Shown piece after piece: positions 1 through 64,000 of a DNA stretch of 64,000 nucleotides. The notes under the pieces are model-generated. The model was given only the letters and a program-made list of their open reading frames with translations, searched no databases and was not told the DNA's origin. The stretch is from Ulota crispa. Lineage: Eukaryota > Streptophyta > Bryopsida > Orthotrichales > Orthotrichaceae. Each line of letters opens with the position of its first letter. Position 1 is the stretch's first letter. The translations under genes and the position numbers were made by a program. The stretch covers positions 7,566,501-7,630,500 of the forward strand of contig OY987244.1 in the NCBI GenBank assembly GCA_963920765.1, read 5' to 3'.

Positions 1-2354
1 ATTTATAGCTTTTGGCCATAAGTGTCATGGAGTAGATGAAAACAGTAGCATACTCATTGGCGTCTCCAGCAGCTTTTGATTGGACCTTTTAGCAACACCA
101 TTATGCTTTGATGTATTAGTGTTTGTCAGTTGACGATGGATTTCAAAATCTGTGCATAACTTGATGAAGTCAGATGAAAGGAATTCGCCTCCACGATTGC
201 TGTGTATCATACGTATAGAGCTTCTTGTCTGTGTTTTGATCATGATTACGAATGCCTTAAATTGTTCAAGTGCTTCTGATTTTTTCTTCATAAACTTCAC
301 CCAAATATAACAACTGTAATTGTCTACTTTTATCATGAAGTATTCTGAACCTGATAACAGAGTGACAGGGAAGGGCCCAGAGAGGTCCATGTGAATCAAC
401 TCCAATGGTTCACAGGCTCATGATAAGTTTGTTGTGAAAACTACTTCTGGCTTGTTTGCCTGCTTAGCATTGGCTACATACTTCATGATATGACAAAATA
501 CATGGTATGCTAGTGGCCGTTTTTTTTTCCACAATTCATGCAATCAATCAAAACTCAAGTGACCTAGCTTGAAGTGCCATAATCGTGCATTATCAACATC
601 TTTTTGTAATAGTTTCAATGACATTTCTAGGTTTAGCACTGAGAGATGATACAAACCATTATTTTTGTTACAAATTCTCTTTGCAACAATTCCTTTGTTC
701 CCTCTGCTGTACATGATACATTTGTTCTCATCAAAACATGCAATAATTCATCTATCAGTCAATGAGCATATGGATAATAGGTTCTTGTTGAAGTCTAGAA
801 CATAAAGACAATTGGATACATGTTTTATTTCTCTAGAGGGCACGATGAAATGTATAGATCCTTCCCTAAGATTTGGTGACCATGTCTACTAGTTGTCTTG
901 ACATTTCCATTAAATTGGTCTAGATCACTGAAATTCTCTCTATTGCCACTCATGTGTTGAGTGGCTTCTGAATCTAGGTACCACCCAGAGTCTGCATCAT
1001 GGGTGTTGAGAGATGAGATGGCCACTTCAAACATTTCAAAATCCTCATTATCAGTGTGTACAGCTCTATCTAGAGCTACTGGAGTATCAAGGTTGGACCA
1101 TGATTCCTCATGTGCTAGGTTTGCAGACAATGGTTGTATACCTAATTTGACACATCTGTTTGCCTCTAACTTGCAAATGTCTACCAAGCGCTCTGGACAC
1201 ATGTTCTTGTGGTGGCCGAGATGTCTACAGTAGAAGCAACGTGTTGGTTGACTTTGTGAGCCACCAAAAAAGGTGTTGTTACATTGTAGAGAGTTGTGAT
1301 ACTGCCATTGGGGTGGTCCTCCATAATTTCAATTGAATTGCCCGCTGCCAGGTCGGGCATTTGGAGCTCCCCAAAAGTTTAATGCTTCTGAGTCAACTGA
1401 TGCCTTTCTCGCTTTTGATTGTCTTTGGCTCTCAACTAGCATCAGATGTGACTATAGTTGCTCCAGGCCTGCAGCGTTGAGAATGCACCAAAGTTGGTGA
1501 AGTTCTGCAAAAAATGATTATAGCTATCTGGCAAAGACTTCATAACTAGTTGAACTAGATTACCATCATCAACTTTTACTCCTACTATTGAAAGTTGCGC
1601 TAAGTTGTGGCGGAACTGTGAGAAATATGTTTCTACACCAAAAGTTTCAAAGACCATGATCATAGAAAGTCTGTTCTTGAAATCAAACTATCTATTGTCG
1701 TTATTTGTCTTGAATGTCCTACATAAATAGTCCCATAGTGGCTTGGGCTCTTGAAATTTTGTAAGTTGTGTCAGTAGGGCTGGTTTAATAGACATGTTTA
1801 GGATGAACCTAAGGCATTCTCCGCGTTCACTCTTGATGTCCTCTCCTTTTGCAGGTTTTTTCAAAGAAGAGACCGTATCAAGTGGGGAAAATATAGACCA
1901 CAACTTTTCTTTCTTGATAATCCTAGTCACCAAATACTTCCAGGAGTGGAAGTTGGTGGAGTTAGACAGTTTTGCCTCTTCAAAGACTAAGTAGTTGCGT
2001 GACATGATGAAAGTTAGTTTGTACATTCAGGTGAATCAGGGTTTTCAGCTCTCAGATTGTAAGGGGACCTTTAGGCAGTGGTATTCTATGGTTGCAAGAG
2101 TGTTTAGCAAGAATCGATATCTAAGTTCTGATACCATGTGTGAGACAAAACAATATATTGACAAATACAGACATACTAACAACAAGGGATAAGCAACTCA
2201 GAGTAAGACAAGCATACGAGCGTGAATAAAATCAGCTATATTAGATGTGTGCAGTGGCTCTGCTACAGGCATATATACAGTCCTATAGTCTATTGGATGA
2301 ATGTATTCTAGACGAGATATTAAGGTAGATGAACCATGTTAGAGTTTCATAACA
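1..2354 (-). mobile_element. Degraded Ty1/copia-type LTR retrotransposon, left-truncated by the window edge
   Basis: Read on the minus strand, the parts come in copia order: a candidate LTR (2354-2137), a primer binding site like the plant initiator-Met tRNA type (2136-2125), gag-like coding remnants (about 2026-1442), zinc-knuckle and protease region (about 1263-825), then the integrase core (405-25). Integrase lying directly after protease, before any reverse transcriptase, is the Ty1/copia order. Reverse transcriptase, RNase H and the second LTR would lie outside the window. The element is a fossil: its coding region is broken into at least four separate open stretches. Age is old to moderate and cannot be estimated without the second LTR. 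Family assignment is firm; exact ends are inferred. Confidence 0.85.
2137..2354 (-). repeat. Candidate 5' LTR of the copia fossil
   Basis: On the minus strand this stretch begins TGTT and ends CACA, directly before the primer binding site, as expected of a short copia LTR of about 218 bp. A TATATA motif lies inside it near 2270-2280. The outer boundary is a best guess because the partner LTR is not in the window. Confidence 0.5.
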
Positions 2355-3152
2355 ACCGGAGGGTTGAGAATTTCTTCATACACTCTTGTGTGCTCCTATG
2401 CCTCTTGCGCGGGAGGGTCGGGATCCACAATTGCCTGCGGAGAGACGGGATCATTGGACAAACTTCAAAATAAATCCAATGAACAAAACAAATGAAAAGC
2501 ACAGGTGATTACCAAATTACTTGATGACATGGGGCCTAGGAAGGGGCTGCGCGGCATACGCCTTGATAATGGCGCTGGTCTGCCATTTCAAGAACATACA
2601 AGAAAACTTTAGAGCGTTGGCAACTAATTAAAGAGCTTCTCCTAGTGGTACTCTTGCAGTCAATAGCCCATTCAACATTCAAGTCATATAAGCTTAGTAA
2701 TGCACCAACGACACTCTAGTATCAAAACTCAAAGCAAGAGGAAAAAATCATTCAAGAACAAGAACATGCACAAGGAGATTGAGGATGGAATAGAGCTAGC
2801 GCAGCATCAGGAAGACTTTGCAAGGAGCTATGAGGAAGATGCGCACAACAGGCTATAAGGAAGAACGCTGCTAGATGTTACAAAATAGAAGCCGAGAACT
2901 GCGCTGTGAGAAAGTTGTTGCGAGATGTTGCGAGCAAGACGTCTGGGAAGACGTTGCAAGCAGCAAATTTGTCTTGTCTGTCCATGCATGACAATCTTGC
3001 TCTTGTCATATGACAAATAGGGAGATTTGGAGCTTTACATTATGATTTGAAATTTTATAAAAATTAAGTCGATAATTGGTTGATTTAGATTTTAATCATT
3101 TTTTTGTCACATTTCATTATATTTTGCTGCTACCAACTTTTTAATGTTGTTT
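2355..3152. other. Gene-free spacer
   Basis: No coding region, RNA gene or clear repeat end is visible. The only long open frame (2828-3016, minus) resembles no known protein. The spacer separates the copia fossil from the CACTA end at 3153. Confidence 0.5.
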
Positions 3153-6100
3153 CACTACAAGGATAATGGGCCCTAATTGACACAGAGTTGACACGCATTT
3201 GTCCAAAGTGACATAACACTACATTCTAGACTTGCCTACTGTCAATTCTTCAATTGTTTAAGAGTTTGTGTCAATTTAATGTCCACTTTGACACTTTTTG
3301 CAGAACCAACAAGGCATGACTCCAACACAAGGAATTTAATGATATTGTCAATGCCTTGAAAGAAATTTATGAGCTCTACTTCACCATTTTTGTTCAGCCA
3401 CATCAGTAGTTGCAGTATCATACGTTATCCAAGGTTTAGAGTTTACATGGCACAAGCAAATGTGGTTTACAATAAAAATTAGAAGGGCATTGTGAAACAA
3501 CAATTACTCTACAAAAGTGATGGTCAGACTTCAATAATGCACACTGTACGGCAGTTTGCACACGGCTTATATAGAAAGAACAAGGAGAGAACGAGAAGAA
3601 AGCATAAATCAAAGTAATTATACACATGCCATTTCAGAGGTTTACAAGTATTCACAAAGCTTAAATTTTGGAGAGACTACGGAACGCATGCTTGCTCTTG
3701 TTTTTCCAAGACGGAAATCCACCGCTGGGATTCCTCCTAACAAAAATTTCATCACTGAATACTACCTTTAACACTTCATCCAACAGAAGTACAGTAAGTG
3801 CTTAAAGAGGTCCTGCACTAACATTGTGATGCGTTGTCTTTGCTTCCCTCACTTAATAACTTCTTAGGCATCTAATCATGGGAGCCCTACTTCTACGCTA
3901 CATAATCTAGTGAACTACCAATGTCCCGAAGCAGGATGTGTTCTTCAAAAGCACACTTTCTACATGCCAAAAATACTTAACTGCTTCAGAAGAGCATTTG
4001 GTTTCTAACCTACACATTGAAAACAGAGAACATGTAAGACAAATCTTCCTACACAAAAATTAGTAACTTGCTTATAATCTTCTTTTTGTTCAGCTAACTA
4101 CAGACCTCCATTCTTCTGTCCAATATAAGCCATGTCCAACCCATAAATTATAGTATAATACAATTCTATAAAGAATATACACCGCAAACCACTCACGCTC
4201 ACGACAATAATCATTTGGAGTTAGGATATGCCAGCACCTTCCACCTACAACTTTTGCTAGTCCCAATGCTCTCCAAAAGTGACAAGGAACAATTAAAAGC
4301 CTTCAACTCCTGAAAAGAATCATGTATATTGTTTCCCACAAACATTTCCATATTAAATACCTCAAACTTTGCCAATTTCAGAACATTATATTATAAAAGT
4401 AGCACACTTTGGGTACGCTCAATATTACCACAAATGCTACACAGATTTCACTTTCATAAAAAGACAATGTGCCTCACCTTCCTCCTCTACACTTGTTCAC
4501 TTGAAGTATTTACACCCCACATATAACAAAGTGAGCAACATCCGACACTGCACCATCTACACTCCAAAAGCTCTTATCATGGGCATTCTTTGGTAGGAAC
4601 ATCTTGAAATAGAATAACTCATGTAGTGAGATTCTGTACGACAAGAACATGGTAACAGACAGTACAAACACAAACCCATCACTACATACCACAATACCTC
4701 CCAAATGTCACAAAGTCACATGGCAAACTATACTCTACTGAAAATAACACATCTTTTAAATTACAAAAATTTGAAGAACCATAAAAACTTACAACAAGAA
4801 ATCCAGCTTTGTCTAGTATCTCAAGTGGACTGCAGATGTCACAGACTTTGCAGTTTCAATTACTACAAACAACACTAAGTACACAAGCATATGTCATACC
4901 TTAACGTCCACAACTATTAAAAAGGGCTTACGAGAGCTTTGAACACCTAATACAAACACAAAACAATGACAAGTTAGACTCATAAAACCATAGTCAGACC
5001 TCATATTGTTCCAGGGTTACAATATTTCAAAGTACAATAAATATTCTGCATATCACTCATAATTCAGAAAAACTTGCATTGTTACTATGTCCCAATTGCA
5101 ATTTGATGACATATGTCAACACAAGTACCGTGATACTGAAGTCTAGAGCATGCCAAAATTACAACAGCAACATGCAGCAATAATTACAACAATACCAACA
5201 TGGTCTATTCCATGAAAAGGAAGACATCCTACCATCATTTTTCTGTCATGCACAGCCTTTTACAAACACTAGCCACAACAGTTATTGTCACAGTCGACCA
5301 CCACAATTGACCTTAGCACTTCAAGGGCTAAATAAATGTTCATCCCAAAATGGCACATGCATCATAAACGTGCAATAATAGAACATAAGTTCTTCCTAAG
5401 ATAAATATGAACACAAAATTCAAAACTACCTGAAAATAACACTTGGCAAATCAGCATTGAGAACTCCCTCCAACCGTAGCACTCAACTTTCCCCTATAGA
5501 GGGCATTATTGCTTACTTAAAAGCAATTACACGTTTTTTTCATGGTTTTCCATAACCTGATGTTCCGTACCCCACACATTAAACTACGTATGACTAAATG
5601 ACATCTACGCTCACAATTTTCTACCAGCACATCTTTGTACCATCAAATTCCAGCACGTTGTAATGAGCTTCCAAGGAAAAGACCATCTCTGCAAATAGCA
5701 AATACTAAGACGTAAACCTCTACCACCTTCAACTCTGATGTATTGCCGACCATTGTCCAAACATTCATACGGTAGTTGTATAAAAATAATACTACATCAT
5801 ATGAACGGTTCACTTCAAAAAAAGTACAATTAAGATGCAATTACGAGACTACACTACAATGAATTTGGACCTCACGCACATACACCACATGCAATCAACA
5901 ATCTTTAGGCACTTCCCTTCTCAGCCACTTCCCTAAATGAACTTCCAAACCATGAAAAGGGAAACAATATATTCCACAACAAATTCTCATCTTGTATTTG
6001 TAATACCATCCATATTTTTTTACTTGTCATCCAATATGTACTACAAGTCCTAATACAATGCATAAACACTAATATGAAATTCAAATGAGTTGGCAAGTTC

Positions 6101-8061
6101 CCAAGTTTTCCTAAAACAATTACATTACACCAACCACTATTACTACACATAAAAAAATTAATAGATCAAATTAAAGAAACCGCAACACCTATTTCGCAAG
6201 AGTATAAAATAGCTGCAAATCAATAACACCACCAACAACTAATCCGTGCTTTAAAAAACAATATTTTTCTTTCCATCTCATAACCACAGAAGAGAAACTG
6301 TCCCTACCAACAAAAGAATTACATCATCCACAGGTTTTTGCGGCATTCCGTCTTACCTCTCTACAACAAAATCCATTGTCAATTCCAATTTCTTGTATAT
6401 ACTATCATGTTCTCAGGTGCCCTCCATCTTCATCTCTGCATTGGAACAATTACCACAAATTTGTTAGTACCCTACAAACAGAAGTTCCTACATCTCTCGA
6501 CTCAATGATCCAAACAGAACATAATATCCTGCCGTGTCTGCAAAGCACTGCCTAAAAAGGAAAAATCAAACTTGACTTTTACTTAAGCAAATAACATACT
6601 AGTCAATTACACACAAGATCTTCACAAGTATTTTTAGATTCACTACATTTTACCTTTTTTATAATATTTTGAGGACTTGTAATTAGGTATTCTTCAAATC
6701 CTTCAACATCTTTGACTGTTTGTGTACACCCTTCACGAGTTCATATAAAAAGCAGTCATTCATTCACCACAAACCCTCCTAATTTGAAAACATCAAATCC
6801 AAGAGCCCCCACAATACAGTATTTCTCAACATTGAAGAATATATTGTTTGAAGCTATTTGTGCCACATTGCAACACTCACATGTCACTAACAAACACTCT
6901 ACTAGACCTTCTTCAAAGTCGTCTGACCAACTAAGTGAGTAGCTTCATCAAGCCTTGATCATGCATTCATTCCACAACTTCAAGGTTTGAACACTCATGT
7001 CTGTCAATTTTCTCCTGAACCATCACTTCGTAGATTTTGGTAAATCTTTGGAAGTGAGTCTTTGTAATTACAAGGATTTACAACATGTGCATATGAAACC
7101 CCATATTTGGGTTCAGTCAATGGAAGTTTGCTCTTAAAAAATTCACAAAATATTTTGAAAGTATCCAGACAATGTACTTGAAATTGCAAACTCATAAATT
7201 TCTTGTTCCTAATACAATCTTGTATTGTGGTAGCTGTTCTATAATTTTCATCATGTTCAAAACGCTAAAAATCATGCTTATTGTTCCTCCTAACTTTCCT
7301 ACCACAGTAGCTTCATGTCCATTAAGTTGCCTACAAAATCCAAATAAATTCAAACTTCATTCTTGTTATAATGAATAGTGACAAGCATACTTTCTATTGC
7401 ACCGGATTGCCTCTTTGTCAAGTGTGCAAGCATTTGCTTATACCGAGAGGGGAACTTCAATCCAAAAATTCAATGCCACAAAACAAAATTTATTGATCAA
7501 TGCATTGTACTGGACAATTGATATCAACATCATAGGCATGTCTAAGAAATTTAAATTCTACTTACTCTCCCCTTATGCACTACCATCTTTTCTACATGTG
7601 AAACAACGTACTACCATAGAAACCACGTGACATTCAAAACCCACAAATTTGTTGAGCATTAACATCATCATTCACGCTATCTTACGTTTTTCACTTACAC
7701 TGCATTTATGAGTAGCATAAAAAAGCCCATATTTTTTCACACCATTTAGCATATGCTGTACCTTTCTAAACATTAGGGTCAAACGTGCTGGATGTTCACT
7801 TACCAAACTTGTTGTAATACATCAAACATCGCACATCTATTCCTCTCCTTCAGAAGAAGACAACAACGTTGTGCTTGTCAATGTGACTCTATCAATTTCT
7901 TCCTCTTTAAATGAACGTTCTTGATCACTCGGATTCCATGATGACATACTTGAATGACGGTGTGCATGCCTCAGTCCATTGATGTTCGTTTCGGAACCTC
8001 TTCTGCAATTACTGTGTCCGATTTCTTCACCTTCCATATTTCATACGTCCTTTATCTCCTA

Positions 8062-8760
8062 CTACTCTTCCGCTCTATTTTGAACATCTCCACTTGTCCT
8101 CATGGCAATGGGCACTACATCTAGCATTGTGGACGTGCTGATTGGTGTACACCTCAAACGTCCACCTCTTCCATGGGCACCGCATGCCACACCTCCTTGT
8201 ACACCTACAACGGCCCTTCTTGTCACAAAGGAGTCTCTGCAATACATATTGTGACCTGTTGGAATCAGAGCTTCCGCTTCCTCCCCAATGTCTTTGTCTA
8301 GCTTGAGCCCTAAAAATTCTTTGTCCTCTCCCATATTGAAAATTGATGCCTCTTTGTCTTGTTCAAGCAATACTCTTTTTGCCCAAATGTCTTTTTGCAA
8401 TACCACACTCCAGCCAGGTGCTTCGCTAGGGTCACAATAAAAAACCTGCTCACAATGCTTAGGAAATGCAAAGCTATCCCAAGTATTAGCTCAAAGACGT
8501 TGTGCATAATTTGCTAAAGTGAAACCCCTCTTATCTTTTTTTATTGTGGCGTTAGCTCCCCTATAATTGGCCTTCACAAAATTGCATACCAAAACCTTAA
8601 TGTCCTGCCGCCTATAGTTCAATTTCAAAATCTCCACTATATGTCTGATATACTCAATCGTGGCTTCTACCGGGTTTGCATTGTGCACTCCATTTCTGCA
8701 CACTTGAGTATACAATGCACTAGAAGTTGGTAGCTTTTGAGTTTTTTTCTCAAAAAACAC
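8062..8760 (-). pseudogene. C-terminal fragment of a CACTA tnp2-type transposase (DUF4216-like region)
   Basis: The minus-strand reading runs through EYIRHIVEILKLNYR, then KDKRGFTLANY, then FAFPKHCEQVFYCDPS and GWSVVLQKDI. This is the order seen in the DUF4216 domain following the catalytic part of plant CACTA transposases. One in-frame TGA stop lies directly after ANYAQRL, near 8490; beyond it the frame stays open to 8062. A further tail rich in Ser, Glu and Arg is open at 8037-7837 in a different frame. The catalytic Transposase_21 region is absent upstream, where an unrelated repeat end and low-complexity DNA begin. It is a remnant, not a working gene. Confidence 0.75.
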
Positions 8761-8763
8761 CTT

Positions 8764-8781
8764 TGGTCCTTTAGGGATTAA
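8764..8781. repeat. Solitary TTAA-type repeat terminus
   Basis: The motif GGTCCTTTAGGGA followed by TTAA matches the right ends of the TTAA-flanked family seen between 38 and 52 kb. No partner end was found nearby, so this is probably a truncated copy lying at the break of the CACTA transposase fragment. Confidence 0.35.
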
Positions 8782-9330
8782 GAATTTTGAAACTTTTTAG
8801 GATTGCACAATTGAGGTGCAATGTTCTTTTTGATGTTTGATGCATTGTGTTGTTGCTTTTATCCATCTTTGACCAAAAGTAGGTAAGAATTTTGAGACCA
8901 TGATGTATAAACATCATTATTTTTCAACTCACATACCCAATTCCATTGTTTTTCTTTAGTTGGATGCAAAATTCTTGTGAGCACATGCGTTCTTCAAGAC
9001 CTATTTATGAATTGTTGAGCAATTTTAACTCTATACCCCAAAAACCACTATCTGCAACCAAAATATGGTTGCGTGGATCTAAATGGGTTAATTTGTGTCC
9101 CTCTGTAATATGCCCTTCAACAAATTTTTGAGTTTTTTGAAACTTAGCTAACCATTATTTCAACTTTGTTAAGCAATAATAAAGTCCCATAACCCCACTA
9201 GAATTTTTTCCATTAACACAGTTTGTAAACATGTAACTTGAGATTATTAGCAAACAGCTTATGGCATTTAATTGATACTAAAATGTTCAATGTTGTAGTT
9301 GCTATCTAGTTCAATTTCAAAGTACTCAAG

Positions 9331-9355
9331 AACTTGTTGGAGGGCACTTTACATG
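9331..9355. repeat. Solitary terminus of the GCCCTCCAACAAG repeat family
   Basis: CTTGTTGGAGGGCACT matches the right terminus of the inverted-repeat element at 45780-46340. Only one end is visible here. Confidence 0.35.
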
Positions 9356-9552
9356 CGCTTGTTGCATCAAAGCCAAAAAAGGTAGGAAATGACATAGTAT
9401 TAGGGTTTCTATCCCTCTCTAGTCCCTAATTGCAGATGTGTTCAAACCAAAGAGAATCACAATGATGCTTCAATGAAGGCAATTTCTAAAAGAGAAACGT
9501 TTGGAGTGTGTCAAGGTCCCACTCTCTCTCTCTTGTGTTTTGGGTTGAATTA

Positions 9553-9665
9553 AATGGGGTGTTTGTCTATAATCAATGCTTGGATATGGTCAACATATGT
9601 GTTTTTCTTGCCCAAAACATTGACCTCATCCAAGCATAACTCACTATACGACAAACATCCACTTC
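9553..9665. repeat. Imperfect hairpin of about 110 bp
   Basis: The arm containing GTGTTTGTC, TATA and TGCTTGGATATGGTCAA pairs with a downstream arm containing TTGACCTCATCCAAGCA and GACAAACATC. The stem is about 35 bp with a few bulges, and the loop is about 28 nt. It could be a small foldback element or a small-RNA precursor. The sequence alone does not decide. Confidence 0.6.
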
Positions 9666-9731
9666 CCAATTTGTTTTTTGTGATTGTCTTTGCATTTAGT
9701 TTCACACTCATTAGAATGTATAGATCTCATG

Positions 9732-9772
<41 letters not shown>
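9732..9772. repeat. (TA)n microsatellite
   Basis: An uninterrupted TA dinucleotide run of about 20 units. Confidence 0.98.
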
Positions 9773-9774
<2 letters not shown>

Positions 9775-9813
9775 AGATCACATTTTTTTGTCAATTTTAC
9801 CATGGTTTCTCTG

Positions 9814-9870
9814 TAGTGGAATTACTATAGTGACACCCTAAATTGCTAATGGGACACCCTCTCTAAGCAT
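9814..9870. repeat. Fragment of a TA-flanked miniature inverted-repeat element
   Basis: GGAATTACTATAGTGACACC and the following TAAATTGCTAA and GGGACACCC match the termini of the complete copy at 39477-39885. Only one end is present. It overlaps the candidate right end of the CACTA element, which makes both boundaries uncertain. Confidence 0.6.
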
Positions 9871-10807
9871 GAAAACGTGATTTTTAATATTGATTTACTT
9901 AATGTAGCATAATTTGAGCTACAAAATTTAATTACTTTCAAATAGTGCAGTTCAAGCGAGCTCAAGCCAATAAGATTTTGCAAGCATCTCAAACAACAGA
10001 ATGTATAAAGGATTGTGCATTATGTAGGCTTTGCCTTCATTGCTACCTCAAGGATAGCAAAAGGTTGTGCTCAAAACTCTACTTGGAAAACAAGGGTGGG
10101 AGGCATGCCACACCTTCATACTAAGAATAAAATTTATCTAAAATATCACAAAGGAGCATTGCACTATCCATAGTTTTGCCATGTTTGAAATATTTTGTGC
10201 ATGAAACTAGAAATACCTATTTGAGACATTAACCTAATTATGGCATAAGATATGTTTGTGGCAATTACAACAACAATGCACATATATGTATATATACATA
10301 TACATACATATGCATATGCATATGTTACTTAATAGATGCAGATATTTGAATGCAAGGAACAGTCAAGTGAAAAGAATATTAGAATCATATATTGCATTTT
10401 TAGCTATCAAGAATACAATAGATTTGATGTGAAATTCTAATGAACATGTGGAAATAGAGAGAAATATACAATGGTTTATTCTATTAATCAATATTCCTTC
10501 AACTATGAAAAGTAGTTCAAGGATCAAGAAGGAACAATTAATGATATGAAAAATCCATAAAGTAAAACAAAAAATTCAAAAAAAACTTGGAATATACTTT
10601 CATGCATTATGCTTTGACAGATTTTACACACATTAGTGGCTCAAACAACTTTTGACTTCAAATCATAATCCAATAATACTATACAATAAGCTTAATTCCT
10701 TTTCTACAAAAAAAATTATGACACATATATCAACATCTGTCTAAAAATCTACCACTAACATAAAATTGATGTGTTGTAATAAAAATAAAATTCAAGATCA
10801 AACATAG
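9871..10807. other. Gene-free spacer with an ATAC/ATGC microsatellite
   Basis: AT-rich sequence without coding potential. An alternating purine-pyrimidine tract of ATAC and ATGC units lies at about 10281-10325. The stretch ends at the stop codon of the minus-strand RIIa-domain gene. Confidence 0.6.
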
Positions 10808-11461
10808 TCAACTAACCAATGACTTGTCCTTATCACTTTTGAAATACTCAACCATAATAGGGTTTTTTTGTATATCTTCCAAAGTGACTTCTATCACTTC
10901 TTTCACTTGCAAGTCTTCTTCCAACTTTGCAATCATTTCAAGACTGATTTGCTTGTCACGCTTAGCCAAATGGTTCACCAACAAGAAAAATAGAGGTGTT
11001 GGAACTTTTTCTTTAGTCTTGGCTCCAAACAACTTGAAGAGACCTCGTAATACTGAAACAAAGCTCTTGGTTGTGCAAGTGAGCAAAAGCAAGATGAACT
11101 CCTTGGGATCCACAAGATCTGAGGGAAAATTTGCCAACTTGAAGACATTGTCAATGGCAGCATCATGGACTTTGACTTTCTTTGCAATCTCTGCCAATGG
11201 CTTTTGGTTAATGTATTCAAGGTCCTTGGTTTGTTGATAGAAGTCAATCAATTGCTCCATTGTGGGCGGAGGAGCTGTGACGTCCAATTTGACCATTGTC
11301 AAAAGACTTTGAAAATACTCCAATGCAAACTCTTCCAAATTCTCTGGTTGTACTCGAATAACTTCTTTGGCAAATGTTTTGAGCAATATTGGTAATCCAT
11401 TGGGAATTTTGATTTGCTCAACACAATAGATTGGCTCTTGATCAAGAAGAGATTTTGACAT
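10808..11461 (-). CDS. Ropporin/RSP11-like RIIa-domain protein
   Basis: The gene encodes 217 residues in one exon. Residues about 18-55 form an RIIa dimerization/docking fold: IPNGLPILLKTFAKEVIR, then QPENLEEFALEYFQSL. This matches the N-terminus of ropporin, SPA17 and Chlamydomonas RSP11. The similarity runs the full length: FKLANFPSDLVD corresponds to the NLPTDL segment of human ropporin, and the C-terminal VTLEDIQKNPIMVEYF to its TVNDFTQNP segment. Length also fits (ropporin is about 212 residues). Known members sit in the radial-spoke and fibrous-sheath apparatus of cilia and sperm flagella and bind AKAP-type helices. The start at 11461 is preferred over an in-frame codon 24 bases upstream because the RIIa domain is usually near the N-terminus. 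The lack of introns contrasts with the other two genes and may mean a retrocopy, but the frame is fully open and no poly(A) tract is seen. The family is well supported; the exact orthologue is inferred. Confidence 0.8.
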   Translation of the reverse strand: MSKSLLDQEPIYCVEQIKIPNGLPILLKTFAKEVIRVQPENLEEFALEYFQSLLTMVKLDVTAPPPTMEQLIDFYQQTKDLEYINQKPLAEIAKKVKVHDAAIDNVFKLANFPSDLVDPKEFILLLLTCTTKSFVSVLRGLFKLFGAKTKEKVPTPLFFLLVNHLAKRDKQISLEMIAKLEEDLQVKEVIEVTLEDIQKNPIMVEYFKSDKDKSLVS

Positions 11462-11540
11462 GATGTTGTGTATTTTATAACACAATCCAGAACATACTCA
11501 CCACCATCCTCAACAATTATTTAGTTGCTTACTTCTTTAT

Positions 11541-11560
11541 AATATATACGTATATATAAA
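11541..11560 (-). promoter_or_regulatory. Candidate TATA region for the RIIa-domain gene
   Basis: On the minus strand TTTATATATACGTATATATT lies about 80-100 bases upstream of the start codon. That spacing suits a TATA box with a short leader, but the surrounding DNA is AT-rich, so chance is possible. Confidence 0.3.
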
Positions 11561-11561
11561 C

Positions 11562-12009
11562 CAACATAGAACAATCTTGTAAAACCATAGAAGGTTTCAA
11601 CTACAAAGATGTCCAGAAATACATTGTCAATGCTCATGGTTTGGTCATATTCATCAACCTGTTGTTGAACAAGTTGAGATTGATTCTTATTTCAGTTTTG
11701 TTAATCAAACAAAAACCTTCATTTTGGCATAATTAATACATATCTTGAGTAACACATGCATTTTAACATCTTCTAGTATTGTCAATGTTGCTCATGTCAA
11801 CACTTCTACAATCTTGCTTTGACTAATAAAAGACAGAGTTTGATAATAGCCATGGAGTCCAAATTTTGTTAGTCATATTCAAGGTCTAAATGCGTCAAGC
11901 AATTAAAAATTAGGGCTCCATTCCAATCTCTATTAAAAAAGCATCAAGTGTCTATGTGTCACAAGAAATTCAAAATTCTCTATTAACACCAATATTTTGA
12001 AAGTTTCTA
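11562..12009. other. Gene-free spacer upstream of the RIIa-domain gene
   Basis: No open frame or repeat end worth naming. It should include the upstream control region of the minus-strand gene at 10808-11461. Confidence 0.5.
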
Positions 12010-12342
12010 ATAAAGAAGGGGAAGTAGAGGAAAAGGTAGGGAAAGGGAGGTTGAAAAAAAAAGGCATAAGAGGAACAAATTGAATAAGACAAACAATTGA
12101 AAGAGAGAAAAAAAAGCAAGTAAGACGGTGCAAAAAGCAAGCAAGTCATATCTTGTTTTAAATAAATAGATTGAAATAAAGAAGAGGAGGTAGAGGAAAA
12201 GGTAGGGAAAGGGAGGTTGAAAAAAAAAGGCATAAAGAGGAACAAAATGAATAAGACAAACAATTGAAAGAGAGAAAAAAAAGCAAGTGAGACGGTGCAA
12301 AAAGCAAGCAAGTCATATCTTGTTTTAAATAAATAAATTGAA
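12010..12342. repeat. Two-unit purine-rich tandem duplication, period about 166 bp
   Basis: Two adjacent units share GTAGAGGAAAAGGTAGGG, GGGAGGTTGAAAAAAAAAGG, GACAAACAATTGAAAGAGAG and AAGCAAGCAAGTCATATC in the same order, offset by about 166 bp, with very few differences. The overlapping Phe-rich open frames on the minus strand only reflect the purine-rich repeat on plus. Confidence 0.9.
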
Positions 12343-13984
12343 GTATAAGAAATCCTTGATCATGGAAATGGTCATCCAGTTGCACTCCCTCCCTCTTAAC
12401 AGTCATCTACACAAGTTATAGAACTTTTTGTGTTACCCAACGGTTTCAGACATCTTAGATTCTCAACCGGATCATTGAAAGGTGCGAACACACGCTTCAC
12501 TGATTAGAGAAATGTAAATGACTCTGCCCACTGAAATCATTTGTTGCCGGCATGGAACACATTTACATCTGAAAAATGATGATAAGTTCATTTGTCCTTT
12601 GAGCACCAAGAATATTTACAATTGCCCATTCTATTATTTTCTTCCAACTAAACTTTGTAATTTTGTATTTTATTTGATTCTTAACTTTTTACTCTTTTTG
12701 CAGCCTTGGTTCATTTCATTGAATTACACTATCTCATCCTCAAAGTTGAACATATAAACAATCCCAATAAGTTTGCACCAGCAAGTTTGTTTGTAATTTC
12801 GTAATGTTGATAGAGTAAGTGACTCAAATTAAAAAGAAGACCACCTTTGTTAAGTGATTTTTGGGTTGATATTAAACACAAAGTTTTCAAGGTTGAATGA
12901 GGTTTCATTAATAAACTCATGTTAAATGATTTTGAACCCACTAAGTCTTTGTCTATATATATCTATATATATAATAGATTAGGATGTCCGTCAATCTCTA
13001 TTAGTTGGGTAGTTGCAAGCAAAGTATGATTTAAAAATTTGTAATTGGCCAAGGGCCAAAGGGCAAAGTGATAAACATGGGCGTTGTATGTGAAGGACAT
13101 CTTTGGTGGAACCCATTGAATTTTTTTCCAATTTGAATTTGGAATTCACACATAAAAAGGTGGGGAGGGAGATGAAGAGGCAAATTGATTTGAATCTAAA
13201 ATTGAATTTGAGTTTGTATCATCTCATGGAATTTTTTTGTGAATAGGGGGTTTGCATGAGGATAGCATGGGTACGATAGCCTTCCGCCGGAACGGCGGGT
13301 GCACGAGTCCACTAGTTGGAACTATAAATGGTCAAGTTTATCTAGGTCATATTAACGGATGATCTTCATCCATAATTGAGAGTAATACAATACTTATTAA
13401 TTTTTGTTCATTCCTTTTTTTGTCATGCAATGTTTTGTTTCAAAATGTAGCATATAAGGTTTTAGCAATTTTTGCTTCTTGTTCTTATAATTTGATCTGA
13501 CATAGATAACAATTCTTTTGCATTTAGCAAAACCAATTATATGAAGCTTTACAAATTTCATCTTTGTTATGCTTAAAAAAGTCAAAAAAAGATTCTAAAA
13601 CATAGAAGTGTTCTTGCATTTTGAAGTTGTAAGCACATACCTACTTTTTCAGATATAAAATTACACAAAGACTTTCCTTATAGACTACTATGATTATCCA
13701 TAGTATAATACACCCATATTATAAAAATGTACATCTTTTTAAGAACACAAGTGTATTTTGATAGTGCCCTTGACCTAGAGCACAATTTGGAAATTGCTTG
13801 GCACGGTTGTAAGTCCCATCTTGACAAGATTTTTAGGATGGAATTGATATATGCACTCCAGGGGTTTGATATATGCACATTGGGGGTAAAATTTGTATAT
13901 TTACCATTAATAAGTTGAATTTGAAAAATTGGAATTGAGATTTGGATTGAGAGATCTGGATTTAGTCTAGAACCACAAATGAAG
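12343..13984. other. Gene-free spacer
   Basis: AT-rich DNA with short TATA-like repeats near 12950-12975 and a small GC-rich patch near 13275-13310. No coding region is supported. It ends at the CACTAG terminus at 13985. Confidence 0.5.
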
Positions 13985-14239
13985 CACTAGTAGAAAATTT
14001 TATAGAAAATCAATAGAATTTCAACTCAAATTTGTTGATTTTCTTTGTGACTTTGGTCAAGTTGATTTGGGTACTTTTCAACAAGAGTTTGTTGTATTTT
14101 TGTTGATTTTCTGTTGTTTCTTGTTAATTTTTGCTTATTTTTCTATTAACTTTTGTTGTTAAATATTGTTTTTTATCAATATTTTTTTCATATTTTTTGT
14201 TTTTTATTTTTGAAACAAAAAAAATAAAAATAAATTTTA

Positions 14240-14374
14240 AACTTGGCCGGTAAGCGGAGCTGCAATTCCCAAAGGCGCTGACAAGAAGCACCGAGGCTGG
14301 GGGTCAAACCCCAGACCTCTGGCCTCCCATTGCAATGCCTTATCTCCACTGCCTTTACCACTAGACTATGCTCA
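14240..14374 (-). repeat. tRNA-derived SINE-like element
   Basis: On the minus strand the head reads GCATAGTCTAGTGGTAAAGG, a good pol III box A context (TAGTNNAGTGG). About 55 bases on comes GGTTTGACCCC, close to the box B consensus GGTTCGANTCC. A non-tRNA body and a T/A-rich tail follow near 14240-14210. It does not fold as a standard tRNA because the anticodon region is replaced by a longer stretch. It lies inside the outer CACTA element. Confidence 0.55.
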
Positions 14375-16288
14375 CATATGTGTGCACATAGAGATTCAAA
14401 TAATATTTGTACACTACAAATTAATTACTTTGCAAAGTCCGTAAACTTTGAAGCCTATTTCAGCCTAGTAGAAATTTTTTTTGTGAAAAGTTTTAAATTA
14501 CAAAAAGTTGAATAATGTAGTCTACTTTCACCTCCAACAATTTTTTTCAAATTTGAGATCTTTAATCAAAATTTATGAGCTAAAATCAAAGAAGGGGTTC
14601 AGAAATTTTTAAATTTATTTATTTCCACCCCTTTGATTTTTGTTTCTAAATTTTGATTGAAACACATAAATCTCAAAATAATTGTTGCAAGTGAGGGTTG
14701 GCTTCATTTCTAAATATGTTTTTTTGTTTTTTGAAAACAAAACTCTTATTAGGTAAAAGTAGCCTCCATAGTTTGCTAACTTAGAAAAACATCAAATTTT
14801 GAATAGTTATGGAATTAAAAAATTGTAATCATACAATCAAAATTTTAAAGTATCCAAAAGATTAAAAAACATTCTATAATATTTTGAAGCCTTTTGAATC
14901 TTTTTTAAAAATTCCAAAAATATTTCACAAGATTTTAATTTTTTGTTGATTTGATTCATAAAAGAAGGGGAAGTATTAAAAATGCTCTTTGGTTGTTTTA
15001 GAATATGAAATTTACCCCTCAATGATTTAAAATATGAAAAATACTCTTGTTTTTTGTCAAAGTATCAACTCTACCCCTATTATTTTGGGTTAATATCAAA
15101 AATGCTCTTTTATTTTAAAATAGCAAATATACTCTTGTATTATTTGAAATATAAAAATTTCCCTTTAGTTTTATGTAAGAATATCAATTAGACTATACCC
15201 TTAGTTATTTTTGAGGCTATTGCAAGTTCCCATAGTTCACTTTTTTTATTGTATGTTTTTGTAACTACTAGAACAACAATTTTACTAAAAATAGAGGCAA
15301 GTTAATTGCAAACTCAACCTTACAATCAAGTTGTTCAAATTCTTTGTAGGATTTCTGCATATAAATTTATTATTGCAAAAACTATTGCATCAGTGGCATA
15401 GTGATTTTTATTTTTAATATAATATTTAAATCAGAATTGCACTAAAAAGGCACAAAAAAACTAGAGGTATTTATGGTATTTTCAAAATCTAAGAATAAAG
15501 ATTAATTGAAATTCTTACACAAAATCAAAGATAGATTTTTTTTTTTTTCAAATTACACAAGGATTTATTTGATAATTTAAAATAGTTGAGGAGTATTTTT
15601 AATATTTTCCTAGTAGATTAGAGGCATTGTTGATATTTTTACAAAAAGCCAAGGGTGTTTTTGAAACTTTTAATCTTTGAGGGACATATATGATTTTCTG
15701 AAAGAATTGGGGGGCATCTTTTATATTTTTTCATAAAGAAATTTTGGTATTTAAAACAGCAAGTGTTGTATTTTTTATATAAAATTTTGTTGAATTAATG
15801 AAGTGTCCAAAAGTGTCCAAACACTAGTAGAAAAGCATGTTCAACTCAATTAAATTTCTATTCATTTTCATGTTCAAATGAAAATTCACATTAATCAGAT
15901 GGGGCAGATACTGGCTGCACATTATCTACGTTCTAATTTGTAACGTTCAGAAAATAATTATGTGCACTAAACATGTACGTCAATTACTTCTATGTTCATA
16001 ACATAGTCAAAAACGTGTATATTTATATGCATCCACTAAAACGGCTCAAAACACATTTACTATGTACACGTCGTGGATTCTGTCCAGGTAATGGAACTCC
16101 GTCCAGATGAAGAATATTTTAGTTCATCATCAACGCACTTCCACAACACACCTTCTACAACATTATTGTCACATGTGTAACAAATTTAGATAAACCCGTG
16201 TTCACACCAGTTTTCTACTTTACCGAGTCTGTTGCACCTTTGTCCGGGTCGTCCGGAGAATGGATCAATTGCCCCGGTAACAAATAAT

Positions 16289-16471
16289 TTAATACATGGG
16301 GTCCTCCACATGATCATAGTGTTTGTGTTTGTCGACAATTTCAATTATGCAATGAACACAATTGTTCTTTCCTAATTCCCAAGTGTCAATGACCCCCGAC
16401 GGTCTATCTAAATGTTTACATTCTATTCTGCACATTCTAATGTATGAAATGACTTGCAGGTACAAAGTCAT
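16289..16471 (-). other. Short open frame of unknown nature near the CACTA left end
   Basis: A 60-residue frame rich in His and Cys, downstream of the transposase remnants in the same direction. It could be part of the transposase C-terminus or its 3' exon, but no recognised motif supports this. Confidence 0.2.
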
Positions 16472-17720
16472 ACTTGTTTATAGCAAGTTCCTTTGACAAG
16501 AACACCTTCTGTACCTAATTGGTATTTGTTCATGTCCTACAAAATGTTCAATTGGGAACGTGAAACTTATATAGAGTATACCACGTAATGAAATGTGTTG
16601 GATTCTTCATACCTCAATACTACTGATAACAACAAGCATTCACAAACAACCAATGCTGAGGGCTACTATTTCCAATGTTCAACACACTTTGATCTTCAAA
16701 CCATGTTTTATGTTATCAATTTAATAAATAGTTAGTTTGTTGACATGTGGATGCTAAAAATTATTTTACAAACACAATCATGTTCCTCTTATATATTTAA
16801 CACAATTTCACCTTGAACTTCCGTATCTTATTCAAGCAATTTGGTGGCCCTGCATTTTTGAGAGTTTAGATAAGACATTCTCATACATTTGCAATTCAAA
16901 TTCCAATGAAAGCAATATGCCTCTTTCCAGTACAGTCATATGAATGCTTTTTGTCTTAATTCATTAGGAGCAGAATATCCTTAATTTCTCTTCATGTTTC
17001 ATTCTAATTGTTCACTAGTTACCTCAACATTCACATTCCCACGTTCAATACTCCATATGCATCACCTCATCGCCGTTCAAAATTTATGTGGCTGCACAAG
17101 TGCACATGCTATCATGCAATTCTGTATCAACATGATGACCTCAATATCACTGATGATGTATTGAAACCCAGAATTACAAACTCACACAAACTATTTCAAT
17201 TCCACCGACGAGGTCATTTACAACTCAATAACTATTTTTTTGTTATGTCAAGAATATGTACCAAATCAGTGACAACTTCAAACTTATTACTTTTAAGTAG
17301 TACTTGACCGCTGGTCTTCAAATTTTCTATAATTTCTTCTTGTTTTCAAAGAACACCTAGCATTACCAAAGTTGCAATTAATATTGAGCAATATCATTCT
17401 CTCCTTCTATTTGCCTCATTTTCAGACCTTCCAAATGGCAAGTGAAAACATGCTATTCCTATTAAAATCTTTTGACACCCTCCCTCCCTGTACTCGTCAT
17501 GAGGTCACACTCAATATTCCATGCAAAGGTCAACTTCTTAACAGTTTCAATTACTACTCTTTCCCTTTCTTATTTTGCTTTAAATCTGACAAACAACACT
17601 TCCATTACAACTTGTTGACAAGATACGTCAATTACTACACATCATTATGTTTTCTACCAGCTCTAATTACCTCTTCATGCCATAAGTACATACCAAGATA
17701 CTCCACGCTAAGCTAACTAA

Positions 17721-20700
17721 CTATGAGACCCTAGAAGTTTTCAACCCTACCTGCCAATAGAATTTGAATATGTGGTCTTGCATACATTGAGTCTCCTCGT
17801 CTTCCTCTAACATCTGTTCCGCATACCACTTTCCAATCAGCTCCACTTGCTCAACTCTTTTGTACATCGTCTGAAAAGAAAATTTGTTGGCATTGGGTTG
17901 GAAAGGCAAATGATAATTCCCCTAGTGGTTCTGCAGCACTAAAATTAGCTAGTGTGAATCCATACCTGTCCCTAATCACATTAGCGCTTGCTGCACCTTC
18001 TCTAGCTTGCACCCATGAACAAACAAGCACAATGCAGCACTAATTACGGTAGTCCAATTCAAGTATTTCTTTGATTATACCTACAAATTCAATGCTCTCC
18101 CAATTGTGATCACCATGAGCACGTTGTCTTTGTCTCCAATGAAGCACTAATGCAGCAACTCTAGTGTCGCAAGTAACTTTCTCTGCTTCAGCACTTTGTA
18201 CTTGTAAATGCATGCCATGAGCGTACATTGTTCTATAACTTGTGCCCACTCTCTTTGGTGGCTTTATAGACTCCAAAAGATCTGCCCATGCTTCACTTTG
18301 TCCATCATCAGCATCTTCAACTTCCGCACGCAGCCACTCATCAAATTCAGGCAACTTGTGACAAGCAGTCAGGTATGCTACAATAGCGTATCGGCCATGA
18401 ATGCTTCGGAAGTACTCGGCATGCACTCTTCAATCTGCCATCTTTTGTTGCACTGCAACACTATACCTCCTATTCCGACATGCACAGAAAACACTATTGT
18501 TATTCTTGAAGCAAATCATGTAATATTGTCACCCATTATATTAGTGAAATTATTCACTTACCTCGGTAAATTTGACAACATAGGACGCTGCATTACTGCC
18601 ATAAAACTTTAAATTCATATTGTGGATGACTGTATACAGGCATTCACATACTAGTTCTTTACATAACATTGCAATGCATCTAGGTAAAATCCTTCATCAT
18701 ATTTCTTAAGATACACTATTCCTACATAATTTCCTTTTCTACTCATAACTGTGTTTGTCATTGTTACACATAATGATAGTACAGGTAGTAGTGTAATATA
18801 TTACTCTCTCCATGACTCCAACTTCTCCGAATTTGAAAGCACAAAATTGTGTGCCCAGTGTAAGAACTCAATAGACAAAGGGCGTTTCACACCATTTCTT
18901 TTAACTTCCTTGTCATTCATCCATTGTTCCTCCTTATCATCCTAGATGCGTCGATTTGTTCCTTCAAACCTCTGTAAATATTCGATACAATACCCAAGTG
19001 TCTCAGACATGGTGTATCCCTCAGCCATGCTAGCTTTTGGTCTAGCATACATTCTAACATAATCTTTCAAAGTCTTCATATACCTCTCCATGGGGTACAT
19101 CCATTGGCAATGGACTGGTCCACAAAGGTACATCTCCTCAACTAAATGGATTGTCAAGTGCATCATGACATCCATGAAAGATGGGGGAAATACCTTCTCT
19201 AACAAACAGAGAGTGTCTGATGTGTCATTCATGTCTGCTTCAAAGTTTGTAAATATTATCTCCCTTCTACAAATCCATTGAAACACTCTCCCCAATTTCA
19301 TGATAGCCTATCATACATCTTCAATAAGAACATTGCACAAAGCTAATGGAAGCAACTGCACACACATTCAATTTCAGCATACCGTTACTTCATAACTACA
19401 AAACCTAGTTCATTATTCCTTATCAAATCAAGGTTTAAAAAATTGTACATAGTCCTCAAAGCTTTAACTGCAAGTAATTAAGAAAAATTATTCAAAACCT
19501 ATTGCAATACTACTAAGGTTTAGGTAGTACACCATCTACAATTACTAAACCATGTCCAACTATGCCATTTATATTACAAGGGTGATACATGATACATACC
19601 TGCTGAATCAAAACGTGATAATCATGTGATTTCAGACAACATAGCTTTCCGTCCTCCATAAACTTGTGTATTGCACCTACATAATTCAAGGGAGTCCTCA
19701 AATTTTTTAAAGTATTCATTACTGAGTTCTTCTTGGAGTTTTTCAACATGTAAGGAGCTACTAGCAAACTGACTTGACCAACATCAGTTTTAGCTGTACG
19801 TATCCACAGATTTTGCTATATGCACATGCTTTCCATGTCCTGGCAACTCCCTACTGAATCTTTCATTCCCAATACAGTTTTCATTACGTTTTTGGCAACA
19901 TTCTTTTCACAATGCATAGAGTCGAGTAGATGTTTTATCAATAATTTCTGCATTGCATTCACATTACAAACAAATATCAGAAAGTACCTTCTGTACAACA
20001 TTGCATGATCTCAGCATATTTGTTCTTGTTCAAAACAAGATTCCACATTAAGGAACATTACAAACTTCTTAACAAAACATTCTCTTGTTAAACAACACAA
20101 ATGTAGCAGCATTCATGTTTGTAATGGACTCCAATTATGTATTGGTCTCTATTCAATGCTAAGTGCAATGCCCGCAATTAAAAACTTCAGCACTTTGCCT
20201 TACCTATACCATATCTTACTTAACCTCCATTACTCTCGTTTACAAACCAAAACCCTAAAATTCAAAGGATCCAGTTTGACTACAGAATACTCTTATTCAT
20301 TGACGGTGTAATAAATGATAACCACGGTAACAACCAAGAAAAGTATTATAAACAAAATTTTGTGAACAAACACATAATATTATATTAGTTATTCGATAGA
20401 TAACATGAACACATTTACCAGCACGTTTGGAGATAAGATAGGAGCACCCATAAGCGTGAGTTTAAGGGATTTCAACATGATTACTATTAGTAAAAATCTA
20501 GCATATTATAGGATCCTATTAGGAACAAAAAAATAATGAGTTTGTGCTTTCACATTTATTATTTGGATATTGTGAGAATAAGTTGTGAATTTTTAAAGAG
20601 CAAACTGCCATTGTACCTATAGCCACTACTAAAATTTCATGTTCACATATTGTACATCCTTGTCATTACATTTGTATACTTCCACAAATTCTCCGAGATT

Positions 20701-22840
20701 TTAGAGGGCACACTTATGGAGACCCTCGCAAGGATGGATGCTCCTACCTTAGTCACAAGTGTATTGGCATTGAACAAATTAGGGTTCCTCGTTTCACATT
20801 CACTAACAAGTACCGGTTAAAGCTGCTCTAAATAATTTAACAGGAAACAAAGTCCATTGCATACTATCTAGTAGCCAATAGCAACATATACATCATGGTT
20901 GCTTACTCTTACACAGTTTGAAAGCAAGTTCAGAATTTGATTGTAAAATTATAAAGTCTAACACCAATATTTCAATCCTCCTTGCACCAATTCTTATTAT
21001 AAATCTCAAATGTAATGACACAGTATAATGCACAGTGGACAATTTTTAATTCTAACTAAACTTGCTTGTACATCACACACTTATAAAATATAGGAAGCAT
21101 AGAATAAAATTAAAAAATTAATAGGTATTTCTTTCTTACCTCCCAATAGGGCAAGTCATGTAAAGCAGACCGACGCTTCACTCCATGCTCTTGGACCGGA
21201 TTGTTATCTGCACCATGCTTCCCTCCCCCTGCAACATATGCGTCTTGTTCTTCCCCGTACCTCTTCAATTCAGTTCCACTTATCCTTTTGGGAGCATTTC
21301 TTCTCTCCACTTGCCCATTAAAATCAAGGTCAATATGATACAAGTGGGAATTTCTGGTCCACCTTCTACTACCTAAGTAGATCATCTTCCTTCCCTTTGC
21401 TCGCCTATGAAAATCCAAGTTATTGCCTAATGCAGCGCATTTGGAGTCTGTTTCCGGACCACACATTGTGCATGCTTTGTACACATGGGTACACAAACCA
21501 GATATCAAACCATAAGTAGGGTATTCAGATATTGTCCACAAAAGAATATTCCTCAGCCTAAAGTCTCTAGAACCGGGTGGCTTTGAGAAATCTTGTGCTA
21601 TCACACCCCTCCATAGCTTCTGCAACTCCTCAATCAATGGGCTAATGAAGACATCAATATTTTTGTTTGTTGGTGACAATTTACCAGAAATTAATATACT
21701 GAGCTGAATGAAGAATTTCTTGGTAATTAAATTCGGTGGGAGGTTGTAGATAAGAAGTAAAATGAGCCAGGTAGAATGACTTGTACTACTGTGCGAGAAA
21801 GGGTTAACTCCATCTAATGACATCCCAAGTCTGATGTTCCTAGCGTCAGCACCAAAACTAGGGTCAATCTCTTCATGCACATGCTTCCAAGCCGGACTGT
21901 CTACAACAGACTTCATTATAGTAGAGTCAGTGTTGGGATTATCTAAGTGGAAACGCAGCAACATTGCTATAGCTGGTGAACAATACATTTGGAGCAATCG
22001 TGGGATTAGAGGGAAATGACAAACAACTCTAGCAGGTATGACATCTGACCCTTCAATGTACCTCGACTTCCCACAACCAACATTTGGACATTGCTGTAGG
22101 CTCTCTTTATCACCACGGAATAGCACACAGCCATCTGGGCAAGCATGAATGACGTCATAATGAAGTCCAAGTTTCTTTATAATTTTTTTGGCTTCATAGT
22201 GACTTCTAGGAAGGCAATTATTTGTGGGAAGCAGTACCTTAGAAAGAAACTTGAACAACTCATCCACAAATGTATTGCTAACGCCATGAATAACACCCAT
22301 GTTTATCAAGACTCTAGTAGCTAAGATGATGCTAACATTCACACCTTCATACACTGGTTGCGTTGCTTCCTCGAACAAGTAGTCAAGTCGGTCTAAACCG
22401 TCTTCCATTCCATCATCCTCTGCAGCTTCATTGTCCATGACGGTACTACAATCCCGCAATTGATCACCGACTTCTAATGCATCAAATAGCTGTTGCTGCA
22501 CATTGTGGAACGGATCAAGCTGCTTAGCATACTCACAATGGAGATCTGAGTTGTCAAAGACGTTTGTATTTGGTATTTCTTCACCGAAAGCATTCACCCA
22601 CATCCCCTTGTCTGGGTAACCGCACTGTGGATCCCCTCCCAACATTGATTGCATCAGGTATGAATCCCTTCCGTGAATTTGCAAATGCTCACGTATGGAC
22701 TTAGGGGTGTATCATTTTCCACCATGGCAATGTTTGCATGGACAATGGTATGAAGTAAGTCCATGCGACTTTGCCATCCGTTGCTCAGTTTCCAAAATCA
22801 TATCTTCCTTTGATACATGTATAGCAAACCCGCCCAGCAT
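17721..22840 (-). pseudogene. CACTA tnp2-type transposase (TnpD-like), multi-exon and decayed
   Basis: The first ATG I favour is at 22840. The N-terminus carries a Transpos_assoc-type zinc motif (CPCKHCHGGK, then SIREHLQIHGRD). A TGA stop at 22712-22714 interrupts it. From 22684 to 21110 the frame is open and holds the Transposase_21 (tnp2) core: NIRLGMSLDGVNPF, YNLPPN, IEELQKLWRGV and ACTMCGP. Downstream stretches continue the family order: HCEKNVAKNV near 19930, LKSHDYHVLIQQ near 19630, and a DUF4218 domain at 19301-18942 (FPPSFMDVMMHLTIHLVEE, CGPVHCQWMYPMERYM). DUF4216 follows, starting near 18090 (FVGIIKEILELDY) and continuing through RDRYGFTLANFSA and FAFPTQCQQIFFSDDV near 17900. These pieces are separated by probable introns and some decay. 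In life this protein would bind subterminal repeats and catalyse cut-and-paste transposition. Assignment is firm; exon borders are not. Confidence 0.85.
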
Positions 22841-24597
22841 CTTTGAGTCTTTGTACTACAGCTGTCAGAAAATAACAATTTTGAGCTAGCTCTCCCAAAA
22901 GGATGTTTCTTTTGCATCATTTGATTAAAAAACAAATCACATGTGCATTCAAAAATGTATAAACAATTTCTCTGAAAAATGCTAATGTATACCTACACTA
23001 TATTTGACCATTACCAATTAATCTTGTAGTACTTACAAAATTTGTAATTTAGAGAGACTTTAAAATCTAGAACCAAAATCCGTGCAGTACATTACAAAAT
23101 AATAATGGAGTGTAGGTTTTTCAAAACAATAATAGATCATGATGTCGCATACATTTTCATATTTTCTACAATGACATTCCCATACAAGATTCTATATCTC
23201 AAAACTTTAAAAAAACAAGTATGAATATTTCAATCCTATGTGCTCATCAATTGTAACTTACATACACATTGCTCCCTCCCATACTTTGAATTAAAGAATT
23301 AACGTTCTGATCAATAACTACCTCTGACTACAAATATAAAATATAAAATTTCACATATTCCTATTGGTTTGATCTAGACATATTAGACAGTAGTGAATTC
23401 AAAATGCATCTGCATGGAGTTATCTAGTTTCTACACCAATTCTTTTTTAAACATATATCTTCATGACTTTTTGAAGACATTGAAAGGAATTTCAGGGTTT
23501 CCTTGTTTTCTAACATTCATTGTTTCTGGAGAGGGCAGAATGCCCTCCACATGAACTCTTGAAATTGATTGTATGTGAATTTTTGTTTTTCTGGTTTATT
23601 ATTCCACTTCCCACTATAATGTTAAATTCACCTTAGATTGTAGTAGGTAAAGGTTTTCTTTTGGTCTTTACGGATTTATTTCTCAAACCGTTGTTACGTA
23701 ATTTGACCCCCCGCATCTTTACAATGAAGTAATTCACCTTCTGTGTAACAAACATACATGATGAACATTCACAGAGCAATGCTGAATGCAATGAATACTT
23801 TTTATTTTCCTACATTGATAAGTGTGAATAGCGTCATGCTAATGAGCATTACTCTAACATATAATGTTATGCGAAAGTGGCACACATAGTTTCATAGTGT
23901 TTATCCAAGAATGGAATATGCACTTGCAAAGAAATGTAACTCGTTTATGTTTAAATGCCCCATACACATAATGCTACATTATCAATACTACACTCTAATG
24001 TTTATTCAATGTTGTCCTTTCTTAAAATAATAGTGAAATACAAGTAGCCGACAATTCTCAAAAATAAAATTGATACATAGAACTTTTTTAGAGGTACATG
24101 TTATCCAAATTGAACATTATGTTTGATGTACTGATGAATTTAACATGTAGTACTCCATTCCTTCTTAGCACTTGCAATTGGATATCATGAACATAAAATA
24201 CTGAAGTGTATGTAATATTACAACTGCAATGGATTTATTATTACGTATCAATATGTGTCTGTGAATACATATCTAGATGTCCTAGACAACTTAAATCCAA
24301 ATGACATGAATTCCGTCAAGATTATTCATTACAATCAGCATGGAATAATTCTATTCATCCCTGTAACCTACTTACAAAGGCATACACTCAGTCCGCAACA
24401 AACCCATCAGACTTTGTCAATTACATGTTGTTCTAGAATTATCAGGTTGGTATGAACAGTAACTAACACATGTCAATTTGGAGTCCCATTGGGAATGAAT
24501 ACTTACAGGAAGCCCTTACTCTTGATTGTACTCTTTGCAATTGCGCACTTCAAGTCTCATTGTAGAACGACTGCATTGCAATTACACACCGCCAATT
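22841..24597. promoter_or_regulatory. Divergent intergenic region of the large CACTA element
   Basis: No coding signal is visible in this 1.75-kb AT-rich interval between the minus-strand transposase and the plus-strand second gene. By position it should hold both promoters. The strand composition of the element switches across it: C over G on the left, G over C on the right. Confidence 0.4.
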
Positions 24598-27500
24598 ATG
24601 GCATCACCCATGAATGAGGAGAATGCAGATGATCAAATCACTGCGTATGAGCGCCTTGTGATTCATAGAAAAAGAAGCCTTAGAGATGCTGTGCAGAAAA
24701 ACTTACTGGATGCTGGTTTTGTTGAGGTAGTAGCGTTGGGCCCCTTATTCTTTGGCAGGACGAGCTCTGTTGTTGTAAACACCAAAAAGACGTCGCGGCA
24801 AGGAAGGAAACAAGATGTGAAAGAATTGGACCTTGACTTAGTTGCACTTAGGAGGACACGGCGCAACAAACCAGCCACACTTGCGGGGGACATTGAAGAA
24901 GAGAGGACACCAACATCTCGTCGTCGGAGTGAGGTTGGTTTGAGAATTCACGTGGGAAATTGTTTTACGGATGCTAGTGGTCTTGCACAGTATATGACTT
25001 CTGCTTGGAAATCCTATCATCAAAGAAAAAAAAACAGTCGAGAGTTGGAAGGTTGTTCTTGTTTCATGTCATCTTGTTTTTTTGTTGCTATTGCAAAGAG
25101 TTCTCGGACTCTGATGGCTATGGAAGGAACTTGACATCCAATACTAGAGCGGTGACTGTAAAGATATGCTTTTGCCTTTTAGAGAGCACAAATCATGGTG
25201 TACACATTCATTTTATGTAACTCACTATAATGAAAGCTGATGCTTATTAAAAATTAATTTGCTGTAAATAGTGCTATCTAGCACTTGAGCAGATGCACAT
25301 CTAATTTTGGCATTGAAAAAGCAGTACAACTCTAAAATGTTATTTTTAGCGTGGTTCTTGAAGTTCTCTTTCACTCGTATCCCCTGTTGTAGAACACACA
25401 ATCTAATGGTTAATGTCGCTGCCTGGAAGAGGGTTCAACGACGGAACCCTAACGACGTTGTTAGGTCTCGCTCATTCTCTGAGAAGGAGTTGTTTCTCAC
25501 AACCTTGAATTTGGTGAATGTAACTGGTCCTTTGCATTTCTTCCCTAGGACTGTCCATGGTTTCCTTCATGAATTTTACATACTCCCTTTGTAAATACTT
25601 TGCACTATTTTGACATTTAATATAATGTTTTGCTAACATCTCTAACCATTACAATTAGGAGTATTGTCTTAATGCGGCTTGTAGGCTACATGATGTCTTG
25701 TAGTATCAACAAGTAGTGCATATCATTTTCATACTGGTCAGTAAGTCATTGATTATGACTTACTAGATTTTAGGGAGTATTCTTTTTTATTGTTTTTGGT
25801 TACGACTGGTTTCAAATGTAATTTTTGTTATCAAGCAATTAAATGGGTAAAACAACACAACGTTTTGCACTTTAATTACTTGAAGAATTTAGTCCCAAAA
25901 TTTATTGTCATATGGCCAGTAGTTCATATATGAACTAGAGGGAGTTTTGGTTTAAAATGATAGCTCAAAGGTCGTTGTAATTTTGACTAAATTGAAGTAT
26001 ATGTTTTGTTTTTCAACTAAAATCTTTATAGCAAGTCATAGAGGATTTTGTCAATTGGCAACAAAGACCTTCTCAAGCAAAGCTGAAACATTGCAAATCT
26101 CCTTCAACATCAAAGCAAGGTCAGAATTCCAAAGAATTTGGTGAAGGCAACCACCAAGGTATACATTAGAGTATGGACACAACGAGCACACTTGCAAGGG
26201 GCAACTTTCTAGATCAAGGAATTTGTCAACAAGTACAACCAGTGGATGCTCCACAAATGCAGGATACAAGAGTTAACCAAGGCGGTGATGGTCCTCCAAG
26301 GCCATTGGAGGGGGGGGGTTCATTGGAGGTGTTGGAATGAGGCGACCGGCTAGTGCGTGGTCGGATGATTATTGTGCAAGGTATGGACCACCCGTCCCTG
26401 ACCCATACGTCTCTACATATCAACCTCAACCTTGGTCTACTATACCATACAAGGTAGGGCAAGGTTACGATGGTCGTCCAGGCAGCTACAACAATGAAGG
26501 CAAGTACTTCTACCAAAGACCTCCCTACATTGACCATAGAGGTACGTTATTTCATGTAAATTTTTTTAGGAATGCGTTGTTTCATAAGCTGAAACTTTAG
26601 TAATCTCTGTGTTTATATCAAAGAAATTTCATTTAGTAATTACAATATGCCGATATTATTGTTGCTCAAGTCATGAACAGTGTATTGTAACGTACCGCAT
26701 CATGCAGCACCTTGGTTAGCTATTAGAATGCAAAGGTTCAATAGTCATATTGACTGTTGGTAGTGTGTATTTCCGACGTGTCTCCAAATATATCAACAAT
26801 TTCTAGTGTTGCTTAATATGTTATATGTGAACTTCGAAGTCAAGAGCTATAAAACATGTGTATTCATTATTGTGAAAGTCGCCTATGATTCTCATTAACA
26901 CATGCAATTCAATTATTTTTAGATGCCTCGTCGGTATTGCTCATGCAATGTTATTGCTAATGTCAAGTGCGTATCATAGGAGATCATGTTAAAAAAAATT
27001 GCGCACTGCTTTTTAAAGTTGGACGCACTTGCAAATTAATGTAATGATAATGGCCTCTTCAACACGGAGGCCAATGTGGTTATGTTTTTTTCCAAAAGCA
27101 CACTGATTATAATGTTTGTACAGGAAGTGTACAAACATAATTCCCGACTAATACATGTTCTATAGTCATTCAATCTTCATGGAACGTGTGACGGTTCCAC
27201 TTACAAGATCTTTTGGAGCCAGAGAATTGTCAACAAGATTTGGTTTGAATTCTGCCATGAGTATACCTGATGCAGTAATTCACGTCACATGGGAGTTTCC
27301 CTTTATTATATTTTAAGTAGTTTATAATTCAAATTTGAAACCATCTATTAGTGAATGACGTCCTCCCAAACATAGTATGTTGTTTTACTAAATTGGATTA
27401 TTGTTAAATAGATTGTAACTTCCTTTCCTTGACTGTTACAATTGAAATGTGGTACTTCACGGCATTGGACCCATTTGATTCATTAACTATGTATGAAGAA

Positions 27501-28518
27501 CCCAGCATAGACCATGGGTAGGACTTGGAATCATATCCTTTTGAGGAATATAATGTAGGGCTCGATCAATATCTGGAAGTGTTAGTGTATTTGCACCTTC
27601 AACACATGTGTAATTACAAGGTTGGGCACTTCCGTTCCATGGACTTCATGCCTGCGACTATTGATGATGAGTACCTCCGTAATTTATATGCAATGTCATC
27701 ACTGTACAATGGATATTATCCATTTGATAGTTATGAGCTTGAGTATGACAATTGGTTGTATGCTTAGGTATATAGAGCTATGTTATAAAGTTTTCAATTT
27801 AGAGCTGTAGTAGTGGGAGTATATGTAATACTCACCACTTCATGAATTTGGTTATGTTCTACACATGGAGGTACCCATTATAGTACAACATTGTATGTGT
27901 TCATATAATTGAATAGAAGGAAACTACTACATTATGTCATGTGGTATAAGTCAGTACAATTTTAATGGAATAGGTTAAGTGTATGACAAGTTTGCCAATC
28001 ATATTAACATTGCTTATTTGTTTTTCTTTATTTAGAATATGTACAGTCAATGTTATGTTGCAAAGGATAGATTTTGGAGTAGTGGTGACTTGTTATTGCA
28101 AGATAATGCAATGTGTAGCCCGTGAATTTCATTTCACATTAGTAGAATACGTTATTTAATACTTTTTCTAACATGATACTATGGATTATCAACGCGTCCA
28201 AACTTTGCTATGATTTAACATGTCTTTCAACATGTTTTGTCAATTCATACTAATACACTTATAGCTGAGCAAAATTTCATCATTTTAATCACTTCCGTTG
28301 TCATTTAACTCATTACAGCATCTCTTAAATTTTGAAATTAAATCAAGTGGTGTATGTTCTATTCAAAATTACTTCACATCACTTTCTGTTTTACAAGGTT
28401 ATATCCTTACAACTAGTGCAATAGAGAGCATGATTTAAACCTCCAAGAATTGGAAGAACGTCTGCGTTAGGACCAAAGAGGACGTGAAAGAGGAACACCA
28501 CTGGTAACAAATGCCGCA

Positions 28519-29080
28519 TTGGCTGCAACGTCTGCATCGCCATCTGATGTCCCTGTCACGCAGATGAACATGCGGCAAGAAAGAATTGCATTGGTCTCAA
28601 CTGGTAATGTGAGAGATGTTCCTCCACCAGAAGATGAGCCTCAACGACCACTTCACTTGAACTTGGAGATCCAACAGGGACAAATGCGTCGTTCTTCAAG
28701 AAGGATATAGTTGCGTTGTCAAGGGACTTGAATCCAATTTACGGTTGGGATAAACAAACAGAAGAAGACAAGGAGATACTAAAATATAGATTGCTCCATG
28801 ATTACCAATATTACGGGGATACCACTAAGCTGAACGATAAGTGGTTGAAAAGAGAAGCCGGAGGAGCATTAATGCGTCATCAATTTTTGATTAACTAGGG
28901 TATAGATGGGAGTGAACCTAGACCTCTGGATTTACTTGAAGAAATCTGGAACAAGATGGTGGAGCTCAGGAAAACAAAGGAGGCGCAAGAGAGGTCTACC
29001 AGAATGGCCAACATTGCCAGAGGAAGAGGTAGTGCAAACACAACAAAAAAAGCTATACAGGAAAAAATTACTTTAGAGTT
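28519..29080 (+). pseudogene. TnpA-like exons with one in-frame stop
   Basis: A Pro/Arg-rich frame at 28519-28710 ends in MRRSSRRI. A second frame covers 28716-29080 and is open except for a TAG at 28897-28899, after MRHQFLIN. It ends at the donor-like GTAAGC following ITLEL. It is rich in Lys, Glu and Arg (ARGRGSANTTKKA), as expected of a DNA-binding accessory protein. No catalytic motif is visible. Confidence 0.5.
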
Positions 29081-29509
29081 GGTAAGCCCTTTATCCTGAC
29101 TGCAATTGTATAGTATTGATTCATAGTTGAAGCCTCTAAAGTATTTATTAAAGACTCGTAACTATGTAAAGGAACATGACAAAGCACTTCAGAATGGGAA
29201 CAAGCTCTCATGGGTTCATGATGTTTACGTAATCTGTATAATTTATGTTCCATTCACAACCTTAATGATTGCTCATGTACCGTAAGTGTCAGTTTCTTTA
29301 TTAATCCTCTTTAGTCTTACCATGTTTAACATTTTTAGTAACTGTATAGACTATTCATGCTGAAATTGAAAAACAATTGATTTGAAATGCTTTTTACATG
29401 AATATTCAAACTCAAACATGAAGATTAATTACTCTAACTTGTAATTGCTGAATGATCTTAGGCAATACAGATGGGGCAAGACCCCCCAGAGCATGTAATC
29501 TAAGAGGCA

Positions 29510-30016
29510 ATGGCAAAGGAATGGGCAATTGTGCAGGATGAGACGGCACAAAGAAAACAACAGTGGATGACAACGGCGGCGAGTACGGCTGCTATAGTTG
29601 CTATGAAAGACATGGAGCAGCGTATGAAGACATTCAAGGACTTCATGATGAAATGGAACCAACCCTTAAAAAAATGTAGGGACTCATCAGGTGCGAATCA
29701 TGAACAAGACAGAGGAAAATCAAAACAACCAAGCAGTGTTGGAATTGATGTTATTACTCCATTCAGTGTAGGGGATGAAGCAACCGTGATTGCAATCGGC
29801 GTTGTTGAAAAACAACGGCTCTCAGCGGAGGGCAATTTGAGCGACAAGTCAAGGGCATTCACAAAAGCAGACATGGATTTAGTTGAGGATAACGGTACCT
29901 CTGGATCTGATGTAGTGGGGGAGCCTGTGTTTCAAGTTGTTAGCATTGTAGAAGCTGAGGTAGAGCAGATTTTTGGAGGTGTGAGAGCAACAAAGCAAGA
30001 GTTTCAACAACCCTGA
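29510..30016 (+). CDS. Charged helical exon of the CACTA second gene
   Basis: This open stretch reads MAKEWAIVQDETAQRKQQWM, then a helical region (DMEQRMKTFKDFMMKWNQ) that could form a coiled coil, then a Ser/Glu-rich tail. The coding frame probably begins upstream near 29461, since the interval after the acceptor-like TTAG is open. I do not recognise the protein. Position and orientation make it part of the TnpA-like gene. Confidence 0.4.
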   Translation: MAKEWAIVQDETAQRKQQWMTTAASTAAIVAMKDMEQRMKTFKDFMMKWNQPLKKCRDSSGANHEQDRGKSKQPSSVGIDVITPFSVGDEATVIAIGVVEKQRLSAEGNLSDKSRAFTKADMDLVEDNGTSGSDVVGEPVFQVVSIVEAEVEQIFGGVRATKQEFQQP

Positions 30017-31350
30017 CAAAGTCACTCACAGTTCCACCCTCTGCTACTAATGTTGGAATGAGTACAAGTCCTTCTATGGCCACGAAGAGATGTTTGGTCT
30101 TGGCAGGTAGGGAATCTGCAAAAACGCCATCAGTCAACCAGAACAATGGAAATCTAGACAACAATGAGGGCATGACATATATTGATCATGTAAGTTACTG
30201 AAGAGCAAGGTGGACGTCAACCCTTGTATGGTATGCCAAAAAAATTATGGGAAATGTTTTTTTCTTTTCTTTTTATCCATGCAGTTTTCAACAAAATAAT
30301 GCACTCATTTTTGTTTTTGGTATGCTATCAGTCAGTATTCATGCAATTTTCAAATTTCCATCCTATTTATCCGCTATAGAGATTGTTAGGTAAATTTTGT
30401 GACTTGACGTCCATATTTGTTTACTTATATATCGAAAGAATTGTACATCTTTAGAAGACATGAGGTACTTCTGTAATGGTGAATATGACACAACAACTTT
30501 GAATATATTTTATTGGTTAATGCATAGGTCTTGGAGAATCCAATGGCACAAGTCTATCAGACTATCTTACATAATAGGAAAAAACAAAAACCCGTACGAG
30601 ATCCCCTTCAAGAGCCGTTGAATGTGGAAGAGGAACCGTGTCATCATAGTATAAGCAATGAATAATCCATCGGGAAAAAGGTCAAGAATGTCAGGAAACC
30701 GGCGAAAGCAGATGTTGTGAAAAACTCCAAGAGACAGGGCAAGGTCAAAGTTGTGTAGTTCAAAAAATATATTAATATTCTAATTTGTGCGTTAATGTGC
30801 TTGCTTGTAGAATACATGGGTGACGTATGTATGTGAATAACAATTGAGGTTTTGCCATTCATATGTCAATGACATTCATATTGTGAGAAAAATGTTTCAA
30901 AACCATGTCTAGAAGAAAGTGTTCAGAAAGTGATTAAATTTATGAATGTTTCCTAACAGTTGATATTCATATCATATGCATAGTGTAGCAGTTGGATGCA
31001 TTGAGGTTATGCTACACCATAAGCACAATCTCCCAAATCCAAACAATATGTTCAAGATGTTTTACGCATCCTCTAACAATATGTTTGGAGTGTTACAAAA
31101 TCAAAAGTGAAGAGCCACTTCTTTAGAGTGCGAAGAGGTCTGGTTTGTAAGTTGGCGTTATCACAATACTTGTATTATAGAACGTATTTGTTTTGTAGGA
31201 TATCTATGTAATTGAAAATATGTAAGGCATACCTTGTTTGTGGAAATGCTTCATTATTTCCACTGGATTACTTTTTAGTGTCAATTCATTATTATTGACT
31301 ATGGGCTGTTAGTTTTGATTTTAATACTTGTGTTTGTATTATTTCCTTAG

Positions 31351-31683
31351 GGTCAGGTAGGGTATGATCTAGGGAAGTATTTGAAACCCTTTCATAAATC
31401 CAACATGTTCAAAGTGATAAGAGTGGGTGAAGTCATATTAGAGGAGTGTGAAGGTGACACAACAATCCTGCCGGCTTCTCCTGACAATTGTCTCATTAGA
31501 ATTCGTGTGAAGAGAGTTTACTGTCCAAGTGTGGCGTTGGTGTATTTGGATTTAGACAATGCTGGGAAAGTAATGTGTTCCACACTTGGAGAGGCATATA
31601 CAAAGAAACGTAGCATTTGGTGGCTGGCACCAATAGAAGACTATGTTGAAATTTTTCAAAGAAATGAGGAACAACGGTTTTAG
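31351..31683 (+). CDS. Terminal exon of the CACTA second gene, unknown compact domain
   Basis: It follows an acceptor TTTCCTTAG at 31342-31350 and runs open to a TAG at 31681. It encodes about 110 residues: GQVGYDLGKYLKPFHKSNMF, then a beta-rich region with LIRIRVKRVYCPSVALVYLD, and IWWLAPIEDYVEIFQ. Later CACTA accessory proteins often end in a short domain with a charged or aromatic W-P motif, and IWWLAP may correspond. That link is a guess. The exon looks well preserved next to the broken exons upstream. Confidence 0.45.
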   Translation, partial: GQVGYDLGKYLKPFHKSNMFKVIRVGEVILEECEGDTTILPASPDNCLIRIRVKRVYCPSVALVYLDLDNAGKVMCSTLGEAYTKKRSIWWLAPIEDYVEIFQRNEEQRF

Positions 31684-34600
31684 GATTTTTCATGAATCCC
31701 CCACCCTTGGTTGTGTTTCAATACAAAGGCTTGAGTACGTGTTGTAATAGGAGTGAGAAAATGCGGTTTTGTCAGATCATTGTGATTGTTAACAATGGTC
31801 ATGGTTTTATTCCGATAGTAGGTAGGATTCTGTGAACGTAGTGGATAGCTAAACATCAAACTCATGTTATGGTGTGGGTGAAGAACAGTGTGAAAGAGTT
31901 TGCTGTCTGTCTTGATTTGCTGACATTGGGTACATGTAATATAGATTAAAGCGGTGATATTAAAAGTGGAGTGAGAGACGTGCTCGCTAGAGATGATGTT
32001 CAGTTGTGAATATGCTAGAGCAAATGCGGTATTATAAGAATATGCTAACATATGCTGTAGAGTGGGTATAGGTACTGAGAAGGTTATTGGTTTGTGTATT
32101 ATGTGTAAATGTACATTTATTCCAGTATTGTAATGAGGAGGTTGCTACTGTTGTGTTTCCTCAAATTCATCAACCAGCGACACATAATCCTGAAATCTCC
32201 TTATTAACCAATTCAATTTGAATTGAAGCAATTTTTAGTTGTCTACAGTTGTTTGTCAATATTGTTTGTACTGAGTTATTGGATTTAACAACAAACTATT
32301 AGGAATGGATTCGAGTAATGTTTGGATTGACCAACTTGATACTTGTCCTTGTTGAGCAAAGGCACAGGTAAATTGCAAGACCTCTCATACATGTTTCTTT
32401 CTTAATTTTATTATTTTCTAGTGAAGTTTTATTGATGACATGCTAGGAAGTTTACTTATCTACAATACCGTTCTTATCATTTTGCAATTTGAGCATTGAA
32501 ACAGTTTGTAGTACTTTGATTACCCTTGGATACGATGTTGACATTCTATATATGTTAACCTTTCAGACAATTGTTTGATAGAAGAGGCAAAGCGTCAGTG
32601 AAGGAGCACTTTCTATGATTACGGGCAATACAAATGATCACAAGTATTTGTAATGACAATGACATGGTTTTTTTTTGTAAACTGGATGTATAAAGTTCTA
32701 TAATGGTATAGCATTGTAATGTAAGTAATAATGGGTGGGAGTTTGTATTGAAATGAGTAATGGACGCATTTGCATTTGGAATTTTGCTGCGGGGTTGTTG
32801 CACTATTGTAATTGGTGAAGTTTGTCTTGTGGTTTTGAGCGACACTTGTAGCTGTGGTTAATTCATGAACTATGAGATGGGAAACAAGAACTGCCGTTGG
32901 ATAATAACCTTTTGTAATTGAAGTTGAATATAATGGAAAGTTATTGTTCAATGTTTTCACAGCGGTAGTACTATTCACCCTTTTCACCATTTCAATAGTT
33001 ATAGCAAATTCCTATATGTAACAAAGTGATGGTATTGAAAGTGCTGTGAACGTAATTTCTGTTCTGTGGGGAACATTGAGTGGACATAGGTATACGTTAC
33101 ATTTGCATGGCAAACAAGTTGTCCAAGTATTACGTAAGTACTGTGAATTGGATACAGTAATTGGCAATGCCATAACCATTTGGGGTGGCATGTAATATGT
33201 ACTTTGTATTGATCAGTAGTTTAAGAACTTCTCTTAGATAGTGGTTTACGGAGCTAGTAATCCGATTCAAAATAAATATTTATTTTAAGTATGGTAATGT
33301 ATGATTTAAGTGTTGCAATACAGTGTAATTGTTGTGACATGTGACAAACATACATGTATAACAATGTGAATTTCATAGCCGGTGTTGTATTAGTGAAATT
33401 GTTGTAGCACCTGAACTAGAAGTCTGTGGGGTCAATACGTAATAACATGGTTTGAACACAAGAATTGTGGACCTTGTAGTACTAGTGAGCATGTAATGAG
33501 TTTGAGTGAATAATAGGTAAGGGACAATGTCAAAGTAATCGGTAATGTCTCATAAGAGTGACGGAAATTTAAATGCAGTCGGTATTGGGTTGTTGAAGTT
33601 GAGGAATACTTCTTGTACTAATTGTTCATATGTCAACAGGGGAGTTGTACTTAATCTAGTGTTGTTGATGTAGATACTAACACGGGAATAACATATTTGA
33701 AATTATGATAGAACAGGAAGGGACAATTTAGGGAAGTATTGTCTTGTAATGGTTTCTGGCAATTGAAGGGATAAGTTAAATTATTATTGTGTTGCCGGCA
33801 GTGTCAAAAACAATATGATTGGAATTGGTTGCACTCCGTAATAACGTCTATCCATAATTTTTTTAGATAATACGCCCTTCCAAGTGTACAAGGGAAATAG
33901 TGATAACAAAGAAAAGAGAAGCAATTGAAAGGTATGTAGCAGTGCACAGACTTATGGCCAATTGTAGGCATTGCTTTTCATGTATAGGTGTTTTGCGTCA
34001 TTGGAACATTGTGTAGTTTGAAAGACAAATTGTGGCAATAGGGAAGCATACATATGGTAATTGTGAAGTTAATGTGTATTGCCTTTCAAGTAATGAAAGG
34101 AAGTATGTGTAAATTGTAACAGTTTAGAAAGAGATGTAATACGGTACAGAGATGTATGTGAATGATGGAATCATATATTGAAAATTAAATGAGATGATCA
34201 CATTAACAATGGTGCACGTCCTTCATGAACATGATAGACATTGGAAATGTATTGAATGAAGCAATGCTTTTGAAGAAGCTACAATGAAGAGCCAACATTG
34301 TAGTTTGAAATTTATGAATTGGAGCCATGATTAAGTGGTAATAAGCCAAAAACATGACACGTAATTATGTAATTTCCTTATGTGGCTTGATGAAGGATTT
34401 GATGAGGGGCATGTGAAGTGGGTTGTATCTTTGTGATGGAAGAATTTGCGGTTTTATGACGTAGTCCCTTTAGCAAAGTAGCATGTCATTTGTTGTCGTT
34501 GTATATTTTTTGGTATTTGCTATTGTTTATGTTCAGTGATATAGAAATGGAATATGTTGCATAAATGTTTACATGATTTTGAGTTCTTAGAACAAATGAT

Positions 34601-36684
34601 TCAACAGACAATTGTTGTAATAGTCAATGTCGACTTACATCACCTTACTTGTAGCCCTAGATGTCCAGTATTTGTAATAATAATGGAATAAAAGTAGAAC
34701 AAATTTGAGAGGTAAATGTTGAATATCATGACAGTGATGAGACGGTGAGCCAAATAAATGGATACAAAATATTAAAGACATATAATGGAAGGAATTGCTT
34801 CTTGTAATTGGAATTTGCAAATAGGAGGACAAGGTGCCAATTGATGAGTGATTTAACATAGTTTTCAATCCATTTTAATTGACAAAAATCATTATGAAGC
34901 TTCAATTTGCTAATTTGTTAGTGGTCATAGGCTTGGAGATAACTAGAAGTCTTCATTGTAGTGCATGTATATGTAGTGTACTCTCTTATTATGTGCGTGT
35001 GTAAGTTGCATAGGGAATTACCATATTATATCTTATGTACAAAGGTATTGGAAAAATATATTGACATGTTAATTACAAGGTTTTGTAGAGGAGATGGTGA
35101 ATGACTACTGCCATTGCAAAAACAATAGTCGCAAAAGAAAAGTAAGTTGCTAATGTCTGACGCAAATAATTTGTTTTCATGGAATTCAAGCATTGACAAA
35201 GTAAAATTTCATGAGGAATGAGTGTAGATAATGATCAGAGCATGGCATTGTGAAAGAGCAATCTTGCGGGAATTATGCAATGTGGCTTACATTGCTTATG
35301 AAGGTAGGAGAAAATCTTTGAAAATGGGGGTAAATGGAATTTTAGAAGCCTGATTAACATGCAAGTGTCCATGCGCTGATTATTTGGTCATTTGATAAAG
35401 AAGTAATGTGCAGACACAACTTACATAGGCACGTTACTGGGAGTATTCAACATGGAAGATCGAAGTCCAAAACTACGTGAACTGCCGTCTCTAGAGTACA
35501 CTTAGTACTAACAAGAGTGAAGGGGAAGATGATGAGGGAAGGGGATCTCAATTAGAACTCAAAAATGTAGTACGGTGTGTAAAATTAGAGAACAACAAGT
35601 AGTTTATGTATATTGTACATTTTGCATGATTGAAGGTAATATGTTTTTCTTGAAACCATTAGGAAGGTGCAAAGTGTGATGATGTACTTTTGTTCACATA
35701 TATACTGAACGACCAGATATAGTGTAATTGGTTTCATCATGAGGAGTCACATCAAAACATTTGGTGCGGTACCTGACTTCAACTATCTTGAAATTGGACA
35801 GAGCCAAATTCATTGTAAGCAACTTCAAAGAAGGTAATCATTCATTTGCTTTGGAGTGAATATTTGCAAAGGATACTCCATGTTTTGTTCTTGGCTCACA
35901 TGTATGGAATATGCATTTTCTGAGGTACGTGTACACACGGTTGAGAACCGTGGTTACAAGAGACAGTTTTACATCGTTTTCTCTAGCCATGATAAGAGAA
36001 GATGGTGTTACTAGCAAGAAAATGAAAACCCTATACGTAATATCAAATGTAGGATGGTGGTCAAGATGATTTAGTTCTGTGTTAGAATGAATGTATAGTC
36101 GTTGCTGGTAGAAACTAAGACATGTTCCTAACGACTATTGCTTTAGGAACCATTTCCCAGCAGAGAAAATGACGGAAATGTATGCTTGGTAACAACAACG
36201 ATAACAATAAAATCGCAATTAACAATTCACTGATATGTTCAAAACAAGGCAGTACTAAGTTTGTGAAGAGAAATAAACGTCAGAAAATCTTATTTTAAAG
36301 GTATATTAATTACAACATGTACTGTTCCAGCTTGTGTCAAGACAGTCGAAATATATGGAAATAAAACAAAACAAAAATATCCATAAACAAATTGTTCCAA
36401 GACAGGACACTCGTGGCGGAATAATCTAAATCTATAGGAATGCTGCCATTTGGCAAGATATAAGTAGTCAATGCGGACTTCCAGGGAAACATGTGTATGA
36501 TGACCCTGGCAACGAGTTTTGCTTAGCAAACGCTTGAAAACAAAGCGTCAACGCAAATCAAATTTTGTGAACACGTCCATGTATGGGTGTTCAGAACAAG
36601 GAAGTGAACAAAAACCACTGGATGTCTTCTTGTTAGCAAATTACGTTGAAGTTAACACAAATTTGCGTTCCCATCATGTAATAC
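31684..36684. other. Gene-free right arm of the CACTA element
   Basis: Five kilobases without a convincing gene. The plus strand is clearly G- and T-rich and C-poor; for example line 32041-32100 has about 18 G and 4 C. It probably represents the 3' region plus long subterminal DNA. Only short frames of no recognisable type occur. Confidence 0.5.
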
Positions 36685-36949
36685 TGAACAGGTTTTTCTA
36701 CTAGTGAAATCAACAATGATTTTTTGTTGATTTTTTGTTGTTCTGTCTTATCCAAAAGTGTCCATATTAACAAAAAACTGTTGAGTTTCTGTTGTTTTGG
36801 TCGTGTTTTTAGTACTTTAAAGGCTACTAATGTTAAACCATACCAAATTGTGGAAAATGAAGAAAAAAGCCACACTAATAATTCTAAGAGTTTCTAATTT
36901 TCTTGAGAACTTCATTAATTTTTCAAAAATCAAAACATTTTCATGTAGT

Positions 36950-37350
36950 CCAAAAAGATTTTAGAAAGATTTCAAAAACAACCCAAACTATTCTAATAGT
37001 TTTTTACAAAAAAATATTTCAAAGTGTTTTAATGAACTACAAAAAGATTCTAAAACCACTCTAATTGAGTCTAAAAGATTCTATTTTTATAAAGATTTTG
37101 AAGTCTTTCAACAAATTTCATAATTAAAGATTCCAAAAAGATTCTCAAAGATTCTCAAAGATTCTTAAATTTTTTGAAAAGGTTTTGAAATATTCCAAAA
37201 ATATTCTTAAAGATTCTCAAAGTTTTCAAAAAGATTCTTAAAGATTCCAAAAAGATTCTTGGAGATTCTCATAGATTCTAAAAGATTCTTGAAGATTTTC
37301 AAAGATTCCAAAAAGAATTCTCAAGGATTCCCAAAATATTCTCAAAAATT
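36950..37350. repeat. Degenerate AAAGATTCT-type short repeats
   Basis: Many imperfect copies of CTCAAAGATTCCAAAAAGAT-like units follow one another. They lie inside the right flank of the outer CACTA element and look like a decayed low-complexity array. Confidence 0.7.
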
Positions 37351-37509
37351 CCAAAAATTTTGATGATTTATATAATGGTGTCCAAATCAACAGAATGTAT
37401 TTAGTTTTTTACAGAATTATGTTAAATTAGTCAATTAGCGTGGACAAGTGCCCAAAACAACACGAAACTGTTAATTTTTTGTTGTTTTGGATAGAGTTTT
37501 CTACTAGTG

Positions 37510-38156
37510 AAATCACAATTGAACAATGCCTAGTGGAAAAGTTTAGCTAGAGGAAATTATTACTTTAAATTAACCTTGTTTGTAAAAAAAGTTAAGTTTT
37601 TTCACTGAGAGTTGTTCAATTGTAACCTTTATGGTTCAAAACTACACCAAGGTTTTCTAAATCCACCCAAGGTGTGCATATATCAAACCCTGGGTATGCA
37701 TAAGGTAGGACCACCCATTCCCAACCAGGGATCCAAACCCAACTTGTCCAATATGCTATTTCCAACTAGCCTATTTCTAAGCCTTAGAATTCATATTTTT
37801 TTCCTTTTTAAAAGTAAGACTAATGATGAGATCATGAAATTTGTCCCAAAAGAAAGTAGGAAGTAGTGAGCAAGAAGTAGTTTGGCTGTGATCAAGATTA
37901 GGAGAGTCTAGTGATTGTTTATGGGTTGAGAACACTTTATGCACTCCAAAATTTGTATACAACTCAACTTTGCCTGAAAAATTCCAAAAAAATTTGTGCC
38001 GCAATATTTTGTATGAAGCCACAAAAGAAAAATTTGTGCCGCATGTTGTTCTAACATGTTGTCTTGCATGAGCTTAAGTGATCGGGAATTGGTGGTCCTA
38101 ACTTTATATCAATTCTCTTTTTAGGATTGTTCAGGCAACACATCATGTGATGTTAA
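37510..38156. other. Gene-free spacer
   Basis: No coding region or clear repeat terminus between the outer CACTA end and the first TTAACCCC motif at 38153. Confidence 0.5.
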
Positions 38157-38695
38157 CCCCTGAGTGCCCAAGCCATATTCACCAAAATGCAGACCTAGTC
38201 ACACTGAATCCAACTAATCTGTCATGACAAACAAGGTCCATAAAATCTAGCCATATTGATTGATAGGAGACATAGGCCCAAAAGTATAGGAAAAAAAGAT
38301 ACATGATTTGTTTGTATTGATGAAATGATTATAATAGTCAAACATGGAACTTTTTCAAAAGTGAGAGGCGATATTTGGGGCTGTGGGGCGCTCAGGCAAC
38401 GTAAATTTTCTTGACGAATAGTCACCTAAATCTTACCTTGAAACTGGCATGGTGACTTGAACACTAAAAAAAATCCCTGAAAAAATGAATGGATTTGCTA
38501 AAATCCTCCCTAAGTTTTTGCAGACTTGCTAGATTTTGGATGAAAGTTACTAAAATTAGTAGACTTTATGGATGAACAAGTAGACGTCGATGATTCTATC
38601 CAATTCTATCCAAATTTTCCTTACCTACTTGTGTGGTGGGTGCGTGTTGCTCCACTAACAAAAATCCAAAAAAAAAATACGCTGTTGCTAAGGGG
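38157..38695. mobile_element. Tentative TTAA-flanked repeat element
   Basis: The left edge is TTAA then CCCCTGAGTGCCCAAG; the right edge is CTAAGGGG then TTAA. The termini agree over only about 8 bases. The right TTAA (38696-38699) is shared with the next element. Listed because the termini and flanks match the local family. Confidence 0.35.
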
Positions 38696-38699
38696 TTAA

Positions 38700-40207
38700 C
38701 CCTTGAAGGTCCGTGCATCCAAAAAGTGGCTGCGCCTTGGTCAACCTTGATTGTAACTTTCAAAATATTAATTTTTAGTTCATAGTTCAAACAAAGAAAA
38801 TGAAGCCTGATAATTTTCCTTTCTATTGCATATAATTTTTTTGAAAAATGTCAAAAAAGAAAAGAGTTATGGCCATTGAAAGCTCAAAGTGTTAGAATCC
38901 AAATAATACAATATAATGTCTTTTTTTTCATATTTTTTTACACTTTAAATGCATTTTAAACTTAAACTACAAAACTATGTTTCTCATTCTACCATTCATT
39001 TATGGTAGAAATAACAGATATTTTAAATGTATATTCTAATTGATATAATTTTATTTCCATATTTAGCTTTAAAAAATCATAATAATTCAAAACTTCCATC
39101 AAATTTATCCAAAAAAAATGTAAAAAGAAAAGAAATGTGTCTTCTAGCAAAACATATCAAAATTTTATAAATAAATAAAATATAAAGATGAACGTGGTTT
39201 GATAGTCAAGCTTGACTTTAAATTCTTTCTTATGATTGTTTTCTTATGATTGTTTTAGGTGTAAAAAATAAAATAACTAATTGAATTTTTTTTCCCTAAT
39301 TTTTGATGTTGCTTGTACCTCTTGAAAAAAATTCAAATGATTTGATTTTTTTTTGCAATTTTAACTTATGTATGTTCATTTTTTGAAAAAAAAATGATAA
39401 CAATTACAAACTTTCATGAAACAAATTGAAAATTCTTGCAGTGATATGTCATTCATAGCTTCAAGCAATAAAAATAGGGAATTACCAAATTGACATCCTA
39501 AATTACTAACAGGACACCCCCTTTGAGCATGTAATTTGATAATTTAGTGCTATTTTTGATTAATTAAGTGGTCCATCATTCATTCAATCACAATGTTATC
39601 ACCTCCTTGAAAGACAACGTGACAAATACAAAAAAAATTTGATATATTATTGCACCAATACTATTTTTTGATATATTTTTGTTTTAAATAACTTAAAAGT
39701 CCTATATTTTTAGTTTGAAATTTAAACACACCTATTTTTTATTTAGTATAGCCTTAGAATGATAAAGGTGAAACAAATCTTTTGATCCAAATAAAAAAAT
39801 TAGCAAAATCAGCATTAAATATCACAATTTCATGCTCAAAGGGGGTGTCCCGTTAACAATTTAGGATGTTGCTATAGTAATTCCCTAAAAATATTAAATT
39901 GTTGTTTGAACACACTTTAAAAGGAAAAATTGAGTTTCTACATGAAGTTTGACCTTTTCAAAATGAACCAAGTCCTTTAGGGATTAATCCCTGTAGGGCC
40001 CTTGGGCTATAGAAATATAGTACCAAATACGATCGCAACCAGTATTTAGAAGTTTAAATCATTTAAAAATTAAATGTTACAACCATACATATTGAAGAAT
40101 TGTATGATGAAAGGTGCATAATTTTTTTTGAAAAACCCTCAAAACAGCTCAAACACATCTGTATATACGGCCATACAGCCGCAAAGGGCTTTCGGGCCGT
40201 TTAGGGG
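38700..40207. mobile_element. TTAA-flanked repeat element, about 1.5 kb, carrying a nested miniature element
   Basis: TTAA (38696-38699) is followed by CCCTTGAAGGTCCG. The right end GGGCCGTTTAGGGG is followed by TTAA (40208-40211). A complete TA-flanked miniature element sits inside at 39477-39885. A further pair of family-like termini meets at TTAA 39984-39987 (TTTAGGGA before, TCCCTGTAGGGCCC after), so the interval may be composite. No gene is present. The right end lies about 385 bp upstream of the LAS1 start codon, so it may affect that promoter. Confidence 0.5.
39477..39885. mobile_element. 409-bp miniature inverted-repeat element with TA duplication
   Basis: The left arm begins GGGAATTACC and contains AGGACACCCCCTTTGAGCAT. 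The right arm is its near reverse complement (ATGCTCAAAGGGGGTGTCC to GTAATTCCC). The inverted repeats are about 55 bp. TA flanks both ends (39475-39476 and 39886-39887), compatible with a Tc1/mariner-type enzyme. A related end occurs at 9814-9870. Non-coding. Confidence 0.85.
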
Positions 40208-40592
40208 TTAAAGTGATATTTGCAGACAGATAACTGCAGATCGTTCAACGACAACCTTAACGAACTTATCATCCATCAGGATGAAACGTGAACTTCTGTT
40301 CATCTCTCCACGAGAATGAGAGAAAATTCTTTCGAAAGGAGCAAACTGGGAGAGGAGTAGTGACGACACGGAAGCACAGGAGCGCTGTGAGAGCTTTGAA
40401 CCCTAAACCCCTCGCCATCGTCATCGTCGTCGTCCTCGACTTCGTTTTTTTCTCTTCAACTTCACAAATTCGGTATCAGAGTTCGCAGATCGATTGTTTC
40501 GTTTTTCCAGCAGAGCATGCCGCCAAGCGCAGTGACAAAGGACTGTGATTCCTTTCGGAAATTGGTGTGACAGTGTGATTGGTCTTTTTTCC
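40208..40592 (+). promoter_or_regulatory. LAS1 upstream region and leader
   Basis: From about 40230 the base composition becomes less AT-rich, with GAGAATGAGAGA and CGTCGTC-type motifs typical of a plant 5' leader. A GTG-initiated frame at 40545 is in frame with the LAS1 ATG, but plant nuclear genes do not normally start there. No TATA box is obvious. Confidence 0.4.
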
Positions 40593-43500
40593 ATGGTGAT
40601 GATGCGCCAGGTGCCGTGGGAGAGCTGGCAGCAGTGGCACCACGTGCGCTGTTGCTTCTTCTCCAATGCGCCTGCTCAAATTGCTGAAGCTCTAGATCGG
40701 GTAAGTCGGTACATCAATTACACGCTGCCCTTCCGTGGAGTTTTGTTAAACCGGTAGTTGACATGCAGTGTAGTTTCTTTCCGTGTTTACATCTCGAATT
40801 GAGTCTACTGTGATTTTTAGGGTTTCATTTTTCTTTTAATTGGATTTTGAAACCTTTGGAACGAGGATTTTGTTGTTGTTGTGTATTTTATAGTTTTTAT
40901 CATGAGCTTAATTGTTAAGATTTTAGTGCAATTGTATTTGAAATTGGATTCGATTGCACTAAATCAATGTCTTGAGTTGTTTTGGTTTGTAGGTTGCAGC
41001 ATGGCAGAGCAGGGGAGGCTTGCCGGTGGCTGTGGAGATAACTGCGGAACTCATAAGCATACAGCAACGGGATCCATACATGAAGTAAAGCTTCCTCTCT
41101 TTTCACTTGAACGGCTGATTTTGTATATTTTTTTACTTCGTTCGTGTCAATTCTCATGGTTGCCATTTCTGTGATCTATTGTACAGCACAGATGTATCTC
41201 CCGGTGTAGCTCTGCCTGGCGAAATGCTTCGGATGATGTACGCGATGGCGATCATGAGGTGAGCTTCAATTTCTTCGTAGCAATCATGGATTGGGGGTCG
41301 GAATTCGACGTCATTAAGGCGTCTATTTCGATTACTCCGGATTGTCAGTCAATTGTACACTGAATATTGCATTTAGGTTGCCTTCGCAATTAGGTTGCCT
41401 TCGCAATTAGGTTGCCTTATCTTATGACTCATCACTTAGCCATTTGAAGTGCATGCAACTCTCTAAATACTCGGATTTCACATAGTTTATGACTTGGATG
41501 CCGCTGATTTGTTTTTCCGCAGCTTAGTTGCTCTTGTCAAGAAAATTATCTTTTGCAGTGAATTTTTGATGAAGATTACCGTAGCAGCAATAAGTATGTA
41601 TTTAGTATAGAATGTCGAGATATTAGTGTCTGGGGCAACCTAAACGCAATATTCAGTGTAGTTATTGAAGATAGTGTTGAAAGTGTTATACCAGTCTGTT
41701 ACTAGAGGATCTAGATGACGTAATAATTATGTTACCTTTTTATTGCCATTTGAAGCGACCTTCCTTGAAATTTCCTTCCACGGTTTTGCCACTGTTGACT
41801 TTTATGGCACCTAGGGTTAAAGTGTTTTGATTCTAAGTTATGAATTGGTTGGATGTCAGATTGGTGAATGGAGTTGTTGACCAATCTGTAAGGCGCAACA
41901 CATCCTCTGTAGCGAACAGGGCTGAGGATGCCCGTCTACCACGTGCTTTTGTTGATATTCGCCATGGTGAGCATTAATTGTCTTTATTTATTCTTCGATC
42001 TGATTGCCCTAAGTAACTCATTGAAGTAACCTGATCTATACGACCGTACCATATTATATCAACAGTCACCAGTTTTTTCTAGATAGACTCGTTGAATTCT
42101 CGTTATGCTTTTGAACAGAGACTTCACATAACGAGCTTCCATCTCTACCTCTTGTGCGTCATGCAAGCAAACAGGTACGTCACTTGTTTTCTCTACTTTT
42201 TCACTATTGTTAAGCCGTTCCTGGGTTTTCGGTGTGGTTGAGCGACCGCATTCCCTGATCTTGTGTGTCGATACAAGAATTTGCAATCTTATCTGTTTTG
42301 ACTGGCTTGGAATACTTTCGTCTCTTTTTATTCATTTGATGATATTGTGATGACCCTCAGGCGCTTGCATGGTTGCAAAAGAATTACTGGGAGGAGCAGG
42401 AACAGCTGTTGCCAAATACCCAAAGCACTCTGAAGGCTAAACTGCTTGAACATGCCCAAGTGATCTTTGAAATTCTGATCACACAGCAGAAGCTGCTCAG
42501 TAAGGAGACTAAGAGACAAGATTTTAAACAACAAAGATTGATCCTCAAGCGTGCTCTTAAAGGTAATCCAGTGTGTAAACATGAAAACTGCATCTTTTGC
42601 CTTTTTGTTTCTGTGGCGTATTTGGAAAAACATGTGGTCGGGTTCATGATCATTATATCTGCGTCTTTCTTCTTAAATCTTTCCAGGTGCTTTCACGATC
42701 CGTGCGTGAAATCTACAATTGTAGTGTAGAGTTGAATAACACTACTGGATTAAAGAATTAAGAGTTGGTTGTTTGAAGTGGTAGCTGAACGTTAACATTT
42801 TAGATGCTTCACCTGAATTCTACGCTCTTCTTTGTAACAGATATTTTTTTCTGACGACGACATTTTCACTTGCTTTTGGAACTCGTAATGGTGATCCCAA
42901 GATTGCTGTTTTGAGGTTAGCAGTGTGTTTATATGCAGGAATAAAAAGACAACAACAAGCCCTTTTAAGGGAGTTACTGGATCTCACTCATTCTGGAACA
43001 TCTGAACTAGTATCTCTGTTGGTGGGGGACGGGCTCTTAGTTCATGATCTATATCCAAGTTGTAGCTCCCCCGTGCCCAGCAAGGAGTCACTGGACAACC
43101 ATAACAACAGTGGTTTTGATGAGGCTCCGGATTCTCCATCTTCCAGTGATGATTCAGGCATCGTCATGAGAAAGGAGGACCACTCTGTAGCTGCATGGAA
43201 ACACACTTGCGTTCAACTGGCGGAGCAGATGCCTCAGCTACCAGCGCTGTTGCTCTCGAGCATCTTTAGAACCCTGATAGCCATGCCTGGTGAATCACAT
43301 TCGAAAATGGAACCAACAGAGGACTTGGCAACTCCGATTTCAAAAGAGGAGCTTGTAGAATGGGCAACCTGGATTCTTGATCAATCTTCTGCTCTTTCGA
43401 AGAAAATGAAAGTACAGACTGGTTTACCTAAATTTTTCGAAACGGGTACCAATGTGCAGATGCAAGCTGTTTTCTCCCAAGAGACTTTGAAAGAGCTCGC

Positions 43501-44955
43501 TCATTTGTGTATGCGTAGTAGAATCGACAGAGATTCTCTCATCAAGCTCGTCTCTCACCTTTCGCCACTAGTCAATGATAGCTTATTCCGTCGCCGTGCC
43601 GAAATGCTAGCAAGATGTACTCTATCATGTTCAAACGAGAGCTGTTCCAAAGACTTGGAGATTAGTGCAGCAATCGAGGGGAGCAGGAGGAACTTTGTAG
43701 TCCAGCAGCGAGAGTCAGCCAGGTATGTGCTTGATGACATTTTGCATCAATCCTCAGTTGGTGCGTTGAAGCTGATTAATTTCGACCAGATAAATCCTTG
43801 TCATTAGTTGCATGTTACATAGCATCAGCCTCGTTGTATAAACATCATGAATGACAGCTAATCACATTCGAGGATGTAAAGTTGTAGAGAAGATATATTC
43901 ATACATCTACAATTTTCACATATACACTTTTTATTTATTGTGATTTTGCAGTATTCAGAATGTCGCAGATGAGGAGTCGACTTTGGATACTGCATTGGTA
44001 AAGGCGAGGGAACTGCAACAGGTGATTATCTTGTGTTGCCTTGTTAACGTAATCATACCGTTTAACATGCGATGAACATCCTAGAATCACTAAAAATTTC
44101 AGTACTTTAAGTATTTCAGTACCTTGAACTTCGTGAACAGAATTGCCTCTTGTCAGATTTCTCTGCAGTTTTTATAACTAGCTTCTTCGCAGGACACCCC
44201 AGAATCCCGTATTTGTTCAATATACGCTTGTTCTCGTCACTTACTGACATGCACTGAATATTTGAATGCTTTTATGGCAGATTTCCATGGCCAAGTACGT
44301 TGCCAGTTTGAAGGTCTCCGAGTGCATCAACTCCATGGAAGCTCCAGCAACTGCAGGACCTTGGTCGAAGGCGAAGAGTTGGACTCCATGCGCACTTGGA
44401 ATGCTCCCATCTGCATTTGGTCAGGAAATCATTATTCCTCAGTTCGACTTTAAACAGAAGACACCAGAAGTGGGCTACACAGAAAGGGAATCTGAATCTG
44501 CTCGCGATGATTGCTCTACCGATATAAACTTGTCTACTCTTTTCAGCGATCAAGGAGACGAACAAGATTTGAAGAGGAAAGCATTTGAAGCTGAGGTTGC
44601 ATTTACACCTGGAATCGATCCAAAAAGGATGAGAGTAGAAGACCAGCTAATGAGTGAAGAGGCCAGAACTGTTGCTGGCGCTGGTGACGAGACCCGAGGA
44701 ATGGAATGCGATAGTGAGCGCATAGAACCCATGGATGAAGACCACCAATCCTCATTAGATATTGAGGAAGACGATGATAATGGTGAGAAATTCCAGAGCA
44801 CCATGGATTGCACGATGGAACCCAGACCAAGTTTTGGTTCTAAGCCTGACATTACCAATGTCTCCTGGCAAGGGTGTTTGTTACAGAGAGGTGTCTTACA
44901 ATTGGGCGGTCTGCAGGAGCTGCCAAATTTGCAGGCAGCCATTCGTGTGCTCTAG
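40593..44955 (+). CDS. LAS1: LAS1-like pre-rRNA ITS2 endonuclease, nine exons
   Basis: Exons: 40593-40700, 40993-41084, 41187-41258, 41860-41966, 42119-42174, 42361-42562, 42939-43722, 43952-44021 and 44281-44955. All introns are GT-AG and phases agree. The product is about 721 residues. The N-terminal HEPN nuclease domain is clear: WESWQQWHHV, VAAWQSRGGLPVAVEITAEL, LRMMYAMAIMRLVNGVVDQ, then DIRHETSHNELPSLPLVRHA with the catalytic Arg125 and His130 of the RHxxxH motif, and ALAWLQKNYW. The C-terminal half has the plant-type WTPCALGMLPSAFGQ segment and an acidic tail. Las1 cuts ITS2 in pre-rRNA in the nucleus, working with the Grc3/NOL9 kinase. Exon 6 joins 42939 directly, giving KRALKGIKRQQQ; this keeps frame, while a GT-rich acceptor at 42686 leads to a stop. 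It looks complete and intact, with two other genes far away. Confidence 0.92.
41374..41419. repeat. 17-bp tandem repeat in LAS1 intron 3
   Basis: TAGGTTGCCTTCGCAAT occurs twice in direct succession, followed by a partial third copy (TAGGTTGCCTTA). It lies inside the intron between exons 3 and 4. Confidence 0.95.
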
Positions 44956-45365
44956 CCAGTCATGGTGCGTGGGTGCGTGCTTTTGAAATGCATGCCTGAA
45001 CCCTAAACCTTTTTGCATTCACGGTAATACGATTTTGTACTTCGGGAAGGGACCCTGCTCGGAAAGTGTCGGTATGTCCGACCTTCTGCCTGCTCTCTTT
45101 TTGTGTCTCTTTGTAGTAGTACGGTTCTCCAACTGTCTTGGTTCCGACTGTAACTGTACCTCGGTAAAGCTAAAATGCGCAGCACAGTACGCTATGCAAG
45201 ATTTCTGGTCTAGAATATCTTGTAACTCGGGGGTCTTTTTGCATATGTTTGATGATTTCACTGAACCTTGAGCGCATTTGCTGTTGTGGATCGCTTTTTA
45301 AAACTAAGCTTAGAGGGGCAATGATTTTGTTCACAACTGGTGCATGGTCATGTTTGGATTCTGGA

Positions 45366-45371
45366 AATAAA
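45366..45371 (+). terminator. Candidate poly(A) signal of LAS1
   Basis: AATAAA lies about 410 bases after the LAS1 stop codon, in a T-rich 3' region. Plant poly(A) signals are loose, so other sites may be used. Confidence 0.4.
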
Positions 45372-45779
45372 GAGACTCTTATGATTCTACACTAGGTTTC
45401 TCACCTTGTACAGATTCCACCTTTTGTTTTAGAAACCTATTTCTTACAAACGTTTGAAAACTGACATAGAGAATCTTATAACATATGGATGGCTGTAAAA
45501 GAAACAAGGGACGTATTTTACATTCATTTGTTTTTCAATACTGGAACATTTCGTCCTAACCAAGTTTTGCAATGGACCTGTTCTATAAGAACACTTGAAT
45601 AAAAAAAGAACTCACAAATCTTTTTTATAGGCTCTTCTTTTTCTCCCTCTGCTACAAGTGTACACATACTTGGGCAAGGATCTGCAAAATACAGATATAA
45701 AATTTTTCAAGGGCACTCCTCATCACCAAACTTTCCAACACCAAATTTGTGGCGCCTTGGACAGTTAGGGGTGACACTT

Positions 45780-46340
45780 GCAAAATACAATGCCCTCCAA
45801 CAAGTCCTCATACACCCTACTTTGCTTTTAAAGAACTTTGCTAATGTAATTGGTATTTTTTTGGTTTTGAAGCATAGAAATTTGATTCTTATGCAATCTC
45901 AATCAAGCATACCAAATTTTGATTCCTCAAAACCAAAACCTCATTTTTGGTGAATTGTTTTGTATTAAATTCATGGTTTTACATGATAGTTGATTAAAAA
46001 ATATTGGTGATGAATTTCTAAGAAGTAATTGCATGGGTATGTAGGAAACATCCATACTCACATGTTCTATGCTAAAAAGGACCCCCTTAAGTAACAAAAA
46101 AATGATCTACAAAGGTTTCAATGTAACTTGTGATATGCTCAAATTTTGTAAAATAGATATTTTTCACTTTTAACTAGCTTTTCACCAAATATACACAACA
46201 TCATGTTGAAAGATACATACTTAGTCACAATTTTTGAATCAAATAGCAAAATTTGATTATCAAAAAGAAATATCTATTAGCAAAATCCTTTGAATGACAA
46301 ATAAGATATATGAGGACTTGTTGGAGGGCACTATACACTA
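45780..46340. mobile_element. Inverted-repeat element with GCCCTCCAACAAG termini
   Basis: ATGCCCTCCAACAAGTCCTC at about 45790 is the reverse complement of the right end near 46312-46332 (GAGGACTTGTTGGAGGGCA). The inside (about 45880-46080) is a diverged relative of the arm of the large foldback at 51680-51860, sharing GCAATC, ATCAAGCAT, TTGGTGATGAATTT and GCATGGGTATGT in order. It is non-coding and lies in the 3' flank of LAS1. Confidence 0.65.
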
Positions 46341-47024
46341 GTCAGGCTCATTAGGTTGCCCCCACACTACTTGCTCAACATCCACATGTCATTGAATATT
46401 TACTTTTGCTACTATGATGTTTGTAAATTTTATACATAAATTTCAATAATAAATAGTCATACTTTCTTTTTATTTCATAACTTCTATGACAAACCCCACT
46501 TTGTCATCCATGTGTTGAGAAAGTGGTTCATTTTACATCCAAATAGGTTCAATGGAAGTAAGGCAACCTTATGATAGTATTTGGTGTCAAACCCGTATGT
46601 GTTGGTGAAAGTTGTATCTTTGCTTGAAAATCTTGATTTAGCAATGGCTCAAATAATATGTGTATTCATTTTTTGGGGCAGTGATAAAACAAAGAAAAAA
46701 ATGAAGTACAACATCATTCAAAGTAGCATATTCTCTACCTCAGATAATCTCAATTCACTAGATTTTTTTGATGCGTCAATTATTGTTTCAAATTCTCATA
46801 AGGGCCTCTTTACACTAGGAGTCAAGGCAGCAAAAGCTTGGAGTTGCTTGAACTAAAATTTCACCCTAAATGGCTTTCAGAACTGTCATAAGCACTTATT
46901 ACAACATTTGTATAGTTGGAGTCAATTCTCTTGTAATTAGATCTTGAGGCCAAATAGTCAAGGCCATTAGTAAAAGTCTTGATCACTTTGGTGATGATGG
47001 AAGGAGATTAAATGGAGTAGTTAA
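46341..47024. other. Gene-free spacer
   Basis: AT-rich DNA. ACACTAGGAGTCAAGGCAG near 46815 recurs near 48240 on the other side of the foldback element, a short direct repeat of unknown origin. No gene is supported. Confidence 0.4.
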
Positions 47025-47925
47025 CCCCTAAAGCCTTGATCAGTACAAGCGAGCAATGTCAATTTGGATATTTTTAGTCAATTAGGTCACGCTAATTTGG
47101 ACACTATTTTGTCAATTTAGACATGTTTTTGTCAAATTTTTGTCAATTTGGACATGTCATTGTGAACAATTTTTCTTGTAGTGAGCTAACTAGCACCCTT
47201 TTTTGGCAACACAGCAAGTTTGGGTAGCTCACTATCAATGGATTTCTCATTTCTTTTCTTTGAAATTTTCACACATGATGTGTCAAAGGAGTAGCTTTAA
47301 GGTTCAACAAATTTCATAACTTTTAACTTCATGGTTCAAAAGTTATTGCATGACATGTTGTTTTCTTTGCTCGGTGGGCAACTTGGGCAGCTCATAAAAA
47401 TTTCTTTAAAAATTACATTTTTTTGAATTTCTTTTTTGGATTTTTTTTAAGATTTAAATATATGTGGGACGTTTTGAATCATTCAATTGTGATTAATGAA
47501 ATGAAAGTTATGAGGAGTTTTAGTTTGGGGGTCGGTATGGAGTCTCTCAAAACCATACCTACCATGCCTATTGCCAAACTAAAACTCCTCATAACTTTCA
47601 TCTCATTAATCACAATTGAATGATTCAAAGCTTCCCAAGTATATTTAAATCTTAAAAACTAATTTCAAAAAAAAATTCAAAAGAATGTAATTTTTGAAGA
47701 AGTTTTTAGGAGCTGCCCAAGCTACCTGCTAAGCAAAGAAAACAACATATCATGCAATAACTTTTGAACCATGAAGTTAAAAGTTATGAAATTTGTAGGA
47801 CATTAAAGCTACTCCTTTGACGTATCATGTGCAAAAATTTCAAAGAAAAAAAAAGAGAAATCCATTGATAGTGAGCTACCCAAAATGGCTATGTTGCCAA
47901 AAAAGGGTACTATGGGCTTTAGGGG
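47025..47925. mobile_element. Foldback element 1, TTAA-type termini, interrupted by a CACTA end
   Basis: The left end is TTAA (47021-47024) then CCCCTAAAGCC. The right end is GGGCTTTAGGGG then TTGA (47926-47929), one base off. About 47190-47545 and 47555-47910 are reverse complements with scattered differences, including GTTATGAGGAGTTTTAGTTT and its mirror. The left arm carries about 145 extra bases (47036-47183) ending in a CACTA terminus. It belongs to the same family as 50266-50985 but is more diverged, so older. Confidence 0.8.
47045..47183 (-). mobile_element. Solitary CACTA terminus inserted in foldback element 1
   Basis: On minus it begins CACTACAAGAAAAATTG at 47183, a classic plant CACTA end. 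Several subterminal GTCCAAATTGAC/GTCTAAATTGAC copies follow within 130 bases. No second end was found, so this is a very short derivative or a fragment. Confidence 0.55.
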
Positions 47926-48376
47926 TTGAGATACCTATACCATCTTATGGTTTTGACTATCTGAAAAGAACACATTATTTGAAATTTTTTGTCTATTTCC
48001 CATGGCCATGAATTAACCTTCCATTTTTTATAAACCCAATTATTGTTTATGTTGCCTTGTGGAGTCTTGTCTTTTGAGTATTATAATTATATACTTCAAA
48101 ATTTGTCCTTGACTCCTAATGCAACAACTTTAGGATGATTTTTAAAGATTCACTAATGAAAAGCAAAGGTCTAATCTCTTTTGGACTTTCCAAAATTGCC
48201 TCAAGTCCTAATGCAAAGTGGCTCAACAAACTACTTCACACTAGGAGTCAAGGCAGTTATGGAGAGTGTTGTAAGTCCCAATCCTGGCTTTACATTGGAT
48301 GGTTCTCAAAATCAATTTCAAAGCCTACACACTTGGAGCCACGGTCAAAATTTTAATAACATGTTTCAATTATTAA
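47926..48376. other. Gene-free spacer
   Basis: AT-rich, with no recognisable gene. It holds the second copy of the ACTAGGAGTCAAGGCAG repeat near 48240. Confidence 0.4.
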
Positions 48377-49006
48377 CCCCTAAATGCCCAAGACTTTTTT
48401 TGAGTTTCTAGGAATTTGCTCTAAAATGAACAAAAAGCCATCATGATAACTTGTATCAATTTTTTTTGAATTTTAACTATACAAATTCAAAATAGATATT
48501 TTAGACATCACATAGGAAAAGAAATCATAACAATACCCCTTATGGATTGAAAGATTATAACGTTTGATCAAGAGGGTGTTAAAATTGCAAAAATGACTTC
48601 AAGTCTTTCAATCCTCTTTTCACATATCAAATCCAAAATGTTGGTCACCAAAAATATATGAGGTTAAAGGATATAACATACATAACTCCAATCCATTTAT
48701 GGCTTTTCAAAATCTCTTTTACAATTTTTTGAAATGAATTTCTAGAGTGAATTTTTCTCCAAGATCTAGTGTATTTGAGGCTCATTTTCATGAGCTCTCA
48801 ACATTAAAAAAGTCAAGATTGCAATGGACACCCTTGCACAAAATCTTGAATAGAAAATTCACAATCAATAATTTTCAAAATCAGGTTTTTGATACTAAAA
48901 CTAGACTTCAAAAAGAATAATTCTAAAATACTAAATACTAAAAATAGCAACTTAGTTAGATTTTGTTGAACTTCAAAATATTATCGGTACCTTGAGCATT
49001 TAGGGG
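48377..49006. mobile_element. 630-bp TTAA-flanked element with CCCCTAAATGC termini
   Basis: TTAA (48373-48376) precedes CCCCTAAATGC. GCATTTAGGGG precedes TTAA (49007-49010). The 11 terminal bases are perfect reverse complements. The inside is not palindromic and has no coding potential. It is the cleanest two-ended member of the family that is not a foldback. Confidence 0.75.
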
Positions 49007-49010
49007 TTAA

Positions 49011-49449
49011 AAGACAGATGTGACATGACCTCAACTCCACAAAATAAGGTTTGCCAAGAACGAAAGGCCAATTCATGTCTTGTGGTTGTTGTCAAATTTC
49101 ATTAAAATACAATGATTAAAATGACTTTTTACTTAATTTTGAGATTTTCAATATCTTTATGGAATAAAATCTGAACAACTGTACTTGGCCTCTTCCTTCA
49201 TCCCTATTCTTTAGAGATTTTCATGAATGACACCAATGGCCTTGACTTTTGGCCTCAATAAACTCAAGTAAAATAACCCCTTACAATTTTCTTGTTATAG
49301 CAAATACTTGAAGGCATTCTTGAGGTGATTTGGACTTCAGTTTTGGTTCGGACTACAGTTTTAAAAGGAGCTGGGACGTGTCCACAATTGTCCAAATCTG
49401 TCAAAACCCGCAAGACCCGACTTGATTTTACAAAAAAAAAAAAAATGCC
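49011..49449. other. Gene-free spacer
   Basis: No gene or repeat terminus seen, apart from a poly(A) tract at about 49430-49444. Confidence 0.4.
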
Positions 49450-49885
49450 TCTATATGAATAATAAGGTAGGAGGCCTTTTAAATGGACCATCTAAGCAAA
49501 AGTGCGCTTCTGTGAAAAAATCCGGGCAACTTAGTAAAATGGAAATATTTTTGGTAGAAAGTCAAAGAAGAGATAGTTTTGTGGCCATTTAGTTTGAATT
49601 TTTTTGAGTTAGTATGAATTAGTACAATTTATCAAAGTAGAAAGTGCATAGGTAACTATTCTTGATCATAGGTGGTAGCATTCATGATGCAAAGACGGTT
49701 TGTAAATGGAGCACATGAGTCCTAAAAGCAACCACTACAAAGTCAAGAATGCTCCAATAAGGCTCTTAAAGCGTGCAAGCACCCATTCTGTATTCTAATA
49801 CTCAAATCATGATTGAGAACATGTTTTCATTTATTTTAGTATGACATATATAGTGACTATCAAAATTGTCTCAATGTTTGCTTAG

Positions 49886-51610
49886 CCCCTAAAGGACCAA
49901 GCCCTTTTTTCTGCCAAAAATTATTAAAAAATGCCACCTTTAGAAGGTTTAGAAAAAGGGGATTTTATGTTTTGTTTTTGGGAAATCCAACCATAGGATC
50001 TTGACCCAGACTGGAAGAGGTACTGTGGGAAAAAAATTAGCTCATTCCAAATGGAGAGGAGTGAGATATTTACATCCAAAGTGAAAAAAAAAGATTTTTT
50101 CCATGCTGCCCAAAAATTTCAAAAGCCTTTGACCACTCTTATAACAAAAAAATTGCTCTACCCAAAGTTGCACTTTATTTTTTACATGTAGGAGATCAAG
50201 TTAGGTATGTGTGGGAGAATTTTCAAATCAATTGGAAATATACAACACATGGGAAAAATCATTAACCCCTAAAGACCTAAGGGCCCTTTTTGGGGACAAA
50301 TGGAATTTCGGGCTTGTACCTATGGCTAAACTACTTTGCATGATTTTTTGAAACTTTTATTGAAGGTGAGGAATTCAAAGATCTATGTGGGAATGTAATT
50401 TTTTCTTCATTCCAACAATTATTGAAGAAGCTAAAAATGAATAACTGAAAAATAGGGGACTCCGGGCAGCCCAATTTTTTTTTTTTAAATTGCTTTTTTT
50501 TCAAATAAAAATCTGAAATAGGTTCTTTAGACTTATATAGACGTGGGGAGCTTTGAACCATTCAATTTTGATAGATGAGATGAAAGTTATGAGATGTTTT
50601 AGTTTGCAGGTAGGTGTGGTTTCTCTCAAAATCACACCTACCCGCAAACTAAAACATCTCATAACTTTCATCTCATCTATCAAAATTGAATGATTCAAAA
50701 CTCCCCATGTCTATATAAGTCTAAAGAACCTATTTCAGATTTTTTGTTGAAAAAAAAGCAATTTTTAAAGAATTTTTTGGGCTGCCCAGAGTCCCCTGTT
50801 TTCCATAAATTCATTTTTAGCTTCTTCAATAAATGTTGGAATGAAGAAAAAACTACATTCCCTTGTAGATCTTTGAATTCCTCACCTTCAATAAAATTTT
50901 CAAATAATCACGCAAAGTAGTTTAGCCATAGGTACATGCCCAAAATTCCATTTGTCCCCCAAAAAGGCCCTTGGGCCTTTAGGGGTTAAGTAAAAAGAAG
51001 TAGAAAATTAGTCAAAACAATAAACTATTAAAATTTTAATTATGGAAATGAAAAATGCTAATCCCAACAATGCTAATGTTGTGATAATCAATCTACTTCC
51101 TTCTATTTAAAAATATTTTTCCAAAATATTGAAAATTGAGTAAAATAAAGGACTTTAAAGTTTATTTTAGAGTAGAGATTCCATAACCGCTTGCAAACAA
51201 AAACTTGTCATAACTTTCATCTCATTGATTGAAATTGAATGATTCAAAGCTTCTTACCTATATAAAAGTCTAAAGAACCAATTTCAGATTTTAATTTTTA
51301 AAAAAAGTAAATTTTAAAGAAGTTTTTGGGTTGCGCAGATGGGCAGTCCTCCCCAAATTTTCATAAATTCATGCATAACTTCTTCATCAAATGTTGGAAT
51401 GAAGAAAAAATTAGATGCCCACGTAGATCTTTGAATTCCCCACCTTCAATAAAAGTTTCAAAAAATCACACAATGTAGTTTAGCCATAGGTACATGCCCA
51501 AAGTCCAACCTGTCCCTCAAAGGGACAATGGTCCTTTAGGGGTTAGTTTAGCCATAGGTACATGCCCAAAGTCCAACCTGTCCCTCAAAGGGACAATGGT
51601 CCTTTAGGGG
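49886..51610. mobile_element. 1.7-kb element with CCCCTAAAGGACCA termini and TTAG duplication
   Basis: The left end CCCCTAAAGGACCA at 49886 and the right end TGGTCCTTTAGGGG at 51610 are 14-bp perfect inverted repeats. TTAG flanks both sides (49882-49885 and 51611-51614). The opposite arm of the host palindrome preserves the uninterrupted site, read on minus at about 52380-52355 as GTTTGCTTAGATGCCAAG with a single TTAG. The element is composite: it contains foldback 50266-50985, and its right third (51165-51610) is a relative of that foldback's right arm. Non-coding. Confidence 0.85.
50266..50985. mobile_element. 720-bp near-perfect palindromic foldback with TTAA duplication
   Basis: TTAA flanks both ends (50262-50265 and 50986-50989). 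The termini are CCCCTAAAG and CTTTAGGGG. The two halves mirror each other about 50625-50640: GTAGGTGTGGT, a short TTTCTCTCAAAA centre, then ACCTAC. The same short frame occurs on both strands at the two outer ends. It lies inside the element at 49886-51610, so it is younger than that insertion. Confidence 0.88.
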
Positions 51611-51613
51611 TTA
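51478..51613. repeat. 68-bp direct duplication at the element's right end
   Basis: A unit from GTTTAGCCATAGGTACATG to CCTTTAGGGGTTA occurs twice with no visible difference (51478-51545 and 51546-51613). It duplicates the terminus together with the first three bases of the target site. Confidence 0.92.
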
Positions 51614-52924
51614 GACGCCAAGTTTATTTCAATATCTCCACTATATATAAGTGGCATTTTATCCTCAGATTTTTTGTGTGTGATCCTTGTGCAATCATGA
51701 TCAAGCATGCCAAATTTCAATTACTAAAAACCAAAATCCTATTTTTGGTAAATGGTTTTGTGTCAAAATCAAGAAAGTTGATCAAAAACATTGGTGATGA
51801 ATTTTTAAGATTTGATTGCATGGGTATGTTGGAGACATCCATAAGCACATCTTTGCTTCAAACAAATATTTCCAAAAAATTCTAAAAAAAATTCTAAAAA
51901 AAATTTAAATTTAGGCCAAATTTAATAAACTTGATAATTCTTCATGGAGTCTATTTTTGGCAAAATAACTCATATATTGTGATTGAGTTTGTACCTTTAA
52001 ACATGATGATATGTTTATTTTGCCAAAAATTAGATTCCATGAAGAATTATCAAGTTTACTAAATTTGGCCTAAATTTAAATTATGTTTAGAATTTTTTAG
52101 AATTTTTTTGGAAATATTTGTTTGAAGCAAAGATGTGCTTATGGATGTCTCCAACATACCCATGCAATCAAATCTTAAAAATTCATCACCAATGTTTTTG
52201 ATCAACTTTCTTGATTTTGACACAAAACCATTTACCAAAAATAGGATTTTGGTTTTTAGTAATTGAAATTTGGCATGCTTGATCATGATTGCACAAGGAT
52301 CACACACAAAAAATCTGAGGATAAAATGCCACTTATATATAGTGGAGATATTGAAATAAACTTGGCATCTAAGCAAACGTTGAGACAATTTTGGTAGTCA
52401 CTATAGACAAATTTGAACACAATCATGACTAATAAGCGCACTTGTAGTGGCTCAGTCTTAAGTTCCTAAAACAATGAATACACAAATGCAATTTCTGAAC
52501 ATAGAAAATGTGACCCATTTAAAAACCTTTGTGCACTATTTTTGTGACCCTTACATGATCCATTCAAAATGCCCGGTCCAAAGTCAAGCTTCCTACCTTA
52601 TTCATTGTCTTTAGTGTCATTGTTGCTTGTCTGATGTAGTAAGGGTTTTTTTTTTTGCAATTATTCACTAAAAAGAAATACAAGTGTTTTGAGAGAATCT
52701 TTGGCAATGTATTTTTTTTTATAGATGGAATTGCTCAATTGCTCCACAATCTTGAGATAATATTACTCATTTTAAGAAACATGGATTGTTTTGCCAAGAG
52801 TTGGGTTTTCATCCTTATTTTTGCATGTGGCATTCATATGCATGGATGTAAATAGCTTTGTCACTCTAGCAAGTATTGCTTTGTGCACTGCCAAAATTTG
52901 AATGAAAAAAACTTATATGTGACG

Positions 52925-53078
52925 TAAGGTAGGAGGTTCTAAAATGGTGCAAGCTCTAAAATGATGCACCTCCTCAAATATATTCAATTTGTACATGTTA
53001 TTTTTCATAACCCTTCAACAATGTACAAGAAAAGTACATTTGAGAAGGTGCACCATTTTAGAGCCCTACAACCTTGCC
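52925..53078. repeat. Small foldback repeat, AGGTAGGAGG type
   Basis: AAGGTAGGAGGTTCTAAAAT and GGTGCACC-type motifs on the left pair with TGCACCATTTTAGAGCCC and ACAACCTT on the right, enclosing about 60 bases. Related to the repeat at 62235-62465. Confidence 0.6.
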
Positions 53079-54617
53079 AGTTCAAAATTTCATAACCAAT
53101 TCCACAAAGTTTCAAAAAATATGAAACAAGTTGAGTTAATATGCCAATTCCTCTAGTCTTTCAAGGAAAATTTACTGAAATGTATTTCAAGAGGTTTCAT
53201 CCCTCAAAATTCAGTTTTAGCCCTTAAATGAGCCATTCATGAGCCTCCTACATTATTTGCAACTTCAAGCTTCCTTCAACTTGTTACAGGATTTCAAACT
53301 TCTTGCTGTTTTTACATGAGTGAAATGGCAATCTCCTCATGCAAATTCCAAATCTTCTCATGAGAAATCCAAAGGTTTTTGCTCACCCAACAAAGTGTCA
53401 AAAAGGGCAAGCATGGACTCTCTTTCATGAGAAAATGAGGAAATCAACAAGTAGACAAAGAATTATACAACTAAACTCATCTTTGTAGTTTTACATGGGT
53501 GAAACGGCCATGAAAGTAAAATTAATTATCTGTAAGTTCCTAAAATTGTACAATAGTTGAAATCTAATTGACCATGCAACGATTGACTTAAGAGAATAAC
53601 AATTTTTTGAAAAAAGAAATATTACTCCTTAGCTCCTTATTCATGTCTTGTAGAGATGTTTAAAGGTTACATTGGCAATAAAGATTGAACTACATTTACA
53701 CAAAAACTTTGATCTTCAAAATGCAGTATCATGACGCTCAGGCAAATTTGGATTACAAAAAAGTACACCATTGATTGAAAACCCTTCATTGAAGTTGTCG
53801 AATGATAACCAACATGTCACTGAGAATTACATGACTACAATGAGATCCACACGTATTTTCATTTAATGTCCACTGGAAATAAACACTCATTTGCGTAAAC
53901 TAATAAAAGCTTTCATATGATAACCCTAATGTAAACTGTTTCATTCATACTAGCCTTCCTACCAATGTTTTTCTTCTAATTCACTATTCTGCACATCAAG
54001 AGCAATACACAATCCGTGCCAACAGTAAGGAGACGATCACAAAACTTGATCCAACTGGAATCGGTTTATAGTTCTCTTCAAGTTCAACCATCAAGGCAAA
54101 CGTATCGAATCAACAACGTAAATTGCCATCCCTGATACATACACAGGAACTCAATACCCTTGCGTGTGCACCTACTGATTATTCAGTCCTTCAATCTTGA
54201 CGACACATTAGAATCCAAGAGCTCTTATTCACTAAAAAACCAACCATGGAGCATCTTAGTTCCAACACAAACATCGCGAAGTACACAAATTGATTCCAAA
54301 TTGGTTACTAATAAGTGTATCTACTCATGCAAGTTGGACGCAAATACCAGAAGTGATCCAAAAAACCAGGATTATTCTGGAAGAAGCAATCCAACTCGCA
54401 TGAGGATCATAGCGTGGCACTCCACATGCGTGGCACTCTTGTAAGCAGTATCTCCTTCCCCTCCAGAACAAACAAAAGAAAAAAAGAAGAGGAAAACACA
54501 AAACAAGAACGACAAACAAAAGAAAAAAAAGAAGCCATCCTTACAGAGGACTTGCTTGAAGCAGATATAGAAATAAAGCAGGAGGCAGAGAAAGAGAGAG
54601 GGGGAGAGGGGGAGAGG
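53079..54617. other. Gene-free spacer downstream of CPSF73
   Basis: AT-rich sequence with no convincing gene. Its last few hundred bases are purine-rich (AAAGAAAAAAAAGAAG near 54510-54530) and are probably the CPSF73 3' UTR, read on minus. Confidence 0.5.
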
Positions 54618-57600
54618 TTAAGCGTCCAAAGGATAGAGAGCCGTTTGTATTCTGCGAAGAGCGACCTTGATGCGTTCTTTGAGGGTGTCATCTTTACACT
54701 CAATGCCCTTTTTGGCGTGGTCTACAACGGCAACGGTGCCATCCATGGTGACAGTCAAGGTCTGCAGCTTCCCATCCAGCGCCACGTCACCGAACAACGA
54801 CACCAGCAGGGAGTGAACGATTTTGATCTCGTCTTTTTCTTTGGCACGGCCGACGGCGAACATGGCCTGGGAGTCGAGCTTGAGGATCATGGCGACCACG
54901 GCGTCCGCCACCATGTCGCTGATGGGGTCCGACACCCACTGCAGCACCACGTAGTCGGCGCCCTCGTGCGTCACCGTCAGGTTGCCGTGCACCGTGAGCG
55001 TGGGGCTGTCAGCCTTGGCCACCGCCTCCACCTGCTCGTACATCTGCTGCAGCCGGTGCCGCAGCACCGTGAACGTGCCCTTGTACGGCACCGACTGCCG
55101 CTGCATGACGCTGCCGGTCGCCAGCTGCGTGAAGCTGTGCAGATCCTCCGGCGCCATCAGCTGGTACGTGAACCCCTTGCGCACCAACAGCCCGCTCACC
55201 ACGTCCCCCTCCTGCGCTGGCTTCTCCGCCAGCCGCCCCACCGCCTTCGCAATCTTCTCGCCCTTGAAATGCATCTCCACCGTTTGGCAGTTCTTCGGTG
55301 ACAGCACCTGCACATGGCCGAGTCAAAACCAACACTTAAACGGGATATTAGGTAGATGCAACTCTTTTTGTGAAGTGTGAACTATCATGTTTTCAAGCTG
55401 GTGTAACGTGCCATCGACCTTTCTTTTTTCCCATAATACTACAATACACTCTTGTCATATTAAGCTTCTCATCATAACTTCTAAACCTTTTTTTCCCTCC
55501 CATGAAGAAGTTGATTTTAAACAAGACTCAACATCTCCACCATTTGGCAGTTCTTGGGTGACAGCACCTGAACATCCCATTGGCTTGGCCGAGTCAAAAC
55601 CAACACTTAAACAAGATGTTAGGTATATGGAGTTACGCAACTATTTGTGCAGTGTGATTTCAAGCTGGTGTAACAAGCCATCTACCCCTTTTTTTTTCCC
55701 ATATCACTACAATACACTCTTGTCATAGTAAGCTTCTCATCATAACTTCTAAACCTTTTTTTTCCCTCCCATGAAGAAGTTGACTTTTAAACAAGACTCC
55801 ATAAATAAAATGTTTACTCCATATCTACCTAATATGGGGTTGACTTGCTCCAGTGGCAGTAGCAATAACCAGAGCACAGTCCTTGCAAAATTAAGGCTGG
55901 AGGCGCACTGACCTTCACGTTTTGGTCTGCAAACTGGGTGATGAGCTTGGCTTTCAAGCGTCCCATCTCGTTGGCCTCGCCGTGGACGAGGATGATGTTC
56001 GGTGGCCTGAGCTCGTGCAGAAACGCGCTTGTTTGAGTGAAGTCCGCGTGGGCGGAGAAGGAGATGTAATGAACTTGCATGTTCAAAGGCACCACCAGGC
56101 CACTGAGGAGAGTCACCTCCTTGGGCTCATTCATGATGGTCTTGGCGAGTGTTCCCTCCACTACATACCCCGGGATGACACACGAGTTCTTCTTGTCCTG
56201 GCACCAAATGTCGAAGAGCTGTCTGGATAGCCCACTTTGCAGGCTGCCTGGAGAGGCCATCACCACCGCGGGCCCTACGTCGTCGAACTCGTCAATGTTT
56301 TTCAAGGGGTGAATGTGCTTGAAGTCGAAGGGGTTTGAGACCTGATTTCAAAACCACAGATCAGTACAATATACCCTCCACACTAAGTAGCGCACATTTT
56401 CTCACTGGTGTGTTAAAAAGTCTATTGGCCAGTTCAAAGGTAACTTATCCAAAATGGGAAGAGTTACGCTTTGGAGTTCACTAAAGTGCTGCTACTTGGC
56501 TCTGGTGGGCATAGGCAAAGTTCGTTTTACGAGTCCAAGATTGAGTTCAGCGAACTAATGAATGTGAACTCTTTGTAATTACAAAACGGAAACACTTGCA
56601 AAACACGAAAAAAAACACATTTTTTCATAAATATGAAAAGACCGAAAAAAAATAAAATAAAATAAAATAAATTGAGTTTTATTCCTATGGTCTGGACGCA
56701 AGAAATTAAGGATCTGGGACAAGTGTACCTCGAACTGCTTCTGAATACGGTCGTTCATGGCGTTGATGTACGTCTGATACACTGCCATGCACTTCTTCGC
56801 CAGAGGGGATGCGTAGTGGATAGGTATGTGTTGAAGCTCAGGGTGCGCCTCCCAATATTCGTCCAGAATCAAAAGCAGCTCTTGCGCTCTTCCAAGGGCG
56901 AAGGCAGGAATCAGGACCTTACCACCCTGTTGACAGGTCATTCAGTTGTCGTATGTTACAAGCCCTTCGAGCATAAAAATTAACTAAAAAGACGAGAACC
57001 TCAAGAGAACACGACAAGTAATTCACCTGCACTTGACTCCAGTTATCAAATAAACTACAAAATCAAAGCAGAGCTTGCATCACTATAATAACATCACACT
57101 CGCATGTGCAAGTATTCTTTATGTTTGTCCAAACAAGTCTTGAAAACAAGAGCTTTCAACCATATATTCAGAAATCCAGCAATGTTTATCAAAAGTTGGA
57201 GAGCTGTTCTTTGCGGTTTTCCACTTTGTCAAGTCAATCATGGAAAAAAAAATCTCGACAATGGATGATAAAAAGACATGACAAAACATTTTGTGAACTT
57301 TCTTGTCTGTTTGACCATTTTGTGGAGTGCTTCAAATACCATCAGCCCGCAGAATGATCAAAATGATAACATCACTTAATTTACTTATTGTTAAATGACT
57401 TGCCACCTTGTCCTGTGGACTCCAAATAGCTATGCCTTGGTCTCGACTATTTGCTTCCCTTTCAGATCTAGTAACATTTTTCTTATCATCAAACTTGTAT
57501 GAAGCAATGTACACCAGCCCTCAGAAGCCCAAAAGATCCACAGGGCTCATCTTCTAAGCCAAGAGGTATGGCACCTTCAAACATTCAGAGACCAAACTAC

Positions 57601-59726
57601 GGCTTCTATCTTGTAAAATCGAGTGGAAGTGTAGGATGGAACAAACAGCCATACCCTCGGACCTTGTCCCAACCCAGAAAACTGATCAGGAATGAAAAAA
57701 AGCAGAAAAAAGAAAAAAGAAACAGAAGGAAAAGAGGACAGTATATTATACCTGACTAACGGTTTGAGCAACAGTATCAGTAAATCTTCTTTCCCGCATG
57801 ATTCGAGGTTGGTGAATTTGCACACCGTATGTTGATTCAATGATACAGACATCAGGTGAGAAGTGAGGCATTTCAGCAGCACGAAGATGCCGATCTTCCT
57901 CACAAGAGTAATCCCCAGTGTAGAGAACTCGCATGCCAGCAATGTCTACCATGAACATGGCTGCACCCAGCACATGGCCTGCGGTATAACACCAGAATCG
58001 AATCCCATTCACTTCCATGGTTTGATGAAAGTCGATGACCTGCCATCATCAAAGGAAAGACCACCTTGAACGATTGCATAAGAAATCCATACACAGTGAT
58101 AAGACTATGATTGAAATACATTTGGCTCTTGTAACCACAGTGGTCACTCCCTACCTCTCTCCTGATCTCCTCCTGATGAAAGCATTACCCACATATTGAT
58201 AAAAATGCACAAGTACAGTATCCTCTGTTTTCATCTGTTCAGTTGCAAGACATACATAAATTCCTGAACCCCGCCCAAAAGTGTCAAAGAAGGTAGAGAT
58301 AATTGCTATTATCAGAACCTCACTCACCTCGATTTTCTCCATCGTTCGTGCAATGTCGTGTTCATCGTATAACATATCGTCTACCGACACTTTGCTGATT
58401 TTGACGAAATCTGACAGAAGAAGCTTGTAGATGGCTTTGGTGGCATGTGTCATGAACACCCTCCCTTTGAAGTTGGTCTGAGATATAACAAACCCTTGGT
58501 TAAAGAGAATACAAATGGACTCATGAGACAACATTGCATCACAGAAATCCGCTTCAAACTATCAAAAGAATGGATAGTGATAACGGTCAGCATCCATACC
58601 TTCTCCAGGAAATAAGGGAGCGATGCACAATGGTCGAGATGGAAACTGCACACATGAAAAATGAAAGTGCATCAGAAACATCAAACCATATCCACAGACA
58701 CTCGAACCAAGGCATATGCTAAATCTCGATTTAAAACTAAGACGAGTTTGTCCTACAAGGGACCTGGAGGAGGGAATCCACTAAACTATAAGGTTTCTTC
58801 CTCCAGGCCTGAAGACCACCAACCACAATGCATAAAGACAACATCAAATAGGCTTTGCCATGAGGCCACATTGGCGACTAAAGCATGCAGGCCGTCCCTC
58901 TTAGAATCTCCACGAAAAATCAATGAACGCATTAGAGTTATCCTTGAACTTTGTCGACGTGAGGCAAGCCTTGTTATTGCTGTGCAACCGCAGAGCTGAA
59001 ATTGGTGTATAACTTTAACTAAGGGTTTACGAGTACAAAATTGCCACTAAACAGCACACAATGCACCAGTGGAAAGGTACCGCTCATACTCTTAGGGTTT
59101 AGGTAAACCGCTCCAAGCATACCAGCAAATAGCAAGTAAGTTCAACTACTCAGGGTTTAAGGATCACTCTACTGACTATCAGCAAATGAAAAACCCTAAT
59201 TCTCAGCTGACAACTCTGATAAGTTGCTGAAACATTGAAAGTCACTCACTGCGTCACGAGTAGAACATCAATGCTGATGGGATCAATCTCATCGAAGTAG
59301 GGCAACGCCGCCATGCCAGAGTAACCAGGATGGATTCCACAATCAAACTGCACAAACACAAAACAAAAGAGATAAAAATATCACACAAAATTGGAGAGCA
59401 AAACCCTAGCATCGTCGGTATAAGAAGTTTTAGGGTTTAGAACAAACTGCACGTACTGTCAAGGATTGTTTGAAAAAGTAGTACACTCAATGCTCTTCAT
59501 TGTTATAACAAATTCGTTCTGCACAATTGTCGCACATCTAATCTATGTCATATCTGAAAACACAATTGGGTTGAAGAGGTTTAATTTTACGTACCATGAC
59601 AGTCTTGCCCTTGTAGGTCATATACACACACGACCGCCCGACCTCGTTGCCAGCACCAAGAGGAGTAACCTCGAGCTTGTCCCCTTCCCCTTTCACCACC
59701 GTCGCTGGATCCTTGCGCTTCGACAT
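54618..59726 (-). CDS. CPSF73-I: CPSF73-I, mRNA 3'-end processing endonuclease, eight exons
   Basis: Exons on minus: 59726-59595, 59347-59250, 58645-58600, 58477-58328, 58039-57752, 56926-56729, 56341-55913 and 55307-54618, all GT-AG and in phase, giving 676 residues (human CPSF3 has 684). This subunit is the zinc endonuclease that cuts pre-mRNA before polyadenylation and acts in the nuclear CPSF complex. Metallo-beta-lactamase ligands are present: HFHLDH (His77, His79, Asp81, His82), His164 in TAGHVLGA, Asp185 in TGDYS, His402 in FSAHADF and His424 in LVHGE. The beta-CASP insert carries [19 protein letters not shown]. Exon 8 holds the C-terminal domain that contacts the partner CPSF100. The ATG at 59726 is chosen because the frame upstream has no other ATG and the protein then starts MSKRKDPA. 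The last exon is unusually GC-rich against its surroundings. It appears intact. Confidence 0.97.
55272..55799. repeat. Tandem duplication in CPSF73 intron 7 that copies the exon 8 splice acceptor
   Basis: Unit A (55272-55531) holds the first 36 bases of exon 8, its acceptor and adjoining intron. Unit B (55532-55799) repeats it with about 10% differences: the CTCCACC-TTTGGCAGTTCTT core, then GGTGACAGCACCTG, GAGTCAAAACCAACACTTAA, and later ATACACTCTTGTCATA and CATAACTTCTAAACC. Read on minus, the intronic copy encodes [12 protein letters not shown], then diverges to a stop after four residues. Confidence 0.92.
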
Positions 59727-60664
59727 GGCGCCCCTCTCACTGCCGATCACGTAGCCCTAATCAGTCCAAAGCATGCCCAATCCCGATATCAGAAACTGAA
59801 GAAACCTCGGATTGGAATCTAAAATGAACTCGTCACGGAAACCCCACCAATTTTATTACAGCTACACACTCACTCACTCGATTTTCCGCCTTTAATCCCT
59901 AGAAATCCGAGAGTAGAGGCTTGCAAACATTGATAAGGGGGAATTCGGGTTTGGTGTAGAGCCTGCACTGCGATGCTTGATGATTCCGATGCAGCTGAAC
60001 GAGAAAGTGTCTATCGCCAGGAAAAAAACGTTAAGCAAATGCGAAAAGAAAAGGGAACTCAGAATCCAAGCTTACGTGAGAAGATTGAAGGGGATGAATC
60101 GCAGGATTTTGGGTCTTGAGATGATCGTTTTTGGTTTGCGACGCCAACGTGAGTTCTTCGTAACTGCGCGGAGTTATGTGCCTTTGCTGCTTCTGAAAGT
60201 GCTAACTTATCGCCCAAGTCGGGTTCGGAATGTTTTTTGAAACACGTCCAGCTGATTTCCTCCTTCCACTGGAATGAACCGGCTTTTTTTAACCGGGCAC
60301 CGGTTGCATCCTCTCAATTAGAAAAATTTCGAAAAATGTCAAATTAAAATCTTGCAATTTCAAAGTTTCACTGGCTAATTTCCTCTAAACTGAAATTTGC
60401 ACTTATTACTCTACTAGTACTAGTTTACACACCTGTTGTACCAATGGGTTGATCATTATAGAAAATGTAAAGGGTGCAATAAAAAAAAAACATAGAAGGT
60501 GCAATTTGTTAAATAAAGAAAATGTAAAAGGTGCAACTTACATGCATGGAATGCAACTTATAGTTGCACTCAAACTCTTTACATTTCATCCAAAACAGCC
60601 CATGGGATTCTTTTATCTATATTATAATACTACCCATTGTAATGACAAGATTATGCTCCCCACC
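59727..60664. promoter_or_regulatory. CPSF73 upstream region
   Basis: Likely 5' leader and promoter for the minus-strand gene. A small plus-strand frame at 59980-60240 has no recognisable features and a composition like random leader DNA. No TATA box was identified. Confidence 0.35.
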
Positions 60665-60777
60665 CCTTATCCCCGTGCCCCCCTATTCTTGTTCTCTCCT
60701 ATCCTTGTGCTCCCATATCCTTGCCTCCTATCCCCGTGTCCCCCTATCCTTGTGTCTCCCTATCCTCGTGCCCTCTT
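60665..60777. repeat. Cytosine-rich minisatellite, about seven units of 15-17 bp
   Basis: Imperfect copies of CCTATCCTTGTGTCCCC follow one another. Variants change TTG to CCG or TCG. The strand asymmetry (almost no G or A except at fixed positions) stands out from the AT-rich flanks. Confidence 0.9.
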
Positions 60778-62234
60778 TTGGCTGAGAGAAAGTTGTGGTG
60801 CAACTGCAGTGATGGTGCAACGGCCAGTGACTTGTTGTTAACATTTAGTGAAGGCATAGGTGATTTTACTTTATTCCGTTTATAACTTTCCAATCCTAGT
60901 CATGCCCAACCTTAACCAACTGAACCCGTATTCTACTAATCTATTATATATAGAGATTAAACTCTCGTAATGCTTAAAAGAAATGTCAATTTCAAACTAA
61001 AAATAATGTTTGATTTAGGCACAGCCACTCCGCACGGCAAGTACTCAAGACCATCTTGGTGCTCTATTCCATGACGTGAATCAAGCCTTGTAGCCACTTT
61101 GTCGGCACTACTTGAACCTTGCAAGTAATTTACGAGCCTTGTAGCCACTCTGCTAGGCACTACACAAACCTTTCAAGCAATTTACAGGCACCAAAAACAC
61201 TAAACAAGGAAGAAAGTCATAAGCACGAGAGCAACAATGTGAGATTTGAAGAGCAATGTAGTTGTGAATTGGTGTACAAAAATTGCAAGATCAGTGTAAA
61301 TAGGCAAGGTCGCAGGGAAGAAACAAATGCGGGAACCAAAGAAAGAGCAAAATTCCAAATAGAAAATTGGAGACGTGACGCCAAACCTTACGATTTCAAA
61401 TTTTTAGAACTTAATATCCTTTTTTCCAAGGTTGATACTTGGGTGTAACCCAAGCGTTGCTTGGGTATCAGCCATTGATTTTTTTTTTGGCAGCTAAAAT
61501 TCTCCATGTCTTGGTAAGAGGTGGTTAACGCCTAAACGTTGGCACAAACAAAAAATGTCCGTTGCCTTCAAAAAGAAACTCCTTATCCTAGAAAAAGACC
61601 AATTTTGATCTGATTTTTTTTAGAAGTGATCATAAAAGCGTAGTGCATCATGGAAGGCAAAAATTTACCTCTTGAGATGCATTCATTTTGTTTTGTAACC
61701 CAAACTGTGATACATGGTGTTAGCTCCCGAGCTGCCCTTCTTGCAAATTTCATGAGGGCACCATGCACTATTTGACATTTCCAATTTTTTGAAGCAATAC
61801 TACTGGTGACCATGTGCAAAACACTATAGAATGCTACAAGCAGGGCAGGCCACGATGATCCATTTGTCCTTTAAGGATTAAATATGTTCCAAATTTTGGA
61901 AGGCACCGGCTGAATCCGGCTCTACAATTCTTCACCTAGTTTTGCATCCTTCAATTTCAAAAAGCAACCAATTTTTTTCCCAGCTTCACTGGCTAACTTT
62001 GAACTAGCAGATAGTTTTTTCCATATACAACCCAATATCATATATTGTGGGCCACACTATTTGCGAGCGTATTTGATTATTGCTTAGGGCTTGTTCGCAC
62101 TAGCACATTTATTTTTATTCACCAGATTACAATTGTTGACAGTCAATTGGATGATAAATGGAGGGACCAGTACAATGTGATCCGAAGTTGTCATTCTTTT
62201 GCCAATTTGGCTCCATTTTTCCAAAAAAAAATGC
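60778..62234. other. Gene-free spacer
   Basis: No convincing gene. A duplicated motif with CCTTGTAGCCACT, TGCTAGGCACTAC or TCGGCACTAC, and GCAATTTAC lies near 61085-61185. Everything else is AT-rich single-copy-like DNA. Confidence 0.4.
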
Positions 62235-62465
62235 CCAAAGGTCTCTAGTTCTAATTTTGACCATGCCCTAATTGGATTCCCTCTCCAGGAATGAGTGACA
62301 TGTTCCTTCAAATGTTTATTATTATTGATGAGTTAGATAGGTTTTACTAATTGGTAAGCCAACCTAGCTCATCAATAATAATATTAGATGTTTGAATGAA
62401 TGTGACACTCATTCTAAAAAAAAGAACACAATTGGAACATGGTCAAAATTAGAGCCTCCTACCTT
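62235..62465. repeat. Foldback miniature element, arms about 100 bp
   Basis: The left arm contains CTAATTTTGACCATG, GAATGAGTGACATG and TTATTATTGATGAG. The right arm has their reverse complements in mirror order (CTCATCAATAATAA, TGTGACACTCATTC, CATGGTCAAAATTAG). A loop of about 16 bases sits near 62346-62361. No coding content. Confidence 0.85.
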
Positions 62466-64000
62466 AGTTCACACAATGTCCAATATCCCATATATATTAA
62501 CTTTGGTGAGATATACAAGGGATCCAAAAAAGAAAGTAGAAAACTAAAAAATACTGAAACCCTTTGAGCAAAAGTATTGCAATGATTTGGCTCTTGGATT
62601 TTGTTTTTGCTAAAACCCAAGTTTTGAAACGAGGTCTCACTTTTTCAACAGCAAAACATTCAAAAAGTGTTGCTATATATATATATATATAGGCATCTAA
62701 GCGGATTGGTACTTAGAAATTTATATGAAGTTGTTAGAGTTAAACTGGTACTCTTGTTGCTTTTTATAACATTTCTTTCACTTTTCCATCACGTTTTCTT
62801 TTAGATTCTTAACTTTTCAATGTCGTTTTCGTCTTTATTTGCATTAATTCTTCTTCCATGTTCTCAATACTTATAATTTGTTTTAATGTGCGATATCTTC
62901 ATTTCATTTAATGAAATTTTTAGCATGTTGAATGAATTAATATTTTGCATATCTTTCAATACATCAGAAGTCAAATACAAGAATCAAAAAGTCTGTCATT
63001 TTTTTTATAACATGTCAAAATTGTCATTTTCTACAATGTACAAATTGTGCAAACAGATGCTTTGTGGTAACAAGATTAAGATCGTGCTATAAAGAAATGT
63101 CAATATTTTTTTAGTAAAATGCGCTACATACCCTGCTCTTTCAACAACTTATTATAGTGATAAATGTGATGAAATATCAACGAAATTTTTCTTAGACAAT
63201 CCTTTCTTTTCACTTCTAGAAGGTGAATAGAATCAAGATTATATAAATTATGAAGTATCATCAATCATTTTATATGTCAATATACATTTAGAAAAAATCT
63301 ATTTTCAAGTTTATAAAATAATGTCCCTCTGAAAATTCTTCTAACCAATTTTGATGTTAAAATTTCAAAATCTACATTTGCATTTATGATACTATTTAAG
63401 AAAAACAAATAAATACAATTGCAATAATAATATGTTGTTAGATCTACAAAAGATGCTATAATACAAACATGGCTAATTGGCTACTTTCAACTAGATCTAA
63501 AATATATGAATTACCATGCAAGCCTTCAAAAAAAACTAATTGTTTGGTTCATATAAAATTGTAACAAAAATTTGATAATCTCAAATTCTCTTTTAATTGA
63601 AGTTATATTTACATTTATGATATACTAGAATAGGTACCTATTAGTTTGACAAGACCCAAAATAATTTCAAGCCTAATTACACAAAATGTTTCCCTTGTGT
63701 TAAAGCATTTTGTTGTCTTTTATCCAAGCAGTCCAATTTTAGGCCCAATTTTGCAATATCTCCAGTTTTAGGGCCAATTACATACATTGTTTTTTGTTCT
63801 TTACCCAAATGGTAAATTTTTTTTTCCCGTGCACAAAAACATTTTTTGTTTTTATCCACTCAAATTTTTTGCCCATGCAATTCTTAATCCCATGCAATTT
63901 TTTTACCCATGCAATTTTTTAATCCAGTTCTTTAACCCTAGCAATAAAATGATTGCCATTGCTTTTTGCGAAGCATATTTTTGTTTTTTATCCATGCAAT
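62466..64000. other. Gene-free AT-rich right flank
   Basis: It holds a short TA microsatellite at about 62671-62690. From about 63860 to the window end, a loose repeat of CCCATGCAATTTTTT units appears and runs off the edge. No gene is supported. Confidence 0.5.

Follow-up and report, generated by a model that had tools for sequence, protein, structure and literature searches.

The window, by which we mean the whole 64,000-nt stretch of Ulota crispa DNA that was analysed, contains a foldback element, one arm of which is interrupted by a 1,725-bp insert with TTAG on each side (Table 1). Exons of a CPSF73-type mRNA 3'-end endonuclease (PF11718, PF07521, PF10996) are found at 54621-56347 on the minus strand, and a sequence is duplicated around 55272-55790, within this gene region. 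Also on the minus strand are an open frame with an En/Spm-type transposase domain (21113-22711; Transposase_21, PF02992, E 6.4e-56), retroelement polyprotein pieces (28-1328; rve, Pol_BBD) and an open frame with a RIIa domain (10811-11497; PF02197, E 2.4e-06). The segment at 45883-46066 is approximately 78% identical to part of an arm of the foldback element and is perhaps an older relative of it. A 630-bp neighbour at 48377-49006 possesses the same kind of ends as the insert (CCCCTAAATG...) and, like the element nested within the insert but unlike the insert itself, carries TTAA on each side. A 901-bp neighbour at 47025-47925 has CCCCTAAAGCC ends and is flanked by TTAA and TTGA, probably one mutated duplication.

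Table 1. Features of the foldback element and its insert, in window coordinates.
Feature	Position	Strand	Remark
Host foldback MITE	49849..52405	.	approximately 828 bp without the insert and one TTAG; TA as the first two bases at each edge; shared start in genome copies, unrelated outer flanks
Left copy of TTAG target duplication	49882..49885	+	
Insert	49886..51610	+	probable non-autonomous piggyBac-type element, with nested element and 68-bp terminal duplication
Left 14-bp inverted end	49886..49899	+	CCCCTAAAGGACCA
Nested 720-bp foldback element	50266..50985	.	same end type as the insert; TTAA at 50262-50265 and 50986-50989
Two identical 68-bp tandem units	51476..51611	+	
Inner copy of right inverted end	51529..51542	-	followed by TTAG; possible original terminus
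Right 14-bp inverted end	51597..51610	-	present-day terminus
Right copy of TTAG target duplication	51611..51614	+	
Mirror arm	52015..52405	-	empty-site reference
Single TTAG of mirror arm	52369..52372	-	empty site; CTAA on the plus strand

What does the uninterrupted arm of the palindrome reveal about the arrival of the insert? The initial annotation had proposed that this mirror arm preserves the empty site and that the insertion duplicated four bases, TTAG. We aligned the left arm, with the insert and one TTAG removed, to the reverse complement of 52405-52015, and both proposals are borne out: the junction is without a gap, the mirror arm has a single TTAG and no insert, and the flanks match on both sides. 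Identity extends over 297 of 300 aligned positions, with 35 of 37 bases identical outside the TTAG site; the earliest three mismatches lie around the site, at aligned positions 11, 26 and 38 (numbering from 0), and are followed by 257 identical positions. The insert ends in the perfect 14-bp inverted repeat that had been described, CCCCTAAAGGACCA. The base 5' of the left TTAG is C, whereas the base 5' of the right TTAG is the final G of the insert, and because these differ, the duplication is exactly 4 bp, as first claimed, given symmetric ends. We agree that TTAG, not being self-complementary, is no artefact of the inverted termini, and it occurs once in the empty arm; on these two grounds chance or an inverted-end artefact was ruled out.

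The claim that the empty arm also fixes the ends of the element needs qualification. The insert is a composite, consisting of a shell and a nested 720-bp foldback element with TTAA duplications that has many copies in the genome (40 of 11,148 candidates were scored). In a diverged copy of the shell, L079, the nested element is absent: its two matched pieces meet at that point, and GTAA is found where the window has TTAA. The right terminus of the insert, together with TTAG, is present twice, at 51529 and 51597, because of a perfect 68-bp tandem duplication (51476-51543 and 51544-51611), whereas L079 has a single 68-bp unit. Both joints of the duplication read TAG. The duplication may thus postdate the insertion, and the mobile unit may originally have terminated at 51542, not at 51610. 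The CCCTAAA in the insert ends recalls the telomere repeat, a likeness that we treat as coincidence. A four-unit TTTAGGG pattern has 1,188 and 587 matches in the genome and is found near both ends of contig 1, with one listed match near the start and a long array near the end (positions from the first 100 listed); with the CPSF73 gene and the En/Spm-type transposase of the window, these repeats suggest a plant source.

To what family does the insert belong? Its ends have the form CCCCTAAAG, and in the genome (275 Mb in 157 contigs) the usual 4-mer preceding such an end is TTAA: the insert-type end after TTAA, TTAACCCCTAAAG, occurs 17,656 times, compared with 16 for the reversed-pattern control. 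The initial annotation had left the insert unassigned, to which can be added that TTAA is the normal target of its family and TTAG the exception. The insert is best read as a piggyBac-type MITE at a non-canonical target. The piggyBac transposase domain PF13843 has at least 120 matches in the genome (116 of 528 candidates scored) and none in 14 control genomes. The PF13843 match at L082, taken together with L083, has TTAACCCTTAGAGACCACCGG to its 5' side and TTAACCCTTTAGCGACCATGG to its 3' side, the two being approximately 6.6 kb apart, and we read them as the ends of a transposase element. The L082 protein matches piggyBac (6x67, E 4.1e-20), piggyBat (9c0f, E 5.8e-17) and PF13843 (E 8e-60). With up to three mismatches, TTAACCCTTTAGCGACCATGG occurs 985 times in the genome against 9 for the control, and 5 of 100 listed places are close to one of the 120 PF13843 matches, all five facing its 3' side at 1.5-2.4 kb. 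The ends of the insert are similar to the three main TTAACCCTTTAGCGACCATGG variants without being identical, the right end sharing 12, 13 and 14 of 17 bases with them and the left end 11, 12 and 13. The end variant of L076, picked as the closest, agrees at 13, 14 and 15 of 17. From 200,000 random sequences starting with CCC, 13, 14 and 15 of 17 were reached by 52, 6 and 1, respectively. The 5' end of the transposase element reaches 10 of 17, and two CCCTTCA-type ends reach 9 and 8. The 14-of-17 variant adjoins a PF13843 match on C6, and the 15-of-17 variant is without a transposase tie.

In the flanks of 20 PF13843 loci no transposase element with exact CCCCTAAAG ends was found, and a scan of the same loci for paired TTAA-like inverted ends returned none. 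The inverted ends of piggyBac MITEs are quoted as 12-19 bp long and tipped by CC[C/T]T (PMC2872659), compared with 14 bp and a CCCC tip in the insert. A piggyBac-type enzyme is the best, though unproven, candidate for moving the insert, since in those flanks no element with exactly the insert's ends was found to encode one. The Kolobok and Sola3 superfamilies also duplicate TTAA, and a member of either would have behaved in the same way at this locus. Such an origin would suit both the failure to find a CCCCTAAAG-ended transposase element in those 20 flanks and the departure of the CCCC end from the quoted motif, but piggyBac transposase genes are abundant here and adjoin ends of similar sequence; in this comparison, which covered piggyBac only, we regard a Kolobok or Sola3 origin as improbable.

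The interrupted palindrome is itself a member of a repeated family. A genome search with the mirror arm gave at least 81 matches (40 of 3,194 candidates scored), in many of which the match begins at, or a few bases from, window position 52405, and the outer flanks of the copies look unrelated. Because the copies share edges but have unrelated flanks, the palindrome is an established repeat of approximately 830 bp that was not formed at this locus. We sampled 19 other copies (L010-L028), 18 of which yielded two usable arms, and 37 arms cover the site. The edge starts with TA, a candidate target duplication, in 35 of the 37 arms and with TACAGT in 17. These TA-edged, CAGTG-like ends resemble those of Tc1/mariner-type foldback MITEs, although the host is palindromic over nearly its whole length and no transposase was linked to it here. 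Arms are on average 95.2% identical within a copy (18 copies) and 92.7% between copies (153 pairs), and this higher within-copy likeness perhaps reflects arm-to-arm conversion; the two arms in the window rank with those of L014, L018 and L021 as some of the most similar.

At the place of insertion, the 37 arms read TTAG in 31 cases, TTAA in four and TTTG in one, and one is partly deleted. The initial annotation had taken the empty arm to fix the order of events. Alone it is insufficient, because piggyBac can excise without a trace, but the order is supported by the family, because the palindrome is a repeat in which TTAG is uninterrupted in those 31 arms of 19 other copies. The mirror arm could instead be a seamlessly excised site, or the insertion could be older than the present palindrome. 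Footprint-free excision by piggyBac is possible, and flanks other than TTAA are tolerated when it occurs (PMC7351741), but the palindrome with its two arms is a family trait, the uninterrupted TTAG prevails among its arms, and no filled mirror arm was found among the 19 other copies, all of which makes this alternative very unlikely.

Is TTAG a target of the insert family beyond this one copy? Single insert-type ends are preceded by TTAG in 388 places (reversed control 3), by CTAA in 380 (7), by TCAA in 419 (9) and by TTGA in 279 (5). Enrichment of TTAG among single ends was rejected, the TTAG and CTAA counts not being above that of TCAA. Single-end counts therefore do not support TTAG, and only matched pairs tell target from decay. 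A TTAG duplication appears as one TTAG-reading and one CTAA-reading end facing each other, and when 100 TTAG places (of 388) were compared with 86 CTAA places (of 380), there were 14 such pairs within 3 kb and none back-to-back, plus a single facing pair each of TTAG/TTAG and CTAA/CTAA. In the stretch common to the four lists, 12 TTAG/CTAA pairs (82 and 72 places) compare with no TCAA/TTGA pairs (100 and 52 places), and every other 4-mer combination gave 0 or 1.

For the first 30 TTAG loci (L049-L078) we looked for a partner, by our reading a facing end no more than 1.5 kb away that differs at three or fewer of 16 bases. Of these loci, L049 and L050 share one flank sequence. The partner carried TTAG at six loci and TTAA at nine; it was other or ambiguous at four (L069, L070, and L071 with L072, which are one element), and none was found at 11. 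TTAG ends therefore come both from real targeting and from one-sided change. The element at L071 is flanked to the left by TTAG and to the right by CTAA, so that its pair is inverted and not direct. Taking 14-20% of the 388 ends over approximately 8,800 elements (from the 17,656 ends), or over the 63% of ends with a partner, the TTAG-target share of the family is, by rough extrapolation, approximately 0.6-1.4%. When the joined flanks of the matched TTAG elements L076 and L051 were searched, no junction-spanning match was present among the matches listed. Least credible of the alternatives, and in our view scarcely tenable, is entry at TTAA with both flanks later turned into TTAG, either by mutation or through conversion by the other arm: TTAA is indeed read at this place in a few host arms, the likeness of arms within copies may reflect conversion, and one-sided TTAG ends are many elsewhere (TTAG/TTAA in 9 of 30 loci), but this history calls for an identical change on each side of the insert and for a mirror arm that also reads TTAG, and independent change would not yield as many matched TTAG pairs as were counted (12, compared with 0 for TCAA/TTGA).

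It is thus very probable that a piggyBac-type non-autonomous element inserted at TTAG, in place of TTAA, in one arm of an older foldback MITE. The foldback MITE would have been present first, and a non-autonomous element with CCCCTAAAGG ends, whose usual site is TTAA, would have entered one of its arms, moved by a transposase, presumably of piggyBac type, supplied in trans from elsewhere in the genome. The TTAG target would have been cut with a 4-bp stagger and then duplicated, and the 68-bp terminal duplication would have followed, its TAG joints being consistent with this order. The one-TTAG mirror arm, the related arms that read TTAG, the inverted ends and the piggyBac genes beside similar ends support this explanation. 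Counting against it are the CCCCTAAAG-ended transposase element that was sought without success in the flanks of 20 loci, the CCCC tip, the single-end counts, TTAA in 4 of 37 arms and the flank searches for two other matched TTAG elements, which gave no second empty site. Most probably the insert moved by ordinary piggyBac-type transposition, to a minor target already known, and the unusual target seems to have been truly chosen at landing and not to have arisen by later mutation, because the mirror arm and most related copies keep an insert-free TTAG site.

TTAG is already published as a minor piggyBac target, and the value of the present case lies in its internal control and large family. 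A 2013 paper reportedly treats non-canonical piggyBac sites. In mouse cells, 93% of piggyBac insertions were at TTAA and the remaining sites often differed from it by a single base, CTAA, TTAG and TAAA being named (PMC3983033), and in Plasmodium insertions were at TTAA except for one TTAT and one TTAG (PMC2686711). TTAG is a minor target there as it is here, but those insertions were experimental and used a moth element, whereas this one is natural, in a plant-like genome and with an empty-site control. Natural animal piggyBac elements also depart from TTAA, with TTAG, CTAA, TCAA and other duplications, which that paper takes as probable mutation (PMC10813416); here, in contrast, the empty site points to TTAG target choice, and TCAA is without matched pairs in the stretch examined. 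The insert family is reminiscent of the piggyBac/TTAA MITEs of corals, the CMITEs, which have short inverted ends starting with CC, code for nothing, usually target TTAA and nest within one another, and for which filled and empty alleles are given as evidence of movement (PMC2872659). Unlike the CMITEs as described there, the elements here are longer, some have a nearly palindromic body, their ends start with CCCC, and this copy is at TTAG. In a C-Fern paper 1,230 copies are assigned to a PiggyBac repeat class, and in a moss paper (PMC10619864) 'piggybac' is the word piggybacking. A limited literature search brought up no empty-site proof for a natural TTAG insertion.

We lean, with some reserve, towards the view that a piggyBac-type enzyme repeatedly took TTAG as a second natural target over evolutionary time, at the small share of the family estimated above, while TCAA, a comparable one-base variant, is without matched insertions in the stretch covered. 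Unusual duplications flanking natural piggyBac elements have been put down to mutation (PMC10813416). A filled arm facing an empty one, together with 37 arms of 19 other copies, marks one odd duplication as a true target, and the matched TTAG pairs, which have no TCAA counterpart in the stretch common to the lists, indicate that TTAG targeting recurs. By pairing ends, of which 17,656 are canonical, one could measure natural target preference across the whole genome. If the view of a repeatedly used second target is correct, many thousands of such MITEs would preserve target specificity as a fossil record, and choice could be separated from decay in it.
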